A DNA stretch of 37,162 nt from a virus. Position 1 is the first letter of the stretch, and each line of letters starts with the position of its first letter. Positions 1 to 37,162 of this stretch are shown here, in pieces. Made by a program: the position numbers and the translations under genes. The notes below the pieces were generated by a model. The model did not search any database. It was given only the letters and a program-made list of their open reading frames with translations, and was not told the origin of the DNA. Location: the IMG/VR virus record IMGVR_UViG_3300031951_000552, positions 1 to 37,162 of that record; one strand, written 5' to 3'.

Positions 1-73
1 GCAGTTGTTTTACAAGGTCATTGCCTGATGAGTCCGTATCGAAGTCATCATCCTCGTAGTCATAGTTGGACAT
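1..73 (-). CDS. Probable scaffolding protein, N-terminal part (cut by window edge)
   Basis: An ATG at 73 opens a frame that runs off the left edge after 24 codons. A good ribosome site (GGAGAAGGA) lies just upstream on the minus strand. The visible residues begin MSNYDYEDDDFDTD and are very acidic, followed by SSGNDLVKQL. An acidic disordered start leading into a helical segment is typical of capsid scaffolding proteins in actinophages, and a scaffold gene is expected after the portal and ejection genes. The family call comes from style and position only, because the coiled-coil body is outside the window. Confidence 0.5.
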   Translation of the reverse strand, partial: MSNYDYEDDDFDTDSSGNDLVKQL

Positions 74-165
74 AGGTCCTTCTCCCATTCTTGTTAGATT
101 GACGCAAGCCTCACATTCACCTTGGGGGAGGTGGTATGGCTCTTGCTACTGGTTTTAATCTCACT

Positions 166-189
166 CTAACGGACCAGTCGTCCCGTTAG
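166..189 (-). other. Intergenic hairpin between the 417-residue gene and the scaffold-like gene
   Basis: CTAACGG (166-172) pairs with CCGTTAG (183-189) across a 10-base loop. It lies just after the stop of the upstream minus-strand gene and about 90 bases before the next start. No T-run follows on the minus strand, so a strong terminator is unlikely. It could be a partial attenuator or an mRNA 3'-end stabiliser that sets the ratio of the gene products on either side. Confidence 0.35.
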
Positions 190-200
190 CAGGCTTTTAT

Positions 201-1454
201 TTAGTAAGCGCCAGCACGATCTCTCGATAACGCACCTGATGAAATACCAGATTGACCACCAAAGGTAGCCTTCTCTAGTCCAGTAATCTTTTGACGCTTA
301 GCACGTGACTCTTGAGCACCTTGTAGGTTGAATACTTCTTGCTCAGCAGTTGTTTGTGTGTATGGATCTTCTCCATAGATAGATGCAAGTTGTGAACCAC
401 GCTGTAGCCCACCACCAATAGTTCCGTAACCTTGTTGAGCAGTCTGCTTTGTTATACCAGCAGCAGCAAGTTCTTCTGCACGTGATACGCCAGTCTTTAA
501 TCCTGTCTGGATTGCAGCACCACCGATTTCAGCAGCAGTAACCTTGCGCTTGATATTCTCAATAGCATTGGTTGGATCAAGCACATAAGCCAAGATATCT
601 CCATTAGAGATGCCTGGGTAAAATTCTTTGAGTGCCTTAGATACTTCTGGATTAGAATTAACCACACGATTTTGTGCTGTCTGGATACGATCCTCTAGTT
701 CTATTGCAGATACATCTCCAGCCAAGAACTTTTCAAATCCTTCTTGACGGCCCATATCTCCACGTGCGTAGTAAGACTCTGGTAGTCCATAGCGACGCAT
801 TACATCTTGGTAGGCATCTTCATTCTGGATGTATTCAGCCTCAGACAAAGCACGAAGTCCCTTTGCTGTGCGTTGTGCGTTAGCAGCAAAGCGCTTCTTG
901 TAGGCATCGGTACCACGAAGACGTAGTACGAACTCATCTTTTGAGATGCCATCTTCAATAAACTGACGTAGTGGTTCTACTAACCCACCCATACCAAAGG
1001 CACCAAACTCTGATGATAGTAGATCAAAGGCAGACTGTCCTTGTGCTCGCTTCTCATCTGATTTTGTAATAGCAGCAAGACGTTTTGCTTCTGCCTCTTC
1101 TGCAGCAGCAGCCTCAGCATCTGCTTCTAGTGTTCCTTCAAATTCAAGTTCACGGGTTCCATCATCAAAGAGTTTATAGACATCTCCAGTTTTAGGATCA
1201 GTAAATGAACCTACTACCTTTTTACCAACGACAGTTTCTATACCATTAGTATAACTTCTACCCTCAAACGAACCAGTAAATGGTTTTCCGTCAAATAGTA
1301 ATGGCTTTTCTTTTGTACCCGTTCCAGTGTATTTTCCTACATCACCTTCTGCTACATCAACTTCTGCTACATCAACTTCTGCTGGACCATCGATAGGTAA
1401 TCCATCTGGGCCAAACTCTTTGCCTAGCGATAATATATTTCGATTGATAGCCAT
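201..1454 (-). CDS. Putative internal virion / ejection protein (417 aa)
   Basis: The family is not recognised with certainty. Residues 1-110 are acidic and Gly-rich with short repeats (EVDVAEVDVAEGDV). About 111-135 is an Ala/Glu helix. The middle is charged and helical, with a block SKDEFVLRLRGTDAYKKRF that recurs in spirit in the next gene upstream (FQRTLRKDPRW). The C-terminus is Gly/Gln-rich. It has no signal peptide or membrane segment. It lies 3 bases after the 555-residue gene in the head operon. Its position and alpha-helical, low-cysteine nature suggest a virion-internal protein ejected with DNA. A minor tail protein is the alternative. Confidence 0.5.
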   Translation of the reverse strand: MAINRNILSLGKEFGPDGLPIDGPAEVDVAEVDVAEGDVGKYTGTGTKEKPLLFDGKPFTGSFEGRSYTNGIETVVGKKVVGSFTDPKTGDVYKLFDDGTRELEFEGTLEADAEAAAAEEAEAKRLAAITKSDEKRAQGQSAFDLLSSEFGAFGMGGLVEPLRQFIEDGISKDEFVLRLRGTDAYKKRFAANAQRTAKGLRALSEAEYIQNEDAYQDVMRRYGLPESYYARGDMGRQEGFEKFLAGDVSAIELEDRIQTAQNRVVNSNPEVSKALKEFYPGISNGDILAYVLDPTNAIENIKRKVTAAEIGGAAIQTGLKTGVSRAEELAAAGITKQTAQQGYGTIGGGLQRGSQLASIYGEDPYTQTTAEQEVFNLQGAQESRAKRQKITGLEKATFGGQSGISSGALSRDRAGAY

Positions 1455-1457
1455 TGT

Positions 1458-3125
1458 TTACCCCTGGAATCCGAAGTCACGAAGGACTTGCAGTACTGAA
1501 CTTGAGACATCGGCACGAGCATTGTCTGTATATTGCCAACGTGGATCTTTGCGAAGCGTGCGCTGGAAATCATATAGTGACATTTCTTTATCTGCACCAA
1601 TTGCAGAACGCAATGTTGCATCATTAAGATCAATAGCATCTGGTGCTAGTTCTAGAACGTTAGCCATCAGTCTCTTATATGGTTCGTAGATATTTGCTAA
1701 GTCAAGACCCTGATCTAATAGATTAGATACCTTGTCTGGCAAACCAAGTTTTGCTTGAGAGCGAATAACATTCTTAAACGTTTCAACTGACTCACCCTTA
1801 GCAAGACGCTGTAGCCATCCATTGATTTGATCGCCAAATGTTTTATCAAGATCAAAGCCATTAGCCTTAGCAGTTGCTCTCAATGTAACTAAGTCTCCAC
1901 CTATCGCTCCACCTAGTTGACTACCAGGCTTGTAAGAGATAAGTGCAGATAGTTCACGATTAATAATGTTCGGATCTTTGTCATTAGCAGAGTCATACAT
2001 CTTCTTAACGAAAGCATCAAGGCGTTCTGGAGACATAGTTCCAGTAAGACCAGAAGCAGTTGCTTCGATGTAAGCCTTAGCAGATGCAAGTCCACGAGCA
2101 TAAGAAGATGTGGTATTTAACTGACCAATCTTAGAAAGAATTGCGTCTTTCTTTTCCTGTGTGTCAGCAAGTTCTAATTGTTGGTTATACTTATCAAGAG
2201 TCTCTGTGTACTGCCTACGTTCTGCATCACGCTTTGCATAGGTACTAGCGTTACGAATAGCCCAATCAGATGCACCAAGACGACGAGCAAACTCATCAGC
2301 ATCCATATCATCTTTAGCAGTTGCTGGATCTCCAACAGCATCAATAAGAAGTTGCTTGAGTTCTGGGTCATACAAGAAAATAGAATCTACATTGCCATAC
2401 TTAGACCTAGCAAGTGTGTAGATAGCATTGATATCTTCGGCACCAGTAGCAGTTTTTGTACCAGTAGGTGTTTTAGGAGCAGCAGCCATACCAGCATTAC
2501 GCTGAGCATAGTCTGATGTAACAACACCTTCTTTAGAAACAGCGCCAAGTTTTTTGGTTCTTGCTGCTTCTTTCTTGGCTAGTGCAGTTTGTGTTGCTGG
2601 ACTGGGAATGTTTTCTACAACAACATTTGACTTAACTTTGTCTTTTGCTGCTGCTGCTTTAGATGCAGTCGTGTCTAAAACAGTACCAGTTGATAACTGA
2701 AGGTTGCCTGCAGGTCCAGTCTTTGTAGACTTTGGCTCAGCCTTCTTCAGTTCGGGAAAGTTCTTTTCAACCGTTGGTGCAATCTTTGACAACTTGCCCA
2801 GTGTATCTTGCTTAGCCTTGTCTAAATCTGCAGTACTCTCACCGCGTGCAATTCTTTTAGCAATTTGCGTTTCATACTCTGCAAGTTTCTTATTGAGATC
2901 TACGTACTCATCAGCACTTTTTGCAATCTTAGAGATGCTATTGCTTTTGTCAACTATAGTTGTGCGTTCTGCGTTAAGTTTATTGATCTCTTCGTTGATC
3001 TTCTTTACTTCAGCATCAGTTACAAAAGGCTTCTTCTTTGCTGCTTCAAGTTCACGAACTTTCTTTACGTTCGCACTGTACTCGTTAGAGAGTTTAGTTA
3101 ATCTAGTCTGGACTGACTTAGCCAT
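1458..3125 (-). CDS. Putative internal virion / ejection protein, coiled coil (555 aa)
   Basis: Residues 1-135 are Lys/Glu-rich and read as a long coiled coil (KVRELEAAKKK, KINEEINKLNAE). Residues 135-240 are Ala/Thr/Lys-rich and look disordered. The C-terminal half is globular and helical and ends in LRKDPRWQYTDNARADVSSS then VLQVLRDFGFQG. I associate that ending with large structural proteins of actinophages. The ATG at 3125 shares one base with the stop of the upstream gene (TAATG), so translation is coupled. The role is inferred from context; it could also be a chaperone-like assembly protein. Confidence 0.5.
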   Translation of the reverse strand: MAKSVQTRLTKLSNEYSANVKKVRELEAAKKKPFVTDAEVKKINEEINKLNAERTTIVDKSNSISKIAKSADEYVDLNKKLAEYETQIAKRIARGESTADLDKAKQDTLGKLSKIAPTVEKNFPELKKAEPKSTKTGPAGNLQLSTGTVLDTTASKAAAAKDKVKSNVVVENIPSPATQTALAKKEAARTKKLGAVSKEGVVTSDYAQRNAGMAAAPKTPTGTKTATGAEDINAIYTLARSKYGNVDSIFLYDPELKQLLIDAVGDPATAKDDMDADEFARRLGASDWAIRNASTYAKRDAERRQYTETLDKYNQQLELADTQEKKDAILSKIGQLNTTSSYARGLASAKAYIEATASGLTGTMSPERLDAFVKKMYDSANDKDPNIINRELSALISYKPGSQLGGAIGGDLVTLRATAKANGFDLDKTFGDQINGWLQRLAKGESVETFKNVIRSQAKLGLPDKVSNLLDQGLDLANIYEPYKRLMANVLELAPDAIDLNDATLRSAIGADKEMSLYDFQRTLRKDPRWQYTDNARADVSSSVLQVLRDFGFQG

Positions 3126-3886
3126 TATCCCCTCCCGATGAACTTGTTGAATACTTCATAGAATCCCATAACGCTACTAGCCTTAGCAGGATCACCCTTA
3201 GATACTTCTTCAATAAGGAATGACTCTGGATCAAAGGCAGCCTCAGTTACAATCTGGCGCTGTACGCCACCGCCCATATTCTTGTATTCAGTTTGTGAGA
3301 AGTTTTTTGGGTCAGCCAACTGCTTCTGGATATTCTTTGTATACTTAGCAATCTGTGCCTGAGTTGCACCAGAACCTGTTAAGTCACGGAACACCTTATC
3401 AATACTTGCTTCGATACTATCTGGGCTAAGTTTCCTCTGTTGCTGGATCTTGGTAATCTTCTCAGTACCGCCACCCTCGCCACTTGTATCTTGCTTGGCT
3501 AGGAATGTATCAAGGTTATCCAACTGAACATTGTAAGTCTGAGTAGGGTCACTAGTGTATGCAGATAATTTGCCACGGTTAACATCACTAAGATCTGTAT
3601 AGGCATCAAAGTATGCCTCTTGTAGTTTAAGAGTTGGCTTTCCAGTAACATCACCACGGTAATATCCTGCAGCCTTTAACTTCTGTGAAAGAGCCTTGCG
3701 GTAGTCAGCACTAAATCCCTCAAAGTCTTGTAGCAGTTGATTTTGATTGGCACCTGTAATGTCATCCGAATAGATGTCAACAAGGTTTGAACCCTGATAC
3801 TTCTTTACCTTTGATGCTGTTCCACCAGAAATAAAGACATCTGCCTTTATCTTCTTAGGGTCAAAGGGTGTATATGACTCTGCCAT
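3125..3886 (-). CDS. Putative virion-associated protein (253 aa)
   Basis: Residues 55-95 contain RKALSQKLKAAGYYRGDVTG, which resembles the pattern of peptidoglycan-binding-like repeats (L-K-x-A-G-Y-Y-x-G-x-V-x-G), although only one copy is clear. The rest is helical with a Gly-rich linker near 135. Both ends are translationally coupled: ATG overlaps the stop of the 1611-residue gene upstream, and its own stop overlaps the next ATG downstream. A wall-contacting or DNA-ejection role would fit, but this is inference. Confidence 0.45.
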   Translation of the reverse strand: MAESYTPFDPKKIKADVFISGGTASKVKKYQGSNLVDIYSDDITGANQNQLLQDFEGFSADYRKALSQKLKAAGYYRGDVTGKPTLKLQEAYFDAYTDLSDVNRGKLSAYTSDPTQTYNVQLDNLDTFLAKQDTSGEGGGTEKITKIQQQRKLSPDSIEASIDKVFRDLTGSGATQAQIAKYTKNIQKQLADPKNFSQTEYKNMGGGVQRQIVTEAAFDPESFLIEEVSKGDPAKASSVMGFYEVFNKFIGRG

Positions 3887-6800
3887 TACTCACCAATCAG
3901 TCTGCTAAATAGAACGCTGTATGTAGATGTTGCATTAGGATCTCCTGCTGCAATCTCCTGTAAGCGTAGTCGTAACGATTCTTTGTATGACTTACGTACT
4001 CTAATATCACGATCTGAGTTAGAGTTATATTGAGTAGTAACTAATAGATTGTAGTTATCGTACTCACTTACCATATCTCGTAAACGATTGATAGTAGGTC
4101 CAGTAAGGTTTGGTTCAGCAATCATCTCACGTAAATCAGCAAATGCTGCGTCACGCTTGATGGTGTTTTCTGCTGCACTGGCAAACTCCATACGAAGTAA
4201 TGGACGTGCTGCTAGAAATTCCTTTGACCATACCTGCCAGTTATCGTTAATGATTTGACGTTGACGATCACTGACTACTCCAGTCAAGGCTTCATCACGG
4301 ATAGCCTTTTGTGAGTAATAGATCTGCTCATCCTTGGCTACTGATACTTCCTTGAGGTAGTCACCAATTAACTTCTTCTGGCGATAGCCATTGTTCATCA
4401 ATGTCTGGTATGCATCGTAGGTAAACTCACCAGTATTTGGAATCAAGAATGCTGAACCCTGCGGGTACTTCTTAACCAAAGCACGGTTATCTTCTACCCA
4501 CTTAGATGCTGCATTACTGGACTGGAAGTATGGCAATACCTGTGGATCTGACTCATTAACAGTAAATGGAACCTGCTTAGGGAAGTACTTCACCCAGTCA
4601 GCCATTGCTTCGCCATAAGGATCCTCAGATCCCTGCTCTGCATACTTGTTAATCAGTTTGTTCCAGGTCTGCTTGAAGTTAACGTTACCGTTATCTCGTG
4701 CCCACTCAGCCATATCTGATTTTAGAGATACAGATGGGCTTGCTGGAGCAAAGAATCCTGCAACAAAACGAACACCAAGAACACTCTGGACTGTTGCCTC
4801 TAGTGCTTCTTGATAATCCTTTATCTCACCTGGAGATGCATCTGCACCTGGTGTTACACCTGCTGCTTCAAGATATGTTACAGCCTTACGGAATGCTGAT
4901 GCGTATTGTGACTCACGCTCATCCTTATTAAGAACTGCAAGGAATCTATTGACGTGTGCTGGTAGGAAAGCATTGACGAGTGGTTGATCTTGTCCAATAG
5001 GACCCAGTGTTGCACGTTCTACAGTACCTAGTTCCTTACCAATACGAGAAACGATTGCGTTCTCTGACTTAGCAAGTGATGGCACTAGAGAATAGATAGT
5101 CTTCATTGGTACTGCTGCTAATGGACCAGAGAATGTTGGTGCCCAAGACTCAGGATCAAAGGATGGTGTAAGCATCTTTAACTTAGCGCTGAACTCTAGT
5201 GGCAATGGAGCAACGAATTGATCTCCAAGACCGAATACATCTAGTGTCTTCTTCATTGCACCGTAGACAGGAGCCAAACCTGGGTAGACAAAGTACGCCT
5301 CACCTTGGTCATCCTTCTGTACGAATCCAGAATGGCTTACACCTTCGTAAGTTAGTGCTGCTTTCTGTATAGCCTCTGGGTTATACTTAGCAGTACGGTA
5401 CAAACGACGATAGAAGTCCTCAGTTGCACGGTAGAAACGAGCAAAGTTACGTGCAGACCACGCTAATTGCGTACGAAGTGCAGGGTTATCCACAAATGCA
5501 AGGGTAGATTCCAGTGCAAGTTCCTCAGATATGCGTACAACCTGTGACTTTGCAGCATCTGTTGCTGCTTCACGTGCTACAGGGTCTGTAATTCCCTTGG
5601 TGTACTGCCTAATCAAGTCTTCTGCGTAGCCACCTGGTGCATTTAAGTCATCATAGTAGCGAACTGCTGCGTTAACTACCAATGGTTCACGTGAGAAACG
5701 TGCGTTTGACTCACCTAACCAGGTCCATCCACGCTTAGATAAGTCAGTAAGGATGTTCTTGCTTTCCATTACTGGCATAAATGCAGGTCCTGCTACAGAT
5801 GCAGGTAGGTCTACTGGGTTTGTAGGCAGATCTTCTAGGTTAAAATCATCTAAATCAATATATGCTTTGCCATCTGCATCTACCTTACGGATCTTACCAA
5901 CCAAATCCATATTAATAGACTGACCATCTTGACGACTGAAGAGATTCTTTAGATCATCATAGATCGCACCTGCGTGCTGCTCAGGAGTGTAACCTTCTTT
6001 GGTATAACGCATAAAGGTTGTAAGTTCATCACCAAATGATGCGATGTGTGGTGCTAACTCCTTGATGAAATCATCTTGTGTAATCTTGTCATCAAACAAT
6101 TGGATAGCACGCTCACCGATATTATCGGTTGAACGAATAATAATGTTCCAGCCCCAGGCAAGTTTGCCTTGGTCATCAATAAGAGACTTCTGTGTGAAAC
6201 CACTTCCACCAATTGGACGCATTGCCTTGTCATTGAATGTAAGTGCAACAGTCTTTCCGTTACGATCTGCAGTTGCTATCGCACGTGATGAAGCATTAAG
6301 TCCACTAATAGCATTAGAAGCACCTTCTCCTGCTCCACGCAGTAGTGCATCTAGGTTACCAAACTTAACAAAGTCCTTGATGTGGCTTGGTAGTTTCTCC
6401 AAGATATCTGCGTTAGCAGCATCATCAATCTTAGAACTAAGCAAAGCCTCTGCCATAATAATACGGCGCTGTTGTAATCTTTGCTGTGGTGTTAATCCAC
6501 GATATGAAGCAACATCCTCGTTCTTGAGGATTCCCTGCTTAATCAATTGCTGGATTGCTCCAACTTCACCGTCGACTGCAGCAAGGCGAGTCTTGAAGTA
6601 CTCTTGATCTTTACGCTTAACGACGCGGTTAATCATACCTAGGTCTTGTCCAGAACCTAGACGAATCTTAGTTGCGGTACGACGTGAACGTGCAGTCTTG
6701 AGAACTGACTGACCATTCAAGATACCCATTGTGTAATCTTCAATAGCATTACGTACTGGGAAACGAGGTCCTGCAATAGTTCCAAATGTCCACGCATCTA

Positions 6801-8721
6801 CTGTGCGCTCTGCGCCCTCTTTGTACTGCATACCTAATACACGGCTAAGAAAAGACTCACGTCCTGCAAAGCGCTGCATATCACGTAGACCAATAACACG
6901 AGAAACATTAGATGTCTGTGCAAAGTAAAGTGCGCTATCTTGTCCATCTACTGCAGATGGGATTGAACCATCTACTCCACGTGCTGAGTATGTAGCACCA
7001 GAGAAGACATCATCTGAGATAGCACGCAGTAACTTACGTCCACCTTCGGTCTTGTCTAGACCAATAAGGTTTCCTACAGTTGCCTGTACACCCTTCATCA
7101 TTGCCTTGCGCTGACCGACATCAGATGCTGAGTAGATCTCTGAGAATGCACGTGCGTGGTATGAACCTAGCGCCATACGTGCATAACGGAAGAAGTCTTC
7201 TGATGCTGTCTTTGATGTATGGTCAAATGCTTCATCATCTATCAGGGAAGCAATAGGTGTGAACTTAGCCTTGATACGATCAATACGGTTAGCAAAGTAC
7301 TCTGGAGTAAATCGCTTAATCTCTTGACGGCCAGCAAGAATCTTGCCAGCAAGTTCTGTACCAGCCTCTACTGGAGATAGCGTCTCGCTACCTACTACAG
7401 CAGATAGTAGTGCATCCTCATCTGTTAGTTCCATCGTGCGGATTAGTGCACGTGAGTCTTTATCTAAATCAAATACACGTCGTCCTGTTGTCAAAGCAAG
7501 AACTCTTGCCTTGCGTGCAGGAGACATACGTGGTGCTAACTTGATACGAGCACCTGCTTGACCGTAGAGCATTGGTTCAATCTTAGATGCATCTGATAGG
7601 AAAGCCTTAGCAGTATCTAGATCCCACTTGCCACCAAACTCTTTCTCGCCAAATGACTTGAAAGATACGATGAAGTCATCGCCTAGTTCTGGTGCCAAAT
7701 CGTTAAGTGCTGTACGTGTTTGTGCAATCTCATCAACATTACGTGATTCTTTTGCTGCAACATACTTAGTAAAACGATCTGTGTAATCTGTCCATAGGTT
7801 CTGTACATTCTTAGTACCAAAGATATCTGTAGTATCAAAGTACTTAGAAACCTTTTCAGCACTGCCAAGTTTTGCAGTTGCTGCATACTTGCCAGTAACT
7901 TTCAAAGCCTGTGACCCACCAAGATAAATCTTACGTGCCTTGCCAAGTGCAAGAGTTGGATCCATAAACAAACGATAGGTAGCATCTGTTGCACCTGAGA
8001 TCCAGGAGTAAAGCATCCCGTCACCTTCAAGGTCACGAGGTAAGAATAGGTTTGCTAGTTGACGACCTGGAGAATACTTAGCAGCGTTTACTTCTGCGAC
8101 TGCATCACGCAATAGCGGATCAATAATCTCGCCAGTTTCGCTTTGCTGTGCTTCTGCTGCAATGCGCTTTTCTTCTTCGTTCTGCGCTTCTGCAAAGATA
8201 ATCTCTGGAGCAACACCTGCAGCAATACGCTTTGCAACGTTTACACGTGCAGATCCGTAACGAGATACTGCTGTGTTGATACGGTCTTGGATAAAGACGT
8301 TCTCACCATCACGGCCTGCTTTGCCCCAAGCATCACCAAAGTTAATGTTCTCGTTTGCAGCAATTGCTCCAGTACGGTAGACACGTGTCATCGTATCGGA
8401 TGCGTAATCGAGTGCATCGAACAAAGTCTTTGCTGCTACCTTGAAAGGTGTAAAGGCGTAGTGAGCACCAGTTTCTAGCCAAGAGCGATTAGGCTCATCA
8501 TCATCTGGCTTGTTGGTACCAGTTAATGCTACGAGAGACTGCTTCTTGTTATTAGGAAGTTTGTTAAACTCATCGTAGGCATACTGCTTAGGCAAATCAG
8601 ATAGACGTTGATGTGTAGACAGTGCTGAAGCAAGGCCATCAATCTGACGTGTCTGAGACGGATTTAATCCTGCACGAAATGCTGCTTGTGCAAGGTTGGA
8701 GTTCTTTGGCGTTTCTGCCAT
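3886..8721 (-). CDS. Giant virion structural / putative DNA-ejection protein (1611 aa)
   Basis: This is the largest gene in the window, in the head operon between small head proteins and coiled-coil proteins. The protein is soluble and mostly helical, with few Cys, no signal peptide and no clear membrane segment. Recognisable stretches are WISGATDATYRLFMDPT near 240, AGPRFPVRNAIEDYTMG near 655 (an R-N-A-I motif I associate with very large phage virion proteins), and WSARNFARFYRATEDFYRRL near 1100. I see no catalytic motif. It lacks the long hydrophobic helices and repeats of a siphovirus tape measure. In podovirus-like phages proteins of this size are usually internal core or ejectosome proteins, which is my preferred reading. 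Its start overlaps the upstream stop. Confidence 0.55.
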   Translation of the reverse strand: MAETPKNSNLAQAAFRAGLNPSQTRQIDGLASALSTHQRLSDLPKQYAYDEFNKLPNNKKQSLVALTGTNKPDDDEPNRSWLETGAHYAFTPFKVAAKTLFDALDYASDTMTRVYRTGAIAANENINFGDAWGKAGRDGENVFIQDRINTAVSRYGSARVNVAKRIAAGVAPEIIFAEAQNEEEKRIAAEAQQSETGEIIDPLLRDAVAEVNAAKYSPGRQLANLFLPRDLEGDGMLYSWISGATDATYRLFMDPTLALGKARKIYLGGSQALKVTGKYAATAKLGSAEKVSKYFDTTDIFGTKNVQNLWTDYTDRFTKYVAAKESRNVDEIAQTRTALNDLAPELGDDFIVSFKSFGEKEFGGKWDLDTAKAFLSDASKIEPMLYGQAGARIKLAPRMSPARKARVLALTTGRRVFDLDKDSRALIRTMELTDEDALLSAVVGSETLSPVEAGTELAGKILAGRQEIKRFTPEYFANRIDRIKAKFTPIASLIDDEAFDHTSKTASEDFFRYARMALGSYHARAFSEIYSASDVGQRKAMMKGVQATVGNLIGLDKTEGGRKLLRAISDDVFSGATYSARGVDGSIPSAVDGQDSALYFAQTSNVSRVIGLRDMQRFAGRESFLSRVLGMQYKEGAERTVDAWTFGTIAGPRFPVRNAIEDYTMGILNGQSVLKTARSRRTATKIRLGSGQDLGMINRVVKRKDQEYFKTRLAAVDGEVGAIQQLIKQGILKNEDVASYRGLTPQQRLQQRRIIMAEALLSSKIDDAANADILEKLPSHIKDFVKFGNLDALLRGAGEGASNAISGLNASSRAIATADRNGKTVALTFNDKAMRPIGGSGFTQKSLIDDQGKLAWGWNIIIRSTDNIGERAIQLFDDKITQDDFIKELAPHIASFGDELTTFMRYTKEGYTPEQHAGAIYDDLKNLFSRQDGQSINMDLVGKIRKVDADGKAYIDLDDFNLEDLPTNPVDLPASVAGPAFMPVMESKNILTDLSKRGWTWLGESNARFSREPLVVNAAVRYYDDLNAPGGYAEDLIRQYTKGITDPVAREAATDAAKSQVVRISEELALESTLAFVDNPALRTQLAWSARNFARFYRATEDFYRRLYRTAKYNPEAIQKAALTYEGVSHSGFVQKDDQGEAYFVYPGLAPVYGAMKKTLDVFGLGDQFVAPLPLEFSAKLKMLTPSFDPESWAPTFSGPLAAVPMKTIYSLVPSLAKSENAIVSRIGKELGTVERATLGPIGQDQPLVNAFLPAHVNRFLAVLNKDERESQYASAFRKAVTYLEAAGVTPGADASPGEIKDYQEALEATVQSVLGVRFVAGFFAPASPSVSLKSDMAEWARDNGNVNFKQTWNKLINKYAEQGSEDPYGEAMADWVKYFPKQVPFTVNESDPQVLPYFQSSNAASKWVEDNRALVKKYPQGSAFLIPNTGEFTYDAYQTLMNNGYRQKKLIGDYLKEVSVAKDEQIYYSQKAIRDEALTGVVSDRQRQIINDNWQVWSKEFLAARPLLRMEFASAAENTIKRDAAFADLREMIAEPNLTGPTINRLRDMVSEYDNYNLLVTTQYNSNSDRDIRVRKSYKESLRLRLQEIAAGDPNATSTYSVLFSRLIGE

Positions 8722-9125
8722 TACAGACCTCTAGATACGGCTTGCTGATAAAGGATTGCTATTTCACCATCTGTATCGTATGGAAGCATTTGAGAAAGAA
8801 TGTCAGATAGTTTTTCTGACTGTCCGTTGTAGCCCATTACCTCTGGTCCTGGACCTGGGCCCACTGCAATACCTGAAGTTACTGGTTCATCTGGACGTGT
8901 AGTTGGTGCATATAATTCTGTGATAGGTGCTTGTGGCGCAGCCTGTGCTGCAGCCTGAACTTGACCTGTAGGTAACCCGCGAACATCTGGTGTTCTAGCG
9001 GTAGGTGCTCCTGCTATTTGTTCTGCCATAGCCTTACGGTCACCATAGTTTTGTGATGCTGGTAGATCTGTACGAACGGAGAATTTACCAGGTCCTGATA
9101 CGCCTCTAATTGGGTTATCTGCCAT
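8721..9125 (-). CDS. Small head-region protein (134 aa), unknown function
   Basis: Residues 1-95 are Pro/Ala/Gly-rich and probably disordered (QVQAAAQAAPQAP, VGPGPGPE). The last 35 residues form an acidic helix (SEKLSDILSQMLPYDTDGEI). It overlaps the preceding gene by 11 bases and its stop overlaps the ATG of the 1611-residue gene, so all three are coupled. I recognise no family. A low-complexity arm plus a helical tail would suit a head assembly or linker protein. Confidence 0.55.
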   Translation of the reverse strand: MADNPIRGVSGPGKFSVRTDLPASQNYGDRKAMAEQIAGAPTARTPDVRGLPTGQVQAAAQAAPQAPITELYAPTTRPDEPVTSGIAVGPGPGPEVMGYNGQSEKLSDILSQMLPYDTDGEIAILYQQAVSRGL

Positions 9126-9336
9126 CGGTTTCCTCCTGTATCTTTTCTAAATCGTTTGCAAATTGCTCCCAAGCCTTGTTGACTTTGGAGTTTCTATTAG
9201 CGTTGTAGATTGCTATTTCCATAATTTCTTCTGTAAAAGTTTGTACAGAACTTGCAAGGTTATGCACAAGTCCTGCAAAGGTAACTAAAAAATCAGCGAA
9301 GTGTATTGGACGCGGAACGTCGTTATTATTTTCCAC
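9115..9336 (-). CDS. Small helical protein (73 aa), unknown function
   Basis: I chose GTG at 9336 because GGAGG lies 8 bases upstream of it. The TTG six bases earlier would leave only 3 bases of spacing. The product is helical, with FADFLVTFAGLVHNLASSVQ amphipathic to hydrophobic near the N-terminus and a charged C-terminus. It sits between the small basic protein and the 134-residue head protein. No family is recognised. Confidence 0.5.
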   Translation of the reverse strand: MENNNDVPRPIHFADFLVTFAGLVHNLASSVQTFTEEIMEIAIYNANRNSKVNKAWEQFANDLEKIQEETDGR

Positions 9337-9365
9337 GCCCAATACCTCCGTTAATTAGAATAAGA

Positions 9366-9506
9366 TTATCCCTTTTTTGCTGCGTTGCCGCGACGACCTG
9401 CTGGCATCATTGATGGTACTACCTTGCCACCTGCTGGCTTAGAAGTATCCTTCTTGCCTTCGACTGGCTTTGACATTGGTGCTGCTGCACGTGATCCTTT
9501 GTTCAT
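9366..9506 (-). CDS. Very small basic protein (46 aa) downstream of portal
   Basis: The ATG at 9506 is preceded by a GAGGGGG ribosome site and the frame ends in TAA at 9366. The 46-residue product is rich in Lys, Arg, Gly and Ala (MNKGSRAAAPMSKP at the start, RRGNAAKKG at the end) and has no acidic patch. It fills the gap between portal and the 73-residue gene. A DNA- or RNA-binding head component is plausible from charge alone. Confidence 0.5.
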   Translation of the reverse strand: MNKGSRAAAPMSKPVEGKKDTSKPAGGKVVPSMMPAGRRGNAAKKG

Positions 9507-9521
9507 ATTTACACCCCCTCT

Positions 9522-11276
9522 TTATGCTGCCCCGCCAATGGCGGCTAGTAGTTGGCCTATATCTGGACGTTGAGCAGCAGCGGGTGCGCCTCCTGGTTGT
9601 TCTGGAGTTGGCTGCGAGGCAGGGGCAGGGAGTGCTCCCGCTGCTGGAACTTGTGGTGCACCCTGCATTAGTTCTGGTGCTATTGGCATCTCTGGCGCTG
9701 GTTCTGGCGCAAATGCCTTACCAATAATAGTTTCTAACTGAAGACCCTTTTGACGGCCTTGGATAACTTCTGCAATACGAGTAATGATTTGAGATGGATC
9801 TTGACCTTGCGCTGCAAGAGCAGGTATCGCCTGTGCGTACTGAGCAACAGCAACACGCAAAGAGTCGCGCATTTCTTCAATGTCGACACGTTGTTCCTCC
9901 TGGGTAACGTTGAGTTCCATAGGAATCTCACGACGTACATAGTCACGAGAAACTAACTTGTCTGAACGCATCTGTAACAATGCAATGATTGCACGGTTAG
10001 GATCCATACCAGACATAATTCCATAACGAACATCTACACCGTAGTTACCATCGATTTGCTTTGATGGGATGTACTTCATATTAAACGGAGTACCATCATC
10101 TACGCCTCTGATTTCCTTTGGCATATTACCAAAGATCTTCTCATCTACTTCAAAGCAAAGAGAAGCAAGGTCTGTAAACATACGGGCAAATTGTGCTTGT
10201 GCTGACTTGATCTGTGTGTCAAAGCCTGCCTGTAGTGCTTGTACACCACGGCCTGTAACGATAGATGCATCGATGTTACCTGAGCGAACCTCTGGGTAAC
10301 GAGAACCTAGGCGTAGTTCACGCTCTAGTACACCTGACTCTGTAAAGACTCCAGGTGGTAGTTCTAGTGGAACACGTCGAATACCCTGTGGGTTTGCAGA
10401 ACGCATAATTGCATCTGGTCCCAGTGCCAACTCTTGCACATCCTGTGGGATAGCAATAGGTGCTTGGATAGATTTCTCTGCTGCTTGGATCTGCAATACT
10501 GCAAAGCGAGCACGAGCAAGTTGAACTGACAGAACATCATCAAACTGTCCACGTGCTTCACCGTCAATAGATGAGCGCATAGCAACGTATGCCATACACT
10601 TTCCAATAGGGTTTGGAACATTTGAGAGTACTAGGTTCTTACGCTCTGGGATAAAGATTAAGTCTTGGTCTTTGTCGTGGTAACGAACTAGTGACACATA
10701 AGGTGAGCCAGGAGAATAAACATTCTTTGGCATAATCTGGTCATAGAACTCTGGGTACTGCATCGCTAACGTTTCAGCATCAGATGCCATAACTTGTGTA
10801 AGCGAAACTGTGCGACCGAATCTATCAATTTCAGGATAAGTACCAAAAGGATTAAGCAGACGTATTCTCGGATTATTGGTTTCATAGTCCATCTCCACCA
10901 TACCTGGCAACATACCGTAGGTATTAAACCAGTCAGCACCTGTGTACATTTGAATTTGTAGTTCAGATGCACTGATGTAATGGTTAACAATACGAGTACG
11001 AGTATCTGCAGCCTTGCGTGCTGAGTCTGAAACCATATTGGTTGCAGCGCAGTTAAATGATGGTAGCGGTGCCATTGCTTCTGCAAGGTCACGTGCTGCT
11101 ACGTCAATGAAGTTAGCAACTAGAGGCTTTGGGTACTCCTCTGAAAACATTGCAGGGTAAACCTTGCTAATGTCTCCCTGACGTACAGAGAGCACATCAC
11201 GCATTCTCTGGTCACGTGCGGAGTAGCGCGTCTGTAGGCGATTAACCTTGGCTACTACCTCTTTAGTTGATAACAA
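9522..11276 (-). CDS. Portal protein
   Basis: A 584-residue protein two genes downstream of the terminase, of normal portal length. The portal forms the dodecameric ring through which DNA enters and leaves the head. Typical features are an N-terminal helical arm, a mixed alpha/beta core with PFGTYPEIDRFGR, a long helical stem region (about 245-370, VLSVQLARARFAVLQIQAAE), and a Pro/Ala-rich disordered tail after 510. The start is TTG at 11276, with AAGGA six bases upstream, ten bases after the previous stop. The family call rests on position, length and overall pattern; portals have no catalytic motif to check. Confidence 0.75.
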   Translation of the reverse strand: MLSTKEVVAKVNRLQTRYSARDQRMRDVLSVRQGDISKVYPAMFSEEYPKPLVANFIDVAARDLAEAMAPLPSFNCAATNMVSDSARKAADTRTRIVNHYISASELQIQMYTGADWFNTYGMLPGMVEMDYETNNPRIRLLNPFGTYPEIDRFGRTVSLTQVMASDAETLAMQYPEFYDQIMPKNVYSPGSPYVSLVRYHDKDQDLIFIPERKNLVLSNVPNPIGKCMAYVAMRSSIDGEARGQFDDVLSVQLARARFAVLQIQAAEKSIQAPIAIPQDVQELALGPDAIMRSANPQGIRRVPLELPPGVFTESGVLERELRLGSRYPEVRSGNIDASIVTGRGVQALQAGFDTQIKSAQAQFARMFTDLASLCFEVDEKIFGNMPKEIRGVDDGTPFNMKYIPSKQIDGNYGVDVRYGIMSGMDPNRAIIALLQMRSDKLVSRDYVRREIPMELNVTQEEQRVDIEEMRDSLRVAVAQYAQAIPALAAQGQDPSQIITRIAEVIQGRQKGLQLETIIGKAFAPEPAPEMPIAPELMQGAPQVPAAGALPAPASQPTPEQPGGAPAAAQRPDIGQLLAAIGGAA

Positions 11277-11285
11277 TTTGATTCC

Positions 11286-11981
11286 TTACTTCTTCTTTTT
11301 CTTATTAGAATTAGTTACGGCTGCACGTGCTGGAGCACCTGCTGCAGCGCCAGCAGCACCACCTACGATTTTACCCGCTGTTGGTTTCTTTGAAGCCTTT
11401 ACTGATGCATCGCGTGCACGAGCAGCATCTGCTTTTGCATTTCCATAACGTAATCTATTAGATTGAGCGGTACGCATATTTGCCATATCGCGTGTAACTT
11501 CTTTTTCTACAAGTCGAACAGTAGGCTTTCTAGTGTTTGTCTTAATTGACTTTTCACCAGTCTTACTGATGTAACCTTTATCCTTAATAGGAATTACTCT
11601 GTCGTCTGTCTTGACAACAACATCACGCTTAGGAGCAGTTGCTGTCTTCTTACCCATTGCTGGCTTAGGATAAACCATAGAGCCAGAACCTCTTGCCTTA
11701 TTAGAACTTTTCAAAACTTCTTTGCCAACCTTCTTAGAGGTTGTTCTTGCTGCTGCTTTACCAGCGGTTGCACCAATCTTGGCACCAGCCTTTGCTGCAA
11801 GACCTGCACCAGATACTGTTGTGCCTGCTTCAAATGCTGCAGTTGCTGCAGACTTGATAGCACCTTTGATATCTCCTTTACGTGCTTTAGAAAGAGCACG
11901 CTTAGCATCATCAATGCCTAGCATCTCGTTGGCTACAAAGCGACCAACCTTTTTAACGTTGCTATCTTTTTTCTTAGCCAT
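11286..11981 (-). CDS. Lys/Ala-rich basic protein (231 aa), unknown function
   Basis: I chose ATG at 11981 (MAKKKDSNVKK); it overlaps the upstream stop by 8 bases. The protein is strongly basic throughout. The stretch near 45-85 is Ala/Gly-rich and mildly hydrophobic (AAFEAGTTVSGAGLAAKAGA), and the C-terminus is Lys-rich (NSNKKKKK). Between terminase and portal, such a protein may bind DNA or be packaged in the head. A holin-like role is unlikely because of the charge. Confidence 0.5.
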   Translation of the reverse strand: MAKKKDSNVKKVGRFVANEMLGIDDAKRALSKARKGDIKGAIKSAATAAFEAGTTVSGAGLAAKAGAKIGATAGKAAARTTSKKVGKEVLKSSNKARGSGSMVYPKPAMGKKTATAPKRDVVVKTDDRVIPIKDKGYISKTGEKSIKTNTRKPTVRLVEKEVTRDMANMRTAQSNRLRYGNAKADAARARDASVKASKKPTAGKIVGGAAGAAAGAPARAAVTNSNKKKKK

Positions 11982-12333
11982 AGATCTTGCCGTACTTCTT
12001 CTCAAGGATCTTCTTCATTGCTGCATCTTGAGGAGTCATCTTCTCTGGCTTCTTTGTAGTCTTAGGCATAGGAGTTTTAGCAGGTGCCTTAGTAGTTGTC
12101 TTAGTAGGAGCCTTTGTTGTAGGCTTAGCCATTGGTTTTGCTGCAGCCTTCTTGCCACGCTTTGGGTCTAATGCCTTATTCACAATTGCCTCTTTCTTAA
12201 CAGATGGGTACATATCTTTAATCTTTGCTTTTGTTGCAGGATCCATTGCTTCTACAACTTTCTTAGCCCTGGTAATTCTTGCAGCGTAAGCCTTTGGATC
12301 AACAGAAACTTTGTTTGGACCAATCTTTGGCAT
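11974..12333 (-). CDS. Lys/Pro/Thr-rich basic protein (119 aa), unknown function
   Basis: I chose ATG at 12333 because AAGGAG lies just upstream (MPKIGPNKVSVDPK). Residues 1-50 look folded (AARITRAKKVVEAMDP). Residues 60-100 are a low-complexity tract of repeated KPTTKAPTKT-type units, similar to histone-H1-like tails. The C-terminus is a short helix. With the next gene it forms a pair of basic proteins directly after the terminase. DNA binding is inferred only from charge and composition. Confidence 0.5.
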   Translation of the reverse strand: MPKIGPNKVSVDPKAYAARITRAKKVVEAMDPATKAKIKDMYPSVKKEAIVNKALDPKRGKKAAAKPMAKPTTKAPTKTTTKAPAKTPMPKTTKKPEKMTPQDAAMKKILEKKYGKIYG

Positions 12334-12346
12334 CAGTATCTCCTTG

Positions 12347-14206
12347 TTAGATGAACGTACGATCTTTTTCTGCGAGCAGTTCATCTATGTTGATAACTGT
12401 TCGTTTGCCTATCTCACTACGAGACAGGAATGGATTCTTCATATGGTGTGTCTTGTGCATACCTTGGTTGAGCATCTCACGTGCTCTGATTTCACAGAAC
12501 CACAACGCCATCACCATATCGGTCTTACCTTTAGTAGTAGGCGACCAGGTAATTAGTTGCTCGATGAGCGCCTTAATGTTTTCAGTTTGGTCAGAAGGTA
12601 AGTGAATAAGGTTGTCTCTGTGGTGCTTACCGTCGTGTTGCTTGGTGCCGAACAAAGTTGACATTGATGCAACACCGAAGCCTGAGTCCCATTTGTTGCT
12701 ACCTGTGTGGTGCTCTCGCAGTAACACACCCCGCGAGGCCAGATTCTGTCGAATACCCTCATCTTGAGTAAGGAATGATTGGAAGGCATTCTTCTCCACT
12801 ATCCACTCGGTAGGCTGGTATAGCGCAGTCCAGTCAAAGATTATTTGACGGATTGCAGCAGGCGTAGGCCTAGTGATCTTAATAGCATCAACGATATAAC
12901 GTTTGTGACTAGTCCTATCGATAGCGTAGCAAACGACGGCTGTATCACCAACCATAGCGGGATCAAGACCACAAATAATAGAAAAGCCGCTAAGGTCACG
13001 CGGATGACCTGGGTGACCAGGAACAAGGCGACCTGCTTTACGCATACCATCGATAGAACCTCTCACACATACTGGGTCAAAGATTGCATCATCGGAGATA
13101 TCTTGTTGCTGGTAGACCAGCGCCCAAGTAGATGCATCCATTGCTTGACGTTCGTTGTAAAGGTTACGACCATTCCAGCGGGGGTAAAGTCCATCTTCGT
13201 TCTTATCAGATTCCATCTGCCCATCAAAGGGAGCATCACTTGCGGGCCACAGGGTAACCCACTTGTCGGGGTCTTCGTGTGTCTCAAGCAATGCTGGCAT
13301 AGCCAGGTACTTCCAAGGTACAAGGCCACCTGGGTAGCGGTCCTCGGAACGTAGTTCTTTGTAAAGATCAATTGCTGTAACGCGGGTACCGATAATGATT
13401 AACTTACCAGTAGGGTTAAGACGAGAACGCACATCCTGGGTTAACCAACGGATCTGTTTCTCAAACTCGTTTGCGTTCTTTAATGTCACCGCATCGTCTA
13501 CGATAATCATATCTGCACGCTTACCGTAGATCTGACCGCCGATACCGACGGCTTCGATGTTTGGGTCCTTTTCAGATGACTCTCTGAGTTCATCACCAAA
13601 GGTAACGCGGGTAGCCTGCCAAGAGGCGGTCTTAGAGTTAAACCCTACGCCAGCAGCGTAAGCCTGTTGCAGTGCTTCATAGTTAGGATGTGTCAGGCGT
13701 TGCTTGATGGCGTAGAGAAAGTCTGCTGCTAGTTGCTGAGTCTGAGAGACAATCAGCACACGAAAGTTAGGGTTCTGACAAACCTGCCAGGTGACGTAAT
13801 CGATAGTGACCGTCATCGACTTGGCGTGGTTGGGCGGGATATTAACAAGGATACGGTTTGACGCCAGACCTGGTTCGTACTTCATACTGGGATGTAGCCA
13901 GGAAGGTTCACGCCCCTCAATCACATCGATCAGGTTCTGCTGGTGAGCAAAGGTCTGAGAGTGTAGGTAGCGCTGGCGAAACTCGGCAAAGGTTAAGTCG
14001 TGGACATCGGATGAGGCGAAGTTCTTATCCTTCAAACCTAGTCTTGTTCGGTCCATCTTGTCAGCAAAGATCTTGTCTGTGCGACGGTAGTACTCGTAGG
14101 TCTTATAGGATTTACCAGCAGCAGCCGTGGCTGCCTCGATAGTTAGACCTTCTGCTACACCTGAAAGGATCAGACGCTTGGCGATGTCACTGGACTTCTC
14201 AGCCAC
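12347..14206 (-). CDS. terL: Terminase large subunit with N-terminal HTH-like segment
   Basis: This is the ATP-driven DNA packaging motor and headful/end nuclease. I set the start at GTG 14206 (619 aa) because GAGGAG lies six bases upstream; the longer frame to 14347 has no ribosome site. ATPase motifs: Walker A-like PPNHAKS at 124-130, Walker B MIIVDD at 233-238, and a coupling motif IIIGTR near 271. The nuclease domain opens with ICGLDPAMVGDTAVV near 411, with the first catalytic Asp at about 415. Residues 8-50 (GLTIEAATAAAGKSYKTYEY) look like the helix-turn-helix of small terminase subunits. No separate small subunit is seen in the window. Confidence 0.92.
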   Translation of the reverse strand: MAEKSSDIAKRLILSGVAEGLTIEAATAAAGKSYKTYEYYRRTDKIFADKMDRTRLGLKDKNFASSDVHDLTFAEFRQRYLHSQTFAHQQNLIDVIEGREPSWLHPSMKYEPGLASNRILVNIPPNHAKSMTVTIDYVTWQVCQNPNFRVLIVSQTQQLAADFLYAIKQRLTHPNYEALQQAYAAGVGFNSKTASWQATRVTFGDELRESSEKDPNIEAVGIGGQIYGKRADMIIVDDAVTLKNANEFEKQIRWLTQDVRSRLNPTGKLIIIGTRVTAIDLYKELRSEDRYPGGLVPWKYLAMPALLETHEDPDKWVTLWPASDAPFDGQMESDKNEDGLYPRWNGRNLYNERQAMDASTWALVYQQQDISDDAIFDPVCVRGSIDGMRKAGRLVPGHPGHPRDLSGFSIICGLDPAMVGDTAVVCYAIDRTSHKRYIVDAIKITRPTPAAIRQIIFDWTALYQPTEWIVEKNAFQSFLTQDEGIRQNLASRGVLLREHHTGSNKWDSGFGVASMSTLFGTKQHDGKHHRDNLIHLPSDQTENIKALIEQLITWSPTTKGKTDMVMALWFCEIRAREMLNQGMHKTHHMKNPFLSRSEIGKRTVINIDELLAEKDRTFI

Positions 14207-14224
14207 GTAGTCTCCTCTAGTAGA

Positions 14225-14411
14225 GCGCCGTAGGCGCGAAAAAAATTTTATACTGGAGGGGAAGATCTCTATACTGGAGATAGAACTATCCCCACTAAAA
14301 GCGGTGCCACGCACCGCACAGTCGGGCTTGACGCCCGAGCAAGCCACAGCGCAGCGAGGGGTAAGTTGGTGCTCGTCCTAGGGGGACTCGCGTAGTGCCA
14401 ACGTAGCGAGT
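14225..14411. other. Hairpin-rich segment upstream of the terminase gene
   Basis: Four stem-loops lie in under 190 bases. They are GCGCC/GGCGC at 14225-14237, GCGGTGC/GCACCGC at 14301-14317 with a 3-base loop, TCGGGC/GCCCGA at 14322-14338 with a 5-base loop, and ACTCGC/GCGAGT at 14386-14411. The first falls in the terminase mRNA leader, just before its ribosome site. None is followed by a T-run on either strand, so they are not simple terminators. The place next to the terminase gene would suit a packaging-recognition (pac/cos) region or leader control. This is inference. Confidence 0.5.
14245..14279 (-). promoter_or_regulatory. Candidate leftward late promoter with a doubled CTCCAGTAT motif
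   Basis: On the plus strand TATACTGGAG occurs at 14249-14258 and again at 14270-14279, 21 bases (two helical turns) apart. Read on the minus strand these are CTCCAGTATAAA and CTCCAGTATAGA, each containing a -10-like hexamer (TATAAA, TATAGA). No TTGACA-like -35 lies 17 bases upstream of either. They sit about 40-65 bases before the terminase start. A closely related sequence (CTCTAGTATGAT) lies before the Ntn-hydrolase gene at 24729. A phage-specific promoter element, or two operator half-sites, would both fit. Confidence 0.45.
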
Positions 14412-14440
14412 ATCGGTCGTAAAACTAGTAGTGGATCGTT

Positions 14441-14540
14441 TTACTCCCTACTATATATAAGGCAGAAAAAATAGCCCATTTCCCGTCTACGGTAGATTTT
14501 ATTTTCTATTTGTGACCAAGGTCACTTTAATATGTGTACA
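14441..14540. other. AT-rich segment with two palindromes; candidate unwinding element
   Basis: This stretch is clearly more AT-rich than its surroundings (TATATATAAG, TTTTATTTTCTATTTG). It carries a perfect 11-base palindrome with a one-base centre, TCTAC-G-GTAGA (14486-14496), and a perfect inverted repeat GTGACC-AA-GGTCAC (14512-14525). It lies about 100 bases left of the DnaA boxes. It may serve as the DNA unwinding element of the candidate origin, with the palindromes as regulator sites. Confidence 0.35.
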
Positions 14541-14645
14541 AACTAGGACATTTACGGGGATCTCACTTTAGCGCAAATTTTTCTCTGGGGAGTATGTATG
14601 TACTGGGTGCTGAACTTAACACCTGGGGGAAGGGTTTTTTGCGCC

Positions 14646-14696
14646 TGTGGATAACCCCCCACCCCCTGCACAGCCTGTGGATAACCCTGTGGATAA
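14646..14696 (+). other. Candidate replication origin: three perfect DnaA boxes
   Basis: TGTGGATAA (reverse complement of the DnaA box TTATCCACA) occurs at 14646-14654, 14676-14684 and 14688-14696, all in one orientation. The second and third are 12 bases apart and the first is 30 bases from the second. The cluster is in the 845-base gene-free region between divergent operons, with AT-rich DNA on the left. A further near match (TTATCGACA) is at 14891-14899. Three exact nine-base matches within 51 bases are unlikely by chance, so the host initiator DnaA may bind here. Origin activity itself is inferred. Confidence 0.6.
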
Positions 14697-14777
14697 GTAT
14701 TATGTAAAGTAAGAGGGAGGGCTCTACTTTCGGCGGGTATACATATCACTATCATATGTCCATTAATAAACCTTTAC

Positions 14778-14802
14778 TCAACCCTTAGACATTCAACCCT
14801 TA
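14778..14802. repeat. Direct repeat TCAACCCTTA, two copies
   Basis: TCAACCCTTA occurs at 14778-14787 and 14793-14802, with a 15-base period, between the DnaA boxes and the inverted repeats. Two copies are too few to call iterons, but the place in the putative origin and regulatory region makes a protein-binding role reasonable. Confidence 0.4.
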
Positions 14803-14829
14803 ATTGTCTACCTTGTTATATCCTGCTAA

Positions 14830-14899
14830 GTTACCCGCGAGTAACAATAGATAGTTGAATCTTCAACCAAACGCCTTTACAATTGTCGACTTATCGACA
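14830..14899. promoter_or_regulatory. Three inverted repeats upstream of the early promoter (candidate operators)
   Basis: Three different dyads lie in 70 bases: GTTAC-N6-GTAAC (14830-14845), GTTGAA-TC-TTCAAC (14854-14867) and TGTCGA-N4-TCGACA (14884-14899). Their centres are about 23 and 31 bases apart. They sit 75-145 bases upstream of the early promoter and right of the DnaA boxes. A tandem TTATCAAA (14941-14948 and 14952-14959) follows, just before the -35. These could bind early regulators or act in origin control; the binding proteins are unknown. Confidence 0.4.
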
Positions 14900-14975
14900 C
14901 GGCTATCCCTTAACATTCTCAGGAATCATTCAGGTAAACGTTATCAAACTGTTATCAAATAAGCCTTGTTTGGGC

Positions 14976-15004
14976 TTGACATACGGTAGACAACCGCATA
15001 CATT
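14976..15004 (+). promoter_or_regulatory. Early promoter, consensus sigma-70 type
   Basis: TTGACA at 14976-14981 and TACATT at 14999-15004 are separated by exactly 17 bases. The -35 matches consensus perfectly and the -10 keeps the key TA---T. Transcription would begin near 15011, about 40 bases before the first early gene. The spacer holds ACGGTAGA, an 8-mer also found in the palindrome at 14486-14496. Host RNA polymerase should recognise this site without phage help, which marks the rightward operon as early. Confidence 0.75.
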
Positions 15005-15051
15005 TATCTCATCAAGCCAAACGGTTTGAACTAACCCAAGAGGAGCAACAA

Positions 15052-15378
15052 ATGGCAACAATCAAGTTTGAAGTAGAAGATCAACTACTTTGGGAGACTG
15101 TTTTCGGGTCAAGTCCCTTCTCATTTGGAGATCATTTTACAGAGGCTGAATACCTCGGCAAAGCGAACTGGGAAACACTCGGACGAATTAAGGTAACAGG
15201 TTTAGATGAAAATGACAAGGAAGTCACCAAGACTTTGACAGTCAAAGATTTGGCAAACGCCTTGCCAATCGCCAACCAGCAGGTGTATATGGATTTGTTT
15301 AACTTCGATCAGTATGACTCGATTTGCTCTGACGCAGTTCTTCAGGTGGCTATGTTCGGGAAAGTGATCTACGGCTAA
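15052..15378 (+). CDS. First early protein (108 aa), unknown function
   Basis: The ATG at 15052 has AGAGGAG seven bases upstream, under the strong early promoter. The product starts MATIKFEVEDQLLWETVFG, is acidic and probably compact, with mixed strands and helices, one Cys and no membrane segment. As the first and best-placed gene of the early operon it should be made early and in quantity, which fits a host take-over or anti-host role. The family is not recognised. Confidence 0.65.
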   Translation: MATIKFEVEDQLLWETVFGSSPFSFGDHFTEAEYLGKANWETLGRIKVTGLDENDKEVTKTLTVKDLANALPIANQQVYMDLFNFDQYDSICSDAVLQVAMFGKVIYG

Positions 15379-15386
15379 GAACGCCA

Positions 15387-15429
15387 GCCCCGCCCGCCTA
15401 GGGCGTGCCGATTCGATTCGGAGCGGGGC
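15387..15429 (+). ncRNA. Predicted compact three-way-junction RNA element
   Basis: The 43 bases fold completely by Watson-Crick pairing. A 7-bp outer stem GCCCCGC (15387-15393) / GCGGGGC (15423-15429) encloses hairpin CGCC-TAG-GGCG (15395-15405) and hairpin CCGA-N6-TCGG (15408-15421). It lies between the stop of the first early gene and the next start 43 bases downstream. It is GC-rich against its surroundings and has no T-run, so it is not a terminator. It may be a processing, stability or translation-control element. The helix pattern is seen in the sequence; function is inferred. Confidence 0.45.
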
Positions 15430-15472
15430 ACGAGTGGAGGGAACTACCCCGCCACCAAACAAGGAGGATAGA

Positions 15473-15661
15473 ATGACACGCAAGGACTATGTAATCATAG
15501 CAGAAGTAATCGCAAACCTACGCGGGGAGCAGAGAGACAAGGGCGCATTTGCTCACTCTCCAAGCCTTGCAGAAGTTGCAGAAGAGTTAGCCCGCGCCTT
15601 AGAGGGAGACAATCCCCGCTTTGATCGCGCCCGCTTCCTAGATGCTTGCGGGGTGAACTAA
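15473..15661 (+). CDS. Small conserved-type actinophage early protein (62 aa)
   Basis: I chose the ATG at 15473 because AAGGAGG lies just upstream; the longer GTG frame from 15434 has no such site. The product (MTRKDYVIIAEVIANLR, later FDRARFLDACGV) is helical. Its C-terminal pattern, DNPRFDRARFLDACG, is one I know from many small actinophage proteins of unknown function. Its TAA overlaps the next ATG. Confidence 0.65.
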   Translation: MTRKDYVIIAEVIANLRGEQRDKGAFAHSPSLAEVAEELARALEGDNPRFDRARFLDACGVN

Positions 15662-15825
15662 TGAATTACGACGTGGACTTACATCAACACGTGCTAATGC
15701 ACGACCTAGCCGACGCGGTGACCACACCCCAAGCCCTAGACCAAGCGGTAAGCGTATTGATAGAATGGGGCTTTATAGACGCAGACTTCGGGGCAGAATA
15801 CATCAAGGAACTAGGGGGCAACTAA
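15661..15825 (+). CDS. Small early protein (54 aa), unknown function
   Basis: The ATG at 15661 overlaps the previous TAA, and its own TAA (15823-15825) overlaps the next ATG. The 54-residue acidic product (MNYDVDLHQHVLMHDLADAV, ending EYIKELGGN) is probably helical. The chain of TAATG junctions on both sides is the main support that it is translated. No family is recognised. Confidence 0.6.
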   Translation: MNYDVDLHQHVLMHDLADAVTTPQALDQAVSVLIEWGFIDADFGAEYIKELGGN

Positions 15826-16034
15826 TGGCGCTACTAACGCGAACAGGTGACCAACGCTGGGAGACTCACAACGGGAGATTTTATCTCTTCGGTGAGTACA
15901 AGGGAGGGCACTCGAAGGTTTGCTACTCAATCGGTGAGCGCACAGAAGAAGGAGATCAACACATAGAAGATGTCTATGGATTACGACAGGCAAGGGCACG
16001 ACTAAAGGAAATCCTAGAAGGAGGGGCAAAGTAA
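15825..16034 (+). CDS. Small early protein (69 aa), unknown function
   Basis: The ATG at 15825 is coupled to the previous stop. The product starts MALLTRTGDQRWETHNGRFY and seems to be a small beta-rich domain (FYLFGEYKGGHSKVCYSIGE) followed by a charged helix (LRQARARLKEIL). That is the shape of many small binding proteins. The stop overlaps the next ATG. No family is recognised. Confidence 0.6.
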   Translation: MALLTRTGDQRWETHNGRFYLFGEYKGGHSKVCYSIGERTEEGDQHIEDVYGLRQARARLKEILEGGAK

Positions 16035-16366
16035 TGCAAACAACAATGGAAGAAGTCAGAAGCCTTGTGAAAGTGCTGGAGGAATTGATTCAACCCTTAT
16101 TCGAGGGTGAAGTGGTGGAGGATGCGCCTTATGAGTCTATGAAGCGCCCGCACCTAGTGTTACAGGAGGGGAGCAAGACATACGGACGCGCTTGGCGTAT
16201 CCACTTTACAGGAGGCAGTAAGTACGGCTCAGGACATTGGGAGCCTCGCGGATTCAGCGATTATCTAGGCGGGAGCAAGGCAGAAGCAGCCCATAGCCTA
16301 CGCAAATTAATCGCGGGCATACATACAGGGCTATTAATTGCGGAGAAGAAGGAGGTCAAGGCGTGA
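16034..16366 (+). CDS. Early protein (110 aa), unknown function
   Basis: The ATG at 16034 overlaps the preceding stop. Residues 1-30 form an acidic helix (MEEVRSLVKVLEELIQPLFE). The middle is rich in Gly and aromatics (GRAWRIHFTGGSKYGSGHW) and the end is a basic helix (EAAHSLRKLIAGIHTG). There are no Cys and no membrane segment. The stop overlaps the GTG of the next gene. The family is not recognised. Confidence 0.6.
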   Translation: MQTTMEEVRSLVKVLEELIQPLFEGEVVEDAPYESMKRPHLVLQEGSKTYGRAWRIHFTGGSKYGSGHWEPRGFSDYLGGSKAEAAHSLRKLIAGIHTGLLIAEKKEVKA

Positions 16367-16632
16367 AGTTCTTGATTCAATGGAAGGATAGCAAAGAGGA
16401 AGAAGTGCACCGCTTTGGTGTGCTAGATGAAGGGCAGATAGAACCAAACGCCCAACAGTTAGATGAAGTGGACGATAGTGTCTTCTTCTGGCTCACGCGA
16501 GAGGAATATCTAGCGATAGGAGAGGGCTACGACGGTGGAGACTGGGTAGTTTTGCGGTGTGCTTGTGATGAGTGTGAAGAGTACGAAGTAGAGAATAAAG
16601 GCTATCAACTGGCACGAGGGAGGCAACAATGA
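16363..16632 (+). CDS. Acidic early protein (89 aa), unknown function
   Basis: It starts at GTG 16363 (GTGA overlap), with AAGGAGG upstream. The product is strongly acidic, with more than twenty Asp/Glu residues, and has paired cysteines near the end (CACDEC). High acidity with a small fold is common among DNA-mimic or inhibitor proteins, but also among ordinary phage proteins, so I give no function. Confidence 0.6.
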   Translation: MKFLIQWKDSKEEEVHRFGVLDEGQIEPNAQQLDEVDDSVFFWLTREEYLAIGEGYDGGDWVVLRCACDECEEYEVENKGYQLARGRQQ

Positions 16633-16745
16633 ATGATGCGATAGTCCTATGGGGCTTACTGTTACTATACGGTATCCCAATATGTGCAATAGCCTATTGG
16701 CTGGAGAGAATGATAACCAAAGGAGGAGGAGAAGATGACAACTGA
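16629..16745 (+). CDS. Very small single-pass membrane protein (38 aa)
   Basis: The ATG at 16629 overlaps the preceding TGA (ATGA) and the frame ends in TGA at 16745. Residues 4-23 (AIVLWGLLLLYGIPICAIAY) form one strong membrane helix, followed by a charged tail with GGGED. The frame is conserved in its coupling to both neighbours. Tiny early membrane proteins often act in superinfection exclusion or membrane stress, but nothing here proves it. Confidence 0.6.
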   Translation: MNDAIVLWGLLLLYGIPICAIAYWLERMITKGGGEDDN

Positions 16746-16881
16746 CCAAGACTCTATGAGTTGGGCTGAGTTGGCACAACTAACACACGCAACGCAGGTT
16801 GAACGGTTCAACTGGTGTATGTGTGAAGACAATGAAGGACAAGAGAACCCGTACAACGATTGCCCAAAGGAGGCAGAATAG
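16735..16881 (+). CDS. Small acidic protein with Cys residues (48 aa)
   Basis: The ATG at 16735 follows a run of GGAGGAGGAG that is an excellent ribosome site and is also coding for the end of the previous gene. The product (MTTDQDSMSWAELAQLTHAT) has three cysteines (CMCEDN, then NDCPKEAE), which could bind a metal. The stop at 16881 abuts the next ATG. Confidence 0.55.
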   Translation: MTTDQDSMSWAELAQLTHATQVERFNWCMCEDNEGQENPYNDCPKEAE

Positions 16882-17127
16882 ATGAGTGAGCAGGATAAGA
16901 CGGCGCAGTTTGTATTCACCGTGGTGATTGTGCCTGACAACAAGCGATACGAAGTAGAACTGTGGGATTTTGCAGGTGATGAGCCTGCTCTAATCGCAGC
17001 AGGTGAGGGTAGCAACTGGCGCACGGCGCTAGGTGAGGCGCTATCCAAGATCGAACTACCAACGGACAAGGTGGAGAAGACCATCAATGATGTAATCAAG
17101 GAAGGTGTGGAAGATGAAGGAGTTTGA
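16882..17127 (+). CDS. Small early protein (81 aa), unknown function
   Basis: The ATG immediately follows the previous stop, with AAGGAGG 10 bases upstream. Residues 10-35 read as a beta hairpin (FVFTVVIVPDNKRYEVELW) and the remainder as acidic helices (WRTALGEALSKIELP). It overlaps the next gene by 14 bases. No family is recognised; I see no catalytic motif. Confidence 0.6.
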   Translation: MSEQDKTAQFVFTVVIVPDNKRYEVELWDFAGDEPALIAAGEGSNWRTALGEALSKIELPTDKVEKTINDVIKEGVEDEGV

Positions 17128-17287
17128 GATTAGTATTGCCAAGGTTGTGTACCGCACAACTGATGAGTTCAATACTGAGTTAGAGGCTCGGATGTGGGCT
17201 GCTGCTCAACGTGATAAGTACAAAGAACTGTTAGATGACAACGCGGTGGAGTATTACTTTGAGGTGGAGGAGATAACTAATGTCTGA
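17114..17287 (+). CDS. Small early protein (57 aa), unknown function
   Basis: I chose the ATG at 17114 (MKEFEISIAKVVYRTTDEFN) over the upstream GTG because AAGGTGTGGA sits at the right distance. The product is acidic: a strand, then a helix (ELEARMWAAAQRDKYKELL), then a strand. Its stop overlaps the next start by 8 bases. Confidence 0.55.
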   Translation: MKEFEISIAKVVYRTTDEFNTELEARMWAAAQRDKYKELLDDNAVEYYFEVEEITNV

Positions 17288-17456
17288 ACCTACGGTAGAC
17301 TACTGGAAAGCCAAGGCGCAGTTATGTCGTGACCTTGCACTAATACAGATTGAGGATGAAGAGACAGAGAAGGAGGCAGGTATGAACTTGATGCGTATGG
17401 TGCACGCTCTGTCTATGGTAGATACATTTAACGAAGGAGGAAGTGATGACAATTAA
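17280..17456 (+). CDS. Small early protein (58 aa), unknown function
   Basis: The ATG at 17280 has GGAGGAGA eight bases upstream. The 58-residue product (MSEPTVDYWKAKAQLCRDLA) is helical, acidic and Met-rich in the second half. It ends at TAA 17456 and overlaps the next ATG by 11 bases. No family is recognised. Confidence 0.55.
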   Translation: MSEPTVDYWKAKAQLCRDLALIQIEDEETEKEAGMNLMRMVHALSMVDTFNEGGSDDN

Positions 17457-17616
17457 AGAGGTTGAGTTAGAGTACACCGTCTATAACCTCGTGCAGTTAG
17501 CACGCAAGGTATGGGGAGACAACGCTGATGAGTACCTTGCAGCAAGGTTAGATAGTGTCATTACCTATAACCAAATGAAAGTCTTGATTGATAGTCTGAA
17601 GGAGGAAAGCAAGTGA
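17446..17616 (+). CDS. Small early protein (56 aa), unknown function
   Basis: The ATG at 17446 is preceded by GAAGGAGGAAG, one of the best ribosome sites in the window. The 56-residue helical product (MTIKEVELEYTVYNLVQLAR, ending DSLKEESK) overlaps both neighbours, its TGA overlapping the next GTG. No family is recognised. Confidence 0.6.
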   Translation: MTIKEVELEYTVYNLVQLARKVWGDNADEYLAARLDSVITYNQMKVLIDSLKEESK

Positions 17617-17867
17617 GCGAGGACAACGTAGTGGGATTTCATCCCAAGAATAAACTCGTGAACTTCTACGAGATAGCAACGGCAGAAGGCAACGCAGTAT
17701 GGGGCGGGGAAGATCCGCATAGCGCAGTGCAATGGCTACGCCAATCACCTCTCAACTCACGCCTATTGGTGTCCTGCTGGGAGGCAGGGGAAGAGGATGC
17801 GCGATTGATAATCGAACCCATTGACATCACAAAGATTGTCTTTGCTGTGATGGCAGGTGTCCAATGA
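17613..17867 (+). CDS. Early protein (84 aa), unknown function
   Basis: It starts at GTG 17613 (GTGA overlap) with AAGGAGGAAA upstream. The product (MSEDNVVGFHPKNKLVNFYE) appears to alternate strands and helices, with WLRQSPLNSRLLVSCWEAG and an end of IIEPIDITKIVFAVMAGVQ. This is a plausible small folded domain. Its stop overlaps the following ATG. The family is not recognised. Confidence 0.6.
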   Translation: MSEDNVVGFHPKNKLVNFYEIATAEGNAVWGGEDPHSAVQWLRQSPLNSRLLVSCWEAGEEDARLIIEPIDITKIVFAVMAGVQ

Positions 17868-17950
17868 CCTATGTTCTAGGCTTGATGTTCGTGATGTTAG
17901 TGGCTTATGTCCTGATTGTATGGGAGGATAAGACCAACAATGGAGACTGA
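17864..17950 (+). CDS. Tiny single-pass membrane protein (28 aa)
   Basis: The ATG at 17864 overlaps the previous TGA and the stop at 17950 overlaps the next ATG. Residues 2-20 (TYVLGLMFVMLVAYVLIVW) form a clear membrane helix, followed by WEDKTNNGD. No good ribosome site is visible, so translation would depend on coupling. It is the second very small membrane protein in this operon. Confidence 0.5.
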   Translation: MTYVLGLMFVMLVAYVLIVWEDKTNNGD

Positions 17951-18245
17951 AAATAAACGATTGCGAGGTGCTGCTAACCAAGCGGTACGCCAGCGCAACT
18001 ACAGAAGGGCAAGAGATCGTGCGTTAGTGCGCCTTGCTCATCTATACCCTGATACCTATAAGCAACTGCTCGAAATGGAGAAGAAGACAGATGAACAAGA
18101 AGGCAAAACGTGGCTTGATCTTGATGGCAATACTATCCCTGTTGTCGGCGTTCGTGTACGCACAGCAGAAGGAAGAGGTGCACCTGTCCTCAAAGAAGAC
18201 ATACATAAAGGAACGAACGAAGGCAACGATGGAGGAGAAGCGTGA
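17940..18245 (+). CDS. Conserved-type actinophage early protein (101 aa)
   Basis: I chose the ATG at 17940 (METENKRLRGAANQAVRQRN). The basic, helical segment RNYRRARDRALVRLAHLYPD followed by YKQLLEMEKKTDE and GKTWLDLDG is a pattern I know from many actinophage proteins of unknown function. That supports this frame up to about residue 70. The C-terminal 50 residues overlap the start of the transglycosylase in another frame and are less well supported by pattern. DNA or RNA binding is possible from the Arg-rich helix. Confidence 0.65.
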   Translation: METENKRLRGAANQAVRQRNYRRARDRALVRLAHLYPDTYKQLLEMEKKTDEQEGKTWLDLDGNTIPVVGVRVRTAEGRGAPVLKEDIHKGTNEGNDGGEA

Positions 18246-18534
18246 GAACAAGGCACTTGTCATTAGTTACTCAAAGGCACTCGGTTACAACGACAACCAA
18301 GTCAAATGTCTCCTCACCTTATGGTCCCGTGAATCCCGCTTCGACCACTTGGCTCGCCCAAGAGACGCTTCGGGCAAACCAAGAAGCACGGCTTTTGGAA
18401 TTGCTCAACTCCTTAGAGAACGTAGTGGACAGCCTGAATTACAAATCCTTCACGGCTTACGATACCTTAGTCATCGCTACGGAGGGAGTGCGTGTCGCGC
18501 TCTCGGCCATAGTGACAGACGAGGCTGGTACTGA
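18091..18534 (+). CDS. Membrane-anchored or secreted lytic transglycosylase (SLT/lysozyme-like)
   Basis: The enzyme would cleave the glycan strands of peptidoglycan. From ATG 18091 (147 aa) the N-terminus is a signal peptide or anchor: MNKKAKRG, then a hydrophobic stretch (LILMAILSLLSAFVYA), then AQQ. The catalytic domain is at about 60-147: Glu81 in WSRESRFDH, the STAFGIAQL block at 99-107, and GLRYLSHRYGG, with a terminal GHSDRRGWY. Those blocks match the usual actinophage transglycosylase layout. The first 155 bases overlap the preceding gene in another frame. It closes the early operon, far from the late lysis genes, so it may act in entry or early wall remodelling rather than only in lysis. 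Confidence 0.8.
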   Translation: MNKKAKRGLILMAILSLLSAFVYAQQKEEVHLSSKKTYIKERTKATMEEKRENKALVISYSKALGYNDNQVKCLLTLWSRESRFDHLARPRDASGKPRSTAFGIAQLLRERSGQPELQILHGLRYLSHRYGGSACRALGHSDRRGWY

Positions 18535-18565
18535 TACACTTTAAGTGCATCCTCCTTTCGGGCAC

Positions 18566-18605
18566 AAAGAACCTCACCGCTACCCTTCCTGCGGTGGGGT
18601 TCTTT
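18566..18605. terminator. Bidirectional intrinsic terminator between convergent operons
   Basis: A long near-perfect stem AAAGAACC-T-CACCGC / GCGGTG-G-GGTTCTTT surrounds a 10-base loop. In the plus direction the stem ends in TTCTTTATTTG; in the minus direction it ends in TTCTTTGTG. It lies between the plus-strand early operon (end 18534) and the minus-strand operon, touching the stop of the FmdB gene (18604). It should stop transcription from both sides. Confidence 0.8.
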
Positions 18606-18777
18606 ATTTGTCCGTGGAGTAGAAGCCTTTACCTTTGAAGGTAATAGAAGGAGAATCCCATTTGCGTATCATTGGGATGTGGCACTCAAAACAGGATGGC
18701 TCACGTGGTTGCTCGTGGATACTACGTTCAATAGTTAGTTCGGTATTGCAGTCAGGACAACGATAGTCATACATCAT
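18604..18777 (-). CDS. FmdB-family zinc-ribbon protein (57 aa)
   Basis: The frame from ATG 18777 to TAA 18604 gives 57 residues: MMYDYRCPDC, a second Cys pair CFEC, then IRKWDSPSITFKGKGFYSTD. Cysteines 7, 10, 29 and 32 would bind one zinc. The closing FKGKGFYSTD signature is diagnostic of FmdB-type small zinc ribbons, which are common in actinobacteria and sometimes found in phages as putative transcription regulators. The start overlaps the sigma-factor stop (ATGA), so it is the last gene of the replication and regulation operon. The stop falls inside the terminator stem. Confidence 0.8.
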   Translation of the reverse strand: MMYDYRCPDCNTELTIERSIHEQPREPSCFECHIPMIRKWDSPSITFKGKGFYSTDK

Positions 18778-19406
18778 TGGTAAGGCGACTCTCCTCCCAT
18801 AAAGTTAAGTAGTTTACGTAGTGCATTGCCACATCTACGATCAGCAGTAGAGATAGCACATTCGATAGTCTCACTCAACTGTTGCAGTGTGTAGTTCTCG
18901 TGATAGCGCAGGCGTAGGATGGTCTTCTCATCTTCATCTAGTAACTCGTATGCCTTCTTGATATCGATGAGTGTGGCTAATAGGTTGCCACCTTCTGCTG
19001 GTGCTGCAGGCTTACGTGGTGTGCCATCATTGACAAGGTTCTGTGCCTGTTCAATAGCAGTCTCATTGACCACGCTTGCAATTACATACGGCAAGAGTTG
19101 TGCGATAGTGATGACATCATAAAAGGTTTCATCATTGGGTTGGTAGCCTGACTTAGCAGCCTTCTCCTTGCGGGCATAGCGTTCGATAGCACGCTTCATC
19201 TGCCAACCGATACGCCTTTGGTTAGCCAGACGTACAGCCTCGTTATCTTCTGTTAGTAAAGCATTAAAGTATGAGATGCGTGTCATTACCCAAGCGTATG
19301 CCTCTTGCGTCAGGTCAACACGATCTACATACTTACGATAGCGACGATGAACTAAGGTCACCACGCTGGGTACGATGTCATTGATTGCTGGGTGTGGCTC
19401 AGTCAC
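18774..19406 (-). CDS. Sigma-70-family-like transcription factor (210 aa)
   Basis: The N-terminal part has a region-2-like stretch (VDLTQEAYAWVMTRISYFNA, about 29-48). The C-terminal part has a clear region-4 helix-turn-helix: LDEDEKTILRLRYHENYTLQ then LSETIECAISTADRRCGNAL, about 155-200. Between them is a loose, Pro-rich linker. A sigma factor brings RNA polymerase to particular promoters. A phage-coded one probably serves middle or late leftward promoters such as the CTCYAGTAT motif, but that link is inference. The stop overlaps the FmdB ATG. A non-sigma DNA-binding regulator is the alternative. Confidence 0.7.
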   Translation of the reverse strand: MTEPHPAINDIVPSVVTLVHRRYRKYVDRVDLTQEAYAWVMTRISYFNALLTEDNEAVRLANQRRIGWQMKRAIERYARKEKAAKSGYQPNDETFYDVITIAQLLPYVIASVVNETAIEQAQNLVNDGTPRKPAAPAEGGNLLATLIDIKKAYELLDEDEKTILRLRYHENYTLQQLSETIECAISTADRRCGNALRKLLNFMGGESPYQ

Positions 19407-19815
19407 AGTCAGGTAGCACCAAATCTATAGTGTGTTGGATGTTAAGTAGTTTGATAGCAAGGAAGTCAATGTAATTACTGGCATCTGCTAACTCTTCGAT
19501 CAGTTCTCTGATGGTATCTGAGGTAGTAAAGGACTCAAACTTCTGACCCTTAGCGTGTGAGTATTGGTCGTGACCCACACCTTTGACTCGCATAGCACGA
19601 AGAGATGCAAAGGATTCGATGAAGGATGTTAAGTCCTCAGTTGATACACCCATCGCACGATACCCAGTAACAGCAGCGTGATCTACTAACGGGTTGGCTG
19701 TGGGCGTATCAGTATTGTCTGGCTCATCCTGTCCTGGTGCAAGATGTGAAAGCCCATATGCTGCAAAGTCTGTAACATTATGACCCACTCGTTCTCGGTC
19801 ATCGTCATACATCAC
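19399..19815 (-). CDS. Possible MazG-like nucleotide pyrophosphohydrolase (138 aa)
   Basis: The first 50 residues are acidic and probably flexible. The C-terminal half has the run QKFESFTTSDTIRELIEEL followed by ADASNYIDFLAIKL, resembling the E-x-x-E...D-x-x-N metal-binding helices of the all-alpha NTP pyrophosphohydrolase (MazG-like) group. Only part of the full motif set is visible, so the enzyme call is tentative. Such enzymes trim nucleotide pools or act on ppGpp. It overlaps the Toprim gene by 4 bases and the sigma gene by 8. Confidence 0.4.
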   Translation of the reverse strand: MMYDDDRERVGHNVTDFAAYGLSHLAPGQDEPDNTDTPTANPLVDHAAVTGYRAMGVSTEDLTSFIESFASLRAMRVKGVGHDQYSHAKGQKFESFTTSDTIRELIEELADASNYIDFLAIKLLNIQHTIDLVLPDCD

Positions 19816-20453
19816 ACACCTCCAAATAATTTCAACGATTCTTCTTTACCGTACGCAAGGTAGTAATCATTGATGTCCATTGATGCGGGCAATGATACTA
19901 TGCGTGAGTTCATTACCTCTTGTGACACACGGCGGGAGAACTCAGCACCTGGGTTAGTACCGTCCTCTTTGATGTCGTTGTCACCGACTATGTACACGAT
20001 GTCATAGCCTGTAAATAACTTAGTAAAGTGTGGCTTCCAAGCCTGCACTCCTGGTACTCCTACTGCTGGCAGGTTCAAGATACCTGATACAACTACTGCA
20101 TCTAACTCACCTTCACACACCACGATACTAGATGAATCAATGGTGACATCAGCCACGTTATAGAGGTGACCCTTCTGTCCTGTCGGTGCACCATACTTAG
20201 GCTTGCCATCATCTAGCCTGCGAAACTTAACGCCCACACACATACCAAGTGCGGTCAGATAGGGCACAGAAAGCCAGCCCGCGTGGGTTTCGTGACCATT
20301 GATTGGGTCTGTTACTACACCCAACGAAAACTGTTGGGCAACATCTTCAGAGATCCCACGTCCTTCGAGATACTCTAGCGCCCTTGTGTCCAGGTTTTTG
20401 CTGTAATGATTGACCGCTTCCAGCAACGATCTCGATTGCTCGTGCGAGTGCAT
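19812..20453 (-). CDS. DNA primase, Toprim catalytic part (213 aa)
   Basis: This is the catalytic half of a DnaG/T7-gp4-type primase that makes RNA primers at the fork. Residues 24-48 (RALEYLEGRGISEDVAQQFS) match the N-terminal subdomain of the catalytic core. Toprim motifs are VVCEGELDAV (catalytic Glu114), YIVGDND (Asp158/Asp160) and a later DIND. The zinc domain lies in a separate, overlapping frame just upstream. ATG 20453 has GGAG seven bases upstream, so it can be started on its own. The helicase is a third gene (21764-22588). Confidence 0.8.
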   Translation of the reverse strand: MHSHEQSRSLLEAVNHYSKNLDTRALEYLEGRGISEDVAQQFSLGVVTDPINGHETHAGWLSVPYLTALGMCVGVKFRRLDDGKPKYGAPTGQKGHLYNVADVTIDSSSIVVCEGELDAVVVSGILNLPAVGVPGVQAWKPHFTKLFTGYDIVYIVGDNDIKEDGTNPGAEFSRRVSQEVMNSRIVSLPASMDINDYYLAYGKEESLKLFGGV

Positions 20454-20724
20454 CCTTAAACTCCAAGTTCTCTATGATACCTACGACATTGACTGCATTA
20501 CCACCCTTCCCGCAGGTGTGGCAGAAGAACAAGTTGTCATAGGTATTGATGACAGCGCTTCTTCTTTTATCAGGATGGATGCAGCACCTTACAGATGCAG
20601 ACCTACCCTCTCGTACTTCCCCTCCGTAGTGCAGAACTATTGCTCCTATGGGGATTGTGTTTGCATCAACGGCACCTTTGAACCGTCCCGCTTTACGTAC
20701 CCTGGACCAGTCTTGTGCTGGCAT
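20347..20724 (-). CDS. DNA primase, zinc-binding part (125 aa)
   Basis: This is the template-recognising zinc domain of a DnaG-type primase. ATG 20724 (MPAQDWSRVRKAGRF) has AAGGGG six bases upstream and is preferred over TTG at 20757. After VLHYGGEVREG come the metal ligands: CCIHPD (Cys47/48, His50) and FFCHTCGKGG (Cys68, Cys71). The domain ends near 95, and the rest is a short tail out of frame with the Toprim gene, which it overlaps by 107 bases. It also overlaps the preceding zinc-finger gene by 79 bases. Confidence 0.75.
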   Translation of the reverse strand: MPAQDWSRVRKAGRFKGAVDANTIPIGAIVLHYGGEVREGRSASVRCCIHPDKRRSAVINTYDNLFFCHTCGKGGNAVNVVGIIENLEFKDALARAIEIVAGSGQSLQQKPGHKGARVSRRTWDL

Positions 20725-20825
20725 ACACACCCCTTGTCGTCGCACTTCTCGTGCCAATTAGAAGCACGTTTGTAATGGGTTAGAGTGTTCTCTTCCCCTG
20801 CCTTGTGACAGTTCTGACAAATCAT
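20646..20825 (-). CDS. Small zinc-finger-like protein (59 aa)
   Basis: ATG 20825 (MICQNCHKAGEENTLTHYKR) is preceded by AAAGGAG and overlaps the upstream TAA. Cys pairs CQNC near the start and KCDDKGCVC later, with WHEKC, suggest a metal-binding fold. Similar tiny C-x-x-C ... C-x-C-x-H proteins occur beside replication genes in actinophages. The last third overlaps the primase zinc-domain frame. The function is unknown. Confidence 0.6.
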   Translation of the reverse strand: MICQNCHKAGEENTLTHYKRASNWHEKCDDKGCVCQHKTGPGYVKRDGSKVPLMQTQSP

Positions 20826-21307
20826 TAGAACTCCTTTAGTTCTGTTACTGGTACACGCCATCCACCGATGGCTTCATCTCTGTACTGCATAGTTGCATAC
20901 TCTTCAGGGTTACACCAACCATAGACTTCAACCTGTGAGTAATAATCTTCATCAAGGATCTTAGTTCCTACTATTATCTTGCCACTATCTTTGCTCCAGA
21001 ACGGAATCGAATCACGTGTGCGTACTGTACGTACCTCAAAGTTAACACCAACATCAGGCAACTTAGCACGACGAGGATGTAGTTCATTAGGATACCAAGG
21101 TACATTCCAAGCGGTATCAGTGAGAGATGCAACAGCCCACTCAGAGACGTTGGCTCGGACATTGGCAAGAAGTTCGTGCTCTAAGTAGCCGTTCTTCTTA
21201 CCCTCTGCATAGTTAGGTCTATCTACTGACCCATACTTGGCAAGCCAACGCTCTGTTGCAAGCAGTGTACAAACTCTTACTTCATCCCTACTCAGGCGTA
21301 CTATCAT
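20825..21307 (-). CDS. Hypothetical protein, possible nuclease-like fold (160 aa)
   Basis: I chose ATG 21307 (MIVRLSRDEVRVCTLLATER), with AAGAAGAGG upstream; the TTG at 21337 is possible. The layout, with an N-terminal helix, a middle AWNVPWYPNELH, then LPDVGVNFEVRTVR and a later VEVYGWCNPEEY, resembles an actinophage family of unknown function. In that family a core of D...E-V-R is reminiscent of PD-(D/E)XK enzymes. The catalytic Lys is replaced by Arg, so activity is uncertain. It overlaps the small acidic frame by 20 bases. Confidence 0.5.
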   Translation of the reverse strand: MIVRLSRDEVRVCTLLATERWLAKYGSVDRPNYAEGKKNGYLEHELLANVRANVSEWAVASLTDTAWNVPWYPNELHPRRAKLPDVGVNFEVRTVRTRDSIPFWSKDSGKIIVGTKILDEDYYSQVEVYGWCNPEEYATMQYRDEAIGGWRVPVTELKEF

Positions 21308-21395
21308 CTGCCTCTTCTTCAGTAGTTGATTCTTCAACCACTTCTTCTGGTACTAGGATATCTGTTGTGGTGATTTCACCTTCTGGTACTGGCAT
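21288..21395 (-). CDS. Tiny acidic protein (35 aa)
   Basis: ATG 21395 overlaps the resolvase stop (TAATG) and is preceded by AAAGGAG with ideal spacing. The frame ends in TAG at 21288. The product (MPVPEGEITTTDILVPEEVV) is about one-third Asp/Glu, with EEESTTEEE-like runs and no hydrophobic core. It may be a disordered acidic tail protein or merely a coupling leader for the next gene. The strong ribosome site argues that it is translated. Confidence 0.45.
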   Translation of the reverse strand: MPVPEGEITTTDILVPEEVVEESTTEEEADDSTPE

Positions 21396-21745
21396 TATTG
21401 TTTCTCCTTTATCCATTGTGCTAGGTCTTGAATGACCCAGGCATTTTCTATTCCAGAGTTGCGACGCTTAACTACAACGTAATGCAGTGGAACTTCCCCA
21501 AGGCCACGAGCATTGGCATAGTTAAGCGCCTCAACTTCTGCTTCTCTCCAGAACTCAGGCAAGGAAAGGGTTGCCCTGTTCTTGAGTTCAAGGATATAGG
21601 TTTTCCCCGCGATGATCGCAACCATATCCCCTTCATCTTTTGCCCCAGCCTTAGTCAAACGTTCTGCCATAACTCCGCATTTGCGTAGCCATTTCATTAC
21701 ATCTGTCTCGAACTGAGAACCTTTTCTTCCATTGGGATTAGCCAT
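21395..21745 (-). CDS. Holliday-junction-resolvase-like PD-(D/E)XK nuclease (116 aa)
   Basis: A small single-domain nuclease expected to cut branched DNA during replication or before packaging. The N-terminal basic segment NGRKGSQFETDVMKWLRKCG supplies the conserved Glu in an alpha helix. The core GAKDEGDMVAIIAGKTYILE then LKN gives the D...E-x-K triad of the PD-(D/E)XK fold. Length is normal for phage resolvases of the Hjc/VRR type. It lies between helicase and primase genes. An alternative is a general repair nuclease of the same fold. Confidence 0.7.
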   Translation of the reverse strand: MANPNGRKGSQFETDVMKWLRKCGVMAERLTKAGAKDEGDMVAIIAGKTYILELKNRATLSLPEFWREAEVEALNYANARGLGEVPLHYVVVKRRNSGIENAWVIQDLAQWIKEKQ

Positions 21746-21763
21746 TAGCGCACCACCTGAATA

Positions 21764-22588
21764 TCAAACACGTAAGTAGGCCCTACCTTGTGCATCTTGA
21801 TCTCCTATCTGGCACGCTGCAAAGTTAACAAATAGTGTAGCCCATTTAGAGGCATCTGCTGTGTGTGGACCAAAGCGATTCTTCACCGCAGCCACACGCA
21901 ACATCCCTTGACCTGGGTCATAACCCAATGTGAGTATCAGCGCAGGTAACTGGCTGACCTTACCGTGAATAGCACGACGCGGTGGTGGCATACTCGGTGA
22001 TCCATACTCACTCTGCTCGCTGACGTGATGGAGTACTAAGACGCAAGCCTGAGTCTTGCGTGCCATATCGTGCAACTCCATCATAATTGCACGTAGCCCT
22101 GCCCATTCATTGTCTGTTTCGGCAGCAACATTCATTAAGTTATCAATGATAATTAACTCAGGTGCTATTCCATACAGTTCAACGTAGGCTTTAATCTCCA
22201 ATTCAATGTCATCTAATGATGGACTTGAATCGAATACCCATTGTATGTGTGACATCTTTGATAGGTGTTCACCGTAGAAGTCTTCCTTGTATTCCATATT
22301 GGACTCAACGGTTAACTGCGTGTGCCCTGAGATCTGCGCTGCAGACCGCATCAACACTGTTGCAGTATCAGTATCGGCTGAAAAGAAAAGAGTTGGTACC
22401 TTAGCCCTGATTGCATAGACAAGAGCAAACATACTCTTACCAGCATTAGGTGCAGCGGCGACCATACATACTTGCCCACGTCTAAACTTAATGGACTCAC
22501 CAGCAAGGCCAGTCCATACATCAGGCAACGGTATAGCCTTGGTGTGGCTACCGCCCATCGCCCGCTTTAGATTAAGCAACTTCCCCAT
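21764..22588 (-). CDS. RecA-fold replicative helicase / DnaB-like ATPase (274 aa)
   Basis: It has only the RecA-like ATPase core: Walker A AAPNAGKS (45-52), Walker B ELIIIDN (144-150), and VLVLHHVSE near 183, equivalent to motif H3 of DnaB/RadA enzymes. A DnaB N-terminal domain is missing, so the length fits phage hexameric helicases that work with a separate primase. It should unwind the fork with the split primase encoded downstream. I used ATG 22588, though TTG 22597 and ATG 22558 are possible because no ribosome site is ideal. The start overlaps the end of WhiB. Confidence 0.75.
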   Translation of the reverse strand: MGKLLNLKRAMGGSHTKAIPLPDVWTGLAGESIKFRRGQVCMVAAAPNAGKSMFALVYAIRAKVPTLFFSADTDTATVLMRSAAQISGHTQLTVESNMEYKEDFYGEHLSKMSHIQWVFDSSPSLDDIELEIKAYVELYGIAPELIIIDNLMNVAAETDNEWAGLRAIMMELHDMARKTQACVLVLHHVSEQSEYGSPSMPPPRRAIHGKVSQLPALILTLGYDPGQGMLRVAAVKNRFGPHTADASKWATLFVNFAACQIGDQDAQGRAYLRV

Positions 22589-22841
22589 CCCCTCCAAGAT
22601 TTATTCTGCGTTGTCTCCTTACTGCAAGACGTTCACGTGGTGCAAGCCCACCCCATATACCGAACTGTTCCTTATGGATTCCCCACTCAGCGCATTCGGT
22701 TCTATGAGTACAACGTTTACAGATTGACTTTGCATACTGACTTTCAATGTAACTTACTGATTCCTTATCTTTATCAGGAAACCAGAAGTCACCACCTATC
22801 TCTGCACATAGCGGGTTCTCGTACTCACGAGGCTCCCGCAT
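22572..22841 (-). CDS. whiB: WhiB-family Fe-S transcription regulator
   Basis: This is an 89-residue protein with the complete WhiB signature: Cys12, Cys41-x2-Cys44-x5-Cys50 for a [4Fe-4S] cluster, the turn FGIWGG (60-65) and a basic tail (RLAVRRQRR) for DNA contact. WhiB proteins are found only in actinobacteria and their phages and bind the primary sigma factor. Phage copies can redirect host transcription or block superinfection. It is preceded by the zinc-ribbon gene (4-base gap) and overlaps the helicase gene. It is the best evidence for an actinobacterial host. Confidence 0.92.
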   Translation of the reverse strand: MREPREYENPLCAEIGGDFWFPDKDKESVSYIESQYAKSICKRCTHRTECAEWGIHKEQFGIWGGLAPRERLAVRRQRRINLGGDGEVA

Positions 22842-22845
22842 CGTA

Positions 22846-23229
22846 TTATCTTAAGAAGATAGCGTCGCACTTATCTGCTGCACCCTTTGGTGCAGAACAC
22901 ATCCACGCTTTCCAAGGTCCACGTGCAGATGTACCAGTACGGTAAGTCATATTGCCGTGCTTACAGGTGGGTGCCTGTCCTTCTACCACCTGTGGTTGTG
23001 CAGGTGCAGATGTTACTGGTGTACCACCAAATGATTCAGCAACTGATGCAACTGTTGGTGCTGGTGCTCCACCGTGTAAGTCATTACTAGTTGACTTGAT
23101 AAGTGTTGCAACCATACCTAGATCTGCAAGACCTGTCTCTAAATCCTTGACATCTTTTGCATAGAGATTGATTAGCGTTCCATCATTTAACTTGTAATTG
23201 ATTTGATACTTTGTGCCTTCTGTTGCCAT
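22846..23229 (-). CDS. Zinc-ribbon protein of actinophage replication modules (127 aa)
   Basis: Residues 1-50 form a small beta/alpha domain (YQINYKLNDGTLINLYAKDV). Residues 51-85 are a Pro/Ala linker. The C-terminus is a zinc ribbon: CKHGNMTYRTG ... WMCSAPKGAADKC. Proteins with this layout sit beside Cas4-like nucleases in many actinophages. Their role is unknown; single-strand DNA binding has been suggested from context and would fit. It is directly between the nuclease and WhiB genes. Confidence 0.65.
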   Translation of the reverse strand: MATEGTKYQINYKLNDGTLINLYAKDVKDLETGLADLGMVATLIKSTSNDLHGGAPAPTVASVAESFGGTPVTSAPAQPQVVEGQAPTCKHGNMTYRTGTSARGPWKAWMCSAPKGAADKCDAIFLR

Positions 23230-24171
23230 TTACTTTCCTCCAGTTTGTCTGATTGATAACCTTTGTGATTCATTACCAAACTTCTTAGGCACATACCCAA
23301 TAAGTTTTTCTACTTCCTCACTGTCAATACTTTCACGTCCCTTGACAGTTGTCCAACTGACTTCTATTCCACTAGGCGTTACTCCTAGCAGTCCTTCAAA
23401 AGAAGTCTTCAGTGAATCTTGTTCCTTCTCTAGTACCTTGATCTGTGCTGCTAACTGTAAGTACAGCAGTGCATTCTTGTCAATATCAGCATCATCAATT
23501 ACTAGGTCAGTTGCTGGTGTAAGTTCTTTTTTTATACCAACGCATCCCATCTCACCTGATGCGTCATAGAACTTGCAATAGTGTTTGCAATAAGAAGCAT
23601 CACGTTCTGGATCTGGTGCAGTATCTGCCACCTTGATAGCCTCCAACCAGTTCAATGCCTGTAGTGCAATGGTTTCATCGTAAGGTTCTGTGTGTACTTT
23701 GACATCTCGCTCATCACCATCACGTGCAATAGCAACCAGTGATACGCGCTTTACATCGTAGCCATTCTTTGCTAGTAGGTAACCGTATGTCTGTACCTGC
23801 CAGCGTTGCTGTGTCGATGGGAAGTAACTAAGATTCTTCACCTTGCTTGTCTTCCAGTCAATAACATCACCAGTACCTGGTACATAGCAGTCAATGTGTG
23901 CCTTCATACCGTTGTACTCAACCGATGTTTCAATCATTACATCTGGGTTATCTGCTAGTGCTCTTTCAATTTCTGCGTGGATAGCAGTACCCATAATCGC
24001 AGCAAGTTTCATCTCGTTCTCGTTAGTCTCTGGCTGATCGTTTAATCTATACCAGACCTTACGACGGCAACCACCTAACTCTGATGGTCCTATCTGTACC
24101 TGTGTAGAACGTGAACGCTTTGCATCACCTGCTTTAAGTGCAGTTAATAATAGTTCCTTTGGGTCTGTCAT
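23230..24171 (-). CDS. Cas4/RecB-like PD-(D/E)XK exonuclease with Fe-S cysteines (313 aa)
   Basis: The RecB nuclease motifs are in order: GTAIHAEIE (His65), AHIDCYV (Asp94), GDVIDWKTSK (Asp105, Lys107) and QVQTYGYLL (Gln126, Tyr129). Four cysteines, one at 35 and three at 195, 199 and 210, are placed as in Cas4 and AddB, so an iron-sulphur cluster is likely. The C-terminal 85 residues are a helical extension. It would act in recombination or processing of replicating DNA ends. There is no CRISPR array or Cas1 here. It starts one base after the Ntn-hydrolase stop. Confidence 0.85.
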   Translation of the reverse strand: MTDPKELLLTALKAGDAKRSRSTQVQIGPSELGGCRRKVWYRLNDQPETNENEMKLAAIMGTAIHAEIERALADNPDVMIETSVEYNGMKAHIDCYVPGTGDVIDWKTSKVKNLSYFPSTQQRWQVQTYGYLLAKNGYDVKRVSLVAIARDGDERDVKVHTEPYDETIALQALNWLEAIKVADTAPDPERDASYCKHYCKFYDASGEMGCVGIKKELTPATDLVIDDADIDKNALLYLQLAAQIKVLEKEQDSLKTSFEGLLGVTPSGIEVSWTTVKGRESIDSEEVEKLIGYVPKKFGNESQRLSIRQTGGK

Positions 24172-24729
24172 TTACATCCTTTCCTGGACCACTAACTGTA
24201 TGGGCTTACCAGTGTTCGCGTCAAGTACTGATGCAATCTCTACTGCCTTTCGTGCGTGTCGCTTGGCGTAGGCTAACTCCATATCAGGTTTGACAATTGA
24301 ATACAGGTAGCCAAGAGCAAGTTGACCCCCACTACCAATGCCATACGCTCCGTGATTTGCTTGGAAAAAAGAGAGATCACAAGCAATACGAAAGATATTG
24401 CCGTTAAAAGCAATGAGATAATCGAAACCACCATCTTTGTCCGCCTTGTTGTAGTCGTAGTTGTTGTCTGCAAATGCTTGGTTAATACTGGGAATGATCT
24501 TGCGTCCCATAAACTGTGCTGGATCTTCGCCACGATACAACGGTGGCTTCCAGTTATAGGCAAGGATATCTCCTGGCCTTGTGTCCCCTGAGATACCTAT
24601 CAGGTACTTACCTACCTCAACGATCTTGGGTGTACTAGTTGCAAGTGTCACGAGATTATCTTCTGTGATCTGTGAGTCTGCTACTAGTACAGCGTAATCG
24701 ATTCCCTCAAGCGCTGCGATTGTTGTCAT
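24172..24729 (-). CDS. Proteasome/HslV-like Ntn-hydrolase peptidase
   Basis: This is a single-domain threonine protease of the proteasome beta/HslV superfamily. I chose ATG 24729 because removal of its Met exposes TTIAALEGIDYAVLVADSQI, giving Thr1 and Asp17 in the standard places, with Lys34 (TPKIVEV) one residue off the standard Lys33. Motif GIGSGGQLALG (129-139, Ser132) and Asp169 complete the expected set. The earlier ATG at 24741 would block the N-terminal Thr and overlaps the -10. HslV-type enzymes form rings and need an unfoldase; none is seen here, so a host ATPase would be required. It is the first gene of the leftward replication operon and appears leaderless. Confidence 0.82.
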   Translation of the reverse strand: MTTIAALEGIDYAVLVADSQITEDNLVTLATSTPKIVEVGKYLIGISGDTRPGDILAYNWKPPLYRGEDPAQFMGRKIIPSINQAFADNNYDYNKADKDGGFDYLIAFNGNIFRIACDLSFFQANHGAYGIGSGGQLALGYLYSIVKPDMELAYAKRHARKAVEIASVLDANTGKPIQLVVQERM

Positions 24730-24736
24730 AGGTAGA

Positions 24737-24791
24737 ATCATACTAGAGATCGGCGTGTCGTCGCGTTAGCGACACTACTAGTTACTACAAT
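24737..24791. promoter_or_regulatory. Divergent promoter pair with central inverted repeat
   Basis: Leftward: TATGAT at 24737-24742 (minus strand) lies 7 bases before ATG 24729, in the context CTCTAGTATGAT. Rightward: TACAAT at 24786-24791 lies 7 bases before GTG 24799. At those distances transcription would begin at or next to each start codon. Neither has a TTGACA-like -35. Between them GTGTCG (24755-24760) and CGACAC (24770-24775) form an inverted repeat that could be a shared operator. Confidence 0.55.
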
Positions 24792-24798
24792 ATGAGCC

Positions 24799-25095
24799 GT
24801 GAGGCGAATAAAACAGGGTGCCCTAGAAGGGCACGATGGTGCAGTACTGACTGTGCGGTTCCGTCTACCAAGGCTGCCGAAATTTAGGCACAAACTACCA
24901 GATAAATTTGGTTCTGATCTACGAGGTCTAGGTCCAGTACACGTCTGTCCCTGCGGCTCACAAGTCTTTAATGTTATGTGTTCCTTTGAAGATTACGAAC
25001 TGGTCTGGTACTTCTTAGATGCAACCTGTGTCAACTGTGGGAATCTAGTAGTTGTTCCCTGTCCAGTAGATAAAGATGAAGCACAAACTCTCTGA
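24799..25095 (+). CDS. Zinc-ribbon protein (98 aa), unknown function
   Basis: The core FRHKLPDKFGSDLRGLGPVH with two Cys pairs (CPCG at 50-53 and CVNCGN at 77-82) is a zinc ribbon of a type I know from phage hypothetical proteins. GTG 24799 has no ribosome site but a -10 seven bases upstream, so a leaderless message is likely. A later GTG near 24854 is also possible. It overlaps the HNH gene by 20 bases, so they form a two-gene operon. Confidence 0.6.
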   Translation: MRRIKQGALEGHDGAVLTVRFRLPRLPKFRHKLPDKFGSDLRGLGPVHVCPCGSQVFNVMCSFEDYELVWYFLDATCVNCGNLVVVPCPVDKDEAQTL

Positions 25096-25426
25096 GATTA
25101 ACGAAGAAGAACGCACAGGATTGTGCTCAGTTTGTGGCCCCACAAGAATAAAGATACGAGATAAGTCTAAGCCAGTATCAGGTAGGTACCGTTGTAATAC
25201 TATCTACAAGATCAATCAGATGAAGGCACGTTCTCCTTACCACGCTCACCGTAAAGATTACTGCGAGCACTGTGACTTCAAGCCAGTACATATCAGCCAG
25301 TTGGATGTAGACCACATAGACGGTGACCGCTTTAACAATGATCCAGCCAACCTCCAAACCCTCTGTGCTAACTGCCACAGGCTTAAAACGCACCTCTCAG
25401 GGGATAGCAACTCAGGCATTAATTAG
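25076..25426 (+). CDS. HNH endonuclease (116 aa)
   Basis: A small metal-dependent nuclease. The HNH motif is complete: DVDHIDGDRFNNDPANLQTL then CANCHRLKTH, with His80, Asn91 and His101 as the likely catalytic and metal residues and CEHC/CANC pairs holding a structural zinc. An additional N-terminal Cys set (CSVC, YRC) suggests a second zinc finger. It could be a homing endonuclease or a general phage nuclease; lying alone in a plus-strand pair between minus-strand operons is typical of mobile HNH genes. No intron or intein is visible nearby. Confidence 0.8.
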   Translation: MKHKLSEINEEERTGLCSVCGPTRIKIRDKSKPVSGRYRCNTIYKINQMKARSPYHAHRKDYCEHCDFKPVHISQLDVDHIDGDRFNNDPANLQTLCANCHRLKTHLSGDSNSGIN

Positions 25427-25432
25427 TTTTGT

Positions 25433-25479
25433 GGCACAAAAAAAGAAGCCCACCCCTTTCGGGGTGAGCCTCTTGTGCC
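25433..25479 (-). terminator. Intrinsic terminator of the tail/lysis operon
   Basis: On the minus strand the perfect hairpin CACCCC-GAAA-GGGGTG (25451-25466) is followed by GGCTTC and seven Ts (complement of the A-run 25438-25444). An outer pairing GGCACAA (25433-25439) / TTGTGCC (25473-25479) extends it. It lies just after the holin gene (stop 25497), so it ends leftward late transcription. On the plus strand no T-run follows, so it stops HNH transcripts less well. Confidence 0.85.
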
Positions 25480-25496
25480 TCGCAGTCAATGTTTAA

Positions 25497-25721
25497 TTAC
25501 TTGGCAGCCTTATCAAACTTACGGCCAAAATCTTCCTCAGTTTTGTCTGCCCATTTTACAATGGGAGCCGTAAGACCACCGATAAGGATGGCATATTCAG
25601 GAGCAATATCTGTAAGCAATGCAATGCCCATCGCTGCTGCTGATGCTAATACTGCTCGCAAGTAAGACTTAAAGGCAGCCTTAAATTCTTTGCTCTGTAT
25701 TTTCTTTTTTAACTTATTCAT
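25497..25721 (-). CDS. Putative holin (74 aa)
   Basis: A Lys-rich N-terminus (MNKLKKKIQSKEFKAAFK) precedes two hydrophobic stretches, about 22-38 (RAVLASAAAMGIALLTD) and 42-55 (EYAILIGGLTAPIV). The tail is charged (DKTEEDFGRKFDKAAK). This is the size and shape of a class II-type holin that makes membrane holes to release endolysin. Its ATG overlaps the endolysin stop (ATGA), and it is the last gene before the terminator. Confidence 0.65.
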   Translation of the reverse strand: MNKLKKKIQSKEFKAAFKSYLRAVLASAAAMGIALLTDIAPEYAILIGGLTAPIVKWADKTEEDFGRKFDKAAK

Positions 25722-26245
25722 TTCTTGCCTTTCTTGAGCAATAATGTCAGCAAAGACTTGCTACGCAACTTGTCGTTGCCCGTCTTGACTAACTTCTTTT
25801 TCGGTTTTTGGACTTTAGCGATTGCTGTTTTTGTTATTGTTCTAGGGGTTTTCTTTGGCTTACCTAACCAAGTAAACCAATCAGAAGTATCGCTGCCATA
25901 CTTGTCGTTGATTGATATATGGATGTGCTTCGTATGCGGGTTAGAACCTGTGTAGATATCAACACCCTGTTGTGGTGTCCAAATCCTATGGTTAAAGATT
26001 AAATACTTAACTCGTGGATCCTTTTGTAACTGCTTAAATATCTCAGCACAGTCAATGTTGTGCTTAGGGTCGTGCGTTAAATCAACTGCATAGCCTGTGT
26101 TGTGGTCGCTATTAGGATTCTGTTTGAGGTGCGCTGCCGATGGAAGCAATCCATCTGAGGCTTTCTTCCGAGAAGGTGATATCGCCGTGGCTTGTCGAAG
26201 TACAGCAATAGCGGCAGGCGTGGCTTTCTTGGCAACAGGTTTCAT
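25718..26245 (-). CDS. Endolysin, peptidase M15 type (175 aa)
   Basis: A zinc peptidase that cuts the peptide bridges of peptidoglycan (L-Ala-D-Glu or D-Ala-D-Ala type). Zinc ligands and catalytic residues appear as SDHNTGYAVDLTHDP (His48, Asp55) and HTKHIHISI (His107/His109). The catalytic domain covers about 10-125. The C-terminal 50 residues are Lys-rich (TITKTAIAKVQKPKKKL) and probably bind the wall electrostatically. There is no signal peptide, so it needs a holin; the two small membrane genes beside it are candidates. Confidence 0.82.
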   Translation of the reverse strand: MKPVAKKATPAAIAVLRQATAISPSRKKASDGLLPSAAHLKQNPNSDHNTGYAVDLTHDPKHNIDCAEIFKQLQKDPRVKYLIFNHRIWTPQQGVDIYTGSNPHTKHIHISINDKYGSDTSDWFTWLGKPKKTPRTITKTAIAKVQKPKKKLVKTGNDKLRSKSLLTLLLKKGKK

Positions 26246-26251
26246 CGTTAC

Positions 26252-26446
26252 TCATTTCTCTGCGACCAGTCGGTACAGGTCATCTATGCGGTCTTCTAAT
26301 CTTTTAACTGAATCCTTTAGGCTTGAGCCACCATTAGGCTTGAGTTCATTAAGGTAATGCTTTACTAGCCAACGAACTGCGCCAGCAAAGCCACCGATGA
26401 TTGTCATTACTGCAACAGCAACCGTTGCGTAGTCTTGTGCCTGCAT
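26252..26446 (-). CDS. Small membrane protein, second holin or spanin candidate (64 aa)
   Basis: There is one membrane helix at about 8-28 (TVAVAVMTIIGGFAGAVRW), then a basic turn and a charged coiled-coil helix (SLKDSVKRLEDRIDDLYRLV). The layout suits a small holin-like or regulatory membrane protein. Its ATG overlaps the stop of the 635-residue tail gene, and the endolysin follows 6 bases later, so it is part of the lysis cassette. Confidence 0.55.
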   Translation of the reverse strand: MQAQDYATVAVAVMTIIGGFAGAVRWLVKHYLNELKPNGGSSLKDSVKRLEDRIDDLYRLVAEK

Positions 26447-28353
26447 TAGATCGTCCTAATGGTTACTAAGAGCAAGCCCCCGAAACCAGAGAATCGCTTA
26501 TCGGATGGGGTACGGTTAGAGAAATCCATCTCTTCGATAAGTCCAATGAAGGACTCACCAGTTCTAAAGTCTTCAACACGGATACTGTCTCCGTTGTTTT
26601 CGACGGTTTCTAACTGTGACATACGAGCATAGGCAGAGCCTTCGTAGCCAACCTCAACCCCAAAGTGATCGCTCTCGTGGTCATAGCAGAACAGTGGGTA
26701 CTGGATAAGACGCTGGCGTGGGATCGCTGGTAATGCTTTGAGTTGATAGCCAGTAAACAATGGCCCCTTGCTTACATCTGTAGATGATCGAAGAAGAGTA
26801 AACTTAAATCCTAAATACTCTTGAGCCTGTTGTGGGTAGTTAATGTTAACTTCAGGCGTGAGTTCACCTTGTGAGAACTGAGCAATTGTGTACTCAGTAT
26901 TCTGGCTGTCAATGGAATCAACAACGAGTCCACCATTGGTGGTATCTACTCGTGCTTGCATTAGTTTATAGATCTTAGACTCAAGTGTGTTGTAGCGGAT
27001 GTAGCCTGTACGCAGGTAACCCTCTGCTACTACCTGAGTAGTAGATTCAGCATAGGTTGTATCGCCAGTTACAAATGCCAGACGATCTGAGTTACCAAAG
27101 AAGGCAACTTGACTTGCCTTGACTGTTGTACCAGTAGCCACTAAGTCCCAAGCCCAAGGGAAATACAGGCTATTTGCTAGGACTGTAGTTGATAAATCAC
27201 AGCGTACTAATCCTGCTTCGCCATCAACGGTGGTAGCAAGCCAAGCAAAACTATCCTTGAACGTAATAGCGTTACACGCTGCATCACTAAAGAGTAATGG
27301 ACCATACTGAACATCTCCAGTAGTATCTGCAATACCAGCACGGAATCCCTTGCTAGTTGCAAGGACTGCATAGGCTCCAAGGTAGACATCAAAGTCATTG
27401 ATCTGTTCACCTACTGGCATATCAATAATAACTGTAGGTGTATTAAGTGTTGGGAAACCTAAAGCATTAGGATTTGTTGCATCCAAGGTAATCTTAAAAA
27501 CAGATGATGATGTTCCGTTAGGAGCATACCCCGATACGTAGATAGCCTGTGGTCCTTCTGCAATAGATGACCATACCCAGTTAGCGTTAGGGTGGGTATA
27601 CAAGGCCGAAGGAAGTGAGCCTGATGCGTGGTTGGCATTTAGTTCATAAATAGAGTTGCCAATAGCAGCGATAAGACGCTGCTTAACGTAACGAATAGTG
27701 GCACGAGTAGTACCAGATGCGTTATAGATCTCAGTATCGGCAGGGGTTGCTCCCAGAGAGCCTCTATGAACGTGGGTACCATTGATAAAGTAGTAGTTAG
27801 TTCCATCAGTAGTAAGGCTATAGATAGTAGAAGGCGTACCTGCCTGAGTGATGGTGCTTGTTGTACCACCTGTTGTAATCTTCTTTAATGCACTGCCATC
27901 TGTTACATAGATGACATCATTGGTTCCATCATTGACACCAATGAGTTGTGCTCCATTAGAACCTGTGTACAAAAGAGCAGTGTCGTTGAGAAGAGTTGCC
28001 TGTCCTCGTGTCCAGACATCTATACCCTTTGACTCTGTGTACTGGAATCTAAGTGACTCATCTTGGATAGGTTCAAAGAACTTGATACCAGCGCCGTAGT
28101 GGAATGATGACTGTGATCGTAGCCACCAACCAGTAATAGACTGCTCGCCTGCTTCTCTTGTCTGGTCAATCTGTTGCTTACGATACTGCGCTGTTACACG
28201 ACGGTAAGGGTTATCATCAGATGCTGCAAGGAAGAACGGTAAACCAGCGATAGCAATATCGTAGGCTTCTCCAGTTGCTGCGTAGTTAGTAGCACCTACT
28301 GGATTGGAAAGTACGTAAGGTATTCCCTCGGTAATATCATCGCCATAAGCCAT
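26446..28353 (-). CDS. Putative tail nozzle / beta-propeller-like tail protein (635 aa)
   Basis: The N-terminus reads PYVLSNPVGATNYAATGEAY. The middle, about 120-430, is a series of short beta repeats with NDVIYVTDGSALKKITTGGT and TTDGTNYYFINGTHVH, which look like propeller blades. The C-terminal part is a beta-rich domain. Such proteins form the end of the short tail (nozzle, T7 gp12-like) in podovirus-like phages. Position after the adaptor-like and Fn3 genes and before lysis genes supports a tail role. A receptor-binding propeller is the alternative. Confidence 0.5.
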   Translation of the reverse strand: MAYGDDITEGIPYVLSNPVGATNYAATGEAYDIAIAGLPFFLAASDDNPYRRVTAQYRKQQIDQTREAGEQSITGWWLRSQSSFHYGAGIKFFEPIQDESLRFQYTESKGIDVWTRGQATLLNDTALLYTGSNGAQLIGVNDGTNDVIYVTDGSALKKITTGGTTSTITQAGTPSTIYSLTTDGTNYYFINGTHVHRGSLGATPADTEIYNASGTTRATIRYVKQRLIAAIGNSIYELNANHASGSLPSALYTHPNANWVWSSIAEGPQAIYVSGYAPNGTSSSVFKITLDATNPNALGFPTLNTPTVIIDMPVGEQINDFDVYLGAYAVLATSKGFRAGIADTTGDVQYGPLLFSDAACNAITFKDSFAWLATTVDGEAGLVRCDLSTTVLANSLYFPWAWDLVATGTTVKASQVAFFGNSDRLAFVTGDTTYAESTTQVVAEGYLRTGYIRYNTLESKIYKLMQARVDTTNGGLVVDSIDSQNTEYTIAQFSQGELTPEVNINYPQQAQEYLGFKFTLLRSSTDVSKGPLFTGYQLKALPAIPRQRLIQYPLFCYDHESDHFGVEVGYEGSAYARMSQLETVENNGDSIRVEDFRTGESFIGLIEEMDFSNRTPSDKRFSGFGGLLLVTIRTI

Positions 28354-28356
28354 TGA

Positions 28357-29517
28357 CTACACTCCACTCTGTGATTGTCCACAAGCATTTGTTGCATAAA
28401 GCCCAAACGTTTGATTACTTGGTAAAGGTGTTAAACCAGTAATTGTTAATGGAGATGATGCTCCTGTTACCTGGAAAGCGATAGGGAATCCAGTAAAGAT
28501 ATATCCAGTTATCGCACTACCGCCAGAGTTGCCAGCAGTAAAGGTTGCTGTTGCTGTGGTACCACCAGTTGTCCACGATACAGATGCAGACTGTGGTGCT
28601 TGAGGAACTGTGCAGGCATTAGTCGAATTAGATGCACTACTTGCAGATGAATCACCTATAGAGTTCACAGCCTTGAGGAGTACAGAGTATGAAGTTCCAG
28701 CAGTAAACGCTGATCCAGTACTCTGTGTTGCTAATGTCAGTGGGCTCGTAGTTCCAGATGCAGTTGCATAAGTTGTACCACCATTGGTTGAATACTTGTA
28801 TGAAGTAATCGTTGCTCCACCATCACCATTTGCAGTAAATGAAATACTCATTGTTGGTGTAGATCCATAGGCTACATTTGCTGTAGGAGACAAGGTTCCA
28901 ATTGTAGGTGCCACAGGAACTGTTGCTGGAATTGTAGAGTTAGAAGCAGCCGATGCCAGAGAAGTTCCATTGGCATTGGTTGCTGTAACAGTAAAGGTAT
29001 AGCCAGTGCCATTGGTTAGACCACTGACAGTAATAGGAGATGATGCAGCAGAACCAGTGATACTGCTTGGTGTGGATGTAGCGGTGTAGGTGCTGACAGC
29101 CGCGCCACCTGTTGCTCCTGGAGTAAAGGCAACTGACGCTGTTGTGTTAGCACCTGTTGCAGTACCAATAGTTGGAGCCTGTGGAACGGTAGTTGCAGTA
29201 ACAGCACTTGATGCACTAGATGGAGTACCAGTTCCAACGCTGTTGATAGCAGATACTGTAAATGTATACGAAGTATTAGATGCTAAACCAGTTACTGAAA
29301 TAGGAGATGCTGTTCCAGTTGCAGTGATAGAGCCAGGAGTTGAGGTAACGATGTAGCCAGTAATAGCCTCGCCACCATCATAAACTGGTGGGGTAAAGGT
29401 TACATCTATCCTGCCATTGTTGTATGCACGACCTGTTCCAACGTTAGTTGCTGAAACAGAAGTTGGCGCATTAGGTTTATCTCTCTTAGAAGATGCTATT
29501 GAACCAGGTAGTTTCAT
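28357..29517 (-). CDS. Fibronectin type III repeat tail protein (386 aa)
   Basis: Four Fn3-like modules are visible at about 14-108, 109-202, 203-303 and 304-386. Each starts with P-x-A-P or similar and contains a Y-T/S-F-T-V-x-A-x-N-x-x-G core, for example SYTFTVSAINSVGTG and GYTFTVTATNANGTS. Fn3 repeats decorate phage tails and heads and weakly bind surface sugars. The protein is Ser/Thr/Gly-rich with one Cys near the end. Its ATG overlaps the stop of the 214-residue gene. Repeat number may vary among relatives. Confidence 0.8.
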   Translation of the reverse strand: MKLPGSIASSKRDKPNAPTSVSATNVGTGRAYNNGRIDVTFTPPVYDGGEAITGYIVTSTPGSITATGTASPISVTGLASNTSYTFTVSAINSVGTGTPSSASSAVTATTVPQAPTIGTATGANTTASVAFTPGATGGAAVSTYTATSTPSSITGSAASSPITVSGLTNGTGYTFTVTATNANGTSLASAASNSTIPATVPVAPTIGTLSPTANVAYGSTPTMSISFTANGDGGATITSYKYSTNGGTTYATASGTTSPLTLATQSTGSAFTAGTSYSVLLKAVNSIGDSSASSASNSTNACTVPQAPQSASVSWTTGGTTATATFTAGNSGGSAITGYIFTGFPIAFQVTGASSPLTITGLTPLPSNQTFGLYATNACGQSQSGV

Positions 29518-30161
29518 TAGGCTTTGATATCCCCAATGAGAACCCAGTTATTTGTATTTGTCTTAATAAGAGTTGCTGCTGACCATTGAGTTCTAAGTTT
29601 GAGATCTCCGTCTGCTGAACTAACTGTAACTCCAGTATCTCCAACAACTGTTACGTTGCCTGAGCCAGACTGGATAATTGTAATTTGTGAGCCCGTTGCA
29701 AATGGAACTGAAGCGTTAGTTGGCACAGTTACGGTAATTGGAGATGAGTTAGTAAGGGTAACTAGGTCACCAGCATCGGCAGCAACTAGAGTGTATGTAG
29801 TTCCTGTCTGTGTATTCAGCGGGATAGTCTCATTAAGACCTGCTTCAAAAGCAGTAAGGTCACTAGATGTCAGTACGTGCTTGACTGTTGCACCGCCTGA
29901 GTGCGTGATAGCGCTTGAGCCAGCCTGACCACGAACGATTGTAAGCGTGTCACTAGATACTGCGGTAACAAATACAATTTCTTCGCTCTGTGTATCAGGG
30001 TCAAGGGCTACTGTGAACTGGTCAATGTTGCCAGTTGCTAGTGTCACACCACCCATAAGAGCAGATCCAGTACCAGTAGCCACTGTCATAGTTGTTGCTG
30101 TATTAGAAATGCCTGAAGCAAGCGTTGTTTGTACGCTGATGCTAGAGAACTTACGTGTCAT
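29517..30161 (-). CDS. Beta-rich tail structural protein (214 aa)
   Basis: Residues 1-100 (TLASGISNTATTMTVATGTG, then SEEIVFVTAVSSDTLTIVRG) form a domain I associate with phage tail or baseplate proteins, and the same ideas recur in the 300-residue adaptor-like gene (KGTIEIDDELIWID). Residues 100-214 are a second beta domain with threonine- and valine-rich strands. The length suggests a fibre base or tail decoration. No enzyme motif is seen. Confidence 0.6.
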   Translation of the reverse strand: MTRKFSSISVQTTLASGISNTATTMTVATGTGSALMGGVTLATGNIDQFTVALDPDTQSEEIVFVTAVSSDTLTIVRGQAGSSAITHSGGATVKHVLTSSDLTAFEAGLNETIPLNTQTGTTYTLVAADAGDLVTLTNSSPITVTVPTNASVPFATGSQITIIQSGSGNVTVVGDTGVTVSSADGDLKLRTQWSAATLIKTNTNNWVLIGDIKA

Positions 30162-30170
30162 TTGTCTGCC

Positions 30171-31073
30171 TTATCGAGTGTAGTGGATACGGATTGGATA
30201 CTTGTCTGAAAGTTTAAGAGCCTCTTCATTAAGACGCTGTTGGTATAGAGCAAAGATATAACGAGATGCAGCAACGCCAGCAGATGATGGGATCTTGGAG
30301 TCGTTTAGATCTGCTTCAGCACTAGAGAGATTGATTCGTCCTGCGTCAATATAAGACAGTAGTTTGTATGCTGCGCCGAGTACGACAACATCCTTGCAAG
30401 ACTCAGGCAAGCCAGATACGTCAGCAAAATCATCTGTGTTTGCGTCAAGAGTGTTAGGCGTTGCTGTGTACCAAACTTGAATTGTACGACCAGGTTGTAC
30501 GTTCTCATAAATGTTTATCGTATTCTGTGTATTAAAGGTAGCAGCATTTGCCATACCATCTAAGCGCCAACGGTTTACTGGTAACCATTCCTGGCTAGAA
30601 CCAGTGGTCTGCCACGAGATAAAGAGTACGCCTTCGCAGTCATCAGGCAATGGGTATGTAGTCTGAGATGCGTTAAAGGTAAATGTGTAAGAGTTAATAA
30701 TCCACAACTTAGGATAGAAACTATTGATCGTATCGTTGATAGCCTTCTTAATGGAGTTGCGTGGGAATGTAGGAGCCAGAGTAACTTGTGCATACTGTGC
30801 GTGAGGTGTTGCAGTGGTACCTTGGTAGCCACGACCAAACCCTGGAATAACGTTAAGAGTGTTGTTAGCCTTATCAAAGGAATCAATCCATATAAGTTCA
30901 TCATCAATTTCGATGGTACCCTTTGCCAAGTTAGAAGAAGAACCAACTTGAATTTCCGTGCTTGTTGTAGTCAGACCGCTTTGATTAGCGACATAAGTAA
31001 TACGATCTTGTCGAAGTGCGTAACCTTGTAGGTTAGCCTTTACCTCGTCTACCAGTTCGTTTAGTGTTGGCAT
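30171..31073 (-). CDS. Putative tail adaptor / tail-tube protein (300 aa)
   Basis: The N-terminus is a helix (LNELVDEVKANLQGY). Residues 30-95 are a beta domain with TTTSTEIQVGSSSNLAKGTI and a G-F-G-R-G-Y-Q-G-T loop. Then IKKAINDTINSFYPKLW begins an alpha/beta part of the kind found in podovirus tail adaptors (tubular protein A type). It ends with a helix ASRYIFALYQQRLNEEALKL. Together with the 635-residue protein it suggests a short tail. The ATG overlaps the upstream gene's... next stop arrangement shows coupling with the glycosyltransferase (TAATG). Confidence 0.5.
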   Translation of the reverse strand: MPTLNELVDEVKANLQGYALRQDRITYVANQSGLTTTSTEIQVGSSSNLAKGTIEIDDELIWIDSFDKANNTLNVIPGFGRGYQGTTATPHAQYAQVTLAPTFPRNSIKKAINDTINSFYPKLWIINSYTFTFNASQTTYPLPDDCEGVLFISWQTTGSSQEWLPVNRWRLDGMANAATFNTQNTINIYENVQPGRTIQVWYTATPNTLDANTDDFADVSGLPESCKDVVVLGAAYKLLSYIDAGRINLSSAEADLNDSKIPSSAGVAASRYIFALYQQRLNEEALKLSDKYPIRIHYTR

Positions 31074-32134
31074 TATTTCCTCTCATACCAGCCGTCTCCC
31101 CATAGAGTGAGAAGTCTTGCAAAGTATTGTTCATATTGTGGTGCGATAGCATCTAACGAATAGAGAGATACTGCTCGCTTATGTATTGCTACTGGGTCTA
31201 ACTCTTTAACCCACTCTGTTGCTACTGCAAACTCCATTGCATTTCTGCAACGGTATCCAGTAACACCTTGTGGATTAGTCTCTGTAAATGCACCCCAGTC
31301 TGTGGTAATCGTTGGAGTTCCACAGGCTTGTGCTTCGATAACAACGTTACCGAAAGGTTCTATGTAAAGTGTTGGAGCAAACAGGGCAATAGCACCGCCC
31401 ATTAACTTTGCTCGTTCTTCTGCTCCTACTGGTCCAACCCATTCACCGTATTCAATCTTAGGATTTTTACCAGGTCCTGCCATAATTAACTTTAAGCCTA
31501 GTTCCTTGCATACGTGTTGAGCAACGATAAGACCTTTGCGATCTACCATACGCCCTACGTAAAGGTAGTAATCTTCTTTCTTCTCTTGCAATGGAAACAT
31601 CTCAGGTTCCAAATACCCTGGAATAACCGCATCATAGAAATTGCCATCTACACTTGTTGGGTTCTTAAACATTGCATAGATGCTGTGCATCCAAGCATAG
31701 GATTCAAAGACTTTGTACTTGCTAAAGACTCCACCGTAACCCACACCAAACTCTACGCTGATATGGTTTGGGTAAGCATCTGCAATAGGTTTCTGTGAAG
31801 CACCACCAATAAGACAGATAAAGTCTTTCTGCTCTAGGCGCTTGCCTAACTCCTTAATGGCGTTGCCATTGAAGATCTGCCAGTGAGGTAGTTCATTATT
31901 AAACTCTGCCTCGGTGAAGTGCTTACCAGCCAGAGCCTCTTGCTGCTGCTCTTTAGTGATGCAAGTAATCAGTTCATCTACTGGTGCTTCATTGTCTTCG
32001 CTAGCATAGAGGTAGACCGTGTGGCCTAACCCTTTCATCATCATACAGAATCGACGTACTTTTTCTGTATAGGCACAGTTGACATAATCTTTGGTTGTCT
32101 GCGTGTGAGGCAGACTCATAACGTGGAATCTCAT
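31073..32134 (-). CDS. GT-B glycosyltransferase (family 4-like)
   Basis: A 353-residue enzyme that would move a sugar from a nucleotide donor. The N-terminal half is the acceptor domain (MRFHVMSLPHTQTTKDYVNC ... GHTVYLYAS). The C-terminal donor domain opens with YYLYVGRMVDRKGL near 190 and has the E-x7-E signature EPFGNVVIEAQACGTP near 262. It lies in the late tail operon, so it probably decorates virion proteins or the host surface rather than DNA. Its start is preceded by TCTAGTGTAGGATTCTCCT, which resembles the leaderless promoter before 24729. Confidence 0.82.
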   Translation of the reverse strand: MRFHVMSLPHTQTTKDYVNCAYTEKVRRFCMMMKGLGHTVYLYASEDNEAPVDELITCITKEQQQEALAGKHFTEAEFNNELPHWQIFNGNAIKELGKRLEQKDFICLIGGASQKPIADAYPNHISVEFGVGYGGVFSKYKVFESYAWMHSIYAMFKNPTSVDGNFYDAVIPGYLEPEMFPLQEKKEDYYLYVGRMVDRKGLIVAQHVCKELGLKLIMAGPGKNPKIEYGEWVGPVGAEERAKLMGGAIALFAPTLYIEPFGNVVIEAQACGTPTITTDWGAFTETNPQGVTGYRCRNAMEFAVATEWVKELDPVAIHKRAVSLYSLDAIAPQYEQYFARLLTLWGDGWYERK

Positions 32135-32148
32135 AGGAGAATCCTACA

Positions 32149-32274
32149 CTAGACCTCTAGGGATTTGAGGTATGCCTGATAGTCAGAGTTGGCTGGGTCG
32201 TTAGGAATTGTTGAAATAACTCCATTGTTATCCATAAGAATATAACCATTTTCTAAGACAGTGTATTGAATCAT
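32149..32274 (-). CDS. Small tail-associated protein (41 aa)
   Basis: ATG 32274 begins one base after the stop of the 334-residue gene, with CGGAG nine bases upstream. The 41 residues (MIQYTVLENGYILMDNNGVI, then STIPNDPANSDYQAYLKSL) match a very common tiny phage protein beside fibre genes. It may be a fibre-attachment or chaperone-like piece. The longer reading frame from 32370 overlaps the previous gene and is not needed. Confidence 0.65.
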   Translation of the reverse strand: MIQYTVLENGYILMDNNGVISTIPNDPANSDYQAYLKSLEV

Positions 32275-32275
32275 T

Positions 32276-33280
32276 TTATAACTCCGAACTAAATAGAAGT
32301 TGGGCTGCTGTTGAGCCATTTGCGCCAAAGGCTGAGGCATTGCCAGCAGTAAAAGATGCAACTGCAACACTTAAATCCATACTTGCATTGATTGAAGTCA
32401 ATCTATAAGCACTTAAAGTATTGGCAACGGCTACCAAATAACCAGAAGTCATATTGAACCAGTTTGCCGTATTTGTAACAGTAAGAGTTGGAGTTACTCT
32501 CATTGTGACAGGAAACTGTACTTGAGTGATGCATCGAGTTGTTGTAAGAGCCTGACCAGTTGCGTAAGGAGTCGGGTCTGTTGTTGCTGGCTGCAAAACA
32601 TAAGCGTAACGCTGGCAAGCGGCTAATTCCCCTTGAATAGTTCCAGTTGCGGTTGTAAATGGTGTGGCTACGCTGCCCGCTTCGACCTGTACGCCCCAAA
32701 GATCAAGAGTAAATGTGGCATTAGGAGCGTGGAGTAGTTCTAAACTAAAAAAACTGCCAGTTCCAATTGTTTTACCAGCCACACTAGGCACATCAAATGT
32801 TTTTGTGAACCTTGTCCAAGAAGTTGTAACACTTATTGTTTGACCTGTTATGCTCACATCTGCTGAACCACCAGAACCAAAACTTTGATAGGGATTAAGA
32901 GTAATAGTTCTTGCACTATCTGCTTTAGCCCACAATGATACTGTCACAGTTTGTCCAGCAAAGGTTCTAACATTTTCTATTTTTTGTTCAATGCGACTAT
33001 TATCATCGGCAACTGTTGTTGCTAGTCTTAAAAAGAATTGACCTTCATAACCTGCTACTGGCGCTGTTCCTGGAGTAAATGTCTGTTGAGATACAGTTCC
33101 AGTTGCTCCTGAAAAGTTACAAGACCATCTGTCAGCAGTGTATCCATTTGCTGAAAAACTTGTACCCCGTTGCCAAATACCAAAATCTCCGTTAATGATT
33201 TTATTCTTGCCTGCCACAAACGGCGCAACCGCACCGCCGAGGTTATCTTGTGTGTCGGCTACATCTCTAGATCGTGTCAT
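32276..33280 (-). CDS. Carbohydrate-binding-module-like fibre protein (334 aa)
   Basis: The stretch KNKIINGDFGIWQRGTSFSA then YTADRWS near 25-52 is the hallmark start of a jelly-roll domain common in phage fibres. It is followed by strands with NSRIEQKIENVRTFAGQTVT and VSLWAKADSARTI, typical of carbohydrate-binding folds. Residues 200-334 are a second beta domain. It probably contacts host-surface glycans. It has three small fibre genes upstream and a 41-residue partner downstream. Confidence 0.7.
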   Translation of the reverse strand: MTRSRDVADTQDNLGGAVAPFVAGKNKIINGDFGIWQRGTSFSANGYTADRWSCNFSGATGTVSQQTFTPGTAPVAGYEGQFFLRLATTVADDNSRIEQKIENVRTFAGQTVTVSLWAKADSARTITLNPYQSFGSGGSADVSITGQTISVTTSWTRFTKTFDVPSVAGKTIGTGSFFSLELLHAPNATFTLDLWGVQVEAGSVATPFTTATGTIQGELAACQRYAYVLQPATTDPTPYATGQALTTTRCITQVQFPVTMRVTPTLTVTNTANWFNMTSGYLVAVANTLSAYRLTSINASMDLSVAVASFTAGNASAFGANGSTAAQLLFSSEL

Positions 33281-33289
33281 TGGTATCCC

Positions 33290-33514
33290 TTACTTAGAAA
33301 GTGCGGCGATTTCTTCGGCGGTTAAACCTAGTGCTGACAACTTAGATTGGGCAGATGCCTTGGCCTCAGCATCTGCTGCTGCCTTAACTTCTGCTTCGTG
33401 CTCTGCTGCCGCTGCTGCCTGAGCATCAACCTCACGCTGGGCAAGTTCTTCTGCTGTTAATGGGCGCTCTGTTACTTCGCCTGTAGCGCAGTTAACTTCG
33501 ATTGCTGTTGTCAT
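33290..33514 (-). CDS. Ala/Glu-rich helical protein (74 aa)
   Basis: A short beta strand with NCATGEVTERPLTAEE is followed by a long Ala/Glu helix (QAAAAAEHEAEVKAAADAEA) and a small C-terminal motif (LGLTAEEIAALSK). Small proteins of this kind often occur among phage fibre genes and may act as fibre assembly helpers. It lies between the paralogous fibre set and the carbohydrate-binding protein. Confidence 0.6.
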   Translation of the reverse strand: MTTAIEVNCATGEVTERPLTAEELAQREVDAQAAAAAEHEAEVKAAADAEAKASAQSKLSALGLTAEEIAALSK

Positions 33515-33523
33515 TGTTTCTCC

Positions 33524-34033
33524 CTATGATTTCGATATGCCGTAAAGCGTTGCTGTTGAGTATTGAGCAAAGGTGCTACCTGTAAAAGTTAAAGAAGTAA
33601 TTGCTGCGGTTTGTGACCAAAGGCCAGCAGACATTCCTTGATAAATAGTACTTGTGTTATTTTCATTTGCACCGTCTGCACTTACTGATTTGAAATTTGC
33701 TGATGTATAATTTGGAATATAAACTTCACCATTGCCAAATGTGTTTGCGGTTGCAGTTGATGCTGGAATATAAAACAAATGATTTGAACCAAAGGCGGCT
33801 TGTGTATAACTCACGACAGAACCCCCAGCATCACCTAGCCATCTTAAAGTATAATCAGCACTTGACCCATTAAAAGCAATAAGTAAATTAGTAAAAGCAC
33901 CGCCAGTTGTACTTCTGGCACTAATCTTAATTACTAAATCTGTATAAATTGCTGGGATAGAAGTAAAAGCCATACTTGCAGCACCACCTGCACCGACTGT
34001 AACAGATGCAATCTTTTTGAATGTATCTGCCAT
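33524..34033 (-). CDS. Fibre module, paralogue C (169 aa)
   Basis: The N-terminus FKKIASVTVGAGGAASMAFT is clearly related to the next two genes upstream (V-G-A-G-G-A-A-x-x-x-F-T/S-S-I-P-x-x-Y-T). The rest is beta-rich with an N-N-T-S-T-Y-like loop, and it ends in FAQYSTATLYGISKS, again shared. It reads as one compact beta domain, probably a fibre tip or receptor-binding unit. Confidence 0.65.
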   Translation of the reverse strand: MADTFKKIASVTVGAGGAASMAFTSIPAIYTDLVIKISARSTTGGAFTNLLIAFNGSSADYTLRWLGDAGGSVVSYTQAAFGSNHLFYIPASTATANTFGNGEVYIPNYTSANFKSVSADGANENNTSTIYQGMSAGLWSQTAAITSLTFTGSTFAQYSTATLYGISKS

Positions 34034-34036
34034 AGT

Positions 34037-34546
34037 CTAAGCCGCCTTTATTCCATAGAGAGTGAAGGTAGATCCAGTAGCAAGATTTGCAGATGCCGCA
34101 TAGACCTTAATAGTAGTTATTGCCGAGGTACTTCGCCATAAACCAACAACTGCGGTAACTTCAGCAGCAGCCATATTATTACGAGATAATGCTGTTTTGT
34201 ATGTAGTTGTATTTGAATAATTGTTAATTGAAATAATAACTGGCGTAAAAGTTCCTGCTGGTTGAGATGCTGCATCTATATTGGCTGCTGGTCTTAAAAA
34301 AGTTTGACTTGATGCACGAGCCGAGGAAGCAGTACTTCCATTTCCCTTTAATTCAGTATAAGAATAGTTGCTTGCCGTATCTGAATTAAATTGAATATAA
34401 AGTGAATCATCGGTTGCTGCTCTTGCAGAACGACCACTTACTATTAAAACCAAATCGGTATAAGCCCCTGAGATGCTAGAAAAGGTAACATCTGCAGCAG
34501 CACTACCTAAAGTAGTAGTTGCAATCGGTTCGTATGTTGTTGGCAT
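34037..34546 (-). CDS. Fibre module, paralogue B (169 aa)
   Basis: It begins YEPIATTTLGSAAADVTFSS and ends GSTFTLYGIKAA, sharing start and end blocks with its neighbours while the middle differs (SDTASNYSYTELKGNGSTAS). Same beta-rich single-domain build, no Cys. The middle, variable part is where receptor specificity would be expected. Confidence 0.65.
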   Translation of the reverse strand: MPTTYEPIATTTLGSAAADVTFSSISGAYTDLVLIVSGRSARAATDDSLYIQFNSDTASNYSYTELKGNGSTASSARASSQTFLRPAANIDAASQPAGTFTPVIISINNYSNTTTYKTALSRNNMAAAEVTAVVGLWRSTSAITTIKVYAASANLATGSTFTLYGIKAA

Positions 34547-34548
34547 TG

Positions 34549-35145
34549 TTACCCCTTAATTCCATATAGGGCGAATGATGAGTATTGAACAAAGTTAGAA
34601 GCGTTGCCATTTGTTAAAGTTATTGTTGAAATTGCGGTGGTTGATTGCCAAAGACTAGAAGCAAACGAAATACCATAACCGCTACCATTGGCATCTACGC
34701 CGCCAAGTGTTCTAACGGTTTTATATTTATTCGTATTGGCGTAGTCTAAAATATCCACAATAACTGCGTTGAAAATACTGCCAGATGTTCCTGTTGTGTT
34801 GTCATTTAATAGAGCATCTGAACGAGTTGTGAACGCTGATGAACTAGCGGCTGAACCACTACCTCGCAAAATGTGTGCTGCGTAGTTATTGCCACTATCG
34901 CTATTAAAGCGCATACCAGTATAGTCAGTTGATGCTGGTTGTAGAATTGCTCTAATTTGCAAATGCGTATAGGTACTAGGAATGCTACTAAATGTAACAG
35001 TTGCTGCACCACCTGCTCCTACTGTAGTGGTAGCAATAGATTCAAAAGCAGGATCTACAAAGGCAGTATTGCCAGCCAACATATCTGTATAACGTGTGAC
35101 GGTGGACATTCCACCTGCGTTACTCATCTTATAGATATATGGCAT
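34549..35145 (-). CDS. Fibre module, paralogue A (198 aa)
   Basis: This is the longest of the three paralogues, with 30 extra N-terminal residues (MPYIYKMSNAGGMSTVTRYT). From about 34 it has FESIATTTVGAGGAATVTFS and at the end YSSFALYGIKG, as in B and C. The ATG overlaps the stop of the 101-residue gene (ATTAGG context). The extra N-terminus may be the anchor to the tail. Confidence 0.65.
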   Translation of the reverse strand: MPYIYKMSNAGGMSTVTRYTDMLAGNTAFVDPAFESIATTTVGAGGAATVTFSSIPSTYTHLQIRAILQPASTDYTGMRFNSDSGNNYAAHILRGSGSAASSSAFTTRSDALLNDNTTGTSGSIFNAVIVDILDYANTNKYKTVRTLGGVDANGSGYGISFASSLWQSTTAISTITLTNGNASNFVQYSSFALYGIKG

Positions 35146-35450
35146 TAGGCTATCTCAACACCTGAAATGTGAAAGTTAATTGTGGTGGCAGATGCGCCAC
35201 CCTTGATTGTCTTAGTTGTTGCCAAAACTTGCTTGAGTGGGATGACAGTTGAATCATAAGCACCAACAGAAACTGTCGTTGCAATAGAAACATCATCTAA
35301 TGACATTGTAAATGTACCAGCAGTTGCTGCGGTATTGGTAACAACAATGTCAGTGACAACAGTAGTTGTTGATGCTGGCACTGTATAAAGTGTTGTTGTC
35401 GTTGTTGTTGTTGCAGCACCGCGAAAGAGTGCCTTTGATGTAGTTGCCAT
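35145..35450 (-). CDS. Thr-rich beta tail protein (101 aa)
   Basis: The N-terminus has a Thr run (GAATTTTTTTLYTVPAS), encoded by GTT/GTC repeats on the plus strand near 35391-35417. It is followed by an immunoglobulin-like beta pattern (VVTDIVVTNTAATAGTFTMS). Proteins of this shape, starting with T-T-L-Y-T-V-P, are common among small phage tail proteins. The gene couples to paralogue A. Confidence 0.6.
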   Translation of the reverse strand: MATTSKALFRGAATTTTTTTLYTVPASTTTVVTDIVVTNTAATAGTFTMSLDDVSIATTVSVGAYDSTVIPLKQVLATTKTIKGGASATTINFHISGVEIA

Positions 35451-35470
35451 TAGTTACAACTTACCTTCCA

Positions 35471-36514
35471 TTAGTATTGATCCATTATGTCAGCGATTGT
35501 AGAACTTTGAAGAAGTGCATCTGTCTGTGCAATTGTGTAAGTGTTGGCAGTAAGGAAAGTTCCATAAGCAACCACAACCAGTGTGTCATTTAATGTTGCT
35601 GCCAATGCCAACACAACTGATGTTCCGTTGGTAGCGGTGTAATCGGTAGTGCGTACAAGAAGCACACCGTTAAGATAAACCTGCTCTGCTCCAACTGTGT
35701 ATGAAAGAGTCAGTGAGTTGAGATCGGTACCGCTAAATGTTGTTTGTCCTGCGGTGGCACTGTATGAATATGAGATTGCAGCGGCGGAACCAGCAGCACC
35801 TGTTGGGCCAGTTGCTCCTGTTGCACCTGCGGTACCTGAAGGACCTGTTGGTCCTGTAGGACCAGTAACCCCATCTATTCCAGAAGGGCCAGTGGCTCCA
35901 GTTGCTCCAACAGGACCAGTTGCACCAGCGGGGCCAGTTGCACCAGCAGGTCCTGTAGGACCAATATCTCCTGTAACACCTTGTGGACCTGTCGCTCCAG
36001 TGGCTCCTATAGGCCCTGTAGGGCCTGTTAGACCTTGTATACCAGTAGGTCCGATGTCTCCAGTTACACCTTGTGGGCCTGTGGCCCCTTGTGGGCCAGT
36101 CGCTCCCGCAGGTCCTGTCGCACCTGTGTCTCCTGTTGCTCCAGTTGCGCCAACTGGTCCCGTAGGTCCAGTAACTCCCGTGACTCCTGTAGCGCCAACA
36201 GGTCCTGTCGCACCTGTTGCTCCCGTATCGCCCGTTGCTCCTGCAGGGCCTGTGGCTCCTGTAATTCCAGTAGCACCCGTGGCACCCGTCGCGCCAGTCG
36301 GTCCAGTACTTCCTGTAACACCTGTTGCTCCTGTTACTCCAGTGGCTCCAGTGACACCAGTTGCCCCTGTAGAACCAGTTGGTCCTGTTGCTCCCGCAGG
36401 ACCAGTGGGTCCTGTAGGTCCAGTGACACCTTGACCACCTTGTGGTCCTTGGTCTTGCGAAAATTCTACTGCTACTTGTGGCGTAATGTTCTCAATAACA
36501 ATTATTGTTGTCAT
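35471..36514 (-). CDS. Collagen-like fibre protein (347 aa)
   Basis: Residues 1-22 form a short beta N-terminus ([19 protein letters not shown]). About 23-243 is an unbroken run of Gly-X-Y triplets, mainly GATGPTG and GATGVTG types, expected to form a trimeric collagen triple helix. Residues 245-347 form a beta-rich head with [20 protein letters not shown] and [15 protein letters not shown], a recognised fibre-tip domain. The trimer would be a thin flexible tail fibre. The ATG overlaps the upstream gene's stop by 4 bases. Confidence 0.85.
35783..36445 (-). repeat. Gly-X-Y triplet repeat tract of the collagen-like gene
   Basis: About 220 codons of short tandem units, most 9 or 18 bases, encode Gly-X-Y with Thr, Pro, Ala and Val at X and Y. 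Codons vary (GGA, GGT, GGC, GGG), so the DNA repeat is degenerate although the protein repeat is regular. Such tracts can change length by slippage or recombination and easily mislead assembly. Confidence 0.8.
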
Positions 36515-36852
36515 ACAGTCACCGCTCCTGTTACCACAAATTTACCTTCGAGGATACGAGTAATCGTTCCACCTGAATCTAAAACTAAATCATAGGCATA
36601 GCGACTTGCTGCAATGTTGCCAGTAGTCGTTGCATCAATAGTTACTGTAATTCGACCATTGAGTGCATCAAATACCATACGACCATTATCAGTGCTGGCT
36701 ACTACAGTAGTAGTAGATGCACCTACGAATGGGCGCACAGTCATAGTGCCTGTATAGCCAGTTAGATCCCAAGGAGTATTGTCGTTGAGAATCTGAAACT
36801 GAAAGTTAAATGTGGTTGCTTGGTCACAGACCAAGTTAAATTTAGCACTCAA
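36511..36852 (-). CDS. Small beta tail/baseplate-like protein (113 aa)
   Basis: The pattern [20 protein letters not shown] then [13 protein letters not shown] near 10-45 (gapped D-Q-x-x-T-x-x-x-x-x-x-x-x...D-L-T-G-Y) is widespread in small phage structural proteins next to fibres. The rest is beta-rich with an end of [11 protein letters not shown]. It probably forms the docking site for the collagen-like fibre downstream. Starts and stops overlap with both neighbours (4 bases). Confidence 0.65.
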
Positions 36853-37133
36853 GATGACACCGCTCTGAGAGCCTGCGCTGCAGGTAGTTGAAAAGTACCA
36901 GCGATGAGATTACATACGCCATTGTAATCAAGACGGTTATCGCTAGTCGTACCCGCAATCGCATTTAGAACTCCTACTGTGTCTGTTAAATTTGTTGATA
37001 CTGCACGTGCTGCTGCCCATTGACGAGCAGCCAACGCTTGGTCAACCATCTCACCTGGTGCTCGATAGGTGCCACCATTAGCCAAACGATTCAGTTCATC
37101 TAATAGCGTTGTACCGTATTGTCCTAGTGCCAC
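36849..37133 (-). CDS. Small helical structural protein (94 aa), unknown function
   Basis: GTG 37133 (MALGQYGTTLLDELNRLANG) has GAGGT nine bases upstream, overlapping the stop of the previous gene. The product is helical with AARQWAAARAVSTNLTDTVG and a C-terminal [12 protein letters not shown]. It is placed before fibre genes, so a tail or head-completion role is possible. No family is recognised. Confidence 0.55.
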   Translation of the reverse strand: MALGQYGTTLLDELNRLANGGTYRAPGEMVDQALAARQWAAARAVSTNLTDTVGVLNAIAGTTSDNRLDYNGVCNLIAGTFQLPAAQALRAVSS

Positions 37134-37142
37134 CTATCTACC

Positions 37143-37162
37143 TCACTTCTTCTTTTTACGAG
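37143..37162 (-). CDS. C-terminal end of a gene cut by the window edge
   Basis: The minus strand from 37160 reads CGT AAA AAG AAG AAG TGA, giving a product that ends RKKKK with its stop at 37143-37145, just upstream of the GTG at 37133. It must be the last few codons of the next structural gene in the operon. Basic tails of this kind occur on head and tail proteins; nothing more can be said. Confidence 0.4.

Follow-up and report, generated by a model that had tools for sequence, protein, structure and literature searches.

What would a proteasome-like peptidase do for a phage, and would it need an unfoldase to do it? The question is raised by a gene in a virus record that is 37,162 bases long, incomplete, and called the window below. 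On balance, we favour an accessory peptidase, probably ring-forming, that works inside the host during infection with no unfoldase of the phage's own. The evidence comes from the start and active site of the protein, its predicted fold, the phages that carry it, the two genomic positions in which it is found and the search for an ATPase partner.

The peptidase gene is on the minus strand (Table 1), for which the preliminary description had given no strand, and Pfam, PHROG_1040 and dN/dS values agree that the reading frame is real. The protein (185 aa) begins MTTIAALEGIDYAVLVADSQIT. An ATG 12 nt upstream, which would give MILP-MTT, was rejected as the start: it is unconserved, and in-frame stops are found there in many relatives. 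Many relatives have such stops only a few codons before ATG-ACA-ACA, and a Met/Val/Leu-Thr-Thr N-terminus is found in 163/163 relatives from the first three protein-seeded scans and in 80/80 from the next scan. The upstream stops and this shared start indicate that the nascent protein is Met-Thr-Thr. Methionine aminopeptidase normally takes Met off ahead of Thr, so that a propeptide would be unnecessary and exposure of Thr1 would require Met removal alone. The sequence comparison thus agrees with the earlier proposal that Thr1 becomes N-terminal in this way.

Table 1. Positions of the peptidase gene and of neighbouring genes and elements in the window.
Feature	Position	Strand	Remarks
Group-I proteasome-like (HslV/BPH-type) threonine peptidase gene	24729..24172	minus	185 aa, MTTIAAL..., Thr1/Asp17/Lys34/Gly47 intact
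Upstream in-frame ATG extension (MILP)	24730..24741	minus	judged from upstream sequence of relatives
Inverted repeat GTGTCGC-TAAC-GCGACGACAC	24755..24775	minus	leader between divergent genes, 26 nt upstream of peptidase ATG
Strong intrinsic-terminator-like hairpin	25443..25474	minus	14 bp stem, U run; consensus scan only; parts late genes from peptidase operon
PD-(D/E)XK (Cas4/RecE-like) exonuclease	23230..24171	minus	next in operon, begins at peptidase stop
Mycobacteriophage L5 gp49-like protein	22846..23229	minus	profile matches
WhiB-like transcription factor	22572..22841	minus	WhiB motif in 76/80 related loci
DnaB-like helicase	21764..22597	minus	not an unfoldase
Primase, two overlapping ORFs (20347-20757, zinc-binding part; 19812-20453, Toprim part; perhaps a split gene or a programmed frameshift)	19812..20757	minus	
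Sigma-70-like factor	18774..19406	minus	end of module
Divergent pair: 98-aa zinc-finger-like protein (24799-25095), HNH endonuclease (25076-25426)	24799..25426	plus	
Portal gene	9522..11276	minus	in the E7 clade the peptidase gene directly follows the homologue; here it does not

With Met removed, Thr1, Asp17, Lys34, the G-I-G-S132-G-G block and Asp169 are at the positions originally reported. In an alignment of 243 sequences, T1, D17, K34 and the oxyanion-hole residue Gly47 are unvaried (243/243), and position 132 is either Ser or Thr. A search among the relatives for loss of Thr1, Asp17 or the Lys thus found none. Asp169, which in proteasomes belongs to the extended catalytic network, is kept in 194/243 and replaced by Asn or Ser in the others, which belong to some of the clades. 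As family constants, then, the first three residues of the original list hold but Asp169 does not. Over 80 close relatives the median dN/dS is about 0.055, indicating strong purifying selection; within the window clade, dS relative to the window copy has a median of about 0.65. An intact N-terminal-threonine active site is well supported by these alignments.

The fold assignment is consistent between methods. The protein matches Pfam PF00227 (Proteasome) with 43.7 bits (E=3e-11; curated cut-off 22.4) and PHROG_1040, 'peptidase HslV family', with E=5.5e-28. An AlphaFold2 model, made with 61 natural sequences as input, has a pLDDT of 90.8 and a pTM of 0.86, with predicted helices at 50-58, 70-88, 135-145 and 152-169 and a strand at the C-terminus, that is, two helix pairs and no C-terminal H5. 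Together with the absence of a propeptide, this is the arrangement seen in group I apart from most HslV. In a Foldseek comparison, the beta-proteobacteria proteasome homologue BPH came first (5ovs, E 6e-12, TM 0.77), followed by 20S beta and HslV; the top viral structure models were unnamed or 'HslV' phage proteins. Against the PDB, a profile of the 61 phage relatives found HslV (3e-11) and BPH (1e-10), the latter covering the full profile. The proteasome-beta/HslV fold claimed in the preliminary description is thus borne out by comparison of the model with solved folds of the Ntn-hydrolase type, and the predicted fold can be regarded as well supported. Assignment to a particular equivalog was rejected for HslV (NF003964, TIGR03692; 18-20 bits against cut-offs of 137-158) and for the archaeal 20S beta subunit (TIGR03634; 30 bits against 224). 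No 20S alpha subunit partner was found, the peptidase being the sole PF00227 gene of the window.

Group I of the proteasome-like family comprises HslV, BPH, AAH, PPH and CPH (Fuchs, Alva and Lupas, 2021; PMC8665760), and as judged from its sequence and predicted structure the phage peptidase belongs to this group. AAH, PPH and CPH are likewise group-I homologues carried by phages, with no known function or AAA+ partner, although no AAH-encoding actinobacteria-specific phage was found in that survey (PMC8665760). PPH has about 140 aa and misses helix H2 (PMC8665760); identity with PPH was rejected, given the 185 aa and the predicted helices 50-58 and 70-88 of the phage protein. The best fold match, BPH (PDB 5ovs/5ovt/5ovu), is 22-23% identical, bacterial rather than viral, and has a long acidic pore loop where the phage protein has one of about 14 residues. 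BPH forms a heptameric double ring and is sensitive to epoxomicin. It has no known unfoldase and no propeptide (PMC8665760). HslV (ClpQ) shares the group-I fold and compact subunit with the phage protein, but it has HslU as a partner, which the phage lacks and actinobacteria almost lack. Annotated phage genes of PHROG_1040, namely those of Actinomycetia phage DSL-LC01, Microbacterium phage Pumpernickel (gp135) and Moorella phage MTATph1, belong to the same family, with the N-terminal Thr and the core residues; identity to them is only 23-34%, and in the window clade both the place in the operon and the leader are distinct. Sequences of HslV-like phage proteins have been reported before (PHROG_1040; Fuchs et al., 2021, PMC8665760). 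In the papers searched, no functional characterisation of PHROG_1040-type or other proteasome-like phage proteins was found, in agreement with the earlier remark that no phage enzyme of this kind has been characterised. What is new, as read from the sequences, is a very large branch of group-I homologues in lake actinophages, whichever the subgroup, that includes the first cultured 'Ca. Nanopelagicales' phages.

At least 590 relatives were found in viral contigs with the window protein as query and at least 541 with an actinophage alignment, the two sets overlapping partly; they occur on phage contigs of up to 202 kb. The window phage is taken to be an actinophage from its WhiB gene, a marker of actinobacterial hosts, and from the nearest named records of its portal and TerL. 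These are OX376640 and OX376641 (portal 52-54%, TerL 46%), followed by Streptomyces Beephvirinae (43-44%). The two records (L084 and L085) correspond to Planktophila phages LanE43AprE7 and LanE43AprF5 but bear the label 'Caudovirales sp. ct2KA10', a naming artefact that obscures the host. With these two, phages of 'Ca. Nanopelagicales' were isolated for the first time, on cultures of 'Ca. Planktophila' (PMC10202952). They are genome-wide relatives of the window phage, with a sister peptidase gene that is 32% identical. Of the two places proposed for a homologue search, actinophages gave many. On the host side, a search of genome contigs with the window protein found no relative, and at 1e-6 the phage profile matched 0/396 actinobacterial genomes in a run without a positive control, but with a profile that detects the gene in phage records. 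On these grounds a recent origin from a host gene was rejected. Broad PHROG matches do occur in actinobacterial genomes: five that were inspected comprised one genuine HslV beside HslU, one PPH-like protein, one broken PPH-like stretch and two other proteasome-like proteins, and the remainder are open frames sized like 20S subunits.

The gene heads a replication operon, as first described. The hairpin at 25474-25443 on the minus strand divides it from the late genes, and downstream of it come the genes for the exonuclease, the WhiB protein, the DnaB-like helicase, the primase and the sigma factor. An inverted repeat is found at the leader position in 76/80 relatives, and in variants such as GTTGC...GCAAC and GTGTCGC-CTAGTA-GCGACAC the arms stay complementary. 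The leader repeat is not a terminator, since it has no U run; it may serve as an operator or form a hairpin in the leader RNA.

The location just described holds throughout the window clade, where the peptidase gene is found between the divergent zinc-finger-like/HNH pair and the exonuclease gene at all loci showing the neighbours. In the E7 clade the gene instead starts 13-18 nt after the portal gene, at 78/80 loci; of the two exceptions, L126 ends before the portal would appear, and at L160 the neighbour is a replication gene. In the tree the two clades are joined (support 94/93), with long branches. A portal-seeded search, which is independent of peptidase presence, found a single peptidase copy in 8/8 freshwater records with a match (27 to 50 kb), with E7-type copies after the portal and window-type copies before the exonuclease. 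The gene was present in 0/5 Streptomyces-type genomes (42-47 kb) and in none of three shorter freshwater portal records (23-27 kb), which are fragments. In the window clade, the region after the portal gene shows no peptidase remnant. The two addresses, together with the absence from the Streptomyces-type genomes, suggest that the gene has survived a change of place, or else was lost and acquired again, and that it is no constant component of head building in the lineage. This bears on the possibility that the enzyme is a head or virion maturation protease, cutting scaffold, capsid or internal virion proteins. The site directly behind the portal gene, as in the E7 clade, is the usual address of prohead proteases. 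We nevertheless regard such a role as distinctly unlikely, because the peptidase is missing from Streptomyces Beephvirinae, whose TerL and portal are homologous (43-44%) and whose genes are in the same order, and because the window clade has the gene in its replication operon. Moreover, the major head protein gene is preceded by a separate scaffold-like gene and is about 9.5 kb away from the peptidase gene, and in other phages the peptidase gene is found amid nucleotide-metabolism or WhiB genes. The expectation that the protein is made early fares unevenly in the same comparison: the position in the window's replication operon agrees with it, whereas the sister clade's copy sits in the structural operon, after the portal, which means that the function may not always call for early timing.

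The enzyme might also be the peptidase component of a two-part machine in which a host ATPase (Mpa/ARC, ClpC/ClpX) supplies chosen host proteins, and the closeness by profile to HslV, whose partner is HslU, is consistent with this. However, HslU is found in only 1/198 actinobacterial genomes, counted without regard to order, making it an unlikely feeder, contrary to what was suggested at the outset. Mpa/ARC, the other ATPase suggested, occurs in 91/198 of the same genomes, but it is known to dock on an alpha ring, for which the phage has no gene. Nor is an ATPase co-inherited in the lineage of about 40 kb: no ClpX/HslU-type AAA+ gene was found in the window, in nine window-clade records or in about 15 E7-clade records, and no AAA_2 protein, the sign of a co-encoded HslU, in the window or its relatives of about 40 kb. 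AAA-type matches in the E7 clade were rejected as an ATPase partner, being the DnaB-like helicase, a P-loop protein. AAA+ proteins do occur in a small number of very large phages that have a related peptidase gene. In three contigs of more than 150 kb, from large freshwater phages, a 533-aa AAA+ protein, which we take to be Ycf46-like, is encoded about 9 kb from the peptidase gene, and two of the three also encode a ClpC-D2-like AAA+ protein; in those phages an AAA+ partner for the peptidase is possible. No AAA+ partner was found to co-occur with such homologues by Fuchs et al. (2021; PMC8665760) either. On the whole, we consider a machine fed by the host unlikely. A proteasome-like fold alone is no proof of proteolysis, as connectase, which has this fold, acts as a monomeric ligase (PMC8665760). 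Following that precedent, the phage protein could be a site-specific Ntn enzyme, performing limited proteolysis of one target or connectase-like peptide ligation, for example to disarm a host regulator or defence protein. An invariant core triad with a variable Asp169, and a high sequence constraint in the window clade that suggests a fixed partner, would be compatible with this. The predicted model, on the other hand, lacks the helical insertion that connectase has between its early strands, and its compact group-I fold is nearest to the ring peptidases BPH and HslV, which makes a site-specific enzyme rather improbable. A catalytically dead homologue, structural or acting as a decoy, is hardly credible, with Thr1, Asp17, Lys34 and Gly47 retained in 243/243 sequences under strong purifying selection.

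An accessory peptidase without an ATPase of its own is the reading that we favour. In this mechanism, host methionine aminopeptidase would bare Thr1 with no propeptide cleavage, and the subunits would form a BPH-like ring enclosing the active sites. The ring would then cut unfolded, loosely folded or marginally stable host (or phage) proteins independently of ATP, an accessory function that may pay off in freshwater actinobacteria. The location of the gene in an early operon in one clade and behind the portal in its sister suggests that the product probably works through much of the infection and not at one assembly step. A more specific version, which we put forward tentatively as possible rather than probable, is that an unfoldase-free viral proteasome-type ring degrades defined host proteins, either regulators and defence proteins or bulk protein as a source of amino acids. 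If true, a viral proteasome would for the first time have a demonstrated role, here in phages that infect the commonest freshwater actinobacteria, which have streamlined genomes. The size of the branch, the constancy of the active site and the availability of two cultured phages and a cultured host make the role of a viral proteasome, and its need for an unfoldase, testable at the bench.

Several minor observations were made along the way. An E7-type peptidase gene in L150 (1002-1544) is broken after residue 52, by either a frameshift or a sequencing error. In L160 (1064-1606), a homologue of replication gene g170 comes after an E7-type peptidase gene that has no portal gene before it, possibly representing a third address. 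One of the 198 actinobacterial genomes (L278, G155) has a genuine hslV-hslU pair with Mpa/ARC alongside, which is either a rare co-occurrence or a binning error. The large freshwater phages with a peptidase relative and AAA+ genes are L312, L313 and L314 (154-202 kb); L308 and L309 are listed with them. At the ends of the window (1-200 and 37134-37162), about 3 kb are missing relative to phage E7, a stretch that carries the scaffold-like gene and that of the major head protein; the two are otherwise syntenic. Three tandem paralogues of 169-198 aa are found at 33524-35145 on the minus strand, near a collagen-like repeat gene (35471-36514). They are also tripled in phage E7 and are probably host-contact proteins.
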